37,691 bases of DNA, taken from Candidatus Heimdallarchaeota archaeon. GTDB lineage: Archaea; Asgardarchaeota; Heimdallarchaeia; Heimdallarchaeales; Heimdallarchaeaceae. Position numbers and translations under genes: made by a program. Shown here in pieces: positions 1 through 37,691 of this stretch. The stretch spans positions 1 through 37,691 of the forward strand of contig JAEOTE010000054.1 in assembly GCA_016839945.1 (NCBI GenBank), read 5' to 3'. Position 1 is the stretch's first letter; every line of letters begins with the position of its first letter. The notes under the pieces were generated by a model. That model worked only from the letters and a program-made list of their open reading frames with translations. It was not told the origin of the DNA and made no database searches.

Positions 1-664
1 AAATAAAGAATGGCAGATATTTAAACAGTCAATTGATATGGAGAAAATTCTAAGAATTGATACAAAAACATTGACAGCCCATGAATTTAAAGGAAATTCA
101 TTCATCTCACATGTAAGAATTGCTACACATGGGAATGTTTCCTATGATAATACTCATCCTTTTGACAGAGAGTTGTATGACAAAATGTGGGTATTTGCAC
201 ACCATGGACGTTTACGCATTTATCGTCAGATTATTGATAGCTTTGAAGTATTCAAACCAACTGGGGACACTGATTCAGAAGCTGCATTCTGCTCAATTCT
301 GGAAGACATTCGCATTTTAGGACGAAAAGATGAAGGAAAAGAATTAGCGCAAGTGATAGAAAAAAGAGCAATTGAGCTTTCCAAACAAGGGGGAATAAAT
401 TTTCTTCTTTCAAATGGGGATATTATGTACGCATTTTATTCAGGGTATAAGTCTCTATATTATACGACACTAAGACCACCGTTTGAGGAGTACATAAAAG
501 CAGAAGATTATCAAGTTAAATTTTCATTAAAAACTGTAGATCTTGAAAGCCCAATCACTATCTTATCCTCCGCTATTTTAAACAAAGATTTAGATTGGAA
601 AGAATTTGATCAACGAACTCTTTATGTTTTCAAAAATGGAGAAAGAGTAAAGCATGTTTACTAA
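1..664 (+). CDS. Class II glutamine amidotransferase (YafJ-like), 5' end cut by window edge
   Basis: The frame is open back to base 2, so the real start and the nucleophilic Cys2 of this Ntn-hydrolase family lie outside the window; the ATG at 38 is internal. Visible family motifs in order are HVRIATHG, NTHPF, the FAHHG loop and GDTDSEAAF, which match the glutaminase fold of YafJ/GATase_4-type proteins. These proteins release ammonia from glutamine for an unknown acceptor, or act as stand-alone hydrolases. No synthase domain follows; the protein ends about 120 residues after the GDTDSEAAF block, as in short YafJ-like members. It converges on the next gene with only 2 bases between the stop codons. 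The family call is firm; the substrate is unknown. Confidence 0.8.
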   Translation, partial: NKEWQIFKQSIDMEKILRIDTKTLTAHEFKGNSFISHVRIATHGNVSYDNTHPFDRELYDKMWVFAHHGRLRIYRQIIDSFEVFKPTGDTDSEAAFCSILEDIRILGRKDEGKELAQVIEKRAIELSKQGGINFLLSNGDIMYAFYSGYKSLYYTTLRPPFEEYIKAEDYQVKFSLKTVDLESPITILSSAILNKDLDWKEFDQRTLYVFKNGERVKHVY

Positions 665-666
665 TT

Positions 667-1530
667 TCAATCTTCTATTTTCAAATATTTTCTAACAAAC
701 TTAGTCATTTCAGCTGAATGAGTTGCTTTGTTAGTTTCCATCTCAAAATACTCTGAATTTTTAATTCTATCATGTATTTGTTTTGATAATTGGGCAGTAT
801 GCATTTTATCAGTTTCCATACCAAGAACAACAACTTTGTTGTCCATTTTTTCATATAAATCCCAAATTTTTATGAAGCAAGTTCTTTTTGCAACTGCTCT
901 CCATTTCTTAGGATTAGCCTCTTCTAAGACACGGATATATTTCGCTGCCTGTGCAGGATCTTCACTTTTGAATTTCCTAACCCACCATCTCCAGATAGGT
1001 TTTGTAAAATAAAACAAAAAAGTAGGCAAAACATGCATTATATAGCGGGTTGTTGGTGGCATATTGAATTGATATACAGGACCTATAAGGAATGTTATTA
1101 AGGGATCCAGTTTTTTATTTGCCAAAACATCTGCTATTATTAGAGTACTGTAGGAAGAAGTGATAACTGCTAATTTCTCTTGGGGAATTTTTAGATACTC
1201 AACTACTTCTTTGATATCTGAACCCATTCTATCTAAATCGTTTTTTAGTCGCTTTCCTTTCGCAGGTCTGAAAGATCCTTTCTCTCTGCTTTCAATATAA
1301 AGAATGTTGAAGTCTTTGCTAGCTTCCATCAACATATCATCCCAACCAGGAACAACTGTTCCCCAACCTGGAATTAATAAAAATGTGTAACCATTGAATG
1401 TATTTTTTTCAGCTTTAGTTTGTAAGATTTTCACTTCTGAACCATCTGACATTTGAATATAGCTTTCTTCTGCTATTTTCTCATATTCAGTAACCATGTA
1501 TTCACTCAAAGCGCTAGTTGATTTAGTCAT
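667..1530 (-). CDS. Alpha/beta hydrolase with altered nucleophile elbow
   Basis: 287 residues, ATG start. The fold is suggested by the oxyanion-side motif LLIPGWG (about 51-57), an elbow at residues 124-128 reading T-S-S-Y-S, an acid in METD (D241) and a late histidine in ATHS (H271). In canonical enzymes the elbow is G-x-S-x-G; here both glycines are replaced (T124, S128) although the central S126 remains. It is a paralog of the protein at 4997-5956, which keeps GSSYG; both share an IESREK motif after a core strand. A TATA-like TTTTAAAG lies at about 1548-1560. Predicted as a serine hydrolase, or a degenerate relative, of unknown substrate. Confidence 0.7.
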   Translation of the reverse strand: MTKSTSALSEYMVTEYEKIAEESYIQMSDGSEVKILQTKAEKNTFNGYTFLLIPGWGTVVPGWDDMLMEASKDFNILYIESREKGSFRPAKGKRLKNDLDRMGSDIKEVVEYLKIPQEKLAVITSSYSTLIIADVLANKKLDPLITFLIGPVYQFNMPPTTRYIMHVLPTFLFYFTKPIWRWWVRKFKSEDPAQAAKYIRVLEEANPKKWRAVAKRTCFIKIWDLYEKMDNKVVVLGMETDKMHTAQLSKQIHDRIKNSEYFEMETNKATHSAEMTKFVRKYLKIED

Positions 1531-1638
1531 CTCTGAAGCGAAAACAGAATTTTACTTTAAAATAATTGTTGTATGAGTGTTATTTAAATGAAATTATTAA
1601 GAAATTGGCATCTAGAAGTCTAATACTCACAGAATATT

Positions 1639-3216
1639 TCAGGATTCTTCTTTCCTAATGATTTCTCTTTTCTTAACTTCTTTTGGAGGTTCAGGCATTT
1701 CCTTAATTTCGGATAATTTTTTTTCTGTTTCCACTTTTCGGTAAAATGATTTGGAAAGCTTGATTTTTCTTAAAGTTTCTTTAATTTCTTCATTAGATTT
1801 TCTTTGATACTCACCCCAATCTTCTGAATAAATTCCTTGTTTTTTAGCAAGATCTACCTCAAAGTTTTCCAAAATTTGTTTTGTATTAAAAACTGACATT
1901 TTGTTAACAATATATACACAATTATCAATAATCTTCCATATTAAAGTTCGAATTTTCTCACTTAATGTCTCTTTATCTACATTTTGGACAAGAGTGTCAG
2001 TTAAATTTGTTATTGTTTGTTTTAGTGATTTTAGGGTCTGTTTATCCAGATATTCTGGAATATTTGAAGCAATTAAATTAGTTTCAGAAAGAGTTCGAGT
2101 AAGTTGTCCTTCTAAAAGAACTGTGCTCTTTGCAAATTTTCTGACTTCAAATCTCTTAACAAGGCTTTGAAGTGCTTTAGTAGAATTTCTTACGTCAATT
2201 TTGGTTTCGTTTTGGAAGTAAGCTAATATCTTCTTGTTTATTGATACACTCTCTTTGACAAATTTATCGGAATATTTCTGGCTTGTGAGTTCATTAAGAG
2301 CTTTTTCTACTATACTTAATATCTCAACATCTTTATTTTCCAATTTCATGAGAAAATAGGCTAATTCTAGCTGCGAATAATATGGAGCTGTTTCTATCTC
2401 ACTTTTAAATAATTTCTCAACTTCTTTCTTTATTTCTACATCAATTTGATCAAGTGCATCAGATGTATCGAGTAGATGCAAAAATCTAAGTAGATCTGTT
2501 AAACTTAATTCCTCTGATACTTTTTTGTCGCTAATAATTTCAAGTATAATTTCGCTAATCATTACATTACTTGATAGATGTTCAGAACCAAGAATAGACC
2601 ATAAATCAGACAACATAGCTAATTTATTCATCTGATCTTCATCTTCCTCAAAATGTCTAAGAAATCTTTCAACAAGTAATATCTCGTGAGAATATATCTG
2701 TCTAAAAGGTTGATATTTATTCAAGACTTTGGGAAGTTCTGGAGAGTAATGGCCATCACTTACATATTCATTGATTTGTGCTTCTGATTTCTCATTACCA
2801 CTCAAATAGCTCTCGAAAAGTTTTTCACTCATCTCAATTGGTACTTCTGAACCGGTTATTTGTGCTTCATATAGAATGCTAGTTGATAGCTTAATGATTA
2901 ATCCTTCAATCCTATCAATCTTATTAATTATGACATCATGATCTTTTGATAGCTTTTGAACTCCCTTTAAAATCATGATATCAATTTCTTTACCTTTAAC
3001 TCCATATGGTCCAAGTTCTTCCTTAAGAATTTCTCTAAATTCTTCTAAATTCTCTGCTGTAACTAGTTCTTCCTCTATATCTTTGTTGAGTTTCTTCTTG
3101 AATTTACTTTTTATTCTTTTGTAAAGGAAATCAGCAGCTGATTGTCCTCCTAAACGTTTAACCATTTCAACAAGAATACCTAATATGAATGTTCCAACAG
3201 TTATAGGGATGAACAT
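1639..3216 (-). CDS. Unknown 525-residue protein with N-terminal membrane segment and helical body
   Basis: I do not recognise this family. The first ~20 residues are hydrophobic (IPITVGTFILGILVEMV) and look like a single membrane anchor, followed by a basic KRIKSKFKKKLNK stretch and then a long, highly charged, almost wholly helical region. The last ~30 residues are rich in Glu/Lys/Pro. There is no Walker, zinc or catalytic motif that I can see. The ATG at 3216 is preferred; a TTG three codons upstream (3225) is in frame. A TATA-like ATTTAA lies at about 3246-3252, so the gene is probably transcribed separately from the PadR/HAAS pair upstream of it. A membrane-tethered scaffold is possible but only a guess. 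Confidence 0.6.
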   Translation of the reverse strand: MFIPITVGTFILGILVEMVKRLGGQSAADFLYKRIKSKFKKKLNKDIEEELVTAENLEEFREILKEELGPYGVKGKEIDIMILKGVQKLSKDHDVIINKIDRIEGLIIKLSTSILYEAQITGSEVPIEMSEKLFESYLSGNEKSEAQINEYVSDGHYSPELPKVLNKYQPFRQIYSHEILLVERFLRHFEEDEDQMNKLAMLSDLWSILGSEHLSSNVMISEIILEIISDKKVSEELSLTDLLRFLHLLDTSDALDQIDVEIKKEVEKLFKSEIETAPYYSQLELAYFLMKLENKDVEILSIVEKALNELTSQKYSDKFVKESVSINKKILAYFQNETKIDVRNSTKALQSLVKRFEVRKFAKSTVLLEGQLTRTLSETNLIASNIPEYLDKQTLKSLKQTITNLTDTLVQNVDKETLSEKIRTLIWKIIDNCVYIVNKMSVFNTKQILENFEVDLAKKQGIYSEDWGEYQRKSNEEIKETLRKIKLSKSFYRKVETEKKLSEIKEMPEPPKEVKKREIIRKEES

Positions 3217-3267
3217 AACTTTCAATAGAAATACTAAGTTAATGATATTTAATTTTGTTTAAAGTAT

Positions 3268-3288
3268 TAAAAAAAAAGAAAAAAAAGA
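3268..3288 (-). terminator. Oligo-T run after the HAAS membrane gene
   Basis: Read on the minus strand this is a near-continuous T run directly after the stop at 3295. Archaeal transcription commonly ends at such runs. It separates the PadR/HAAS pair from the unknown gene downstream. Confidence 0.45.
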
Positions 3289-3294
3289 GAATAC

Positions 3295-4344
3295 TTAGGA
3301 AATTCTTAATTGTTCTTCTGAGAAACCTTTGAACTCCAATCTGATTATTTTAGATATTTCTGTAATCATTCCTATTGCTGTTGCTACACATACAAAAACA
3401 ACTCCAATTAATATGTAAAGTCCAATGTCTGCTCCAGGGAATGAAGTTAATAGTGGATCTTTGAGTATAGCAGTGTTATATTGTAGCTGTAGGAATAGAG
3501 CTATGATTAAGCTTTGAGGAACCAAATACAATCCTAAGAATAACTGTTGAAGTCGAAGATGATCTCCAATCAAAGCTTGAGAAAATCTAATGAAACCTGA
3601 AATAACCAGTATTCCTCCAAAATATCTTATCCATGGAACAAGAAGTGTCATATCAAAGACATAGTAGGGTGTATAGTTAAAGAATGGGAAGAATATCAGT
3701 AGAAAACCAAAACTCAATCCCAAAATCCCTTCAATAAGAAAACCACCTTGACTTGAAATTACTCGTTTTGGTTTCTTTGGTTTAGCAGGTTTCTTAATTT
3801 TTGGTTCTTTTATTGCTGTAATCCTTTCTACTCTAAGATCTTTAGGTAGAAAACCATGCATAGACAATTGAACAAATACTAAGCTTATTGCTGCAAATCC
3901 TATTGCAAAGCCAGTAAACATTCCTTCAAACATTTGTGCTATAACTTGTCCAGCTTGACCTTTTCCAACAGTAAATGCCATTGTTATTAAGTTCACAAAG
4001 AAAACAAGAACACCAACTATTATCAATGATTTATAGTACCAAGGCCATAATTCTTCAGTGATATAGAATTTTGGTTTACCTCGTTTTCTGTACTCTTTAG
4101 CAATCTTACGGGGATTACCCATTTGATCAATTGCCTCTCGTACATGTTGTACTTGGGGGTCTTCACTCTGGGCAAGTTCTGATGCCTTATCCCAAATGTG
4201 ACTTTCTAATTCCTCTAGAACATCCTTTAGTTCTTCAGCATTAGTCTTTAACCAAATTGGTAGTTTTTTGGTTACTTCATCTAAGAATTGTTTTACTAAC
4301 AAGAACTCATCAATAAGTTCATCATCACTAATTCTTTTACTCAT
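3295..4344 (-). CDS. HAAS-type domain membrane protein paired with PadR
   Basis: 349 residues from ATG 4344; an ATG two codons earlier (4350) is possible, but the GAGGT site at about 4352-4356 spaces better to 4344. Residues ~5-90 form a helical domain with the pattern seen in HAAS/permease-prefix domains: two helices, then an AIDQMGNPRKIAKEY segment. These domains typically sit beside PadR regulators. Six hydrophobic segments follow, near 107-128, 140-163, 203-224, 236-254, 267-288 and 308-330, with a Lys/Pro-rich cytoplasmic loop (about 180-197). The PadR gene ends 10 bases upstream and its stop overlaps the ribosome binding site, so the two are co-transcribed. It is probably a membrane partner of the regulator; any transported or sensed substrate is unknown. 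Confidence 0.7.
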   Translation of the reverse strand: MSKRISDDELIDEFLLVKQFLDEVTKKLPIWLKTNAEELKDVLEELESHIWDKASELAQSEDPQVQHVREAIDQMGNPRKIAKEYRKRGKPKFYITEELWPWYYKSLIIVGVLVFFVNLITMAFTVGKGQAGQVIAQMFEGMFTGFAIGFAAISLVFVQLSMHGFLPKDLRVERITAIKEPKIKKPAKPKKPKRVISSQGGFLIEGILGLSFGFLLIFFPFFNYTPYYVFDMTLLVPWIRYFGGILVISGFIRFSQALIGDHLRLQQLFLGLYLVPQSLIIALFLQLQYNTAILKDPLLTSFPGADIGLYILIGVVFVCVATAIGMITEISKIIRLEFKGFSEEQLRIS

Positions 4345-4354
4345 TTTCATTACC

Positions 4355-4876
4355 TCACTTTGCTAATCCTTCTATATTGAGTCCGCATATGTTGCAGAAC
4401 TTGATATCCTCCTCTTGTGGAATTTTATTTGCACAATTGGGGCAATACAAAAATTTCTTTTCAGGAAGTTTAACTTCTACTTCCATTAGAGGGGAAATTG
4501 CTTCAAGAAGCTTGGAAAAGAATCCCATCATGTGATTGTATAATCTGATTCCTTCCTCTGTTAATTTGTAATATTTGCGAGGACGACCACCGGATTCTTT
4601 CCTTTCTGATGTCAATAATCCGTCTCTCTCCAGTTTTCTAAGAATTGGATAAAGTGTGCCTTCCTCTATTACTAATATCTTCTTTGTTTCAGCTTCTAGT
4701 TCTTTTAACAACTGATATCCATATATCCCGTCTTTAAGATGACGTTTAACAATAGATAATGCAGACAAGGTAGAAATACCACGTAGTAACTCTGATTCAA
4801 AACTCTCAACATAGGATCGGAATTGTTCTGAGCCAATCAAGGCTTCAGGACGGTATGTTTTTATGTTTCTGAACAC
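4355..4876 (-). CDS. PadR-family transcriptional regulator with C-terminal zinc ribbon
   Basis: 173 residues. The GTG start is supported by AGGTGA seven bases upstream. Residues ~31-110 are a PadR winged helix: YGYQLLKEL, then EGTLYPILRKLERDGLL, then the wing SGGRPRKYYKLTEEG. PadR proteins usually dimerise through a C-terminal helix and repress membrane-protein genes next to them. Here residues 145-164 add a zinc ribbon with C145-x2-C148 and C161-x2-C164, an uncommon extension for this family. The gene leads the HAAS membrane protein gene. A perfect inverted repeat overlapping its TATA box (4919-4939) suggests that it controls its own operon. Confidence 0.88.
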   Translation of the reverse strand: MFRNIKTYRPEALIGSEQFRSYVESFESELLRGISTLSALSIVKRHLKDGIYGYQLLKELEAETKKILVIEEGTLYPILRKLERDGLLTSERKESGGRPRKYYKLTEEGIRLYNHMMGFFSKLLEAISPLMEVEVKLPEKKFLYCPNCANKIPQEEDIKFCNICGLNIEGLAK

Positions 4877-4918
4877 TTTTTTTCACCTTTTTATTGTGTG
4901 TAATTTACCTTTCTACCA

Positions 4919-4939
4919 ATACTATAACACATATAGTAT
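4919..4939 (-). promoter_or_regulatory. Perfect inverted repeat overlapping the PadR promoter
   Basis: ATACTATA, five bases (ACACA), TATAGTAT: two perfect 8-base arms. On the minus strand the upstream arm runs into the TATA-like TTATATAC at about 4935-4942. The PadR start codon is about 43 bases past the repeat. Position and symmetry fit an autoregulatory operator. Confidence 0.6.
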
Positions 4940-4996
4940 ATAAGCCTTACCATATACGATTTAGTTTAATTAACATAGATTAAAGTCTCTCTACTC

Positions 4997-5956
4997 TCAA
5001 TCTAAAGGAATTTCAAAAATTTTTAAAGGAGGGGGAATTGAGTCAATATCTTCAAAACTTGAAAAGATATTTGCTATGATTCCAAAGAAATGTTCTCTTT
5101 CTTCGTCTGATACTCCTGTTATTAAAAGCTTACAATTTGGAATTGATTTTACATAGTGATAATATTCTTCACTTTTATGTAAATTATCTGCAGGACCATG
5201 GCAGATTACAACATTATTTTTGATTTTTGGCAACTCATTGATAATGTTAAAATCTCTAATATGCATTGAACTCTTCCTAAACTTCCAAGGTTCAGCTTCC
5301 TTGATGAAAATCAGAATTTTATCTCTTTGAGTGACATTCTTAGGGTCAGGTAAGAAAGTATGAGCTAAAATCATTCTTATTATCCCTAAAACAAATGGAG
5401 GAGTTATAGGATTAATAACATAAGTGAGAAATTTAGCGTAATCCCATCTTATTATTGGATCATAGAGAATTGAAACATCTGGGTTGAAGTAATTATTAAT
5501 CAATCCTTGTAGAATCATAGCTCCACCGTAACTTGATCCTGCAATGTTATACTTTCTCTTATCAATTTCAATATGTTCTAAGACAACCTTAATGTCTTTA
5601 GCTAGCTGATCAATCTTGAAATTCGCTTTTCTTCCTCTCTCAATTCGACTAGATTTTTTTTCTCTTGATTCTATAAAATAATATTCTGTTGTGTTATGAT
5701 TTGGTATGTGAAAATCTTTCCATATTTGAGGTGGACTAAAAAAACCAGAGACAAATACAAAGGGTTTCTTTACAGTTGGTTTTTCAGGTTTATAGTGGAA
5801 AACTCTAATCTCTCCTCCTTCTACAGGGACATAGAAACTCTCACTTACTCCCTCCTCATAAAAAACTGGTACATCTTTTTTTCCTTTATCTAATAAATCT
5901 CTTACAGCTTTTTTTTGTTCATTAGATAGTTCAAATATGTTATTTTCTGATGACAT
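4997..5956 (-). CDS. Alpha/beta hydrolase with canonical GSSYG elbow
   Basis: 319 residues. The strand-and-elbow motif IAGSSYGGA places the nucleophile at S142; D257 (GPAD) and H289 (REHFF) fit the acid and base. A hydrophobic FVFVSGFF stretch near residue 70 is the expected HG-type strand. It is a paralog of the hydrolase at 667-1530, sharing IESREK and the following basic helix, but keeps the elbow glycines. Its ATG directly abuts the stop of the M23-like gene (5957) with a GGGGAT ribosome site inside that gene, so it is the third gene of an operon with the two M23-like proteins. No signal peptide is seen. Substrate unknown. Confidence 0.75.
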   Translation of the reverse strand: MSSENNIFELSNEQKKAVRDLLDKGKKDVPVFYEEGVSESFYVPVEGGEIRVFHYKPEKPTVKKPFVFVSGFFSPPQIWKDFHIPNHNTTEYYFIESREKKSSRIERGRKANFKIDQLAKDIKVVLEHIEIDKRKYNIAGSSYGGAMILQGLINNYFNPDVSILYDPIIRWDYAKFLTYVINPITPPFVLGIIRMILAHTFLPDPKNVTQRDKILIFIKEAEPWKFRKSSMHIRDFNIINELPKIKNNVVICHGPADNLHKSEEYYHYVKSIPNCKLLITGVSDEEREHFFGIIANIFSSFEDIDSIPPPLKIFEIPLD

Positions 5957-6604
5957 TTAATCATCCCCTGGATAACACAATTTCCAATCTGGATGGAATG
6001 AATGAATCATTTCCATTATCTCTTTATATCCCTCTTCGGAAAAATATTTCTTTGGACAGCTTCTTTCCCCTTCTTCTATTACTTCAAAATGAATATGAGC
6101 TCCTTCATCTGCAAGTAGAAATCTTGCTATTTCTTGTCCTTGCTCAACCCAGTCCCCTTTTTTAACTTTGATCATCTGAAGTTGCATCTCTAAATCCTTT
6201 TCATTGTGTGACCACGATTCAAAACTATAATTTAAGACTACAGTTAAATTGTATCGAATATTAATGCCAACTTTGTACCTCCTTTCACCATCAAATTCTC
6301 GCCAATTTGATGCAATAATTCTGCCAGGAGCAGCAGCATTTACCCTTGAATTATTCTTGAGATAATAATGAATTCCTTGATGTTTAAATCCCCAGGGGCA
6401 ACTATTTGAATCACTATATCCTACATCAAATGCATAAACATCAGACCTATTTTCATAAATTACGTCCATATAATTAAGATGATTTGAAAGATAACGATCA
6501 CCTGGATTGAAAGTTATTCTATCCCAGAATAGATATAATATTGTTGCTCCAGAACTTACTCCTGCTATAAGTACAATGATTAGAATCACTTTGAGTTTTC
6601 CCAT
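5957..6604 (-). CDS. M23-like (LytM fold) protein, copy B, with one zinc ligand changed
   Basis: 215 residues from the ATG at 6604, chosen because MGKLKVILII aligns exactly with the start of copy A and lies just past that gene's stop. One N-terminal membrane segment (about 4-27) anchors an extracytoplasmic domain. M23-like elements are WGFKHQGIH (75-79 region), AAPGRI, the barrel-sandwich turn VKKGDWVEQGQEIA and AHIHFEV (H170, H172). The usual H-x3-D zinc pair is H75-x3-H79 here: Asp has become His. The family's second catalytic motif Y-x-H-L is not evident. Three cysteines (near 69, 183 and 210) are shared with copy A. It may bind zinc differently or be a non-enzymatic binding domain. Confidence 0.72.
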   Translation of the reverse strand: MGKLKVILIIVLIAGVSSGATILYLFWDRITFNPGDRYLSNHLNYMDVIYENRSDVYAFDVGYSDSNSCPWGFKHQGIHYYLKNNSRVNAAAPGRIIASNWREFDGERRYKVGINIRYNLTVVLNYSFESWSHNEKDLEMQLQMIKVKKGDWVEQGQEIARFLLADEGAHIHFEVIEEGERSCPKKYFSEEGYKEIMEMIHSFHPDWKLCYPGDD

Positions 6605-6606
6605 GT

Positions 6607-7260
6607 TTAACCATCTTCTGGATAGCACAATTCCCATCCTGGATTATATGAATGTATCATCTCCATTATCTCAGTATATCCCGATGTGGAGAAATATTTT
6701 TGGGGGCAGCTCCTTTCTCCTCCTTCAATAACATCAAAATGAATATGTGCCCCTCCATTAACATATAGAAATCTTGCAATTTCTTGCCCTATTTCTACCC
6801 AGTCTCCAACCTGTACCTTGAACATAGCAAGTTGTTTATCTTTGTCGACTTCTGTTGTAGTCCAGGGTTCAAAATTATATCCAATTTCTACAGTTTTATT
6901 GAATCTGATCCAAATTCTGGCATGGAATCTATTCTCTACTCCCTCTCCATAATCTTTCCATTCTATCTTTTCTACTCTTCCAGGTGTTGCAGCAAGAACT
7001 TTAGTATTGTTAAGTAGGAAGTAATCTATTCCTTGATGTTTAAATCCCCAGGGGCAACTATCAGTCTCACTATAACCTTCATTAAAAGCATAAATATCAG
7101 ACCTGTTTTCATAAATCACATCCATATAATTAAGATGATTTGAAGGATAACGATTTCCGGCATTGAAGGTCAACTTACCCCAAAAGAAATAAAGAGCAGT
7201 AGCACCAACACCAGCACCTACTATTAGTAAGATAATTAAGATTACCTTGAGCTTTCCCAT
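6607..7260 (-). CDS. M23-like (LytM fold) protein, copy A, zinc ligands intact
   Basis: 217 residues: one N-terminal membrane segment (about 4-27), then an external domain with H75-x3-D79 (KHQGID), ATPGRV, the turn VQVGDWVEIGQEIA and GAHIHFDV (H172, H174). These match the zinc site of M23 peptidases, which cut glycine-containing cross-links in bacterial walls; an archaeal host would have no murein, so the target is unclear. The family's Y-x-H-L His is not seen (the segment reads GYNFEPW). A TATA-like TTTTAAAC at about 7282-7292 fits leaderless transcription. It is first in an operon with copy B (gap 2 bases) and a hydrolase (gap 0), and copy B arose from it by tandem duplication or vice versa. 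Confidence 0.75.
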   Translation of the reverse strand: MGKLKVILIILLIVGAGVGATALYFFWGKLTFNAGNRYPSNHLNYMDVIYENRSDIYAFNEGYSETDSCPWGFKHQGIDYFLLNNTKVLAATPGRVEKIEWKDYGEGVENRFHARIWIRFNKTVEIGYNFEPWTTTEVDKDKQLAMFKVQVGDWVEIGQEIARFLYVNGGAHIHFDVIEGGERSCPQKYFSTSGYTEIMEMIHSYNPGWELCYPEDG

Positions 7261-7293
7261 TACTATGCATATTAGAAAGATGGTTTAAAAGTT

Positions 7294-8193
7294 TTAAGCA
7301 TAGAATTTCTGAAGGTCATCTACAATGGCTTTTATTATGTTCCTGTCAGAAAAATAGCAAGCATGACTCATAGGGTTCCAACCTTTTAGAATACCTCCAG
7401 AGAAAACCTCTTTATCAATAATCATTGGATATTCGTTCTTTCTAGCATTCTCACATCTTTTAGCATATTCTTCGTTAATAACACCTATTGGATAGGCTAT
7501 ATAATCGCTTTTGTTGTAGAAATTCACCCATTTATTAACTTCAATTGGTTTTCCAAACTTTGGGTTAGAGAATAGAAGAGTTACTAAAGGTAAAGGATTT
7601 CCTAATGTATAAAGAAATCTCAGTGTTTCTCCTCTTTCTAATGGGGTTTTTGTTTCCTTAAAGGAAGCAGTATTTCTAGAATCTTGAAGATATGATAGAA
7701 AATAGTAGGTAATAATAGCTCCTAAACTATGAGCAAACATTATCAGATTAACATTACCTCCTAATTCTGAAGCATGTTTCTTAAGCTCATCTAGAAACTT
7801 AGTATTAACCTTTTCAAACAGAGACTCATTGTTTTCTTTGTATAACAAGTACATTATAGGATAGCCAAAACAATCAAATAGAAAGGATTTAACTCCACTC
7901 CAACCAGGAACAGATTTCTTAAAGAAGATCGATTTTTTCTGATTTCTAGCTCCCATCTCATACTTCTCTTTCAATTCCTCTAAAGTAGGATCCATGAACT
8001 CAGACCATTTCAAGTCCTTAACAACCACTTTATCCTTAAGATATTCAATTTTGTTGACTTGTTTTAGTAGTTTATTTTTACACTTAGCAAACTCTTGATC
8101 AAAATATGTATATTCTAGGTCATTGGTATCCTGATTGAATTCTTTTATCATTACACCATGAGTAACTAAAATCAATGTTTTTTCATTGTTCAT
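7294..8193 (-). CDS. Lipase-like alpha/beta hydrolase
   Basis: 299 residues with a textbook order of motifs: VTHG near the N terminus (H12, G13), the elbow AHSLG (S156, Ala in place of the first Gly as in many lipases), D230 in NKSDY and H277 in MSHACYF. The spacing of triad residues fits a lipase or esterase-type serine hydrolase. No signal peptide or membrane segment is evident, so it probably acts in the cytoplasm. It is distinct in sequence from the two alpha/beta hydrolases at 667 and 4997. It runs in the same direction as the M23-like operon but ends downstream of that operon's promoter. Substrate unknown. Confidence 0.75.
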   Translation of the reverse strand: MNNEKTLILVTHGVMIKEFNQDTNDLEYTYFDQEFAKCKNKLLKQVNKIEYLKDKVVVKDLKWSEFMDPTLEELKEKYEMGARNQKKSIFFKKSVPGWSGVKSFLFDCFGYPIMYLLYKENNESLFEKVNTKFLDELKKHASELGGNVNLIMFAHSLGAIITYYFLSYLQDSRNTASFKETKTPLERGETLRFLYTLGNPLPLVTLLFSNPKFGKPIEVNKWVNFYNKSDYIAYPIGVINEEYAKRCENARKNEYPMIIDKEVFSGGILKGWNPMSHACYFSDRNIIKAIVDDLQKFYA

Positions 8194-8321
8194 GTTTTAC
8201 CACTCTCTTAAGAAAAACACATTAAAAACTATTTTCAAACTTAAAAATATTGTTGAAACTTCGATACCCTAAAATATTTTAGATTGTGTTCCGTATGTTT
8301 CTTATCTATAGGTGAAAATTC

Positions 8322-8786
8322 ATGAATGACAAAGAAAAAATAGAGTTTTTTGTTAACCAGATTAATTTAGAAAAAGAAATTGTAGAAGCTGCAGAAAGTT
8401 CAATTAAAGATGTTAAGAATGAATTAGTTAGAGAATTGATTCTTGCGATTGCACTTGATTCGAAAAAACATGCAGGAATGCTAAATGCTCTTTTAACAAT
8501 AACTTCCTCTGTTCAACCTTTCATAGAAGAAGAAAAACTAGATGAGCTTTCAGAGAACATTGAAAAACATATTGAACTTGAAGCTAAAGCAATTGAAACC
8601 TATAAAGAAATACTTCCAGAATTAGAAAATGATCAAGAAAAAATAGTTATACAAGCCATATTAAGTGATGAGTTACGGCATCATGCTCTATTAAAAAGAA
8701 TCCTTACATCTATAAAAGAAAGAGAAGCTTTAACTCAAGAAGATTTCTGGGATTCAATAAAGGATGATTTCATTCCTCAATATTAG
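8322..8786 (+). CDS. Ferritin-like (rubrerythrin-type fold) protein
   Basis: 154 residues, all helical, preceded by AGGTGA eight bases upstream of the ATG. The two halves carry the ferritin-like metal-ligand pattern: Glu in NLEKEIVEAAE (about 17-25), LDSKKH (D46, H50), Glu in HIELEAKAIE (85-87) and SDELRHH (E117, H120). This suggests a four-helix bundle with a di-iron site, used in this superfamily for iron storage, peroxide reduction or oxygenation. There is no C-terminal rubredoxin domain, so electron delivery would need a separate protein. The ligand in the first helix pair is Asp rather than the more usual Glu. Specific role not determined. Confidence 0.75.
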   Translation: MNDKEKIEFFVNQINLEKEIVEAAESSIKDVKNELVRELILAIALDSKKHAGMLNALLTITSSVQPFIEEEKLDELSENIEKHIELEAKAIETYKEILPELENDQEKIVIQAILSDELRHHALLKRILTSIKEREALTQEDFWDSIKDDFIPQY

Positions 8787-8796
8787 CTTTTTTTTC
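8787..8796 (+). terminator. Oligo-T run after the ferritin-like gene
   Basis: A run of eight T residues begins two bases after the stop codon, the usual archaeal terminator form. Confidence 0.4.
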
Positions 8797-8844
8797 GAAT
8801 TCCCAACATTTATTAGTGTAATTGGTGTCTAAAAGATTGATTCT

Positions 8845-9717
8845 ATGAAAATGAAAGAGATAGGAACAAGAGGTTTACTATTTTCTTTTGATAATCCATA
8901 CAAGACCAATATTTATGTAATAAATGGCGAGAAATTCGTTTTTATTTGTGATACGTTCCTTGGACCTGATCCCATGAATGAGGTTATTAAAGAACTCAAG
9001 AAAAAAGGTTTTCTTCCTAAACCTGTAATAGTATTTAATTCTCATCATGACTATGACCACATTTGGGGAAACCAATGTTTCAAAGATTCTATAATAATGT
9101 CTCACGAAATGTGTTTAAATAAAATCGAAGATATCGGAGAAAAAGATTTAGAAGATTATAAAGATCATCAAAAAGGTGATGTTCAACTTACTTTACCTAA
9201 TGTGGTTTTTAAAGATAAGGTATTTTTTGAAGAAGAAGGAGTAGAGTTTTATCATACACCTGGACATACTGAAGACTCAGCTTCGTGTTTCGATCATATT
9301 GATGAAGTTTTGTTCGTAGGAGACAATCTTGAAACTCCTCTACCTTATATACGTATATTAGATATACCTGAATACATAGCTACACTAGAAGAATATCTGG
9401 AAAGGGAACCCGTTATTATACTGTCAGGACATGATGATATAATGTTTACAAATGAATTTCTTCAGCAAAATCTTAACTATTTGAAAGAATTTCAAGAGGA
9501 ATCTGTTGATAAAACTAATTTTACTCAGAAACATAAAGGAATACACTTTATGAATCTCCAACACATAGGGGAACTACTTAAAGAAAGAGGAGATATGATG
9601 GGAGCATTATCATATTATGAAGAAGCTCTAAATATACTGAAAGAGATTGAAAGTAGTCCCCAGATAGAGACTAAGAAGGAGGAGTTAAAGAAAATTATAG
9701 GGGAATTAAAAAAATAA
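8845..9717 (+). CDS. MBL-fold metallo-hydrolase with C-terminal TPR-like tail
   Basis: 290 residues. Metal-site motifs run in order: NSHHDYDH (H67, D69, D71, H72, the H-x-D-x-D-H variant), TPGH (H141), VGDN (D160) and SGHDD (H196). The order matches glyoxalase II-like hydrolases of the metallo-beta-lactamase superfamily. Residues ~233-270 (LQHIGELLKERGD then ALSYYEEALNILKE) look like a single TPR hairpin, suggesting a partner protein. Its N terminus (IGTRGLLF, NIYVIN) is clearly paralogous to the truncated gene at the right edge (37546). ATG at 8845 or 8851. Substrate unknown. Confidence 0.8.
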   Translation: MKMKEIGTRGLLFSFDNPYKTNIYVINGEKFVFICDTFLGPDPMNEVIKELKKKGFLPKPVIVFNSHHDYDHIWGNQCFKDSIIMSHEMCLNKIEDIGEKDLEDYKDHQKGDVQLTLPNVVFKDKVFFEEEGVEFYHTPGHTEDSASCFDHIDEVLFVGDNLETPLPYIRILDIPEYIATLEEYLEREPVIILSGHDDIMFTNEFLQQNLNYLKEFQEESVDKTNFTQKHKGIHFMNLQHIGELLKERGDMMGALSYYEEALNILKEIESSPQIETKKEELKKIIGELKK

Positions 9718-9781
9718 TTGATTAAAACTACTATTGAATTAAGTTTTTCGCACAAAAGTTTTAAAAATACCATGTTCAAGA

Positions 9782-9821
9782 TAGAGATATCTCTACTAGT
9801 ATAAATTTAGAACTAGTATAA
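9782..9821 (+). promoter_or_regulatory. Palindrome and direct repeats upstream of the ior operon
   Basis: TAGAGATATCTCTA (9782-9795) is a perfect 14-base palindrome. ACTAGTATAA occurs at 9795-9804 and again at 9812-9821, a 17-base period. A TATA-like CTATAATA at about 9826-9833 sits 23-30 bases before the iorA ATG. The repeats lie just upstream of it, as activator or repressor sites do in archaea. Confidence 0.45.
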
Positions 9822-9855
9822 CTATCTATAATATCGATTACAATGGTTAACGACA

Positions 9856-11766
9856 ATGAAAGCAGCAGATTCTAAAACAGATATAGATGTAGTTGAAGGA
9901 GAGGGGGAAGAAGTTCAGTTACTTATGGGTAACAGAGCAGTTGTTCAAGGTTTACTTGAAGCTAAAGTTGGCTTAACTACTGCTTATCCGGGAACTCCAA
10001 GCACTGAAATTCAAATGCAATTGTATAAGTTGCATCAAAAAGGGCAGCTTTATTTTGAGTTTTCAGTCAATGAAAAAGTAGCTTTTGAGATTGCAGGAGC
10101 AGCTGCACTTTCTGGTGTTCGATCAGCTGTAATAATGAAACATGTGGGATTGAATGTTGCCTCAGATTCATTAATGGCTCTTGCATATTTTGGAGTTATA
10201 GGAGGAATGGTAGTTGTTGTTGTTGATGACCCAGGATGTTTGTCTAGTCAAAATGAACAAGATTCTAGATTCTGGGGAAAATTCTCACACTTACCAATTT
10301 TGGAACCCTCAACTTCTCAAGAAATTAAAGACACAATAGTTCAAGCTTATGAATTATCTGAAAAGTATAACACAATAATCTTAGTTCGATTAACAAGCTT
10401 TACTTCATTAAATACTGCAGAAGTTAAGATGAAAGTTGTTGAAGAGAAGTTAGCAAAAGATGGTGACTTCTTCAAGGATATAAGATATGCACTTCCAGCA
10501 AGGTATGTTCTCCACAAAGGTTTGCATGCCATTCTTGAACAAATAAAAGAGGATGAGGACTTTTTAGGAAATAATGAGCTTAAATATGGAGATTCAATAT
10601 CTGATAGATTGATCATCACTCAAGGTGCTATCTATCCAATGGTTGAATACATGAGAAACCTCAATAATTTAGACATTCCTATTTTGAAGATAAATGCAAT
10701 TCATCCTTTAAATGAAAAACAAATTGGTGAATTTCTTAAGAAATACAAATACATCTACTTCGTTGAGGAACTTGAAAGCTATCTAGAAAGTGAAATATTA
10801 AGTATAATTGGTAAATACAACTTAAATTTGAAAGTATTTGGGAAAGAACAACTTGCTATTCCTGAAGAAAATAGAATTTTACCCGATGTATTAAGTGAAG
10901 CTTTCAAGAGGATTGCTACAGATCCGAATAATGAAGAAATATTTAAGGTTAAACCTCCAGTGCCATCTCCATATGCACATGTTTTTGGAAGAGTAGATCA
11001 ATTAATCCCCAGAACAATTCCACGTTTATGTGATGGTTGCTGTCATAGAGGTGCGTTCTATTCAATAAAGAGAGCAACTAAGAAAACAGACATAATTCCT
11101 TCTGATATAGGCTGTTACGCCTTAGGACAAGTGTTTCCTGTAGATATAGGAGATTTCTGGCTATGTATGGGAGCAAGCATAGGAACAGCAATAGGATTCT
11201 CATTAACAAATGATAAGCCTGTAGTAGCAGTTATAGGAGATGGAACATTCTTCCATGCAGGTATTCCTCCTCTTATTGACGCTGTTCTTTATAATCACAA
11301 CATTACAGTAGCGATTCTAAATAACTCTCTTACAGCTATGACTGGAGGACAACCCACTCCCAGCTCAGATGAGAAAAAAGCAAAAAATCAAAGACAGCTA
11401 GATATTGAGCAGGTAGTTCGAGGTTTAGGAGTTGAATATGTAAAATCAGTAAGAGTTGAAGACACAAAAGAAAATACCAAGATATTTAGAGAAGCAATGG
11501 CTCATGAAGGACCTTCAGTTGTAATTTTTAATGGTGAATGTGTTGTTGAGCTTTACAGACATAGTTTGGATTTAGGTGAAGCACCATATGTTGATGAAGA
11601 GCTCTGCAATATGTGTGGAACATGTTTTATTGAATTCTCTTGTCCTTCAATCATAAAGAAGGATGGTCAGATTGTTATTAGAGAAGATACGTGCACTGCA
11701 TGTAATATTTGTGTAGGAGTTTGCCCTCAAACTGCAATTATTCCTCGCAAGAAGAAGAAGGTGTAA
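9856..11766 (+). CDS. iorA: Indolepyruvate:ferredoxin oxidoreductase, alpha subunit
   Basis: 636 residues, close to the usual family length. The enzyme oxidatively decarboxylates aryl-2-oxoacids from Trp, Phe and Tyr breakdown to the acyl-CoA, reducing ferredoxin. Visible blocks are the N-terminal pyrimidine-binding domain (LMGNRAVVQG, TAYPGTPSTE), the RLCDGCCHRG motif, and the thiamine-diphosphate motif starting at GDGTFFHAG and ending near NNSLTAMTGGQPTP. The C-terminal ferredoxin has C584, C587, C590, C596 and C613, C616, C619, C623; the first cluster has a longer final gap, as is common in IorA. The first gene of a three-gene operon; iorB begins three bases after the stop. Confidence 0.95.
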   Translation: MKAADSKTDIDVVEGEGEEVQLLMGNRAVVQGLLEAKVGLTTAYPGTPSTEIQMQLYKLHQKGQLYFEFSVNEKVAFEIAGAAALSGVRSAVIMKHVGLNVASDSLMALAYFGVIGGMVVVVVDDPGCLSSQNEQDSRFWGKFSHLPILEPSTSQEIKDTIVQAYELSEKYNTIILVRLTSFTSLNTAEVKMKVVEEKLAKDGDFFKDIRYALPARYVLHKGLHAILEQIKEDEDFLGNNELKYGDSISDRLIITQGAIYPMVEYMRNLNNLDIPILKINAIHPLNEKQIGEFLKKYKYIYFVEELESYLESEILSIIGKYNLNLKVFGKEQLAIPEENRILPDVLSEAFKRIATDPNNEEIFKVKPPVPSPYAHVFGRVDQLIPRTIPRLCDGCCHRGAFYSIKRATKKTDIIPSDIGCYALGQVFPVDIGDFWLCMGASIGTAIGFSLTNDKPVVAVIGDGTFFHAGIPPLIDAVLYNHNITVAILNNSLTAMTGGQPTPSSDEKKAKNQRQLDIEQVVRGLGVEYVKSVRVEDTKENTKIFREAMAHEGPSVVIFNGECVVELYRHSLDLGEAPYVDEELCNMCGTCFIEFSCPSIIKKDGQIVIREDTCTACNICVGVCPQTAIIPRKKKKV

Positions 11767-11769
11767 GAA

Positions 11770-12393
11770 ATGAGTGGTAACGAAAATAAACCAATAAATA
11801 TTGCAATCGTAGGTTTAGGTGGTCAAGGAGTTATAACTCTTGCAAAGTTAATAGCAAACACCAATTTTATGTTAGGAAAGAAAGTATGCTATAATGAGCA
11901 GCATGGTTTGTCTCAAAGAGGGGGATCAGTTCAATCTTCTATAAGAATAAATGAAGCTGATAATCCTCTCTTTGCTGCTAAAGATACTGACTTTATAATA
12001 GGTCTAGAAAAGCTAGAAACTCTTCGATATCTATATTTAGCTAAAGAAGCTAAACCTAAAGTTTTAGTCTCAAATAGATACGATATAAGAACAACATCTG
12101 ATCTTGGTTTGGAAATGTTTCCAGAAAGTGATGATATTGATAAAGAGATATTGAAATATTCCTCTGCTACTTACATCTTTGATGCATTAGGCTTTGAAGC
12201 TAGTGTAAAATCAAAATTAAAACCAGTTAATGTAGCTGTTTTCTCTGTTTTGACCACATTCCCAGAATTAGGATTACCAACTGGAAAAGCAGAAGATTAT
12301 GTTATGGAATATCTAGGAAGAAATATCCTCTTGAAGCAAATAAATAAGAAAGCTTTCAAAGAGGGTCCAAAATGGATGAAGAAGGTGGAGTGA
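11770..12393 (+). CDS. iorB: Indolepyruvate:ferredoxin oxidoreductase, beta subunit
   Basis: 207 residues of the pyruvate-ferredoxin oxidoreductase gamma-domain type: it opens with IAIVGLGGQGVITLAKLIA and carries the conserved NEQHGLSQRGGSVQSSIRI segment that forms part of the CoA/2-oxoacid site. It pairs with IorA as an (alpha-beta)2 enzyme in the cytoplasm. The gap to iorA is three bases. Its 3' end contains the ribosome binding site of the next gene (GGTGGAG), indicating translational coupling through the operon. Confidence 0.94.
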   Translation: MSGNENKPINIAIVGLGGQGVITLAKLIANTNFMLGKKVCYNEQHGLSQRGGSVQSSIRINEADNPLFAAKDTDFIIGLEKLETLRYLYLAKEAKPKVLVSNRYDIRTTSDLGLEMFPESDDIDKEILKYSSATYIFDALGFEASVKSKLKPVNVAVFSVLTTFPELGLPTGKAEDYVMEYLGRNILLKQINKKAFKEGPKWMKKVE

Positions 12394-12398
12394 AAGAT

Positions 12399-13436
12399 AT
12401 GAAAATTGTAGTTGTTGGTCCAGGTGCTATTGGTTGTGCAGTAGCAGCTAGTGTTGCTCAAGAAGATACAGAAGTTTTCATTTTAGGTAGAGAGAGACAT
12501 AAAGAGTACTTCAAGAAAAATCCTGTAGTATACAAAAGTTATACAGGAGATTTTAGTTCTAAAGTAGAAGCTATCACAGTAGATGATTTAAAAAATGGTA
12601 ATGTAAAACCTGATGCGCTTTTCATAACATTGAAAGCAAATCCTACATTGGCTTTTGTTAAAGATTTAGAGGATGCATTGTCAAAAGATACTCATATTGT
12701 TTCACTTCAAAATGGTTTTACCGCACAAGATCTTTTTGATAAAACAAAGTTCGAGAATGTTTATCCCTGTGTAATCGGTTTCAATGTTCTTCTTGAAAAT
12801 GATGGAGTTGCAGTTCAAACTACTGATGGAGATATCATCGTAGGAAAACTTACAGCTGATATGTCTCCAGAGAAAGGCAAAGATGTCCCTGAATTTATTG
12901 TAAATGCTCTTTCTAAAATAGCTCCTACCTCAATCTCTGATAATATCGTTAGTGATGTTTGGATGAAAGTTATGATTAATTGTACAATTAATCCAATTTG
13001 TGCAATCGGTAACTTTGCGCTTGGAGAAATTGCATCTGACGTTTCTGGTCTCACATTAGCTTTGTGGACATGGAAAGAGTTAATCCATGTTGTTGATGCC
13101 TTGGAACTTAAGCTCAATCCATTCCAAGGAAGACTTTATCCTGAGATGCTTTATAATTATGACATAATCAGTTTTGGGATTGCAAGAACAGTAGTTACAA
13201 GAATGACAAGGGAAAACAAGGACGCAATAGTGTCAACTTTGCAAGATATACGAAATAACAAAACAACTGAAATAGACTATCTAAATGGTAAAGTAGTAGA
13301 GCTTGGAAAAGAATACAATGTAAAGATGCCTATTAATGAACTCCTAATTGAAACAATCAAGAAGCTAGAAAAAGGTGAATTAAAACCTTCAAAAGGATTG
13401 ATCAAGAAGCTCTATAATCAGATAGTTCTGAGTTAG
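12399..13436 (+). CDS. Ketopantoate reductase-like NAD(P)-dependent reductase (ApbA/PanE family)
   Basis: 345 residues from the ATG at 12399, preceded by GGTGGAG; an in-frame ATG at 12372 would overlap iorB and add nine residues before the natural beta strand. MKIVVVGPGAIGCAVA is a Rossmann nucleotide motif (G7-P-G9-A-I-G12). Further family landmarks are SLQNGF, DVWMKVMINCTINP (containing the likely catalytic Lys) and TEIDYLNGKVVELG near the end. Family members reduce 2-dehydropantoate to pantoate for CoA synthesis. Placement after iorAB, which consumes CoA and 2-oxoacids, could mean pantoate supply or reduction of another 2-oxoacid. Family call good, substrate less certain. Confidence 0.82.
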   Translation: MKIVVVGPGAIGCAVAASVAQEDTEVFILGRERHKEYFKKNPVVYKSYTGDFSSKVEAITVDDLKNGNVKPDALFITLKANPTLAFVKDLEDALSKDTHIVSLQNGFTAQDLFDKTKFENVYPCVIGFNVLLENDGVAVQTTDGDIIVGKLTADMSPEKGKDVPEFIVNALSKIAPTSISDNIVSDVWMKVMINCTINPICAIGNFALGEIASDVSGLTLALWTWKELIHVVDALELKLNPFQGRLYPEMLYNYDIISFGIARTVVTRMTRENKDAIVSTLQDIRNNKTTEIDYLNGKVVELGKEYNVKMPINELLIETIKKLEKGELKPSKGLIKKLYNQIVLS

Positions 13437-13530
13437 AGTTTCTTCACAAAAGAGTTTCATGAGTTAAATTTTTTAACTAAGAGGTACACTTAAGTGTGAG
13501 AAATTTTGAAAATATAATATAAAATTAGAA

Positions 13531-13863
13531 GTGATAAATTTGAAGATTGCAGAATTAGAACCAGATAAGAATTTTGACATTGTCAAAGTAAGAATTATAT
13601 CAAAACAAGGACCTCGTCAAGTTGAAGCTAGAGGACAAACATTGTTTGTTTGGGATATTTTAGTAGTTGATGATACAGACTCAATAGTCTTAACCTTATG
13701 GGGTGCTCAAGCAGGAGAGAAATACAACGTAGGAGACATTGTAACTATTGAAAATGGCTGGTGTAAAATGTTTCAAGACAAAAAACAAATCACCTTAGGT
13801 CGAAATGGAAAAATGTTTCCTGCTGAAGATGATCCAAGCATTCCAACAAGCGTTCCTGAATAA
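13531..13863 (+). CDS. OB-fold single-stranded DNA-binding protein (archaeal SSB/RPA-like)
   Basis: 110 residues with a GTG start (a TTG three codons later is the alternative). The pattern is a single OB fold: KVRIISKQGPRQV, then a strand-rich WDILVVDDTDSIVLTLWG and the closing GDIVTIENGWCKMF. This resembles short archaeal SSB proteins and the human SOSS-B subunits. The acidic/Pro tail (PAEDDPSIPTSVPE) is short compared with crenarchaeal SSB tails, which carry protein-interaction sites. It would bind ssDNA in replication or repair; nucleic-acid preference cannot be told from sequence. It converges on the GNAT gene behind it. Confidence 0.75.
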   Translation: MINLKIAELEPDKNFDIVKVRIISKQGPRQVEARGQTLFVWDILVVDDTDSIVLTLWGAQAGEKYNVGDIVTIENGWCKMFQDKKQITLGRNGKMFPAEDDPSIPTSVPE

Positions 13864-13868
13864 AAGAG

Positions 13869-13890
13869 AAAAGAAATTTAGATTTCTTTT
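13869..13890. terminator. Bidirectional hairpin between convergent ssb and GNAT genes
   Basis: AAAAGAAAT, loop TTAG, ATTTCTTTT: perfect 9-base arms with a 4-base loop. It lies just past the SSB stop and overlaps the stop of the opposing GNAT gene. T-rich arms on both strands fit termination in both directions. Confidence 0.5.
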
Positions 13891-14753
13891 TCAAATGTTG
13901 TACCTTTTCCATCAAACTTGAAACCATATTTCTCATAGGTGGGAATGATATTTTTAGTTTGATGATTGAAGAACATTTGTAATCTTTCTACTCCTTTTTC
14001 TTTACTTTTTTCTACAATTTCTGCTAACAATGCTTTCTTTACTTCATCTTCTCCAAAAATATATCCATTAATCGCTAGTTTGGGATCATCTGTAAGATAA
14101 GCTAAAGCTCTACCAACTATCTTGTCATCTTTTCGAACGATTAAATGAGCAATCACTCCATCAAAATTCTTAATAGTTTCAAAATTTTGCTTAGCTGCTT
14201 CTTCTGTGTAACCATATTTTTTCATAAAAATCTCTACCATTGGTTCAACATCTTTTTCGTAATCAAATGATAGAACTTCTATTTTGTCATCTTTTTCTAT
14301 TGAGAGATCTTTTACATTTGCTAAATAAATATAGAAACTATCATCTCTCTTCTTGAAATTCCATTTTTTGACTAATTCTAATGCATTCCCCCAATGGTCT
14401 GAAGCTTCAGCTCTTATCTTCTTAATTCCTTTTTTCTTAAAAACCTCAACTATTTCGTTAAATAGTAGTTCTTCTGCATCTTTATGTTCAGAAATAACAA
14501 AAGGTAGTCTAAGAAATCCAAATTTTTCTTCTTCTGTTTCAGTAACTGCAGCTGTCAAAAATCCAACAAGTTTGTCATCCTTAAAACAGTATAATCTTGT
14601 TTCTGGATCAAAACCCTCTTGAGAGTATGCTTGCTTTAATTGTTCAACAGGTGTTTGACCAAAATATTTCCAATCTTTAACTACTTCTGATCCTACCTTA
14701 AACTGATTTTCAATAAACTCTTCTTGGTATTGTTTAATTATATATTCTGACAT
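13878..14753 (-). CDS. Tandem GNAT-family acetyltransferase
   Basis: 291 residues that split into two GNAT-like halves. The N-terminal half (about 1-145) has the strand-turn DDKLVGFLTAAV, a helix-rich segment and the late WNFKKRDDSFYIYL strand. The C-terminal half (about 155-291) has KDDKIVGRALAYL, then the helix AEIVEKSKEKG and the closing PTYEKYGFKFDG, the typical GNAT motif B ending. GNAT proteins move the acetyl group of acetyl-CoA to an amine; in two-domain forms often only one half is active. The Q/R-x-x-G-x-G/A phosphate loop is weak in both halves, so activity is uncertain. A second, unrelated double GNAT lies at 30260. Confidence 0.65.
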   Translation of the reverse strand: MSEYIIKQYQEEFIENQFKVGSEVVKDWKYFGQTPVEQLKQAYSQEGFDPETRLYCFKDDKLVGFLTAAVTETEEEKFGFLRLPFVISEHKDAEELLFNEIVEVFKKKGIKKIRAEASDHWGNALELVKKWNFKKRDDSFYIYLANVKDLSIEKDDKIEVLSFDYEKDVEPMVEIFMKKYGYTEEAAKQNFETIKNFDGVIAHLIVRKDDKIVGRALAYLTDDPKLAINGYIFGEDEVKKALLAEIVEKSKEKGVERLQMFFNHQTKNIIPTYEKYGFKFDGKGTTFEKEI

Positions 14754-14812
14754 GACTTGATAAAATCATAGGTATTTATAAAATTCTGCTCCTTTAACTG
14801 AAACAGAACTCT

Positions 14813-15160
14813 CTAGCATGTTAAGTGAAGTGCAGCTGCTACAATTTTATTTTCTTTTACTAGTTTATTATACTCTTCTACTGCTTCAGATGTTTTTTTA
14901 GCAACAACTACAATATTTCTTTCATTCAGCTTTTGAATGACATCAGAAGGAACATTCATCTTACCATAAGAACCAGTACCAACAACTAAAACATCTATTT
15001 TTTTCTCATCAAGAATAGCTAAATCCTCTAAATGCAGAGAATGACCGTCTTTTCTCCACCATTTAGTTTTTATTTCATCGGGAAAGATAATTAAATCTCT
15101 AGAAAATGTTTCACCACCCACAACAATCTTACCAAAGCGATATTTGTCTATGGTATTCAT
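14813..15160 (-). CDS. Mth938/NDUFAF3-like protein (DUF498 fold)
   Basis: 115 residues from the ATG at 15160, which lies about 25 bases after a TATA-like TTAAAATTTTAA (15178-15192) and so is probably leaderless; a GTG three codons upstream (15169) is in frame. The sequence follows the DUF498 pattern: YRFGKIVVGGETFSRDLIIF, a WWRKDGHSL segment, VLVVGTGSYGKMNVP, then a helix and VVAKKTSEAVEEYNKL, ending in ALHLTC. Homologs in bacteria and archaea are small single-domain proteins, and the eukaryotic ones (NDUFAF3, AAMDC) act in complex I assembly or are uncharacterised. No complex I genes are near. Biochemical role unknown. Confidence 0.8.
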   Translation of the reverse strand: MNTIDKYRFGKIVVGGETFSRDLIIFPDEIKTKWWRKDGHSLHLEDLAILDEKKIDVLVVGTGSYGKMNVPSDVIQKLNERNIVVVAKKTSEAVEEYNKLVKENKIVAAALHLTC

Positions 15161-15270
15161 TTTATTCACATTTATTGGTTTAAAATTTTAATATGTAGAC
15201 ATTGGGATATCTTTAATTAATACTTCCTATCAATATTCACATAGCCAGAATTAAATAAAAAGGTGAAAAA

Positions 15271-16053
15271 ATGGAACCATTTGTAGTTACAATAATTATA
15301 GCTGTATGTTCTGTAATTGGTGGTATTATTGTTATCTTGCTATTAGCAGGAATAAGAATAACAATGGAATATGAACGACTTGTAGTTTTTAGATTGGGGC
15401 ACTATAAACGAACCATTGGACCTGGTTTAGTCTATGTAACACCAATAGTAGAATCAGCAAGAAAAGTTGATCTGAGGATTATTACGCAAGATATTCCCAG
15501 ACAAGAAGTCATGACAAAAGATAACATTCCAGTTTTAGCTAATACTGTTGTTTACTTCAAGGTTGAGAGACCTGCTGATGCAGTAATTAAAATAGAGAAT
15601 TATGTTTACGCAGTTAGACAATATACCCAAGCAGCATTACGAGATACAATGGGGACTATGGAACTCGATCAGGTGTTAATAGAACGTGATAGGATTGCTA
15701 ACGATATACGACAAATTGTTGATAAGGAAACCAGTGAATGGGGAATTGACATTCAAAGCATTAAAATCCAAGAAATTGAATTGCCAGCTGAAATGAAACG
15801 AGCTTTTGCTAAACAAGCTGAAGCTGAAAGAGAAAAACGAGCTGTTATTATTCAATCCGAAGGAGAAGCAATTGCTGCCAAGAATCTTGCAGCTGCTGCT
15901 CAAATGCTATCTAAAGAAAGAGGCGCACTAGCTCTTAGAACATTGCAAACCATAAGAGATATAGCTCAAGATCCAAGTGAAAAAATTGTTATATTTATGC
16001 CTAATGACCTTTCTGAAGGAATAACTGAAATTGTTAAGAAAACCAAAAAATAA
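15271..16053 (+). CDS. Slipin (stomatin/SPFH-domain membrane protein)
   Basis: 260 residues, AGGTGA six bases before the ATG. An N-terminal hydrophobic hairpin (about 5-28) is followed by the SPFH domain, with EYERLVVFRLG, GPGLVYVTP, KVDLRI, and the coiled-coil helix RAFAKQAEAEREKRAVIIQSE-type pattern (about 170-190). The C terminus ends in FMPNDL, a common slipin tail. These proteins form cage-like oligomers on membranes and modulate proteases or channels. The usual NfeD partner gene is absent; instead a HUMPS-family gene starts 11 bases downstream on the same strand. Confidence 0.9.
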   Translation: MEPFVVTIIIAVCSVIGGIIVILLLAGIRITMEYERLVVFRLGHYKRTIGPGLVYVTPIVESARKVDLRIITQDIPRQEVMTKDNIPVLANTVVYFKVERPADAVIKIENYVYAVRQYTQAALRDTMGTMELDQVLIERDRIANDIRQIVDKETSEWGIDIQSIKIQEIELPAEMKRAFAKQAEAEREKRAVIIQSEGEAIAAKNLAAAAQMLSKERGALALRTLQTIRDIAQDPSEKIVIFMPNDLSEGITEIVKKTKK

Positions 16054-16064
16054 GAGGGAAAGAC

Positions 16065-16733
16065 TTGCTCGAACCCAATACTCGCTATATACAAATAGCA
16101 TTCAATCGCGATGCTTCTCAAGTGAGAAGGATTTTACCAAAGATCCCATATGATCCTAGAATAATTATTGAAGCAGGAACTCCATACATAAAATTAACTG
16201 GAGCAGCAGGTATTCGATTGATAAGAAGAATGTGGAAAGGTATGGTTGTTGCTGATCTCAAAGTAACTGATGGAGCAGTTAGAGAGATTTTGTTTGCAAG
16301 CAGATCTGGTGCAAATGCAGTTACAGTGATGGGTTCAGCTCCAACTGTAACTATAGATTTATTCAACGCTAATTGTGCTAGACTTGGTGTATATTCTATG
16401 ATAGATATGTTAGGTGTCACTGATCCACTTCGAAAACTCCTTCCTCTGAGAAATAAACCCGATTTTATTGTTATCCATAAAGGAAGAGATGAAGAAGCTG
16501 ATGCTCGAAGTATAATACGTTACAAGGATATTTCTAAAGTGCATTCCAAGTATAAAACATTCATTGCAGTTGCAGGTGGTTTAGAACCACACAGTGTTAG
16601 ATCAGCTTTTTTCAATGGAGCTGATGTAGCTGTCTTGAATGTAATTGCAGCAGATGATCCAAATGCAGGATTACATGAAAACGATGATTTCCCAAATCTA
16701 ATTCCTGCGATTCTTCGGGAAGTAGGAAAATAG
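16065..16733 (+). CDS. HUMPS-family decarboxylase/synthase (OMPDC superfamily, HPS-like)
   Basis: 222 residues; the TTG start follows GAGGGA seven bases upstream. The phosphate-barrel family marks are EAGTP (E36), ADLKVTD with the D64-x-K66-x-x-D69 catalytic motif, HKGRDEE (H138) and AVAGGL (170-172). EAGTP and the H-x-G-x-D segment point to the hexulose-6-phosphate synthase/keto-gulonate-phosphate decarboxylase group rather than to pyrimidine OMP decarboxylase. In archaea such enzymes commonly make pentoses from hexulose phosphates and need a PHI isomerase, which is not seen here. Probably translated with the slipin. The exact reaction is not settled. Confidence 0.72.
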   Translation: MLEPNTRYIQIAFNRDASQVRRILPKIPYDPRIIIEAGTPYIKLTGAAGIRLIRRMWKGMVVADLKVTDGAVREILFASRSGANAVTVMGSAPTVTIDLFNANCARLGVYSMIDMLGVTDPLRKLLPLRNKPDFIVIHKGRDEEADARSIIRYKDISKVHSKYKTFIAVAGGLEPHSVRSAFFNGADVAVLNVIAADDPNAGLHENDDFPNLIPAILREVGK

Positions 16734-16734
16734 A

Positions 16735-16755
16735 TTTTTTTCTTTCTTTTTTATT
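16735..16755 (+). terminator. T-rich terminator after the HUMPS gene
   Basis: Consecutive T runs directly follow the stop and reach the stop of the opposing MBL gene at 16756. Confidence 0.45.
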
Positions 16756-17613
16756 TTAACAATCAAATTCTATTGTTGTTCCCACAGAACAATTTCTAAC
16801 AATATTATTTCCAAATTCCTTCTTCATCATACGGATTGCTTTAGTTCCTGTACTATGATTAAGATATAATATCGGACTTTTAAGTTCCCGTTTAATATTA
16901 TTAATGACTTGTTCGACTTTCTGTTTTCTGGAAAAAACCATATGCACTCCCCCAATTACTGCATGAATGTCGTCATTAAAAAGCTCCTTTGCTTTGTTGC
17001 ATGTATTTAGTAGTCCAGAATGACAACAACCAGTTATCAATACAAGACCCTCAGAAGTTTGAAGCACTATAGATTGATCATCGATGACTGTATCATATCC
17101 CCACGAACCATTTGTTTTACATTTGTAGTGTCTGGAAAGATTCTGGACATTGGTTCTTTCCTTCAGAGAAATTTCACCTGTAGTGAAAAGTTTGGAGGTA
17201 ATTTGAATAGATTCTTTGCTAAAGATGAGCTGAACTTTTTCTTCTATTTCAGGTTCAAAAATAGGAAAGCCTGCATTCCACATTTTTCTACTTCTAATAA
17301 ATGAATACCTTTGAATTGTTGCATCAGGATGAGTAAATATAGGTAGTTTATTTGTAGTAGTTCTAGCGTTAACAAGACCAATCAAACCTCTAACATGATC
17401 CATGTGACCATGAGTGAGAAAAACTTTGTCAATTTCATTTGGATTTATATTGAGTTTCTTCATATTGTAAATTAAACGCCATCCTATCAAACCTAAATCA
17501 GAAATTATTTGCTCTTTATTTATTGATATGTGAAAAGACACTCCATTTAATCCACCAAGATTTCGCCATTTGAAAAATTGAGAATCATAGACCGTCGTAA
17601 TTTTAACTTTCAT
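16756..17613 (-). CDS. MBL-fold protein of the COG1237 (dihydropterin-RFAP synthase-like) group
   Basis: 285 residues, ATG start with GAGGAT nine bases upstream. The signature motifs of this MBL group occur in order: THGHMDHVRG (H68, H70, D72, H73), TGCCHSGLLNT (H198), GGVHM (H224) and LNHSTGTKAI (H253). The GCC/SHSG and NH-(C/S)-TG boxes distinguish it from glyoxalase II-like enzymes such as the one at 8845. Archaeal members have been annotated as 7,8-dihydropterin-6-methyl-ribofuranosylaminobenzene phosphate synthase, a methanopterin-related activity; functional evidence is thin for most. Cytoplasmic, single gene, divergent from the M55 peptidase. Confidence 0.82.
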   Translation of the reverse strand: MKVKITTVYDSQFFKWRNLGGLNGVSFHISINKEQIISDLGLIGWRLIYNMKKLNINPNEIDKVFLTHGHMDHVRGLIGLVNARTTTNKLPIFTHPDATIQRYSFIRSRKMWNAGFPIFEPEIEEKVQLIFSKESIQITSKLFTTGEISLKERTNVQNLSRHYKCKTNGSWGYDTVIDDQSIVLQTSEGLVLITGCCHSGLLNTCNKAKELFNDDIHAVIGGVHMVFSRKQKVEQVINNIKRELKSPILYLNHSTGTKAIRMMKKEFGNNIVRNCSVGTTIEFDC

Positions 17614-17703
17614 GCATTATCCTCAAACACTATTTGTAACCATTCTTTAAATTTACCCAAAACGCTTTAATTATTAAAGAAAAAATAACAACTTAGTGAT
17701 TTA

Positions 17704-18549
17704 ATGAAAGCATTCATATCAGTTGATCTAGAAGGACTTCCTTTTGTTGTTACTCTTGGTCATTTAAATCTTAAGGGCTCTTTATTCAAAGAAGCTAGGG
17801 AAATAGCTACTAAATTAACTTTAGCAGTTACTGATGAATTACATAAGAATGGTTATGATAAGATAATTATAGCAGATAGTCATGGTCCTGCAATCAATCT
17901 ACTTGTTGAAGATTTACCAGAATGTGTAGAATTAGTTAGAGGAACCCCTCGTCCAATTAGCATGGTTGCTGGAGTAGAGGGATGTGATGTCGCTATTTTC
18001 ATAGGATATCATGCGAAGTTTGGAACAGAAAAATCAACATTCGACCACACCTATAGTGGTGGAAGCATTCACAAACTTGAAGTAAATGATATCGTAGTAA
18101 GTGAGTTTCTATTGAATGGATATACTGCAGGAGAATTAGGTGTTCCTGTTATCCTTGTAGCAGGAGATGCTCAGCTTTTAGAAGACGATGTAAAAAAACA
18201 CGCTCCATGGGCAGAACCAGTAATCCTTAAACATTCCTTAAGCAGATTTGCTGCTAGAAGTCCAAGTTTAGTGCAAATAGAGAAAGAACTACGTGAAGCT
18301 GTTAATAAAGCAATAATTAATGTAAAGGAAAACAACGTCAAACCGTTAGTAACAAAAAAACCAGTGAAATTAACTGTAACATTAAGAGATACTCACCAAA
18401 CAGATGTAGTTTCATTATTACCAATAATAAAACGAGTTGATGCTCTCACTGTTGAATATATATCCACCGATATGGTTGAAGCTTACAAAACATTTCAAGC
18501 AATAGTGTACCTTGCATCAGCTGCTTCTAACATGCTGAAACATATGTAA
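17704..18549 (+). CDS. M55-family D-aminopeptidase (DppA-like)
   Basis: 281 residues, near the family length. Zinc ligands of the M55 fold appear at almost the same positions as in Bacillus DppA: D8 and E10 (SVDLEG), H60 (ADSHG), H103 (GYHA) and E134 (VVSEF), with the catalytic-site H115 in FDHTYSG. DppA forms a decamer and cleaves N-terminal D-amino acids from short peptides. In archaea a murein-recycling role is unlikely, so peptide scavenging is the plainer reading. A TATA-like CTTTAATTATTAAAG at about 17665-17679 precedes it. Single gene, divergent from the MBL protein. Confidence 0.88.
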   Translation: MKAFISVDLEGLPFVVTLGHLNLKGSLFKEAREIATKLTLAVTDELHKNGYDKIIIADSHGPAINLLVEDLPECVELVRGTPRPISMVAGVEGCDVAIFIGYHAKFGTEKSTFDHTYSGGSIHKLEVNDIVVSEFLLNGYTAGELGVPVILVAGDAQLLEDDVKKHAPWAEPVILKHSLSRFAARSPSLVQIEKELREAVNKAIINVKENNVKPLVTKKPVKLTVTLRDTHQTDVVSLLPIIKRVDALTVEYISTDMVEAYKTFQAIVYLASAASNMLKHM

Positions 18550-18555
18550 TAATCC

Positions 18556-19458
18556 TTAACTTGTTAATTGTAATTTCTCTTCAATTGTATTTGCAATTTT
18601 GAGAAGTGTTTCTTGTATCTCTTTTTCCTCTTTATTTCTTGATTCCATTTCAATTACGGTTTTCTTCTCAATCATTGCACTTGTAAAAATATGATTGTGA
18701 GGAATACTTGCAATTACTGGAGATTTCTCTTTACAGATTTCTTCAATCTCTTTAGTAATATTTGAGTTAATATCGGCTTTGTTAACAATAACATAGGCTC
18801 TTATTCGAAACTGCTCCAAAAGTGTTAAGACTCGCTCTAGATCATGCTTTCCAGAAATTGTTGGTTCAGTTACAACTAGTGCTAAATCAGATCCGGTAAT
18901 TGAACTAATTACTGGACAACCTATTCCTGGAGAACCATCAATTAATATGAGCTCTCTATTGAGTTCCTTAGCTACTTCATTGGCTTTCTTTCTTACTTCT
19001 GCAACCAATAATCCTGAACTTTCTTCTCCTGGTTTGAGCTTTGCATGAACCATCTTCCCAATTCTAGTTTCTGAAATGAAATAATGACCTGAAACATTTT
19101 CTTTCATCATCACTGCTGATTCAGGACAAACATGGTAACATAAGCTGCATCCTTCACACTTGAATGGTTGCACAAAGAAATCAGGATCTATTGCATCAAA
19201 TCTGCAAGAATCTCTGCATATGTTACATTTTGTACATACATTGAGATCAATTTCTGCTTTTTTCAAACCACAATATTCATGAGTAAATGATTCCCTAGGC
19301 GTAAAAATTAAATACAGATCAGCTGCATCAACATCTGCGTCAGCAAGTACTATTTTATCCTTCATAATGTGTGCTAAAGAAGCTATAATCGATGATTTAC
19401 CTGTACCTCCTTTTCCAGAAATTACAGTCAGCTGTTTTGTCTTACTCTGGCTATTCAT
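18556..19458 (-). CDS. MinD/Mrp-type P-loop ATPase with inserted ferredoxin, copy 2
   Basis: 300 residues. VISGKGGTGKSS (residues 12-23) is the deviant Walker A of the MinD/NBP35 class. Two 4Fe-4S motifs are inserted: C75, C78, C81, C85 and C101, C104, C107, C111. The ATPase then resumes with the ILIDGSPG switch region (Walker B) and VIVNKAD. This is the COG1149 architecture, linked by family and context to iron-sulfur or metal-cofactor handling. It is the last gene of a five-gene operon; its start lies one base after the stop of copy 1. Substrate and client proteins are not known. Confidence 0.88.
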   Translation of the reverse strand: MNSQSKTKQLTVISGKGGTGKSSIIASLAHIMKDKIVLADADVDAADLYLIFTPRESFTHEYCGLKKAEIDLNVCTKCNICRDSCRFDAIDPDFFVQPFKCEGCSLCYHVCPESAVMMKENVSGHYFISETRIGKMVHAKLKPGEESSGLLVAEVRKKANEVAKELNRELILIDGSPGIGCPVISSITGSDLALVVTEPTISGKHDLERVLTLLEQFRIRAYVIVNKADINSNITKEIEEICKEKSPVIASIPHNHIFTSAMIEKKTVIEMESRNKEEKEIQETLLKIANTIEEKLQLTS

Positions 19459-19459
19459 T

Positions 19460-20296
19460 TTAGACCATCTCCTTTATTTCTAGAGCAAGCTGTGTGAAGT
19501 CATCCTGCCACTTAGGAAATGCTTGTACCAAAGTTTTACCTAAAGAATATTGTCTAGCAATTTCCAAATCAAAAGGTATTTTCATTAGAATGGATATCTG
19601 TTCTTTGTCACAATATTCCTCCATTTCCTCATTTCCCATTCCATCCTTGTTTATTATTACACCAAATTTCTTGCCTAATTGTCTAAGAGCTTCTACTACA
19701 ATCTTCATATCAGAAAGACCAAATGGAGTAGGTTCGCCTATCAACAGAACAAAATCAGTATCAATTACAGTTTCGACCATTGAACATGAAGAACCAGGAG
19801 GAGAATCAAAAATAACAAAATCTCTATCTTCTTTAACAAACTCTTTCAACTTTGTTATTACTGGTGTTGCTAACTCTTCACCAACAATAAGCTCACCATA
19901 GTTAAAAAGAAGGTTCTGTTCTCTTCCTGAATAAATAGTACCTATAGGTCTATACCTTTCAGTTATGGCATTAACAGGACACACTGCAGAACAAACCCCG
20001 CAACCATGACATATTTTTTCAAAAAGAAGAACTTCTCCTGGAAGATTTGCTAGTGCATTATACTCACAACTATCACTGCACTTTCCACAGAGTGTACATG
20101 TCTCCTTATCTATAACAGGAACAGGGATCTCTGCTTTATCAATAGGTTGAACTCGATGACAAAGAAATAGAGCACTGTTAGGTTCTTCTACGTCTGCATC
20201 TAAGAGTTGAACATTTTTGAGCGATAAAGCTAAGCTCGTGGCAACCAAAGTTTTACCTGTTCCACCTTTTCCTGAAACTATAGCTATCTGAACCAT
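19460..20296 (-). CDS. MinD/Mrp-type P-loop ATPase with inserted ferredoxin, copy 1
   Basis: 278 residues from the ATG at 20296, whose MVQIAIVSGKGGTGKT is the natural N-terminal strand and Walker A; in-frame ATGs at 20326-20329 would overlap the upstream gene. Two inserted 4Fe-4S motifs are C67, C70, C73, C77 and C96, C99, C102, C106. FVIFDSPPGSSC gives Walker B and INKDG the base-specificity loop. Copy 1 and copy 2 are paralogs in tandem, a common arrangement for COG1149 proteins that may work as a heterodimer. NifX-type genes immediately upstream support a role in metal-cluster or redox-cofactor assembly. Confidence 0.88.
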   Translation of the reverse strand: MVQIAIVSGKGGTGKTLVATSLALSLKNVQLLDADVEEPNSALFLCHRVQPIDKAEIPVPVIDKETCTLCGKCSDSCEYNALANLPGEVLLFEKICHGCGVCSAVCPVNAITERYRPIGTIYSGREQNLLFNYGELIVGEELATPVITKLKEFVKEDRDFVIFDSPPGSSCSMVETVIDTDFVLLIGEPTPFGLSDMKIVVEALRQLGKKFGVIINKDGMGNEEMEEYCDKEQISILMKIPFDLEIARQYSLGKTLVQAFPKWQDDFTQLALEIKEMV

Positions 20297-20309
20297 TCCA
20301 GTCACTAAT

Positions 20310-20657
20310 CTAATGTTTACAACCATCATCTGAGGTTGCTTCTCTTATTTTCCCTTCTTTAAAATCAGATATGACTTTACTGATTTTTCCTTCTGCTCCA
20401 ACAAAGACTCTTAAACCAAGTTGAGCACAAAGGGATATAGCTCTAGCTCCTATCCCTCCACAGATAAGTCCATTACAATGCTTTTCTAGAAATTCTGCAG
20501 GAAGACCTTTTCCTCCAAAATGGTCGCTTTTATTTTCAATAACTTCTATTTCATCAGTTTCTTCATCCCAGATTGTGAAGAATGGTGATCTACCAAAATG
20601 GTAACCTAATTCCTCATCTAAACCTTTTTCCCCTTGTGAGGGTATCGCATATTTCAT
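20310..20657 (-). CDS. NifX/NifB-type dinitrogenase iron-molybdenum cofactor-binding domain protein B
   Basis: 115 residues from the ATG at 20657; the frame extends further upstream into the previous gene, but MKYAIPSQ is the family-type start. The fold markers are YHFGRSPFFTIWD, a beta segment, ENKSDHFGGKGLPAEFL and LICGGIGARAISLCAQLG. Proteins of this family bind iron-molybdenum-like clusters or act as small metal-cluster carriers. Stand-alone archaeal members usually sit, as here, with ferredoxin-MinD ATPases and DUF134 regulators rather than with nitrogenase; no nitrogenase gene is seen. The C terminus ends DDGCKH, perhaps a metal-binding tail. Confidence 0.85.
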   Translation of the reverse strand: MKYAIPSQGEKGLDEELGYHFGRSPFFTIWDEETDEIEVIENKSDHFGGKGLPAEFLEKHCNGLICGGIGARAISLCAQLGLRVFVGAEGKISKVISDFKEGKIREATSDDGCKH

Positions 20658-20665
20658 CTTATCAC

Positions 20666-20995
20666 CTATATTTCTTCTAATTCGTTGTTCTTCCACTTCT
20701 CAATAAGTTCTTTAGCTGAGGTTTTTAATCCATTGTAGATTTTGGTATCGGAACCTTTCAGAACTTTGAATGCGTTAGGACCAACTTCTGGTGCTATTAC
20801 TGCTTTTACATCTAGTGAAACTAGAAATTGAACTGCTTGTATCCCTGCTCCACCTCTAGCTTGTACAGCTGGATTATCAATTATCTCTATTTCTGAAGTT
20901 TCACTATCGAAGATCAGATAATATGAAGATCTACCAAATCTATCAGACATCTGACTTGTTTCACTCTTTTCTACTACTGGTATTGCAATTTTCAT
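20666..20995 (-). CDS. NifX/NifB-type dinitrogenase iron-molybdenum cofactor-binding domain protein A
   Basis: 109 residues; the ATG at 20995 is chosen because MKIAIPVV is the usual first strand and because it lies 16 bases past the DUF134 stop, while longer frames read back through that gene. Landmarks are SDRFGRSSYYLIFD, EIIDNPA, GGAGIQAVQFL and VIAPEVGPNAFKVL. It is a paralog of the next gene (gap 8 bases). The pair probably acts as small metal-cluster carriers together with the two ferredoxin-ATPases. This is an inference from the recurring gene neighbourhood, not from a known reaction. Confidence 0.85.
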   Translation of the reverse strand: MKIAIPVVEKSETSQMSDRFGRSSYYLIFDSETSEIEIIDNPAVQARGGAGIQAVQFLVSLDVKAVIAPEVGPNAFKVLKGSDTKIYNGLKTSAKELIEKWKNNELEEI

Positions 20996-21011
20996 TATTT
21001 CACTTCTTAAT

Positions 21012-21314
21012 TTATACATCGGAATCTTCAGATGGCCAAGACGCAAATTGTAAAGCTTTTCCCTGAAAGATTGCATCTGCAATTTTTTTATGGGCAGTAT
21101 TGAGTTCACGACTAAAAGACGGTTGAGAGATACTCATTTTTTCAGCAGCTTCAGTTTGCTTAATCCCTATATAATCTGCATAATAAATTGCTGTAATCTC
21201 TTCTTTTGTTAAAATTTGAACATCAATGCTTTTCATTGGAACTCCAATGGGTTTGTACACGCTCCCTTCAAAATTAATGCAATTTCGTTTTAATTTGCGT
21301 TTTTGGATCATCAT
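21012..21314 (-). CDS. DUF134-family DNA-binding regulator
   Basis: 100 residues. The conserved core is IQILTKEEITAIYYADY-like (read as VQILTKEEITAIYYADYIG), then the recognition-helix segment QTEAAEKMSISQPSFSREL and the tail AHKKIADAIFQGKAL, matching DUF134/COG1342, which folds as a sigma-4-like helix-turn-helix. It heads the operon with the NifX and MinD genes, so it is probably their regulator. The promoter has an 18-base perfect palindrome and a second inverted repeat flanking the TATA-like TTTATTTAA, which is about 22 bases before the ATG. Confidence 0.85.
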   Translation of the reverse strand: MMIQKRKLKRNCINFEGSVYKPIGVPMKSIDVQILTKEEITAIYYADYIGIKQTEAAEKMSISQPSFSRELNTAHKKIADAIFQGKALQFASWPSEDSDV

Positions 21315-21367
21315 ACCTACGTTTTCTTTTACTTAAATAAATGTTTAGGTATGAATAATTATTCATA
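21311..21367 (-). promoter_or_regulatory. Palindromic promoter of the DUF134-NifX-MinD operon
   Basis: TATGAATAATTATTCATA (21350-21367) is an 18-base perfect palindrome immediately upstream of a TATA-like TTTATTTAAG (about 21332-21342). TCATACCTA (21311-21319) and TAGGTATGA (21346-21354) form a second inverted repeat flanking that TATA region; the downstream arm contains the start codon. Such placement suits operators for the DUF134 protein. Confidence 0.55.
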
Positions 21368-21418
21368 ACTTATTGATAAGAATAGCTATTTAGAAGTATG
21401 AAAAAATGCTAATCTATA

Positions 21419-21751
21419 CTAATCAATAATTGTTATATTGATCTGATTGTGCTTGTTAATTGCTTCTGCTAATCTTAATCGAATAGATTTCAGATATCTC
21501 CATACAGATGTTTGAGATATATTCAGCTTTTCTGCTATCTCTTGTTGTGTTAATCCCTCTATATCTGAAAGTTGTAGTATTTGTAATTCAAAGCTAGTTA
21601 ATTCAATAGCAACTTGATCTTTAGTGATTCTGCGATTTATATCTATTGGATAAGAAACAGGTGGTCTCCCTATACCTCTATGATGTCTTCGCCCTCTACC
21701 TCGACCATGTCTTCCTCCTCTTCGGAAACCATATTCATCTGGGTCTGACAT
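21419..21751 (-). CDS. Small HTH regulator with Gly/Arg/His-rich N terminus
   Basis: 110 residues. Residues ~10-32 are Gly/Arg/His-rich (GGRHGRGRGRRHHRGIGRPP). Residues ~47-100 are a sigma-4-like helix-turn-helix: LTSFELQILQLSDIEG, then LTQQEIAEKLNISQTSVWRY. The HTH resembles that of the DUF134 protein next door, making it a distant paralog. The charged tail could bind nucleic acid nonspecifically or bind metal through its histidines. It is transcribed separately from the downstream DUF134 operon, across a gap of 104 bases that holds that operon's promoter. Function inferred as a regulator only. Confidence 0.7.
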   Translation of the reverse strand: MSDPDEYGFRRGGRHGRGRGRRHHRGIGRPPVSYPIDINRRITKDQVAIELTSFELQILQLSDIEGLTQQEIAEKLNISQTSVWRYLKSIRLRLAEAINKHNQINITIID

Positions 21752-21809
21752 TTTTGGAACCTACACTATTTTGAGAAAAAAAGGAATTAAAAAGGTTTTG
21801 AGTAAGAAT

Positions 21810-22148
21810 CTACTTTGCAGGTTTCCTAAGTGATTCTAGATACTCAATCTCCTCTTTAAGACTTTCAATATGCTTTTTCAGTAAAGATATTTCATAATCA
21901 ATAGCTTCTGGACTTTTAGGAACACCATATGGGTCCCATCTAGCTGATTCAGGTGGTGAAACAAATCCTGTGTCCTTTAGTCTTGATTGATACTCTGGCA
22001 TAGCCCACCAACCTCGCGGAAGATCAGGATACCAATCGCAATTAGGGCTATAACCTCTTCTTCCTCCTCCACCATATCCTCTCCCCCTTCCATATCCTAG
22101 ACCTCTACCATAACTTGGTCCTGGTCCATATCTTCTATTTCTAAACAT
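21810..22148 (-). CDS. DUF5320-like Gly/Arg/Tyr-rich protein with C-terminal coiled coil
   Basis: 112 residues from ATG 22148 (a GTG three codons upstream, 22157, is also possible and lies 20-30 bases from the TATA-like ATTTAA). An N-terminal Gly/Tyr/Arg repeat region (YGRGLGYGRGRGYGG) is followed by a Trp/Pro-rich segment (DWYPDLPRGWWAMPEY) and a C-terminal helix (DYEISLLKKHIESLKEEIEYL) that should form a coiled coil. The general plan (Gly-Arg head, coiled-coil tail, next to NifX and DUF134 genes) is that of DUF5320 proteins, but the Trp-rich middle is unusual. No biochemical role is known. Confidence 0.55.
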   Translation of the reverse strand: MFRNRRYGPGPSYGRGLGYGRGRGYGGGGRRGYSPNCDWYPDLPRGWWAMPEYQSRLKDTGFVSPPESARWDPYGVPKSPEAIDYEISLLKKHIESLKEEIEYLESLRKPAK

Positions 22149-22162
22149 TGTACTCACTTTTT

Positions 22163-22232
22163 GGGTTATTATTCAATATTATTTAAACGTCAGTAAATAT
22201 AAATCTATCTTTTTATGGGTTATAATTCAATA
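22163..22232 (-). promoter_or_regulatory. Near-identical 16-base direct repeats in a divergent promoter region
   Basis: GGGTTATTATTCAATA (22163-22178) and GGGTTATAATTCAATA (22217-22232) differ at one base and lie 54 bases apart, on either side of a TATA-like ATTTAA at 22181-22186. They share a TGAAT(A/T)AT core (reverse strand) with the 18-base palindrome at 21350. A common regulator is possible. Confidence 0.4.
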
Positions 22233-22309
22233 AAGAATCTGTCTATAAAAAACAGAAAATGCTTATACAATATTCTCTAGCTTTTCCTTTTTTTTTCTCT
22301 TTTTAGTGG

Positions 22310-23215
22310 TTGATAAAGATTTTAAATGTTTTAAACAATACTATTGTTGTGATTATACTCGAAAGAAGCGATGATTATGACGAGAACTTCGAGATAGATT
22401 TCAATTTAAGGAATCTAGTAAATACAATTCTTATGCATCTCAACTCGTTCTTAGAGTATTTAGCAGATAACCATCCTGATCAATTCCTTCCATATATTAG
22501 AGCTTTAGGGAAGAAACTTTCTGATATCATTAAAAAAGAAGAAGTTTCTGCTGTTGTTTTTTCATTACTCAGGAATTACAGATTAAAACAAAAAGGTAAG
22601 GATTTAGTAATACTAGACTTCTTCCGCTTGTTACAAAGTAAACTTATTGAAGTTATTAAAATCTCACTTAATCTTAACAAATATTACTTTTCCAAACGAG
22701 GGACGAAGTTAAAAATAAAGTTATTTGACAGAACCAAGGGAAGAATCATCCCAAACTATCTGATTGTTGTTGTACTTAAAGACTTCATGCAAAGAGAGGA
22801 AGCCATTGAATTCTATAAGGAATATATTGATTATGTTTATGAAAGCAAAGAAGTAGCTCCCCCTACAATGGAGTATGTGGAAGAGATGGTGGAGTTATTT
22901 GAAAAAGAATACAAACACACACACAATTTTGTTGCTTTTAAACAAGTAGAAGGACAAATTGGAGTGAAAGTAAAAAAATGCATGATTCGAGAGGTTTTAA
23001 GGGATTTTGATGAGAATTATGATAAGGAATTAGCATATTATGCTGTTTGTTATCAAGATTTTCACACAACGAAGAGGATGAATAAGAACTTTAGTTTAAC
23101 AAGAGAAAAAACGGTAATGATTGGAAATTCCTATTGTGATTTTTGTTGGGTAGATAAAAGATATGAGAAAGAAATAAAACATCCTGAAAAAGAATTCTGG
23201 GTGGATTTGGAATAA
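22310..23215 (+). CDS. Unknown 301-residue protein with C-terminal CDFCW motif
   Basis: The open frame begins right after a stop at 22304, so the TTG at 22310 is the first usable start; the true start may be later (an ATG lies at about residue 42). Residues ~20-130 are helical and charged; the second half alternates strands and helices and ends with a block TVMIGNSYCDFCWVDK. A late G-x-x-x-C-D-F-C/R pattern after a hydrophobic strand recalls the L-2-amino-thiazoline-4-carboxylic acid hydrolase-like family, but the match is weak and I do not assign that function. A TATA-like GCTTATACAAT occurs at about 22261-22271. Confidence 0.6.
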   Translation: MIKILNVLNNTIVVIILERSDDYDENFEIDFNLRNLVNTILMHLNSFLEYLADNHPDQFLPYIRALGKKLSDIIKKEEVSAVVFSLLRNYRLKQKGKDLVILDFFRLLQSKLIEVIKISLNLNKYYFSKRGTKLKIKLFDRTKGRIIPNYLIVVVLKDFMQREEAIEFYKEYIDYVYESKEVAPPTMEYVEEMVELFEKEYKHTHNFVAFKQVEGQIGVKVKKCMIREVLRDFDENYDKELAYYAVCYQDFHTTKRMNKNFSLTREKTVMIGNSYCDFCWVDKRYEKEIKHPEKEFWVDLE

Positions 23216-23225
23216 GATAATATCT

Positions 23226-24440
23226 TTAGATTATTTTCGTCTTTCTTCCGACCTTTTCAAAGATTTCTAATGCTTGATCAAGTACATCATCTGTCATGGT
23301 TGCCATATATGAAGTTCGAACCAATTCTCTTCCTTCTTGGGTTGCAGGAGCCATAACAGGATTAGTGAAAATTCCTACTGGTTTATGTTTATACAAATCC
23401 ATGAAGAAACTCAAGGTTTTCTTAACCCCTCCAATTATCAATGGAACAATAGGTGTTTCAGAAGGTCCAGTATCATAACCCATATCTGATAAACCATTTC
23501 TCATTTTATCTCCAATTTCAGTTAATCTATTTTTATAAGATTCATCGTTTTCAATTAAATCTAAGATAGCTATTACTGTAGCACAAGTAGCAGGAGGTGG
23601 GCTTGCTGAGAAGATAAAGGATCTAGCTTTATGACGTAGCCAGTTGCAGATTTTCTTATTTGCAGCTATATATCCACCAACTGTTGCAAATGTTTTGGAA
23701 AAGGTTCCCATTGTAACATCTACTCTATCTAAAAGATCAAAGTGAGCTGCAGTACCTTTACCATAAGGACCTATAACGCCTACAGCGTGAGCATCATCAA
23801 CATAAACTCCAGCCTCTCTCTCTTCAGCTAAATCTACAATGGTATCTAGTTTCGCAATCGCTCCTTCCATACTAAATACGCCGTCAGAAACAATCAGAGC
23901 TTTTCCTTTTGGTACTTCTTTAATACATTTTTCAAAGTCTTCCATATCATTATGTTTGTAGATTTTCTTATTCTCTGAATCATTTTTACCTAATCTAATT
24001 CCATCAATAATTGATGCGTGATTACATTGATCAGAAACAACCCACTCATCTTTCTCTGAAAGCAGAGCTGAAAGAGTTCCAAGATTTGCTTGCATTCCAG
24101 TAGAATACACAACACAATCCTCTGTACCAACAAATTTTGCTAATCTCTCTTCTAGCTCTATGTGAATTTCCATAGTACCATTAAGTAATCTTGAACCTGT
24201 TGAGCCAACACCATATTCATCAATTGCCTCTTTTGCTGCTTTCTTCACTTTGGGATGAGAAGTCATTCCAAGATAGTTGTTACTTCCACACATGATTGTT
24301 TCTTTTTTCTCATCCATTATAACAACAGGATTTTGTTCTCCACTGATGGGATGGAAATAAGGGTAATAGCCTTGAGCTTTAGCAATAGTAGGTTCTCCAA
24401 AACGATAATAACGATTGCATTTCTTGAAGAATTTTGACAT
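23226..24440 (-). CDS. PLP-dependent alpha-oxoamine synthase, serine palmitoyltransferase-like
   Basis: 404 residues. The fold-type I site is clear: the Schiff-base lysine K249 in GTFSKTFATVGGY, DDAH at 215-218, H141 in CNHAS, and the glycine-rich GVGSTGSRLLNGT. These enzymes condense an amino acid with an acyl-CoA and release CO2: KBL (threonine), BioF (biotin), ALAS or SPT. The N-terminal AQGYYPYFHPISGEQN and the SNNYLGMTSHPKV stretch look to me closest to bacterial serine palmitoyltransferases; no bioF, biotin or threonine dehydrogenase gene is near. SPT would imply a sphingoid base in the lipids. Subfamily is inferred. Its promoter holds a perfect inverted repeat. Confidence 0.8.
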   Translation of the reverse strand: MSKFFKKCNRYYRFGEPTIAKAQGYYPYFHPISGEQNPVVIMDEKKETIMCGSNNYLGMTSHPKVKKAAKEAIDEYGVGSTGSRLLNGTMEIHIELEERLAKFVGTEDCVVYSTGMQANLGTLSALLSEKDEWVVSDQCNHASIIDGIRLGKNDSENKKIYKHNDMEDFEKCIKEVPKGKALIVSDGVFSMEGAIAKLDTIVDLAEEREAGVYVDDAHAVGVIGPYGKGTAAHFDLLDRVDVTMGTFSKTFATVGGYIAANKKICNWLRHKARSFIFSASPPPATCATVIAILDLIENDESYKNRLTEIGDKMRNGLSDMGYDTGPSETPIVPLIIGGVKKTLSFFMDLYKHKPVGIFTNPVMAPATQEGRELVRTSYMATMTDDVLDQALEIFEKVGRKTKII

Positions 24441-24460
24441 ATCTATCCACCAAACTTAAC

Positions 24461-24490
24461 ACTAAATATAACAATATGATTATATTTAGT
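24461..24490 (-). promoter_or_regulatory. Perfect 11-base inverted repeat over the oxoamine synthase TATA box
   Basis: ACTAAATATAA, 8 bases, TTATATTTAGT. On the minus strand, the arm nearer the gene (24461-24471) supplies the TATA-like TTATATTTAG 21-31 bases before the ATG at 24440. The second arm lies just upstream, so a dimeric regulator could cover the box. Confidence 0.55.
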
Positions 24491-24616
24491 TGAAATCAAA
24501 CCAATAATTCTTCTACTTATATTTAAAATGTTTCACGCAAATGAAATAGCTTCGAAACAATTTCAAGGTTTTGGAGTAGTGTTTCTAATTAAAGGAAAAT
24601 AGAAATAAGAAAGTAG

Positions 24617-25048
24617 TTAGTACCCTTTGAGTGTTCTAACTGGACCACTGCATTCTGGGCATTCTCTTTCTCCAGTTCTTACTTCAAATCCACAATACTC
24701 ACAAAATCTAGGTTTTTTAACACCTGAAGATGTATAGTTTGGTGAGAAAGGACCTATTAGATTTTTCCTCATATTAGTAACAGCTGATGAAATGGTTTTC
24801 CTTCTAGAGGTTACAAAAGAAAACAATATAGGCATTCCTAGCAAAGGCAGTGCTCCAGCTACACCAAATAGGATGTAATTACCAATCCATAACTTATCTA
24901 AATCAACACCACCGCCACCGCCAATATCACCAAAAGACATGAAGATAAAAGCGAGTCCTGCTATTACTCCCCCAACTTCTAATAATCCAAATAAAATTAA
25001 AGCGTATTTGAAACCTTTTCCTTTTTTATCTGTAGACTTTGATGTCAT
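24617..25048 (-). CDS. Small membrane protein with C-terminal zinc ribbon
   Basis: 143 residues from ATG 25048, chosen because a TATA-like CTTTAAAAATT lies at about 25067-25077, so 25048 would be leaderless; an in-frame ATG at 25093 lies upstream of that box. After a basic head (TDKKGKGFKY) there are two membrane helices, about ALILFGLLEVGGVIAGLAFI and YILFGVAGALPLLGMPILFS, joined by a Gly-rich loop (GDIGGGGGVD). The cytoplasmic tail ends in a zinc ribbon: C-x2-C (CEYC), C-x2-C (CPEC). The plan recurs at 36538 and 37001. No function is known. Confidence 0.65.
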   Translation of the reverse strand: MTSKSTDKKGKGFKYALILFGLLEVGGVIAGLAFIFMSFGDIGGGGGVDLDKLWIGNYILFGVAGALPLLGMPILFSFVTSRRKTISSAVTNMRKNLIGPFSPNYTSSGVKKPRFCEYCGFEVRTGERECPECSGPVRTLKGY

Positions 25049-25102
25049 TCTAAATATTCTATTCTTTTTAATTTTTAAAGTTTGAGGGTACATGCAATAT
25101 TC

Positions 25103-26308
25103 TCAAGATTTTTGTTCTTTTATAAGAAAAATTCCTGAATTCATGTCAACTTCTTTTTGTAACATCTGAAAAGCAAAAGCTGATGTTGAAAAAGGTATAG
25201 CATCCAAAATTGTTGCAATCCTTGCTAATTCCTCATCAAACATTCGAACATAAACAGTAATATTGGGATATTTTTGTTTCAATGCTTTAGTCAGCATTAT
25301 AGCATCAGAAAGAAATTCTTCTTCATTCCAACAAATGTATACTTGTGAAACATCTTTAAGATTGCAAAAATCCTCTATACTTTCAAGATATTTGACTTCC
25401 TCATTATAAACATGTATAGTCTCAAGATCAAATAAATCAAGATCAATTATAGGATCAATAACATAAATCTCCTTCTTTAATTCCTCTCCGATGTATTGAA
25501 TAATCCTTTTAACGGTAGAATCATTTCCTAAAATTACTACTGAACCATCGATACCTTCAGTCCATTCCTTTATTGATTCCATGATCCAACCTGAGGTTGA
25601 GAAAGTATATGCATCCCATGGTTCTTCTTCCAAATATTCTCGGAAATGTTCGTCAAACATCCTCATAAACAATTTACAGTCTTCATTAAGTTCTCTTGCT
25701 TTCTCAGCAGCAATTAGAGAACTGCGTAGGTTACTTGAAACGCAAAAAACTTCTTTGCATTTCTTAATACCTGATAGCTCTATTATGTCATCACTTGTGT
25801 AATCCCCCACAACTACAGGCTGTCCTAAACTGATCAATTCTTCAACTAAACCCATTTCTTGTTCAACTAAAACATAAGGACGTTTATGTTCCCGTAGAAA
25901 TTCTACGATTCTTTCTCCAAGATGGTTATAACCCAACACAACAGTGTGATTGGACTGACGTTTAGCTAAATCTCTTGCACGATTCACTGGATTAAAACTG
26001 TAATATTCAAGCAAAACTGTAACAATTATACTTAGAATAAGAAGTTCAAATAAAAGAGGAAAAAGGAATCGATAAATTGAATAGAAAATTGATGCAGTTC
26101 CTTCTCTTAACAATAAGGATGTTAGAATAATATTGGAGAAGCTTTTATCAGCTTCAACTACAGAAAAAACAACTAATCCAATTACCCAGAACAAAACAAG
26201 GATTAAAGCAGCAATTAGTAATTGTTTTATTTTTCCTTTTAACAAGAAAAAACTTGCTTTCTTTGAAGTTTTAGTAGAAGAACGTTTAGTGCTTCTAGAT
26301 GCTTGCAT
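25103..26308 (-). CDS. RCK/TrkA-N double-domain membrane protein without visible K+ filter
   Basis: 401 residues. A basic Ser/Lys head (1-25) precedes two membrane helices (about 29-51 and 82-101). Two RCK-like Rossmann domains follow: VVLGYNHLGERIVEFL (about 123-138) with LVEQE and VVGDYTSDD, then VVILGNDSTVKRIIQYI (about 252-268). Architecture and spacing match two-transmembrane RCK potassium channels, but between the helices I find no T-x-G-Y-G filter; the loop reads EADKSFSNIILTSLLLREG. It might be a channel-like regulator or a non-K+ pore. A TATA-like box lies at about 26322-26335. Single gene. Confidence 0.75.
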   Translation of the reverse strand: MQASRSTKRSSTKTSKKASFFLLKGKIKQLLIAALILVLFWVIGLVVFSVVEADKSFSNIILTSLLLREGTASIFYSIYRFLFPLLFELLILSIIVTVLLEYYSFNPVNRARDLAKRQSNHTVVLGYNHLGERIVEFLREHKRPYVLVEQEMGLVEELISLGQPVVVGDYTSDDIIELSGIKKCKEVFCVSSNLRSSLIAAEKARELNEDCKLFMRMFDEHFREYLEEEPWDAYTFSTSGWIMESIKEWTEGIDGSVVILGNDSTVKRIIQYIGEELKKEIYVIDPIIDLDLFDLETIHVYNEEVKYLESIEDFCNLKDVSQVYICWNEEEFLSDAIMLTKALKQKYPNITVYVRMFDEELARIATILDAIPFSTSAFAFQMLQKEVDMNSGIFLIKEQKS

Positions 26309-26366
26309 GTATAAAAAATGAATCTATAAGATAAAAATCTTTGTTCGAGAATTCAATCTACTAAAG

Positions 26367-26762
26367 TTAGCCTTCTTCCTCAAATTCAAGAGAAACAGAA
26401 TTTATACAGTATCTTAATCCTGTAGGTTTTGGTCCATCATCAAAAACATGTCCAAGATGTCCGCTACAGTTTTTGCAGAGAACTTCTGTTCTAACCATAC
26501 CATGTGATGTATCTTGTTGTTCCTCAATATTTTCATCTTTTTCTGGAGAATGAAAACTAGGCCAACCACACCCAGAATCAAATTTAGTTTCTGAAGTGAA
26601 TAAAAGAGCTCCACAACCTGCACATTTGTATGAACCTTTTTCTTTATGATTCCAAAACTTTCCTGTAAAAGCTGGTTCAGTACCCTTTAATCTTAAAATC
26701 TGGTATTGTTCGTCTGATAATTCTTCTTTCCATTCTTTTTCTGATTTCTTGGGTAAGTTCAT
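26367..26762 (-). CDS. msrB: Peptide-methionine (R)-S-oxide reductase
   Basis: 131 residues, full length for the family. It reduces R-methionine sulfoxide in proteins using thioredoxin or a similar donor. Structural zinc cysteines are C47/C50 (CAGC) and C96/C99 (CKNC); the catalytic Cys is C119 in [25 protein letters not shown] and [11 protein letters not shown] are the other hallmark blocks. C65 is in the position of a possible resolving cysteine. Cytoplasmic, no MsrA fusion. It indicates exposure to oxidants, in keeping with the ferritin-like protein at 8322. Confidence 0.97.
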
Positions 26763-26826
26763 GTGATTAACAATTAATAAAGAGGATAAATAAAACTAAT
26801 TCTTTAACAAAAATCCTTTACATATT

Positions 26827-27096
26827 TCAAGCATCAATTTTCTCGATTTCCCAAATAAGTCTAACCTCTGGATCTGGGCATTCAATGTGTTTTACATCAG
26901 ATAACCAATCTGACTCTTCATCATGTTTTCGTTGGATACCTGACAAGAAAGGTAGTAATGTTGATAATGACCAAATACAAATTTTTTCTCCTTCTGGAAC
27001 AAATAATGCATCACCGTCTATAATGAAATTATCACCAATTTCGTGAATAGGACATTTCCCAAGCATACTAGTTACACTAACTTTGAGTTTGTACAT
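26827..27096 (-). CDS. TIGR04076-family small protein
   Basis: 89 residues with GAGGA eight bases before the ATG. The recognisable pattern is VSVTSMLGKCPIHEIGD (Cys near residue 15), then CIWSLSTLLPFL, and the closing IECPDPEVRLIWEI. These match the short TIGR04076 proteins of anaerobic bacteria and archaea, small beta-rich proteins with two or three conserved cysteines of unknown role. Two of the cysteines, in GKCP and ECPDP, could bind metal or form a disulfide. It stands alone between msrB and a methyltransferase gene. Confidence 0.7.
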   Translation of the reverse strand: MYKLKVSVTSMLGKCPIHEIGDNFIIDGDALFVPEGEKICIWSLSTLLPFLSGIQRKHDEESDWLSDVKHIECPDPEVRLIWEIEKIDA

Positions 27097-27211
27097 TTGA
27101 TATTCCTCGTTTACTTGTCAAGTAATATTATAAGCTTAAGTGATTGAAGAATTTTTCTGAAAAACAATGATTTATTACCTTCTCTCATAATTACCTTTAT
27201 TTTGCAAATAA

Positions 27212-27219
27212 TTATATAG
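27212..27219 (+). promoter_or_regulatory. TATA box of the ICMT/PEMT-like gene
   Basis: TTATATAG lies 22-29 bases upstream of the ATG at 27241 with no ribosome site between, so the transcript is probably leaderless. Confidence 0.55.
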
Positions 27220-27240
27220 TCCAAACAACCATAATCCTAA

Positions 27241-27783
27241 ATGAATGCGAAAGATGATGATGTAAAAGGATACAAAAGAAGTATTCATGAAAGTCGAAAA
27301 GATATAGCTGGAGAACATAAACTATCAGATTTGGGACAATTGTTTTTTCTAATTACATTTTTGATAATCTGGGGATTGGATTCATTTTATTTCAGATTTT
27401 CCACTTTTTTAGCAGATTATGGGTATATCTACATTAGAGCTCCAATAGCCGCTATTTTGTTCATAATAGCTGGATTTTTAGCTTACAAAGGTTTAAAACA
27501 AGTATTCAATGAAGTAAGAGATTCTCCTGCAGTTATAAAAACTGGTGTATTTGCATATTCAAGACACCCAATATATTTTGGCTCCATTCTTGTTTATGTT
27601 GGATGGATTCTATTAACAATGTCCCTGATTTCTTTGGGTTATTGGGTGATTATCGTCATATTCTATGAATATATTGCTACATATGAAGAGAAACTACTTT
27701 TGAAACAATTTGGGAAAGAATATGAAGATTATAAAAAACAAGTACCAAAATGGATACCAGGAACGAAATTTAAGAAGAAATAA
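27241..27783 (+). CDS. ICMT/PEMT-like membrane methyltransferase
   Basis: 180 residues. After a charged head (1-30), four hydrophobic helices run at about 33-52, 63-81, 112-130 and 130-146. The diagnostic SAM-binding region is FAYSRHPIYFGS (105-115), followed by EYIATYEEKLLLKQFGKEY and the basic YKKQVPKW end; RHPxYxG and EE are the conserved residues of isoprenylcysteine and phospholipid methyltransferases. It would methylate a lipid, a prenyl-cysteine or another small hydrophobic acceptor at the membrane; bacterial and archaeal homologs have diverse substrates. Leaderless promoter. Convergent with the 40-residue small gene behind it. Confidence 0.78.
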   Translation: MNAKDDDVKGYKRSIHESRKDIAGEHKLSDLGQLFFLITFLIIWGLDSFYFRFSTFLADYGYIYIRAPIAAILFIIAGFLAYKGLKQVFNEVRDSPAVIKTGVFAYSRHPIYFGSILVYVGWILLTMSLISLGYWVIIVIFYEYIATYEEKLLLKQFGKEYEDYKKQVPKWIPGTKFKKK

Positions 27784-27818
27784 AGATTTTCAGATATAAT
27801 AAATAATAGAAAAATTTC

Positions 27819-27960
27819 GGAAAGGTTAGTAAATTACTGCATGTCCATGGTAGAAGGCAATGTTCTTTTTCTCAACCTTTCTTACTTCATGATTGTAAAT
27901 CCACTCATTTTGATTTTCTGGTTCTTCTTGTTTGACTTTGTTTGTCAATTTTTTCACCTA
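27819..27960. repeat. 142-base repeat, copy 1
   Basis: Matches 29929-30070 along its full length with no insertion or deletion; I count 19 mismatches by eye (about 87% identity). The match stops just upstream of the ribosome site and a few bases after the stop of the enclosed small gene, so the repeat is in effect a duplicated gene rather than a mobile element; no terminal repeats are seen. Confidence 0.8.
27826..27948 (-). CDS. Undescribed 40-residue protein, copy 1
   Basis: TTG start with AGGTGA six bases upstream; a GTG inside that site (27957) would add three residues. The stop is TAA. The middle reads EWIYNHEVRKVEKKN and the end is FYHGHAVIY. Rich in Lys/Glu with a His-aromatic C terminus; no membrane segment or signal is seen, no cysteine. 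Coding status rests on copy 2: across 40 codons after the start there are seven synonymous and seven replacing changes, no frameshift and the same start context. The opposite-strand frame is also open but changes mainly at its first codon positions, as expected for a mirror. It ends 43 bases from the convergent methyltransferase stop. I know no family for it. Confidence 0.68.
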   Translation of the reverse strand: MTNKVKQEEPENQNEWIYNHEVRKVEKKNIAFYHGHAVIY

Positions 27961-27974
27961 TGTATACCTTAACT

Positions 27975-28021
27975 GGTCACATATTTTGAAGCTGGTGAGA
28001 AAAAGTGACCAAAAGGTGACC
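27975..28021 (-). promoter_or_regulatory. GGTCAC/GTGACC elements upstream of small gene copy 1
   Basis: GGTCAC (27975-27980) is an inverted match to GTGACC (28005-28010), and GGTGACC recurs at 28015-28021. All lie within 75 bases upstream of the small gene's start. Similar GTCAC/GTGAC symmetry precedes copy 2, where the rest of the upstream sequence is unrelated. Confidence 0.45.
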
Positions 28022-28037
28022 AAGAAACAAACTAATT

Positions 28038-28448
28038 CTAAATTTTATGTGATAATTCCCATTTCTTAAGAATTATATCTGCCATCCCTCTAATTATCTC
28101 TGCTTCATCTTCTTCAATTACATTACATGCTTGATCGTCTGGTAAGAGTTTGCATATTTCAGAAGTTAACTCACTAATTAGTTCTTTAACAATATTAGGA
28201 GATATTCCATCTCCAACTTCTTTTATTAAAACAACTGCAAAGCAATTTGTGGCTTCTAGATAAACTTCACTGCTCTTTGTAGTAAATTGTTCTGGTTCCC
28301 CTATATCTACCTCAACAAGGAAATTTCTGATTGCTACAATTAATCCAGAAAAAAGAATAGCATCTGCAAGTTTGTCTGTTCCAGATACTGGATCATAATA
28401 ATAAACTGGAACACCACCTGGAGAGATAATATAGAGAGACTTAATCAT
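28038..28448 (-). CDS. Longin-like domain protein
   Basis: 136 residues. It begins SLYIISPGGVPVYYYD, then a long amphipathic helix LADAILFSGLIVAIRNFL, strands ending VYLEATNCFAVVLIKEV and a final long helix. This beta-beta-alpha-beta3-alpha-like order, with a central GLIVAI helix, is the pattern of archaeal longin/roadblock-like small proteins, which are abundant in Asgard genomes and often partner small GTPases. No GTPase gene is in this window. Domain call is by pattern and therefore moderate; PDVSGTDKLAD-type loops are variable in the family. Confidence 0.6.
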   Translation of the reverse strand: MIKSLYIISPGGVPVYYYDPVSGTDKLADAILFSGLIVAIRNFLVEVDIGEPEQFTTKSSEVYLEATNCFAVVLIKEVGDGISPNIVKELISELTSEICKLLPDDQACNVIEEDEAEIIRGMADIILKKWELSHKI

Positions 28449-28517
28449 CAGTTCTTAAAACTAATATCATTTTTTATATCTTTTCATAGGTTTTGAAAAG
28501 AGAAGGTAATTGGATGA

Positions 28518-28745
28518 TTAATAAAACCAATTAAAAACAAAGAGAAAACAAGAAGTAAGAGCAAGAACGATTGCAGAAACTAGCATGGTTAAAGCTAATT
28601 TAAACAGATATCTTCTGTATTCCTCTTTTTTATCAGTTTTAAAATACCTACTGATTCTTATTGGTAGAATTATAACTAGTGTAATAACAGCTAAAGAAGA
28701 AAAAGTAAATGATAATATGACAATCTGACCTACTATATCAAGCAA
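28518..28745 (-). CDS. Small two-helix membrane protein
   Basis: 75 residues with a TTG start, as no ATG or GTG is available nearby; a TATA-like AATAAATATAAATG at about 28763-28776 lies 20-30 bases upstream, so it is probably leaderless. Two membrane helices (about 4-29 and 47-72) are separated by a basic/polar loop (RISRYFKTDKKEEYRR). There are no motifs linking it to a known family. The gene lies between the LVIVD propeller and the longin-like gene on the same strand. Confidence 0.5.
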   Translation of the reverse strand: MLDIVGQIVILSFTFSSLAVITLVIILPIRISRYFKTDKKEEYRRYLFKLALTMLVSAIVLALTSCFLFVFNWFY

Positions 28746-28810
28746 ATAAATCGTGTTAGATTCTCATTTATATTTATTAATTTTTACCCCATCAAGGATT
28801 TTTAATATAC

Positions 28811-29815
28811 TTATTCCCAGAGTTGAATTATTTCCAATCCATCCCCTGAAGCATCGAATATGTAAGCTAGATTATCAACAACTTGAACTGCCCTAATATA
28901 ATCCCCAGCTTCATGAAACTGACCAATCTCAACCATTTTCCCAATATTACTAATATCTATTATTTCCAACCCATCTTCATAATCTGCAACAAAAGCTATA
29001 TTATCAATAACATGAATGTAAGCTGGTTTACCTCCGTTATGAAAACGCCCAAGTAATTTTGGCTTGTGTAGATTGCTTATGTCATAGATTTCAACTCCTC
29101 TATCCATATTAGCTCCATAGAGAATGTTTCCAATAATTTGAAAGTGTCTGATTTGCCCCCAACTTCCTATTTTACCGGTCTTAACAGGATCTGCAGGATT
29201 TGATACATCAAACACATCTATACCATTTGGAGTGCTTATGAGAGCATAATTGTTGAGTATCTTAAGATATCCAAAGGAATTAGAAGTAAGATAAGATCCA
29301 ACTGATTGAGGAGAATAAGGATTGGATATATTGTAAATATATAATCCCTCATAAGCAGAAATATATGCAAGGTCATTGTATACATCAATACTCGCTGTAT
29401 CTTCAGAAACAGGAATGTTTGTAATTTTTATTATGTTGGTTAAGTTACCTATATCTAGTATCTCCATACCCTGATGGTGATCAGCAACATAGAGTAAATT
29501 GTCTATCAAACGAGTTGTATGTGCTCCTCCACCATCAAAGAAACGGTTAATTATTTTAGGATTAAGAGCATCACTAACGTTAACGAAAGAAACACCTAAT
29601 TCAGAAATTATAACTATATCATTATGAATAAGTAAACCTTCACAATAAAGTTCAGCAGGATGAACAGATGAAAGTTTTACAAGATCTAAAGTATGATTCA
29701 CTCTGTTTGATGTTTTTAATGGTTGAAAGATGATCCCCAACGTAATAGAAATAGTAAGAATAAGAAATATGGGTATTATAATTTTCCATTTCAATAATAG
29801 TTTGATTTTTTGCAT
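28811..29815 (-). CDS. LVIVD-repeat beta-propeller, membrane-anchored
   Basis: 334 residues from ATG 29815, chosen because the TATA box at 29837-29848 is about 27 bases upstream; a TTG at 29833 is in frame. A short basic head and hydrophobic anchor (about 8-28, IIIPIFLILTISITLGII) precede about seven LVIVD-type repeats, each with a strand pattern such as NLAYIFDASGDGLEIIQL or DNIAFVADYEDGLEIIDI and a Ser-Asn-Pro loop. LVIVD proteins are thought to be cell-surface proteins of unknown binding partner. The C terminus ends with the last blade. No enzyme motif. Confidence 0.8.
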   Translation of the reverse strand: MQKIKLLLKWKIIIPIFLILTISITLGIIFQPLKTSNRVNHTLDLVKLSSVHPAELYCEGLLIHNDIVIISELGVSFVNVSDALNPKIINRFFDGGGAHTTRLIDNLLYVADHHQGMEILDIGNLTNIIKITNIPVSEDTASIDVYNDLAYISAYEGLYIYNISNPYSPQSVGSYLTSNSFGYLKILNNYALISTPNGIDVFDVSNPADPVKTGKIGSWGQIRHFQIIGNILYGANMDRGVEIYDISNLHKPKLLGRFHNGGKPAYIHVIDNIAFVADYEDGLEIIDISNIGKMVEIGQFHEAGDYIRAVQVVDNLAYIFDASGDGLEIIQLWE

Positions 29816-29836
29816 GGATTTTTTCTCATTCAAATA

Positions 29837-29848
29837 CTTATATAGATT
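29837..29848 (-). promoter_or_regulatory. TATA box of the LVIVD propeller gene
   Basis: On the minus strand the sequence reads CTATATAAGT. Its centre is about 27 bases before ATG 29815 and only about 9 before the TTG at 29833, which decides the start. Confidence 0.55.
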
Positions 29849-29928
29849 ATTTTACAAATATCAATTGAACTGATTCAAAACTTTTATTTGAAGAAAGACA
29901 TCAATAACAAATTAAAGAAATTAGAAAA

Positions 29929-30070
29929 GGAAAGGCTAGTATACAACAGTATGCCCATGGTAGAAAGCGAAGTTTTTCTTTTCAACCTTTCTTACTTCAT
30001 GATTGTAAATCCATTCATTTTGATTTTCTGGTTTTTCTTGTTTGATTTTTTGTGCCAATTTTTTCACCTA
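29929..30070. repeat. 142-base repeat, copy 2
   Basis: Second copy of the 142-base match described at 27819. Beyond 30070 the sequence differs completely from copy 1 except for GTCAC-type motifs. The two copies are direct, about 2.1 kb apart, with five annotated elements between them. Confidence 0.8.
29936..30058 (-). CDS. Undescribed 40-residue protein, copy 2
   Basis: TTG start after AGGTGA (spacing six bases), TAG stop; GTG at 30067 is the alternative start, and both copies have an in-frame TAG just before it. Identical to copy 1 at 33 of 40 residues, including the whole central EWIYNHEVRKVEKKN; the end reads FYHGHTVVY. The replacements are mostly conservative (V/I, I/V, I/F, N/Q) with one E/K, and T/A at residue 2 and A/T near the end. 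It lies between the LVIVD propeller promoter region and the double GNAT gene. No known family recognised. Confidence 0.68.
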   Translation of the reverse strand: MAQKIKQEKPENQNEWIYNHEVRKVEKKNFAFYHGHTVVY

Positions 30071-30259
30071 ACCGAACATAGTTCACCCTTTAAAAATAAC
30101 TTGCTCACACATTGTGGTCACAAGTTGTGACTGAAAACAGAAAAAAATGATTGTTAAAAGTCAAAGTATGCTAATAAATCAGAAGTAAATGATGATGTTT
30201 ATTCAGAAAAAGAAGAAATAAATAGTTATGTTTTTTCATCATTAGAAAGGGTGTATTGA
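30071..30259. other. Intergenic region between small gene copy 2 and the GNAT gene
   Basis: Contains the 15-base inverted repeat at 30117-30131 and an AT-rich stretch before the GNAT start, with GGGTG at about 30248-30252 as a weak ribosome site. I see no RNA gene, further ORF or mobile element. Confidence 0.5.
30117..30131 (-). promoter_or_regulatory. GTCACAA-G-TTGTGAC inverted repeat upstream of small gene copy 2
   Basis: Perfect 7-base arms around one base, 59 bases upstream of the TTG start of copy 2. It carries the GTCAC/GTGAC core found upstream of copy 1 and could serve the small gene or the divergent GNAT gene. Confidence 0.5.
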
Positions 30260-31339
30260 ATGAGTAAAGTTGGTTCTTCCTATATTATAGAGATAGAGCT
30301 GTTTAATCCTGATAGCTGTTCCAAAGAGAGTTGGGATTTATATCATGAGTATCGTACTACTCTACATAAGCAGCGTTTTCCTGATAGACCTTTGACTGTA
30401 ACCAATAAGCAAGCAGAAAAAGGTTTGAAAATGTTTAAAGAACACCCAGAAATAGAAGGATACATTTTCACTATAGAGGATACAACAAAAAACAAACAAG
30501 TTGGAGATCTAATATGCTCACTTCCACGTATAGGCTCTGAAACCTATAAAGAAAACAAACATTATATGGAATTTTATATCAACATTTTAGAAAATTATCA
30601 TCGCAAAGGTATAGGAACTTTAGCTTTAGAAAAAGTAAAGGAAGTAGCAAAACAAAACGAAAAGACATTATTAGCTACTGACACATATTACCCAAGTGGT
30701 AAAGCATTTCTTGAAACTATTGGAGCAGAATTAGATATAGGTATAGAAAATAGGTTACAACTAGAAAATATTGATTGGTCAATGGTAGAAAAATGGGTGG
30801 AAGAAGGACCAGAACGTTCCCCAAAAATAAAGTTAGTAAAGCTGGGTTCTATCCCTGAGGATTTGATAGAACAATTTAGTAAGATATATACTGAAACCTA
30901 CAATCAACAACCTTGGGATGAACTAGATGATGTGGCATTTACTTTTTCTCCAAAATATTTCAGGCATTTGAAAAAAGTTTTCGCAGAAACTGGAGTAGAA
31001 TGGTTAGTTATGGTTACAATAGAAGAGGATGAAAAAATATCCGGGTTAACAGAAATGAGATACAATCCTGGAAACAAAACCATGATAACTCAAGAATTAA
31101 CAGGCGTGAAGGAAGAATATAGGGGAAGAGGATTAGGAAAATGGTTGAAAGCAGCAATGCTTCTAGAAATAAAAGAACGTTTTCCAGATGTTAAAACTGT
31201 TCGAACAGAAAATGCTACAACTAATGTACCAATGTTATCAATAAATGATAGACTAGGATTCAAGTTTTTCAGAGAATCAATAGAAGCTCAAATAAAACTA
31301 GAACAATTAAATAAATATCTAAAGCAAAGAGCAAGATAA
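30260..31339 (+). CDS. Tandem GNAT-family acetyltransferase
   Basis: 359 residues in two GNAT domains. Domain 1 (about 8-170) has the acetyl-CoA loop YHRKGIGTLALEK (R115-x-x-G117-x-G119) and the late PSGKAFLETIGAE; domain 2 (about 188-348) has a stronger loop YRGRGLGKWLKAAM (R288-x-R-G-x-G293) and NDRLGFKFFRE. Double-GNAT proteins of this kind resemble mycothiol synthase and antibiotic-type acetyltransferases in layout, but the acceptor cannot be read from sequence. Unlike the double GNAT at 13878, both phosphate loops are intact, so it is probably active. Single gene on the plus strand, before the luciferase-like gene. Confidence 0.82.
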   Translation: MSKVGSSYIIEIELFNPDSCSKESWDLYHEYRTTLHKQRFPDRPLTVTNKQAEKGLKMFKEHPEIEGYIFTIEDTTKNKQVGDLICSLPRIGSETYKENKHYMEFYINILENYHRKGIGTLALEKVKEVAKQNEKTLLATDTYYPSGKAFLETIGAELDIGIENRLQLENIDWSMVEKWVEEGPERSPKIKLVKLGSIPEDLIEQFSKIYTETYNQQPWDELDDVAFTFSPKYFRHLKKVFAETGVEWLVMVTIEEDEKISGLTEMRYNPGNKTMITQELTGVKEEYRGRGLGKWLKAAMLLEIKERFPDVKTVRTENATTNVPMLSINDRLGFKFFRESIEAQIKLEQLNKYLKQRAR

Positions 31340-31370
31340 ATCATTTCTTATATTTGATAAAAGCTAAGGT

Positions 31371-31382
31371 TTAATTATATTT
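31371..31382 (+). promoter_or_regulatory. TATA region of the luciferase-like gene
   Basis: TTTAATTATATT lies 18-29 bases upstream of ATG 31400, with no ribosome site, so leaderless transcription is likely. Confidence 0.45.
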
Positions 31383-31399
31383 TCAAATTATATCTCTTT

Positions 31400-32335
31400 A
31401 TGAAAATCGGTTTACAAGTTCCTAATTTTACCTTTCAGGGAGGAAAGGAAACCTTTGCAGAAAATATCAAAGAAATAAGCATTCAAGTTGATAAAGCGGG
31501 TTTCAACAGTCTTTGGGTAATGGATCACTTTTTCCAACTTGGTGATGGGAAAGGAATACTTCTAGGTCCTGCTGAAGATGATATGTATGAAGGCTATTCT
31601 GTTTTGAACTATATGGCAGCTTTAACAAAGAATGTTAAGTTAGGCACTATGGTAACTGGAAACATCTATCGCCATCCAGGAATGCTAGTAAAAACAGTTA
31701 CTTCACTTGATATTCTTTCAAAAGGAAGAGCTTACTTTGGAATTGGAGCAGGATGGTTTGAAAGAGAATCTGTAGGTTTAGGAATTCCTTTTTATGATTG
31801 GACAATGCGTTTTGAAATGTTAGAAGAAGCTCTACAAATAACAAAACTAATGTGGTCAGAAAGAAATGGAGAAGAATACAAAGGCAAACACTATGACTTA
31901 AAAGAAACTATGTGTCACCCTCAACCAATCCAGAAATATCCACCAATTTTGATAGGTGGGATGGGACCAAAGAAGACTCTTAGATTCGTTGCAAAATATG
32001 CAGACGCATGCAATCTTTTCATTGGAAGAGGAATGAATGCCGTGGAAGAAGCAATCAAAGTCCTAAAGAAACATTGTGAAAATGAAAAGCGTCCCTATGA
32101 AGAAATAGAAAAAACATCCTTAGGAAGTGTATTCTTAGATCAACCAAATGTCCCGGAAAAAAGCCAAATAGGAGCAAAGAATCTAAAAACAGTAGAAGAT
32201 ATAATCGACAACCTAAAGTTACAAGCAGAAATGGGAATAGATCATGCTCTCTTCAATATGCGAGATCCATTAGCAAGTCAAGAACCACTAGAAATATTCA
32301 AAAATGAAATAATTCCTGCAGTGGAGGATTTTTGA
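31400..32335 (+). CDS. Luciferase-like (LLM) F420-dependent oxidoreductase
   Basis: 311 residues, a single TIM barrel of the luciferase-like monooxygenase superfamily. Strand/motif landmarks are MKIGLQVPNF, FNSLWVMDHFF, VKLGTMVTGN, HPGMLVKTVTSLD, GRAYFGIGAGWFERE and PPILIGGMGPKKTLRF. Archaeal members usually use coenzyme F420 rather than FMN. The substrate is unknown; the family includes reductases of alcohols, tetrahydromethanopterin intermediates and xenobiotics. No F420-synthesis genes are nearby. Confidence 0.87.
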   Translation: MKIGLQVPNFTFQGGKETFAENIKEISIQVDKAGFNSLWVMDHFFQLGDGKGILLGPAEDDMYEGYSVLNYMAALTKNVKLGTMVTGNIYRHPGMLVKTVTSLDILSKGRAYFGIGAGWFERESVGLGIPFYDWTMRFEMLEEALQITKLMWSERNGEEYKGKHYDLKETMCHPQPIQKYPPILIGGMGPKKTLRFVAKYADACNLFIGRGMNAVEEAIKVLKKHCENEKRPYEEIEKTSLGSVFLDQPNVPEKSQIGAKNLKTVEDIIDNLKLQAEMGIDHALFNMRDPLASQEPLEIFKNEIIPAVEDF

Positions 32336-32394
32336 GTTTAATCTAATAGACGATATATTTGCTTGAAATGAAATAAAAATTATTTAGATTAAAT

Positions 32395-32877
32395 TCATTT
32401 CTTAATTTTTGAAAGAATCTCCTTTTCTTTTTTTCTGAGGAAAGCAAGAGATATCATAGTTTTATGGTCACTTATGTTTGCTACAACAGACCAAGCTTTA
32501 TGAACTCCTCTAGCTTTGATTCTGTTTGGTAATCCTTCTACTATAAAATTTGAATAAATAGCTGGAATTCCTTCTTCAGGATACTCACACATATCTAAAT
32601 ATTCATCTTCTTGTAATAATCTTATTTCCGAAAGAAGATCTCCTGTTTTATCAAAATCATCTGCTGCAACAAATTCAGCATAAGGATATCCACCAATAAA
32701 AACAACAACTCTTTTTCTGTTTAATCCGTAAGCTTTTCTTTCAGTATGACCAATCTGAACTTCGTGTGTACCATCGTTATCCAAGGCTATATATTGAACC
32801 ATTGTGTATTTCTCAATATTATCAAACCACTGATATTCAAAATCCTCCTTTACTCCCAAAAAACTCGTTATTTTCAT
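32395..32877 (-). CDS. Unknown 160-residue protein
   Basis: I do not recognise this family. The ATG at 32877 is preferred because a TATA-like box at 32898-32908 lies about 26 bases upstream; an ATG at 32895 would lie only about 8 bases from it. The protein is mixed alpha/beta, with TMVQYIALDNDG, a strand-turn RVVVFIGGYPYAEFV, an acidic middle (LLQEDEYLDMCEYPEEG) and a basic tail (RKKEKEILSKIKK). No membrane segment, zinc or catalytic motif is seen. A soluble cytoplasmic protein is likely. Confidence 0.55.
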   Translation of the reverse strand: MKITSFLGVKEDFEYQWFDNIEKYTMVQYIALDNDGTHEVQIGHTERKAYGLNRKRVVVFIGGYPYAEFVAADDFDKTGDLLSEIRLLQEDEYLDMCEYPEEGIPAIYSNFIVEGLPNRIKARGVHKAWSVVANISDHKTMISLAFLRKKEKEILSKIKK

Positions 32878-32897
32878 GTATATAATGAATACCATCT

Positions 32898-32908
32898 ACT
32901 TAAAATTC
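32898..32908 (-). promoter_or_regulatory. TATA region of the 160-residue gene
   Basis: Minus-strand GAATTTTAAGT, about 26 bases before ATG 32877, used to select the shorter start. Confidence 0.4.
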
Positions 32909-32935
32909 TTTTGAATAAGTGGCATAGTTATTCGT

Positions 32936-32956
32936 AAAAAGAAAAAAAAAGAAAAA
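32936..32956 (-). terminator. Oligo-T run after the surface propeller gene
   Basis: On the minus strand a nearly unbroken T run directly follows the stop at 32961. Confidence 0.45.
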
Positions 32957-32960
32957 TAGT

Positions 32961-34673
32961 TTATTGATTGAGTTTTTTACGTCGAATTCTCATTGTTATA
33001 ACTAGCATAGCTATTATTGTCATCATACTAATTGGTATAGCAAATTCCCAAATATGTGCTAATTTATATTCTACAACTATACAATTTGATATTGAACTAT
33101 TATAATGTACATTATCGGCTACAACGACATAATAGTAGATTCCTGTTCCAGGGAGTGTATCTAGTTGTGTTTCTGTACTAGTTGTGTATATTGGAGTTAA
33201 ATGATCAACTGACCAGATATATGATGAATCTCTATAAACATAGTATTGTCTAACACCTTTTACATCATCCCACTCTAGATTGAGTAAGTCAGTGTTTATC
33301 AGATCGGGGAAAATAGTAGCTAAGGTGGGTTCTGTAGGTGGTCCAATAAACCTCTTAAAGAAGATATCTTGGTCGTAACCATAATACGACAAATTAGTAT
33401 AATCAGACCATGCTATATTTACACTTCCGTACTTGCCAACAGCAATAGTTGCGAATCTAGAACCAACAGAACTATCAGTGGAAATAACCTCAGTTCTACT
33501 CCAAGTATCTGTATGAGTTGAGTACATCCGATAGAAGATATCTGAATCTGTGTCAGCACCATCATAAACTGAAGCGTCTTCCCATACAATATAGATATTA
33601 TCTTCCAGATCTATTTCGATGGATGGAAACCAAGAAGAATGATCTCCAGCATCTGAAATTACCTCTGGTACTGTCCAATTTGCAGCAACACTGTCATAGA
33701 TTACATAGAAAATATCATGATCTGTTTTAGAACCGTCAAATTGTGATTCATCACTCCATACAATATGAATGTTATCAAGAGAATCAACTGCTATATCGGG
33801 ATCATATGAAAGATCAGTGCTCATATAGGATATAACATCTGCTGGTTGCCAAATTTTTGTTGATACATCTAAATACTTGTAGAAAATATCATGATCTGCT
33901 CCAGCTCCTGCATAATCTGTATCGTCGTACCAAACAACATGAACATTCCCCAAAGAATCAATAGCTAGTTGAGAAACATAACTTCCTTGATTGCTTTCTG
34001 GAGAAACAAGCTGTGTAGTTGACCAAGCTTGTTTAGTTTCGTTCCATATTTTATAGAAAATATCAAAATCTCCACCTGCTCCTAAAATATCAGAATCATC
34101 ACTCCAAGTTACATATATGTTATCAGATGAATCGATTGCAATTGAGGGACCAGTAGAGTGGTCAAGGCTTTCAGTTGAGATAGTAGTAATGCTAGACCAA
34201 GTTTGTGTAGAAGATGTCCAATTCCTATATAGAATGGTTTGAGAATTTTCTTCCCAAACGAAATGGACATTGTTTGCTGAATCAATAGCTATATCGGGAA
34301 CCATTGATTCTAAAGAGCTTTCAGAGATAACTTGAATAGCAGTCCATGTATTAGAAACTGCATTCCATCGTTTGTAAAAGATGTCTCTGTCAGTTCCAGA
34401 TCCTAAATAATTAGATGGATCAAACCAAACAACATGAAGGTTGCCGAGAGAATCAGTCACAATTTCAGGAAATTCGGAATTTTGAGTACCCACATCAGAT
34501 AGAAGTTCAGTATCAGTCCAAAACCAGTTAGAATCTCTAATTGATTGAAATTGTTCAGCATCTGAATTTACAAGGAGAGTATTTTGAGAAGCAAGAAGTA
34601 CAGTTGTTATGAGTAAAAGAAGAAAAACAAATCTTAGATCTTTAGTTACTTTTCTTTTTTTTATTTTAATCAC
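32961..34673 (-). CDS. Cell-surface seven-bladed propeller with FN3-like domain and C-terminal anchor
   Basis: 570 residues with a GTG start, its only good option; AAAGGTG overlaps it. A signal-like helix (about 14-30) leads to seven repeats of ~55 residues, each with a strand like IAIDSSDNIYVTWSDD and a DIFYK(I/R)W segment, enough for one beta-propeller. A fibronectin III-like domain (about 440-530, LNLEWDDVKGVRQYYVYRD) and a membrane helix with RIRRKK end the chain. The Asp-rich loops after each V-x-W strand could bind calcium. No sialidase or protease catalytic set is visible. It is probably displayed outside the cell. Confidence 0.78.
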   Translation of the reverse strand: MIKIKKRKVTKDLRFVFLLLLITTVLLASQNTLLVNSDAEQFQSIRDSNWFWTDTELLSDVGTQNSEFPEIVTDSLGNLHVVWFDPSNYLGSGTDRDIFYKRWNAVSNTWTAIQVISESSLESMVPDIAIDSANNVHFVWEENSQTILYRNWTSSTQTWSSITTISTESLDHSTGPSIAIDSSDNIYVTWSDDSDILGAGGDFDIFYKIWNETKQAWSTTQLVSPESNQGSYVSQLAIDSLGNVHVVWYDDTDYAGAGADHDIFYKYLDVSTKIWQPADVISYMSTDLSYDPDIAVDSLDNIHIVWSDESQFDGSKTDHDIFYVIYDSVAANWTVPEVISDAGDHSSWFPSIEIDLEDNIYIVWEDASVYDGADTDSDIFYRMYSTHTDTWSRTEVISTDSSVGSRFATIAVGKYGSVNIAWSDYTNLSYYGYDQDIFFKRFIGPPTEPTLATIFPDLINTDLLNLEWDDVKGVRQYYVYRDSSYIWSVDHLTPIYTTSTETQLDTLPGTGIYYYVVVADNVHYNSSISNCIVVEYKLAHIWEFAIPISMMTIIAMLVITMRIRRKKLNQ

Positions 34674-34768
34674 CTTTAGATTTTTTTAATCAAAGCTGTG
34701 TACTATTTGTTTTTGTAATAAAGCTTTCTCGAATAAGGATGAAAAATCTAAAGGGAAAAACTAGAAAA

Positions 34769-35704
34769 CTATTCAGATAATTTTTCGTCCATTGCTTGTA
34801 ATTGATTGAGAATTTTGATGTATAATTCCCTTATTACAGCAGGAGTTACTGATATCTGTGCTTTCTCTCTTAGATACATGGGCGGGTCAAGAAGTCGAAC
34901 TAAATTCAGAATCTCTTCTAGTAAATCATGTGGGTAATAAACTCCTATCATTTTTCCTTCTGGTTGACCTGATCCAGATTCACCAGCTGTTTGAATAATG
35001 ATTTTTGAAATTCCAAACAATCGATCAAAAGGAGTCCTTCTCGACACTAGATTAGTAATTGTACGGAAAGGAATTACAGCACGTTTTTTTGTTATAACAC
35101 CTTTATGTATTACTATCTCTGTATCTAGAATCTCATACCTAATAGATTCAATGTACAATTTTACTAAAAATAAAATTGGAAGTAATACAAGTATAACAAT
35201 TCCTGTATATATGGAAGCATAAACAATTTTTCTGAGTGCAATGAAAGAAATATTGGTTAGAATTTTAAAATCCACGAAGCCTGCTACAAACATCAAAGAG
35301 ATCCATGTAGGGAGAGCGAAGAATAAGAAAATAGCTAGGTAATTAGCTCTTTTCGCTTCTTTTCCTGGTTTGAATTCTTGAATTGTAATTCCCAATTGAA
35401 GAGTTTGAAAATAATTTACTTGCTCTTCATCTTCACTTATAGAATAAACTTGCTTAAGAATTTCTAATGCTTTTTCTCCAATGGGAGTTAACCTATACTC
35501 TCCATCTCTTTGTTTCTCTATCAAACCAGTAAGCTGCTTAAGATGAAAATTTAATTTTCCTGTAGTTAAATCTAATTCTCTTAATAAATCGGAATAATTA
35601 AGAAAAGAATAATCGTAAATAAGATTCAATATTTTTCTTCGAAGTTTATGTGATACAGCTTTCAAAACCCATTCTGATTCGAAGGTTAATTCTGGAACTA
35701 ACAT
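34769..35704 (-). CDS. Membrane protein with N-terminal winged HTH and C-terminal bacterial PH domain
   Basis: 311 residues, GAGGAG six bases upstream of the ATG. Residues ~8-90 are an ArsR-like winged helix: KAVSHKLRRKILNLIYDYS, SDLLRELDLTTGKLNFHLKQL, DGEYRLTPIGEKALEIL. Two membrane helices (about 123-145 and 160-183) lead to a bPH2 domain (about 190-275, EIVIHKGVITKKRAVIPFRTITNLVSRR-like pattern), then a helical tail. A DNA-binding domain on a membrane PH protein could be a membrane-tethered regulator. It is divergent from a second bPH2 gene at 35842 that shares the E-I-x-V/I-H-K-G-x-I-T-K core. Confidence 0.78.
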   Translation of the reverse strand: MLVPELTFESEWVLKAVSHKLRRKILNLIYDYSFLNYSDLLRELDLTTGKLNFHLKQLTGLIEKQRDGEYRLTPIGEKALEILKQVYSISEDEEQVNYFQTLQLGITIQEFKPGKEAKRANYLAIFLFFALPTWISLMFVAGFVDFKILTNISFIALRKIVYASIYTGIVILVLLPILFLVKLYIESIRYEILDTEIVIHKGVITKKRAVIPFRTITNLVSRRTPFDRLFGISKIIIQTAGESGSGQPEGKMIGVYYPHDLLEEILNLVRLLDPPMYLREKAQISVTPAVIRELYIKILNQLQAMDEKLSE

Positions 35705-35841
35705 TTTTTCTCCTCATATAATAAATTGTGTTAATCTTTTTCAATATTTAGTGAGAAAAAAAGTATTTCAATAGTTTTGACAACTTTTCTTTTCAAAATT
35801 GTTTATTAAATAGGAAAACAAAACCTCCTCAGTGAAAATCT

Positions 35842-36483
35842 ATGACAGAAAAAGAAACTAAAGCCTTCAAAGTAGGAGAGCAAAAAGTGTTGGAAACTTT
35901 CAGACCACACAAAAAGTATAGAATCATAATCTCAACTAAGATTTTTTTGATCTATCTGAGTAGTTTAATAACCCTCTATGCCAGTATAATCGCTGTCCCA
36001 ATTGAAAAAGTAATGGGATGGTTAGAGTATAGTTTAGTCGTAGTAGGAGGTAGTCTACCTATCCTTTTGATATTTCTTATATTCGTTAATCCATATTTCA
36101 AAGCTATAAGTTTTGAACTTACTACACAAGAAATAATTGTGCATAAAGGGATCATAACAAAAAGTACCAAAATTGTTCCTTATCGGAATATAACTAATTT
36201 TGTGATGAGAAGAGGGTTATTGCACAGAATGATAGGTGGGGATAATTTCGGAACAATAGTTGTCGAGACAGCTGGACAAGGTCCTCAACAAGCTCACCCT
36301 GAACAAAGAATTGTTGGGATAATGGATTTGGCTGAATACACTGAAAAGATACGAGGAATATTATCAAAAATGAAAGGACAAGCAGCAGTAACAGCTGATA
36401 CTGAAACCGCTTCCTCTCTGGATGAAGAAGAGATTTTAACACAGATGTTATCGACTCTAAAACAAATAGAAACAAAGCTATAA
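35842..36483 (+). CDS. bPH2 (YdbT-like) membrane protein
   Basis: 213 residues. Two membrane helices (about 30-52 and 60-84) precede a bacterial PH-like domain: EIIVHKGIITKSTKIVPYRN then ITNFVMRRGLLHRMIGG and IVVETAGQGPQQAHPEQRIVG. The C terminus is a helical, acidic EEEILTQMLSTLKQIE tail. It is paralogous to the PH half of the protein at 34769 (IKKRA/ITKS, VSRR/VMRR, QTAGE/ETAGQ). bPH2 proteins are membrane proteins of unknown biochemical role. TATA-like TTTATTAAATAG at about 35801-35812 precedes it. Confidence 0.75.
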   Translation: MTEKETKAFKVGEQKVLETFRPHKKYRIIISTKIFLIYLSSLITLYASIIAVPIEKVMGWLEYSLVVVGGSLPILLIFLIFVNPYFKAISFELTTQEIIVHKGIITKSTKIVPYRNITNFVMRRGLLHRMIGGDNFGTIVVETAGQGPQQAHPEQRIVGIMDLAEYTEKIRGILSKMKGQAAVTADTETASSLDEEEILTQMLSTLKQIETKL

Positions 36484-36504
36484 GCTTTTCTCTTTCTTTT
36501 TTTA
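36484..36504 (+). terminator. T-rich run after the bPH2 gene
   Basis: Follows the stop immediately; the TTTATATG at its end could also act as a TATA element for the next gene. Confidence 0.35.
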
Positions 36505-36537
36505 TATGCAAAAGTTCTTTATATGAGACTGAAATAA

Positions 36538-36894
36538 ATGTATACTGAAATGAGTTTTCGTGGTAGACGTTCATTTAATGGTGTTTTGTTTGGATTGTTT
36601 GCAGTACTGATTACCCTGCTAGTACTTGGAATAGTTACAGGAAGAGCTATTTTCTATATCTTATTTGGAGTGACGCTTCTCTTTATAATCGTTAGTGTGA
36701 TAGGTTTATTCACTTTCTTAAAAAAGACTGCAGCAGGTAGTCCAAGTGTTCGTAAAAGTACTTACGACATCACTGGAGGTCGGGATCTTACAAGCACTGC
36801 TCCCCCAAAGGAAGAACAAAAAAGCAAGTTTTGTGATAGTTGTGGAATGAAACTAGAAGCTGGAGTAAAAACTTGTCCTAATTGTGGAAAGTAA
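36538..36894 (+). CDS. Two-helix membrane protein with C-terminal zinc ribbon
   Basis: 118 residues from ATG 36538 (ATG 36550 is possible; CTTTATATGAG at about 36517-36527 would place it at -27). After a basic FRGRRSF head come two membrane helices (about 15-35 and 37-60). A flexible Ser/Thr-rich linker precedes a zinc ribbon: FCDSCGMKLEAG and TCPNCGK, C-x2-C twice. Ends within 106 bases of the next zinc-ribbon gene. Function unknown; the ribbon may recruit a partner. Confidence 0.6.
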   Translation: MYTEMSFRGRRSFNGVLFGLFAVLITLLVLGIVTGRAIFYILFGVTLLFIIVSVIGLFTFLKKTAAGSPSVRKSTYDITGGRDLTSTAPPKEEQKSKFCDSCGMKLEAGVKTCPNCGK

Positions 36895-37000
36895 TCAATC
36901 TCTTCTTATTATTTCTTCTTTTATTTTCTTCATTTTCTGCTTCAATTGTCCTTTTCATTTGGTTTGGTTTATTAATGTCCATTCCCAATTCTACTTAGAA

Positions 37001-37411
37001 ATGCACGGAAATAATCATAGACATAGAAACAAAACAGGTGGATTAGTAGCTTTCTTATTGCTCTTGTTAGGGGTGTTTATATTCTTTGGAATGTTTACAG
37101 ATGTAGTCAGTCATATATTCTGGCCATTTCCAACAGTAGGAATATTAATCTTTATCCTGATTATATATAGTATTTCAAGTTCAAGAAGAAGGAGAGTAAG
37201 ACAGAGACCAGTTCAATACCAAAAATATCAGAGACATCAACAATATCAACCCACAGAGAATCCTTATTGGAAAAATCAAGAGAAGGATTTTATTCCCTCA
37301 CAAAAAGTTGAACAAATGGTAAGAAATGAACCTGTGTTCTGCAATTTCTGTGGAGTTAAGTTGGAAGAAAAAGCCAACTTTTGCGTAAATTGTGGAAGAA
37401 GGTTGGATTAG
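37001..37411 (+). CDS. Membrane protein with C-terminal zinc ribbon
   Basis: 136 residues from ATG 37001. The frame is open further upstream (to 36884), but that would overlap the previous gene and adds an implausible Phe-rich head. His/Asn-rich N terminus (HGNNHRHRNK), two membrane helices (about 14-34 and 43-60), a Gln/Tyr/Arg-rich linker (QYQKYQRHQQYQ), then a zinc ribbon FCNFCGVKLEEKANFCVNCG. Same plan as 36538 and 24617; the last ~25 residues resemble the ribbon of the preceding protein. Function unknown. Confidence 0.6.
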   Translation: MHGNNHRHRNKTGGLVAFLLLLLGVFIFFGMFTDVVSHIFWPFPTVGILIFILIIYSISSSRRRRVRQRPVQYQKYQRHQQYQPTENPYWKNQEKDFIPSQKVEQMVRNEPVFCNFCGVKLEEKANFCVNCGRRLD

Positions 37412-37424
37412 AAAAATCCACCGA

Positions 37425-37435
37425 TTTATTTTTTT
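37425..37435 (+). terminator. Oligo-T run after the zinc-ribbon gene
   Basis: A run of seven T residues about 15 bases after the stop. Confidence 0.3.
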
Positions 37436-37545
37436 AGATTTGTAAATTTCTCACTTTTTAAAGTTCAAGAAAAAAATAGTGTAATCCCTGTTCCAGTTAG
37501 TCTATTTTGAGTAAAGTAATTTAAGTGCTTAAGAGTTTATAATTT

Positions 37546-37691
37546 ATGGAAGTTCAAAAGATAGGGTCTCGAGGAATATTATTCAATCTACCAAGTGATC
37601 CATTTACTGTCCAAATCTATTGTATAAACAGTCCAAATTACCTTTTCATTGTTGATACTGGTGTCGTACTGGAAAACCAGATGGAGGAAGT
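37546..37691 (+). CDS. MBL-fold metallo-hydrolase, 3' end cut by window edge
   Basis: The first 48 codons are visible. IGSRGILFNL, then QIYCINSPNYLFIVDTG, match the N terminus of the MBL protein at 8845 (IGTRGLLFSF, NIYVINGEKFVFICDT), so it is a paralog; the metal-binding motifs lie outside the window. AATTTAAGTG at about 37517-37526 serves as a TATA-like element 20-29 bases upstream. Confidence 0.7.
   Translation, partial: MEVQKIGSRGILFNLPSDPFTVQIYCINSPNYLFIVDTGVVLENQMEE

Follow-up and report, generated by a model that had tools for sequence, protein, structure and literature searches.

A duplicated 40-residue protein gene in a Heimdallarchaeon and the conserved operators that may tie it to a chemical-stress regulon

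Introduction

A 142-base segment occurs twice in a contig of Candidatus Heimdallarchaeota archaeon (JAEOTE010000054.1; the window is the whole stretch analysed, 37,691 nucleotides). This raises the question of whether the segment is a pair of protein genes and, if so, what a protein of 40 residues does for the cell. A preliminary description, made from the DNA letters, had read it as an undescribed, two-copy protein family. The principal clue to function, absent from that description, is a pair of conserved operators upstream of the two copies. It is proposed here that the 40-residue protein probably serves as a small effector in a chemical- or peptide-stress regulon of Asgard archaea, acting through partner binding.

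Two copies of a protein-coding gene

Recounting reproduced the ungapped repeat, its two minus-strand frames and the 19 base differences exactly as first described (Table 1). Of the sense codons that differ, seven are synonymous and seven change the residue; the stop is TAA in one copy and TAG in the other. Outside the block, identity drops to 21% upstream and 28% downstream. The repeat is no product of chance: a search of the whole 3.0 Mb host genome returned only two full matches to it (E 4e-25 and 2e-21). Both copies stand as monocistronic units with neighbouring genes mostly on the opposite strand, and a neighbourhood comparison found no conserved same-strand follower gene beside the 40-residue genes. 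A role as leader peptide of a downstream gene was rejected on this ground, and because the gene downstream of copy 1 lies on the opposite strand.

Table 1. Positions of the repeat, the reading frames and the promoter elements in the window
Feature	Position	Strand	Details
Repeat copies	27819-27960 and 29929-30070		142 nt, ungapped, 87% identical
Copy 1 reading frame	27826..27948	minus	40 codons, TTG start, TAA stop, MTNKVKQEEPENQNEWIYNHEVRKVEKKNIAFYHGHAVIY; dN/dS ~0.10, homologues all open
Copy 2 reading frame	29936..30058	minus	40 codons, TTG start, TAG stop, MAQKIKQEKPENQNEWIYNHEVRKVEKKNFAFYHGHTVVY
Shine–Dalgarno-like AGGTG, copy 1	27955..27959	minus	6 nt before TTG; kept in nearly all homologues
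Shine–Dalgarno-like AGGTG, copy 2	30065..30069	minus	
Type A operator	27974..28011	minus	38-bp inverted repeat TGGTCAC-N24-GTGACCA in the copy 1 promoter; window model match E 1.8e-19
Presumed TATA box, copy 1	27983..27990	minus	TTCAAAAT, inside the type A inverted repeat; assigned by position
Extra TGGTCAC half-site	28016..28022	minus	upstream, 11 bp from the next half-site (alignment)
Type B operator	30100..30131	minus	tandem palindromes TCACAACTTGTGA / TCACA..TGTGA, upstream of the TATA box
Presumed TATA box, copy 2	30089..30096	minus	TTTTTAAA; conserved in alignment, assignment inferred

The two copies differ at codon positions 1, 2 and 3 in 7, 0 and 11 places, with dN of 0.087 and dS of 0.84. 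The resulting dN/dS of ~0.10 compares with 0.04–0.3 in most other pairs of homologues; two very close pairs gave 0.47–0.60, on few changes. Matches at E ≤ 0.001 were present in 13 of 97 related genomes, none with an internal stop. Within the genus, a single-query search found full-length homologues in 14 of 21 genomes, and a profile of 23 sequences found them in all 21, every frame open. Homologues vary in length by whole codons only. The TTG start aligns with ATG in most relatives, at a nearly unchanged distance from AGGTG. Members share an open frame of 39–42 codons, a hydrophobic or aromatic C-terminal tail and a near-invariant glycine at residue 35 (numbering of the first sequence), which is conserved in at least 90% of the 23 aligned sequences. 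The coding reading of the preliminary description was thus borne out when its refuting test was run, as homologues carry neither frameshifts nor stops and the differences fall unequally over codon positions. To the extent that sequence can establish it, the repeat consists of two copies of a real protein gene under purifying selection, a conclusion that is strongly supported.

A structured RNA or mobile repeat would account for the sharp edges of the repeat and for the strong conservation of the non-coding sequence upstream. The presumed TATA box falls within this conserved upstream block, however, so most of the block would lie 5′ of the transcript. Against either form stand the low dN/dS, the open frames, the strictly in-frame length changes, the lack of an Rfam match in the window and the lack of further genomic copies. 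An RNA gene was rejected on the Rfam result and the clear codon-position bias, and a mobile repeat on the presence of only two copies in the genome; this alternative as a whole is extremely improbable.

That the family was undescribed holds against Pfam, NCBIfam and PADLOC, which gave no match, and against PDB sequences, which gave no credible one. A phage origin was considered and dropped, since tblastn against phages gave no match. The two-copy label is correct for this genome; the family itself is genus-wide and comprises several paralogue groups. One further group (L259, L260, L261 and L262; MNENKTKARMEKVEKDWKY..FYNGQMVFR) is preceded by a different conserved, palindrome-like block, GTCATCTGCTGGTGAC. 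Beyond the genus, homologues were found in a second genus of the same family and in G037, a genome from a different family; the G037 copy resembles a close relative of the genus copies. The G037 locus (L255, contig C22) carries a genus-like gene together with a copy of the operator, reflecting either transfer or contamination.

Elsewhere in the window, positions 5957-6637 and 6607-7260 (minus strand) hold tandem M23-family peptidase genes that are 72–74% identical, which is unusual in an archaeon without peptidoglycan. Adjoining paralogous MinD/ParA-type NTPases with 4Fe-4S domains occupy 18556-20329 (minus strand).

Two unrelated promoters and a history of gene conversion

The promoters of the two copies are mutually unrelated, and each is very conserved. 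One of two conserved blocks, type A or type B, lies upstream of 17 of the 17 closest homologues. In the window, type A was found at copy 1 only, with the TATA box inside it and the start codon close by. The type B model matched at copy 2 only (30056-30131, E 4.9e-23); type B consists of tandem CACAA/TTGTG palindromes 5′ of the TATA box.

In the sister species G014, the promoter counterpart of copy 1 is that of G014b (both type A), and the counterpart of copy 2 is that of G014a (both type B). Copy 2 and its sister-species counterpart are 98% identical in the promoter, over −75..−12, and 90% identical in coding sequence. The coding sequence of copy 1, by comparison, is 85% identical to copy 2, 88% to G014a and 80% to G014b, and the TTG start is common to copy 1, copy 2 and G014a. 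On the simplest account, copy 1 had its coding block replaced by that of copy 2, from the Shine–Dalgarno region to just past the stop, and the promoters were spared. Gene conversion confined to the coding block would explain the sharp edges of the repeat.

Operator patterns were tested against a reversed-pattern control. Elsewhere in the genus, the type A-derived pattern matched 33 times (control, 3) and the type B-derived pattern 13 times (control, 0); some promoter matches of looser models are chance. A search for TGGTCAC-N-GTGACCA with spacers of 20–28 yielded 56 sites against 4 control matches, all of the sites in families f1 and f6 and none in f2–f5 or f7; all of the matches listed are 38 bp long. 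With spacers of 14–34 allowed in the collected loci, 45 distinct sites (112 redundant occurrences) were recovered and the spacer was always 24. Within the 38-mer, positions 13–16 favour CTCA and positions 22–29 form a TATA-like A/T-rich stretch (A in 95% at position 27, T in 82% at position 28).

A phylum-wide scan recovered the same 38-mer, including the CTCA-like and TATA-like positions, mainly in one further family, f9; some isolated matches elsewhere have other spacings and resemble chance. Type A spans two Heimdall families and another family outside the class. The genomes are incomplete metagenome-assembled genomes and counts across related ones are non-independent, though the operator and its targets recur in three families.

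As type A straddles the TATA box, a dimeric regulator bound there would be expected to block TBP/TFB, and repression is therefore suggested. The regulators that recognise types A and B may be distinct.

Genes that share the operators

Target starts with a Shine–Dalgarno-like sequence typically lie 60–90 nt downstream of the operator motif. In f1 and f6, type A precedes members of the 40-residue family, MFS exporters, GNAT proteins, TldD/PmbA peptidases, a protein of ~110 residues, a SnoaL-like protein, a TPR-aspartyl protease and several basic peptides of 24–41 residues. Pfam and NCBIfam domains among the targets are PmbA_TldD, GNAT, MFS_1/MFS_3, Asp_protease and SnoaL_3, and the MFS proteins are nearest to the TIGR00900, EntS and Mef macrolide efflux models. 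In f9, type A again precedes genes for the ~110-residue protein, GNAT, MFS and TldD, so that the regulon is older, in its core, than the small proteins confined to the genus. Outside the genus, most lineages that bear the operator lack the 40-residue family, which is accordingly an accessory and not a core member. In f6, a conserved reading frame for a 29-residue peptide lies between the type A operator and a GNAT or aspartyl protease gene (L160, L161, L171 and L191).

Type B precedes the 40-residue family, peptides of 32–34 residues ending in KGSL, 87-residue proteins and MFS exporters. The KGSL(L) peptides (L093, L135-L147 and L227-L233) occur genus-wide behind a type B promoter. They share homology with the C-terminal end of the 87-residue proteins (hhalign probability 95%), for which three helices are predicted with low confidence. 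The 40-residue family was rejected as a relative of either (hhalign probability 0.2% against both); a glycine-containing C-terminal end is shared by all.

This set of targets could also be read as the equipment of an exported peptide, namely a signal, bacteriocin or RiPP precursor that TldD/PmbA trims, an MFS protein exports and a GNAT protein renders harmless to its producer. The operator common to the TldD, MFS and GNAT genes and to many tiny cationic peptides would fit, as would the ability of TldD/E to trim unfolded peptides and mature microcin B17 (PMC5810440). The conserved residues of the 40-residue family, however, sit in its central helix and at its C-terminus; it has neither a division into leader and core nor a signal peptide, and it lacks cysteine. 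No modification enzyme adjoins the genes, the regulon genes are scattered, and the 40-residue loci share no same-strand modification or export cluster; a PEMT-like methyltransferase is among the genes that recur beside them and is encoded on the other strand. TldD is also common in archaea without the peptides, occurring in almost all archaeal genomes (PMC5810440). An exported peptide is accordingly judged quite unlikely.

A candidate regulator

The ~110-residue protein is all-helical, and the operator precedes its own gene in three families (L183, L188, L169, L297 and L302). It was found in all 23 f1 genomes and all nine f6 genomes, in two genomes of f9 (G078 and G092) and in G076, and in none of the f2–f5 or f7 genomes, so that the lineages with the protein coincide almost exactly with those that bear the operator. 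Taken with the operator before its own gene, this distribution is what an autoregulated regulator, or else a dedicated sensor, would show. The protein is offered as a candidate regulator of the operator, as a lead from sequence comparison and not a result. It has no Pfam match, and neither it nor the 87-residue family matched any library of the Pfam, NCBIfam and PADLOC set against which they were scanned. Its PDB profile matches are mostly designed helical proteins and were read as matches of composition.

The window itself contains a PadR-type regulator gene (4355-4876), followed by a gene for a HAAS-domain protein (3295-4350), both on the minus strand and plausibly a signalling pair. The PadR gene was set aside as an autoregulated regulator, as the weak operator-model match there (E 0.053) overlaps its Shine–Dalgarno sequence and start and is probably a coincidence.

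A broader proposal, held tentatively and at somewhat below even chances, is that of an ancient and hitherto unrecognised Asgard chemical-stress regulon with a rigid, TATA-bracketing 38-bp operator, which the ~110-residue protein probably controls or co-evolves with and into which tiny proteins peculiar to single lineages, the 40-residue family among them, were recruited as regulatory effectors. If so, the ~110-residue protein would be a candidate for a new type of autoregulated transcription regulator.

Predicted structure and proposed mechanism

AlphaFold2 models the 40-residue protein with a helix at residues 10–25 and a hairpin at 30–39, a weak model of low overall confidence (mean pLDDT 66, pTM 0.22); the C-terminal ten residues score best, averaging pLDDT 81. 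It is predicted to be soluble, with a charged N-terminal helix and a C-terminal β-hairpin that turns at the near-invariant glycine (NG or HG) and has a fixed end. From this glycine and the constant length of the C-terminus, the end of the chain is suggested to be the functional contact.

The basic, helical N-terminal half would also suit a small ribosome- or nucleic-acid-associated stress protein, similar to a hibernation factor, within a translation-inhibitor regulon. WhiB7-like logic would couple translation-inhibitor stress genes of such kinds, and the exporter is similar to macrolide efflux models. The sole ribosomal sequence match is eL29, which is also the only PDB profile match of the family and is non-significant (E 0.48). 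This assignment is considered unlikely.

Sequence comparison establishes the coding genes, the conserved operators and the targets that these have in common; the repression, the class of inducer, the partner and the protein structure are proposals. In the proposed mechanism, the 40-residue genes would form two paralogous single-gene units, and an archaeal promoter with a short leader, governed by one of the two operator types, would drive each. A toxic small molecule or peptide would inactivate the regulator; this class of inducer is a guess from the types of target gene, and TldD, GNAT and MFS are broad families. The 40-residue protein would then be made along with export, modification and peptide-clearing enzymes, and would serve this response as a small regulatory subunit, with the conserved hairpin at its C-terminus as the contact for a partner.

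An antirepressor of the ArmR kind is the most specific version of this explanation that can be tested; here the 40-residue protein and its tiny companions would bind the operator's repressor through the hairpin, keeping efflux on by positive feedback. Operators common to the small genes and MFS exporters favour it and hint at joint expression with an efflux system, and the use of one type B promoter by two unrelated tiny families (the 40-residue and KGSL families) fits interchangeable regulators. There is a known parallel in ArmR, which sequesters MexR (PMC11705830). ArmR is governed by a separate repressor, NalC, however, and not by its target's operator. This specific form has a fairly small chance of being correct.

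No description of an operator-defined regulon in Asgard archaea was found in the open-access literature searched. The regulon proposed here can be read from sequence through its fixed 24-bp spacer, recurrent targets and phyletically matched candidate regulator, and so supplies DNA probes and proteins that can be put to the test, in archaea that are difficult to cultivate. Tiny proteins that normally go unannotated thereby gain a regulatory context.

Comparison with known systems

ArmR of Pseudomonas aeruginosa is a small protein that sequesters MexR and so switches a multidrug pump on (PMC11705830). The 40-residue protein resembles it as a small protein linked to control of a multidrug exporter. 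The organism, sequence and operators differ, and here one operator family spans the small gene and the exporters.

TldD/TldE of E. coli, known from microcin B17 and CcdA41, degrades unfolded short polypeptides (PMC5810440). The systems are alike in that TldD/PmbA genes lie under type A and TldD/E substrates are about the size of the proteins seen here (PMC5810440). The microcin modification genes are missing here, and the 40-residue protein is without support as a TldD substrate.

sP36 of Methanosarcina mazei, a 61-residue protein, binds AmtB1 and GlnK1 (PMC10714827). Its regulation differs and a relationship to the 40-residue protein is not apparent; it is a small archaeal protein that works through a partner, as the 40-residue protein may do.
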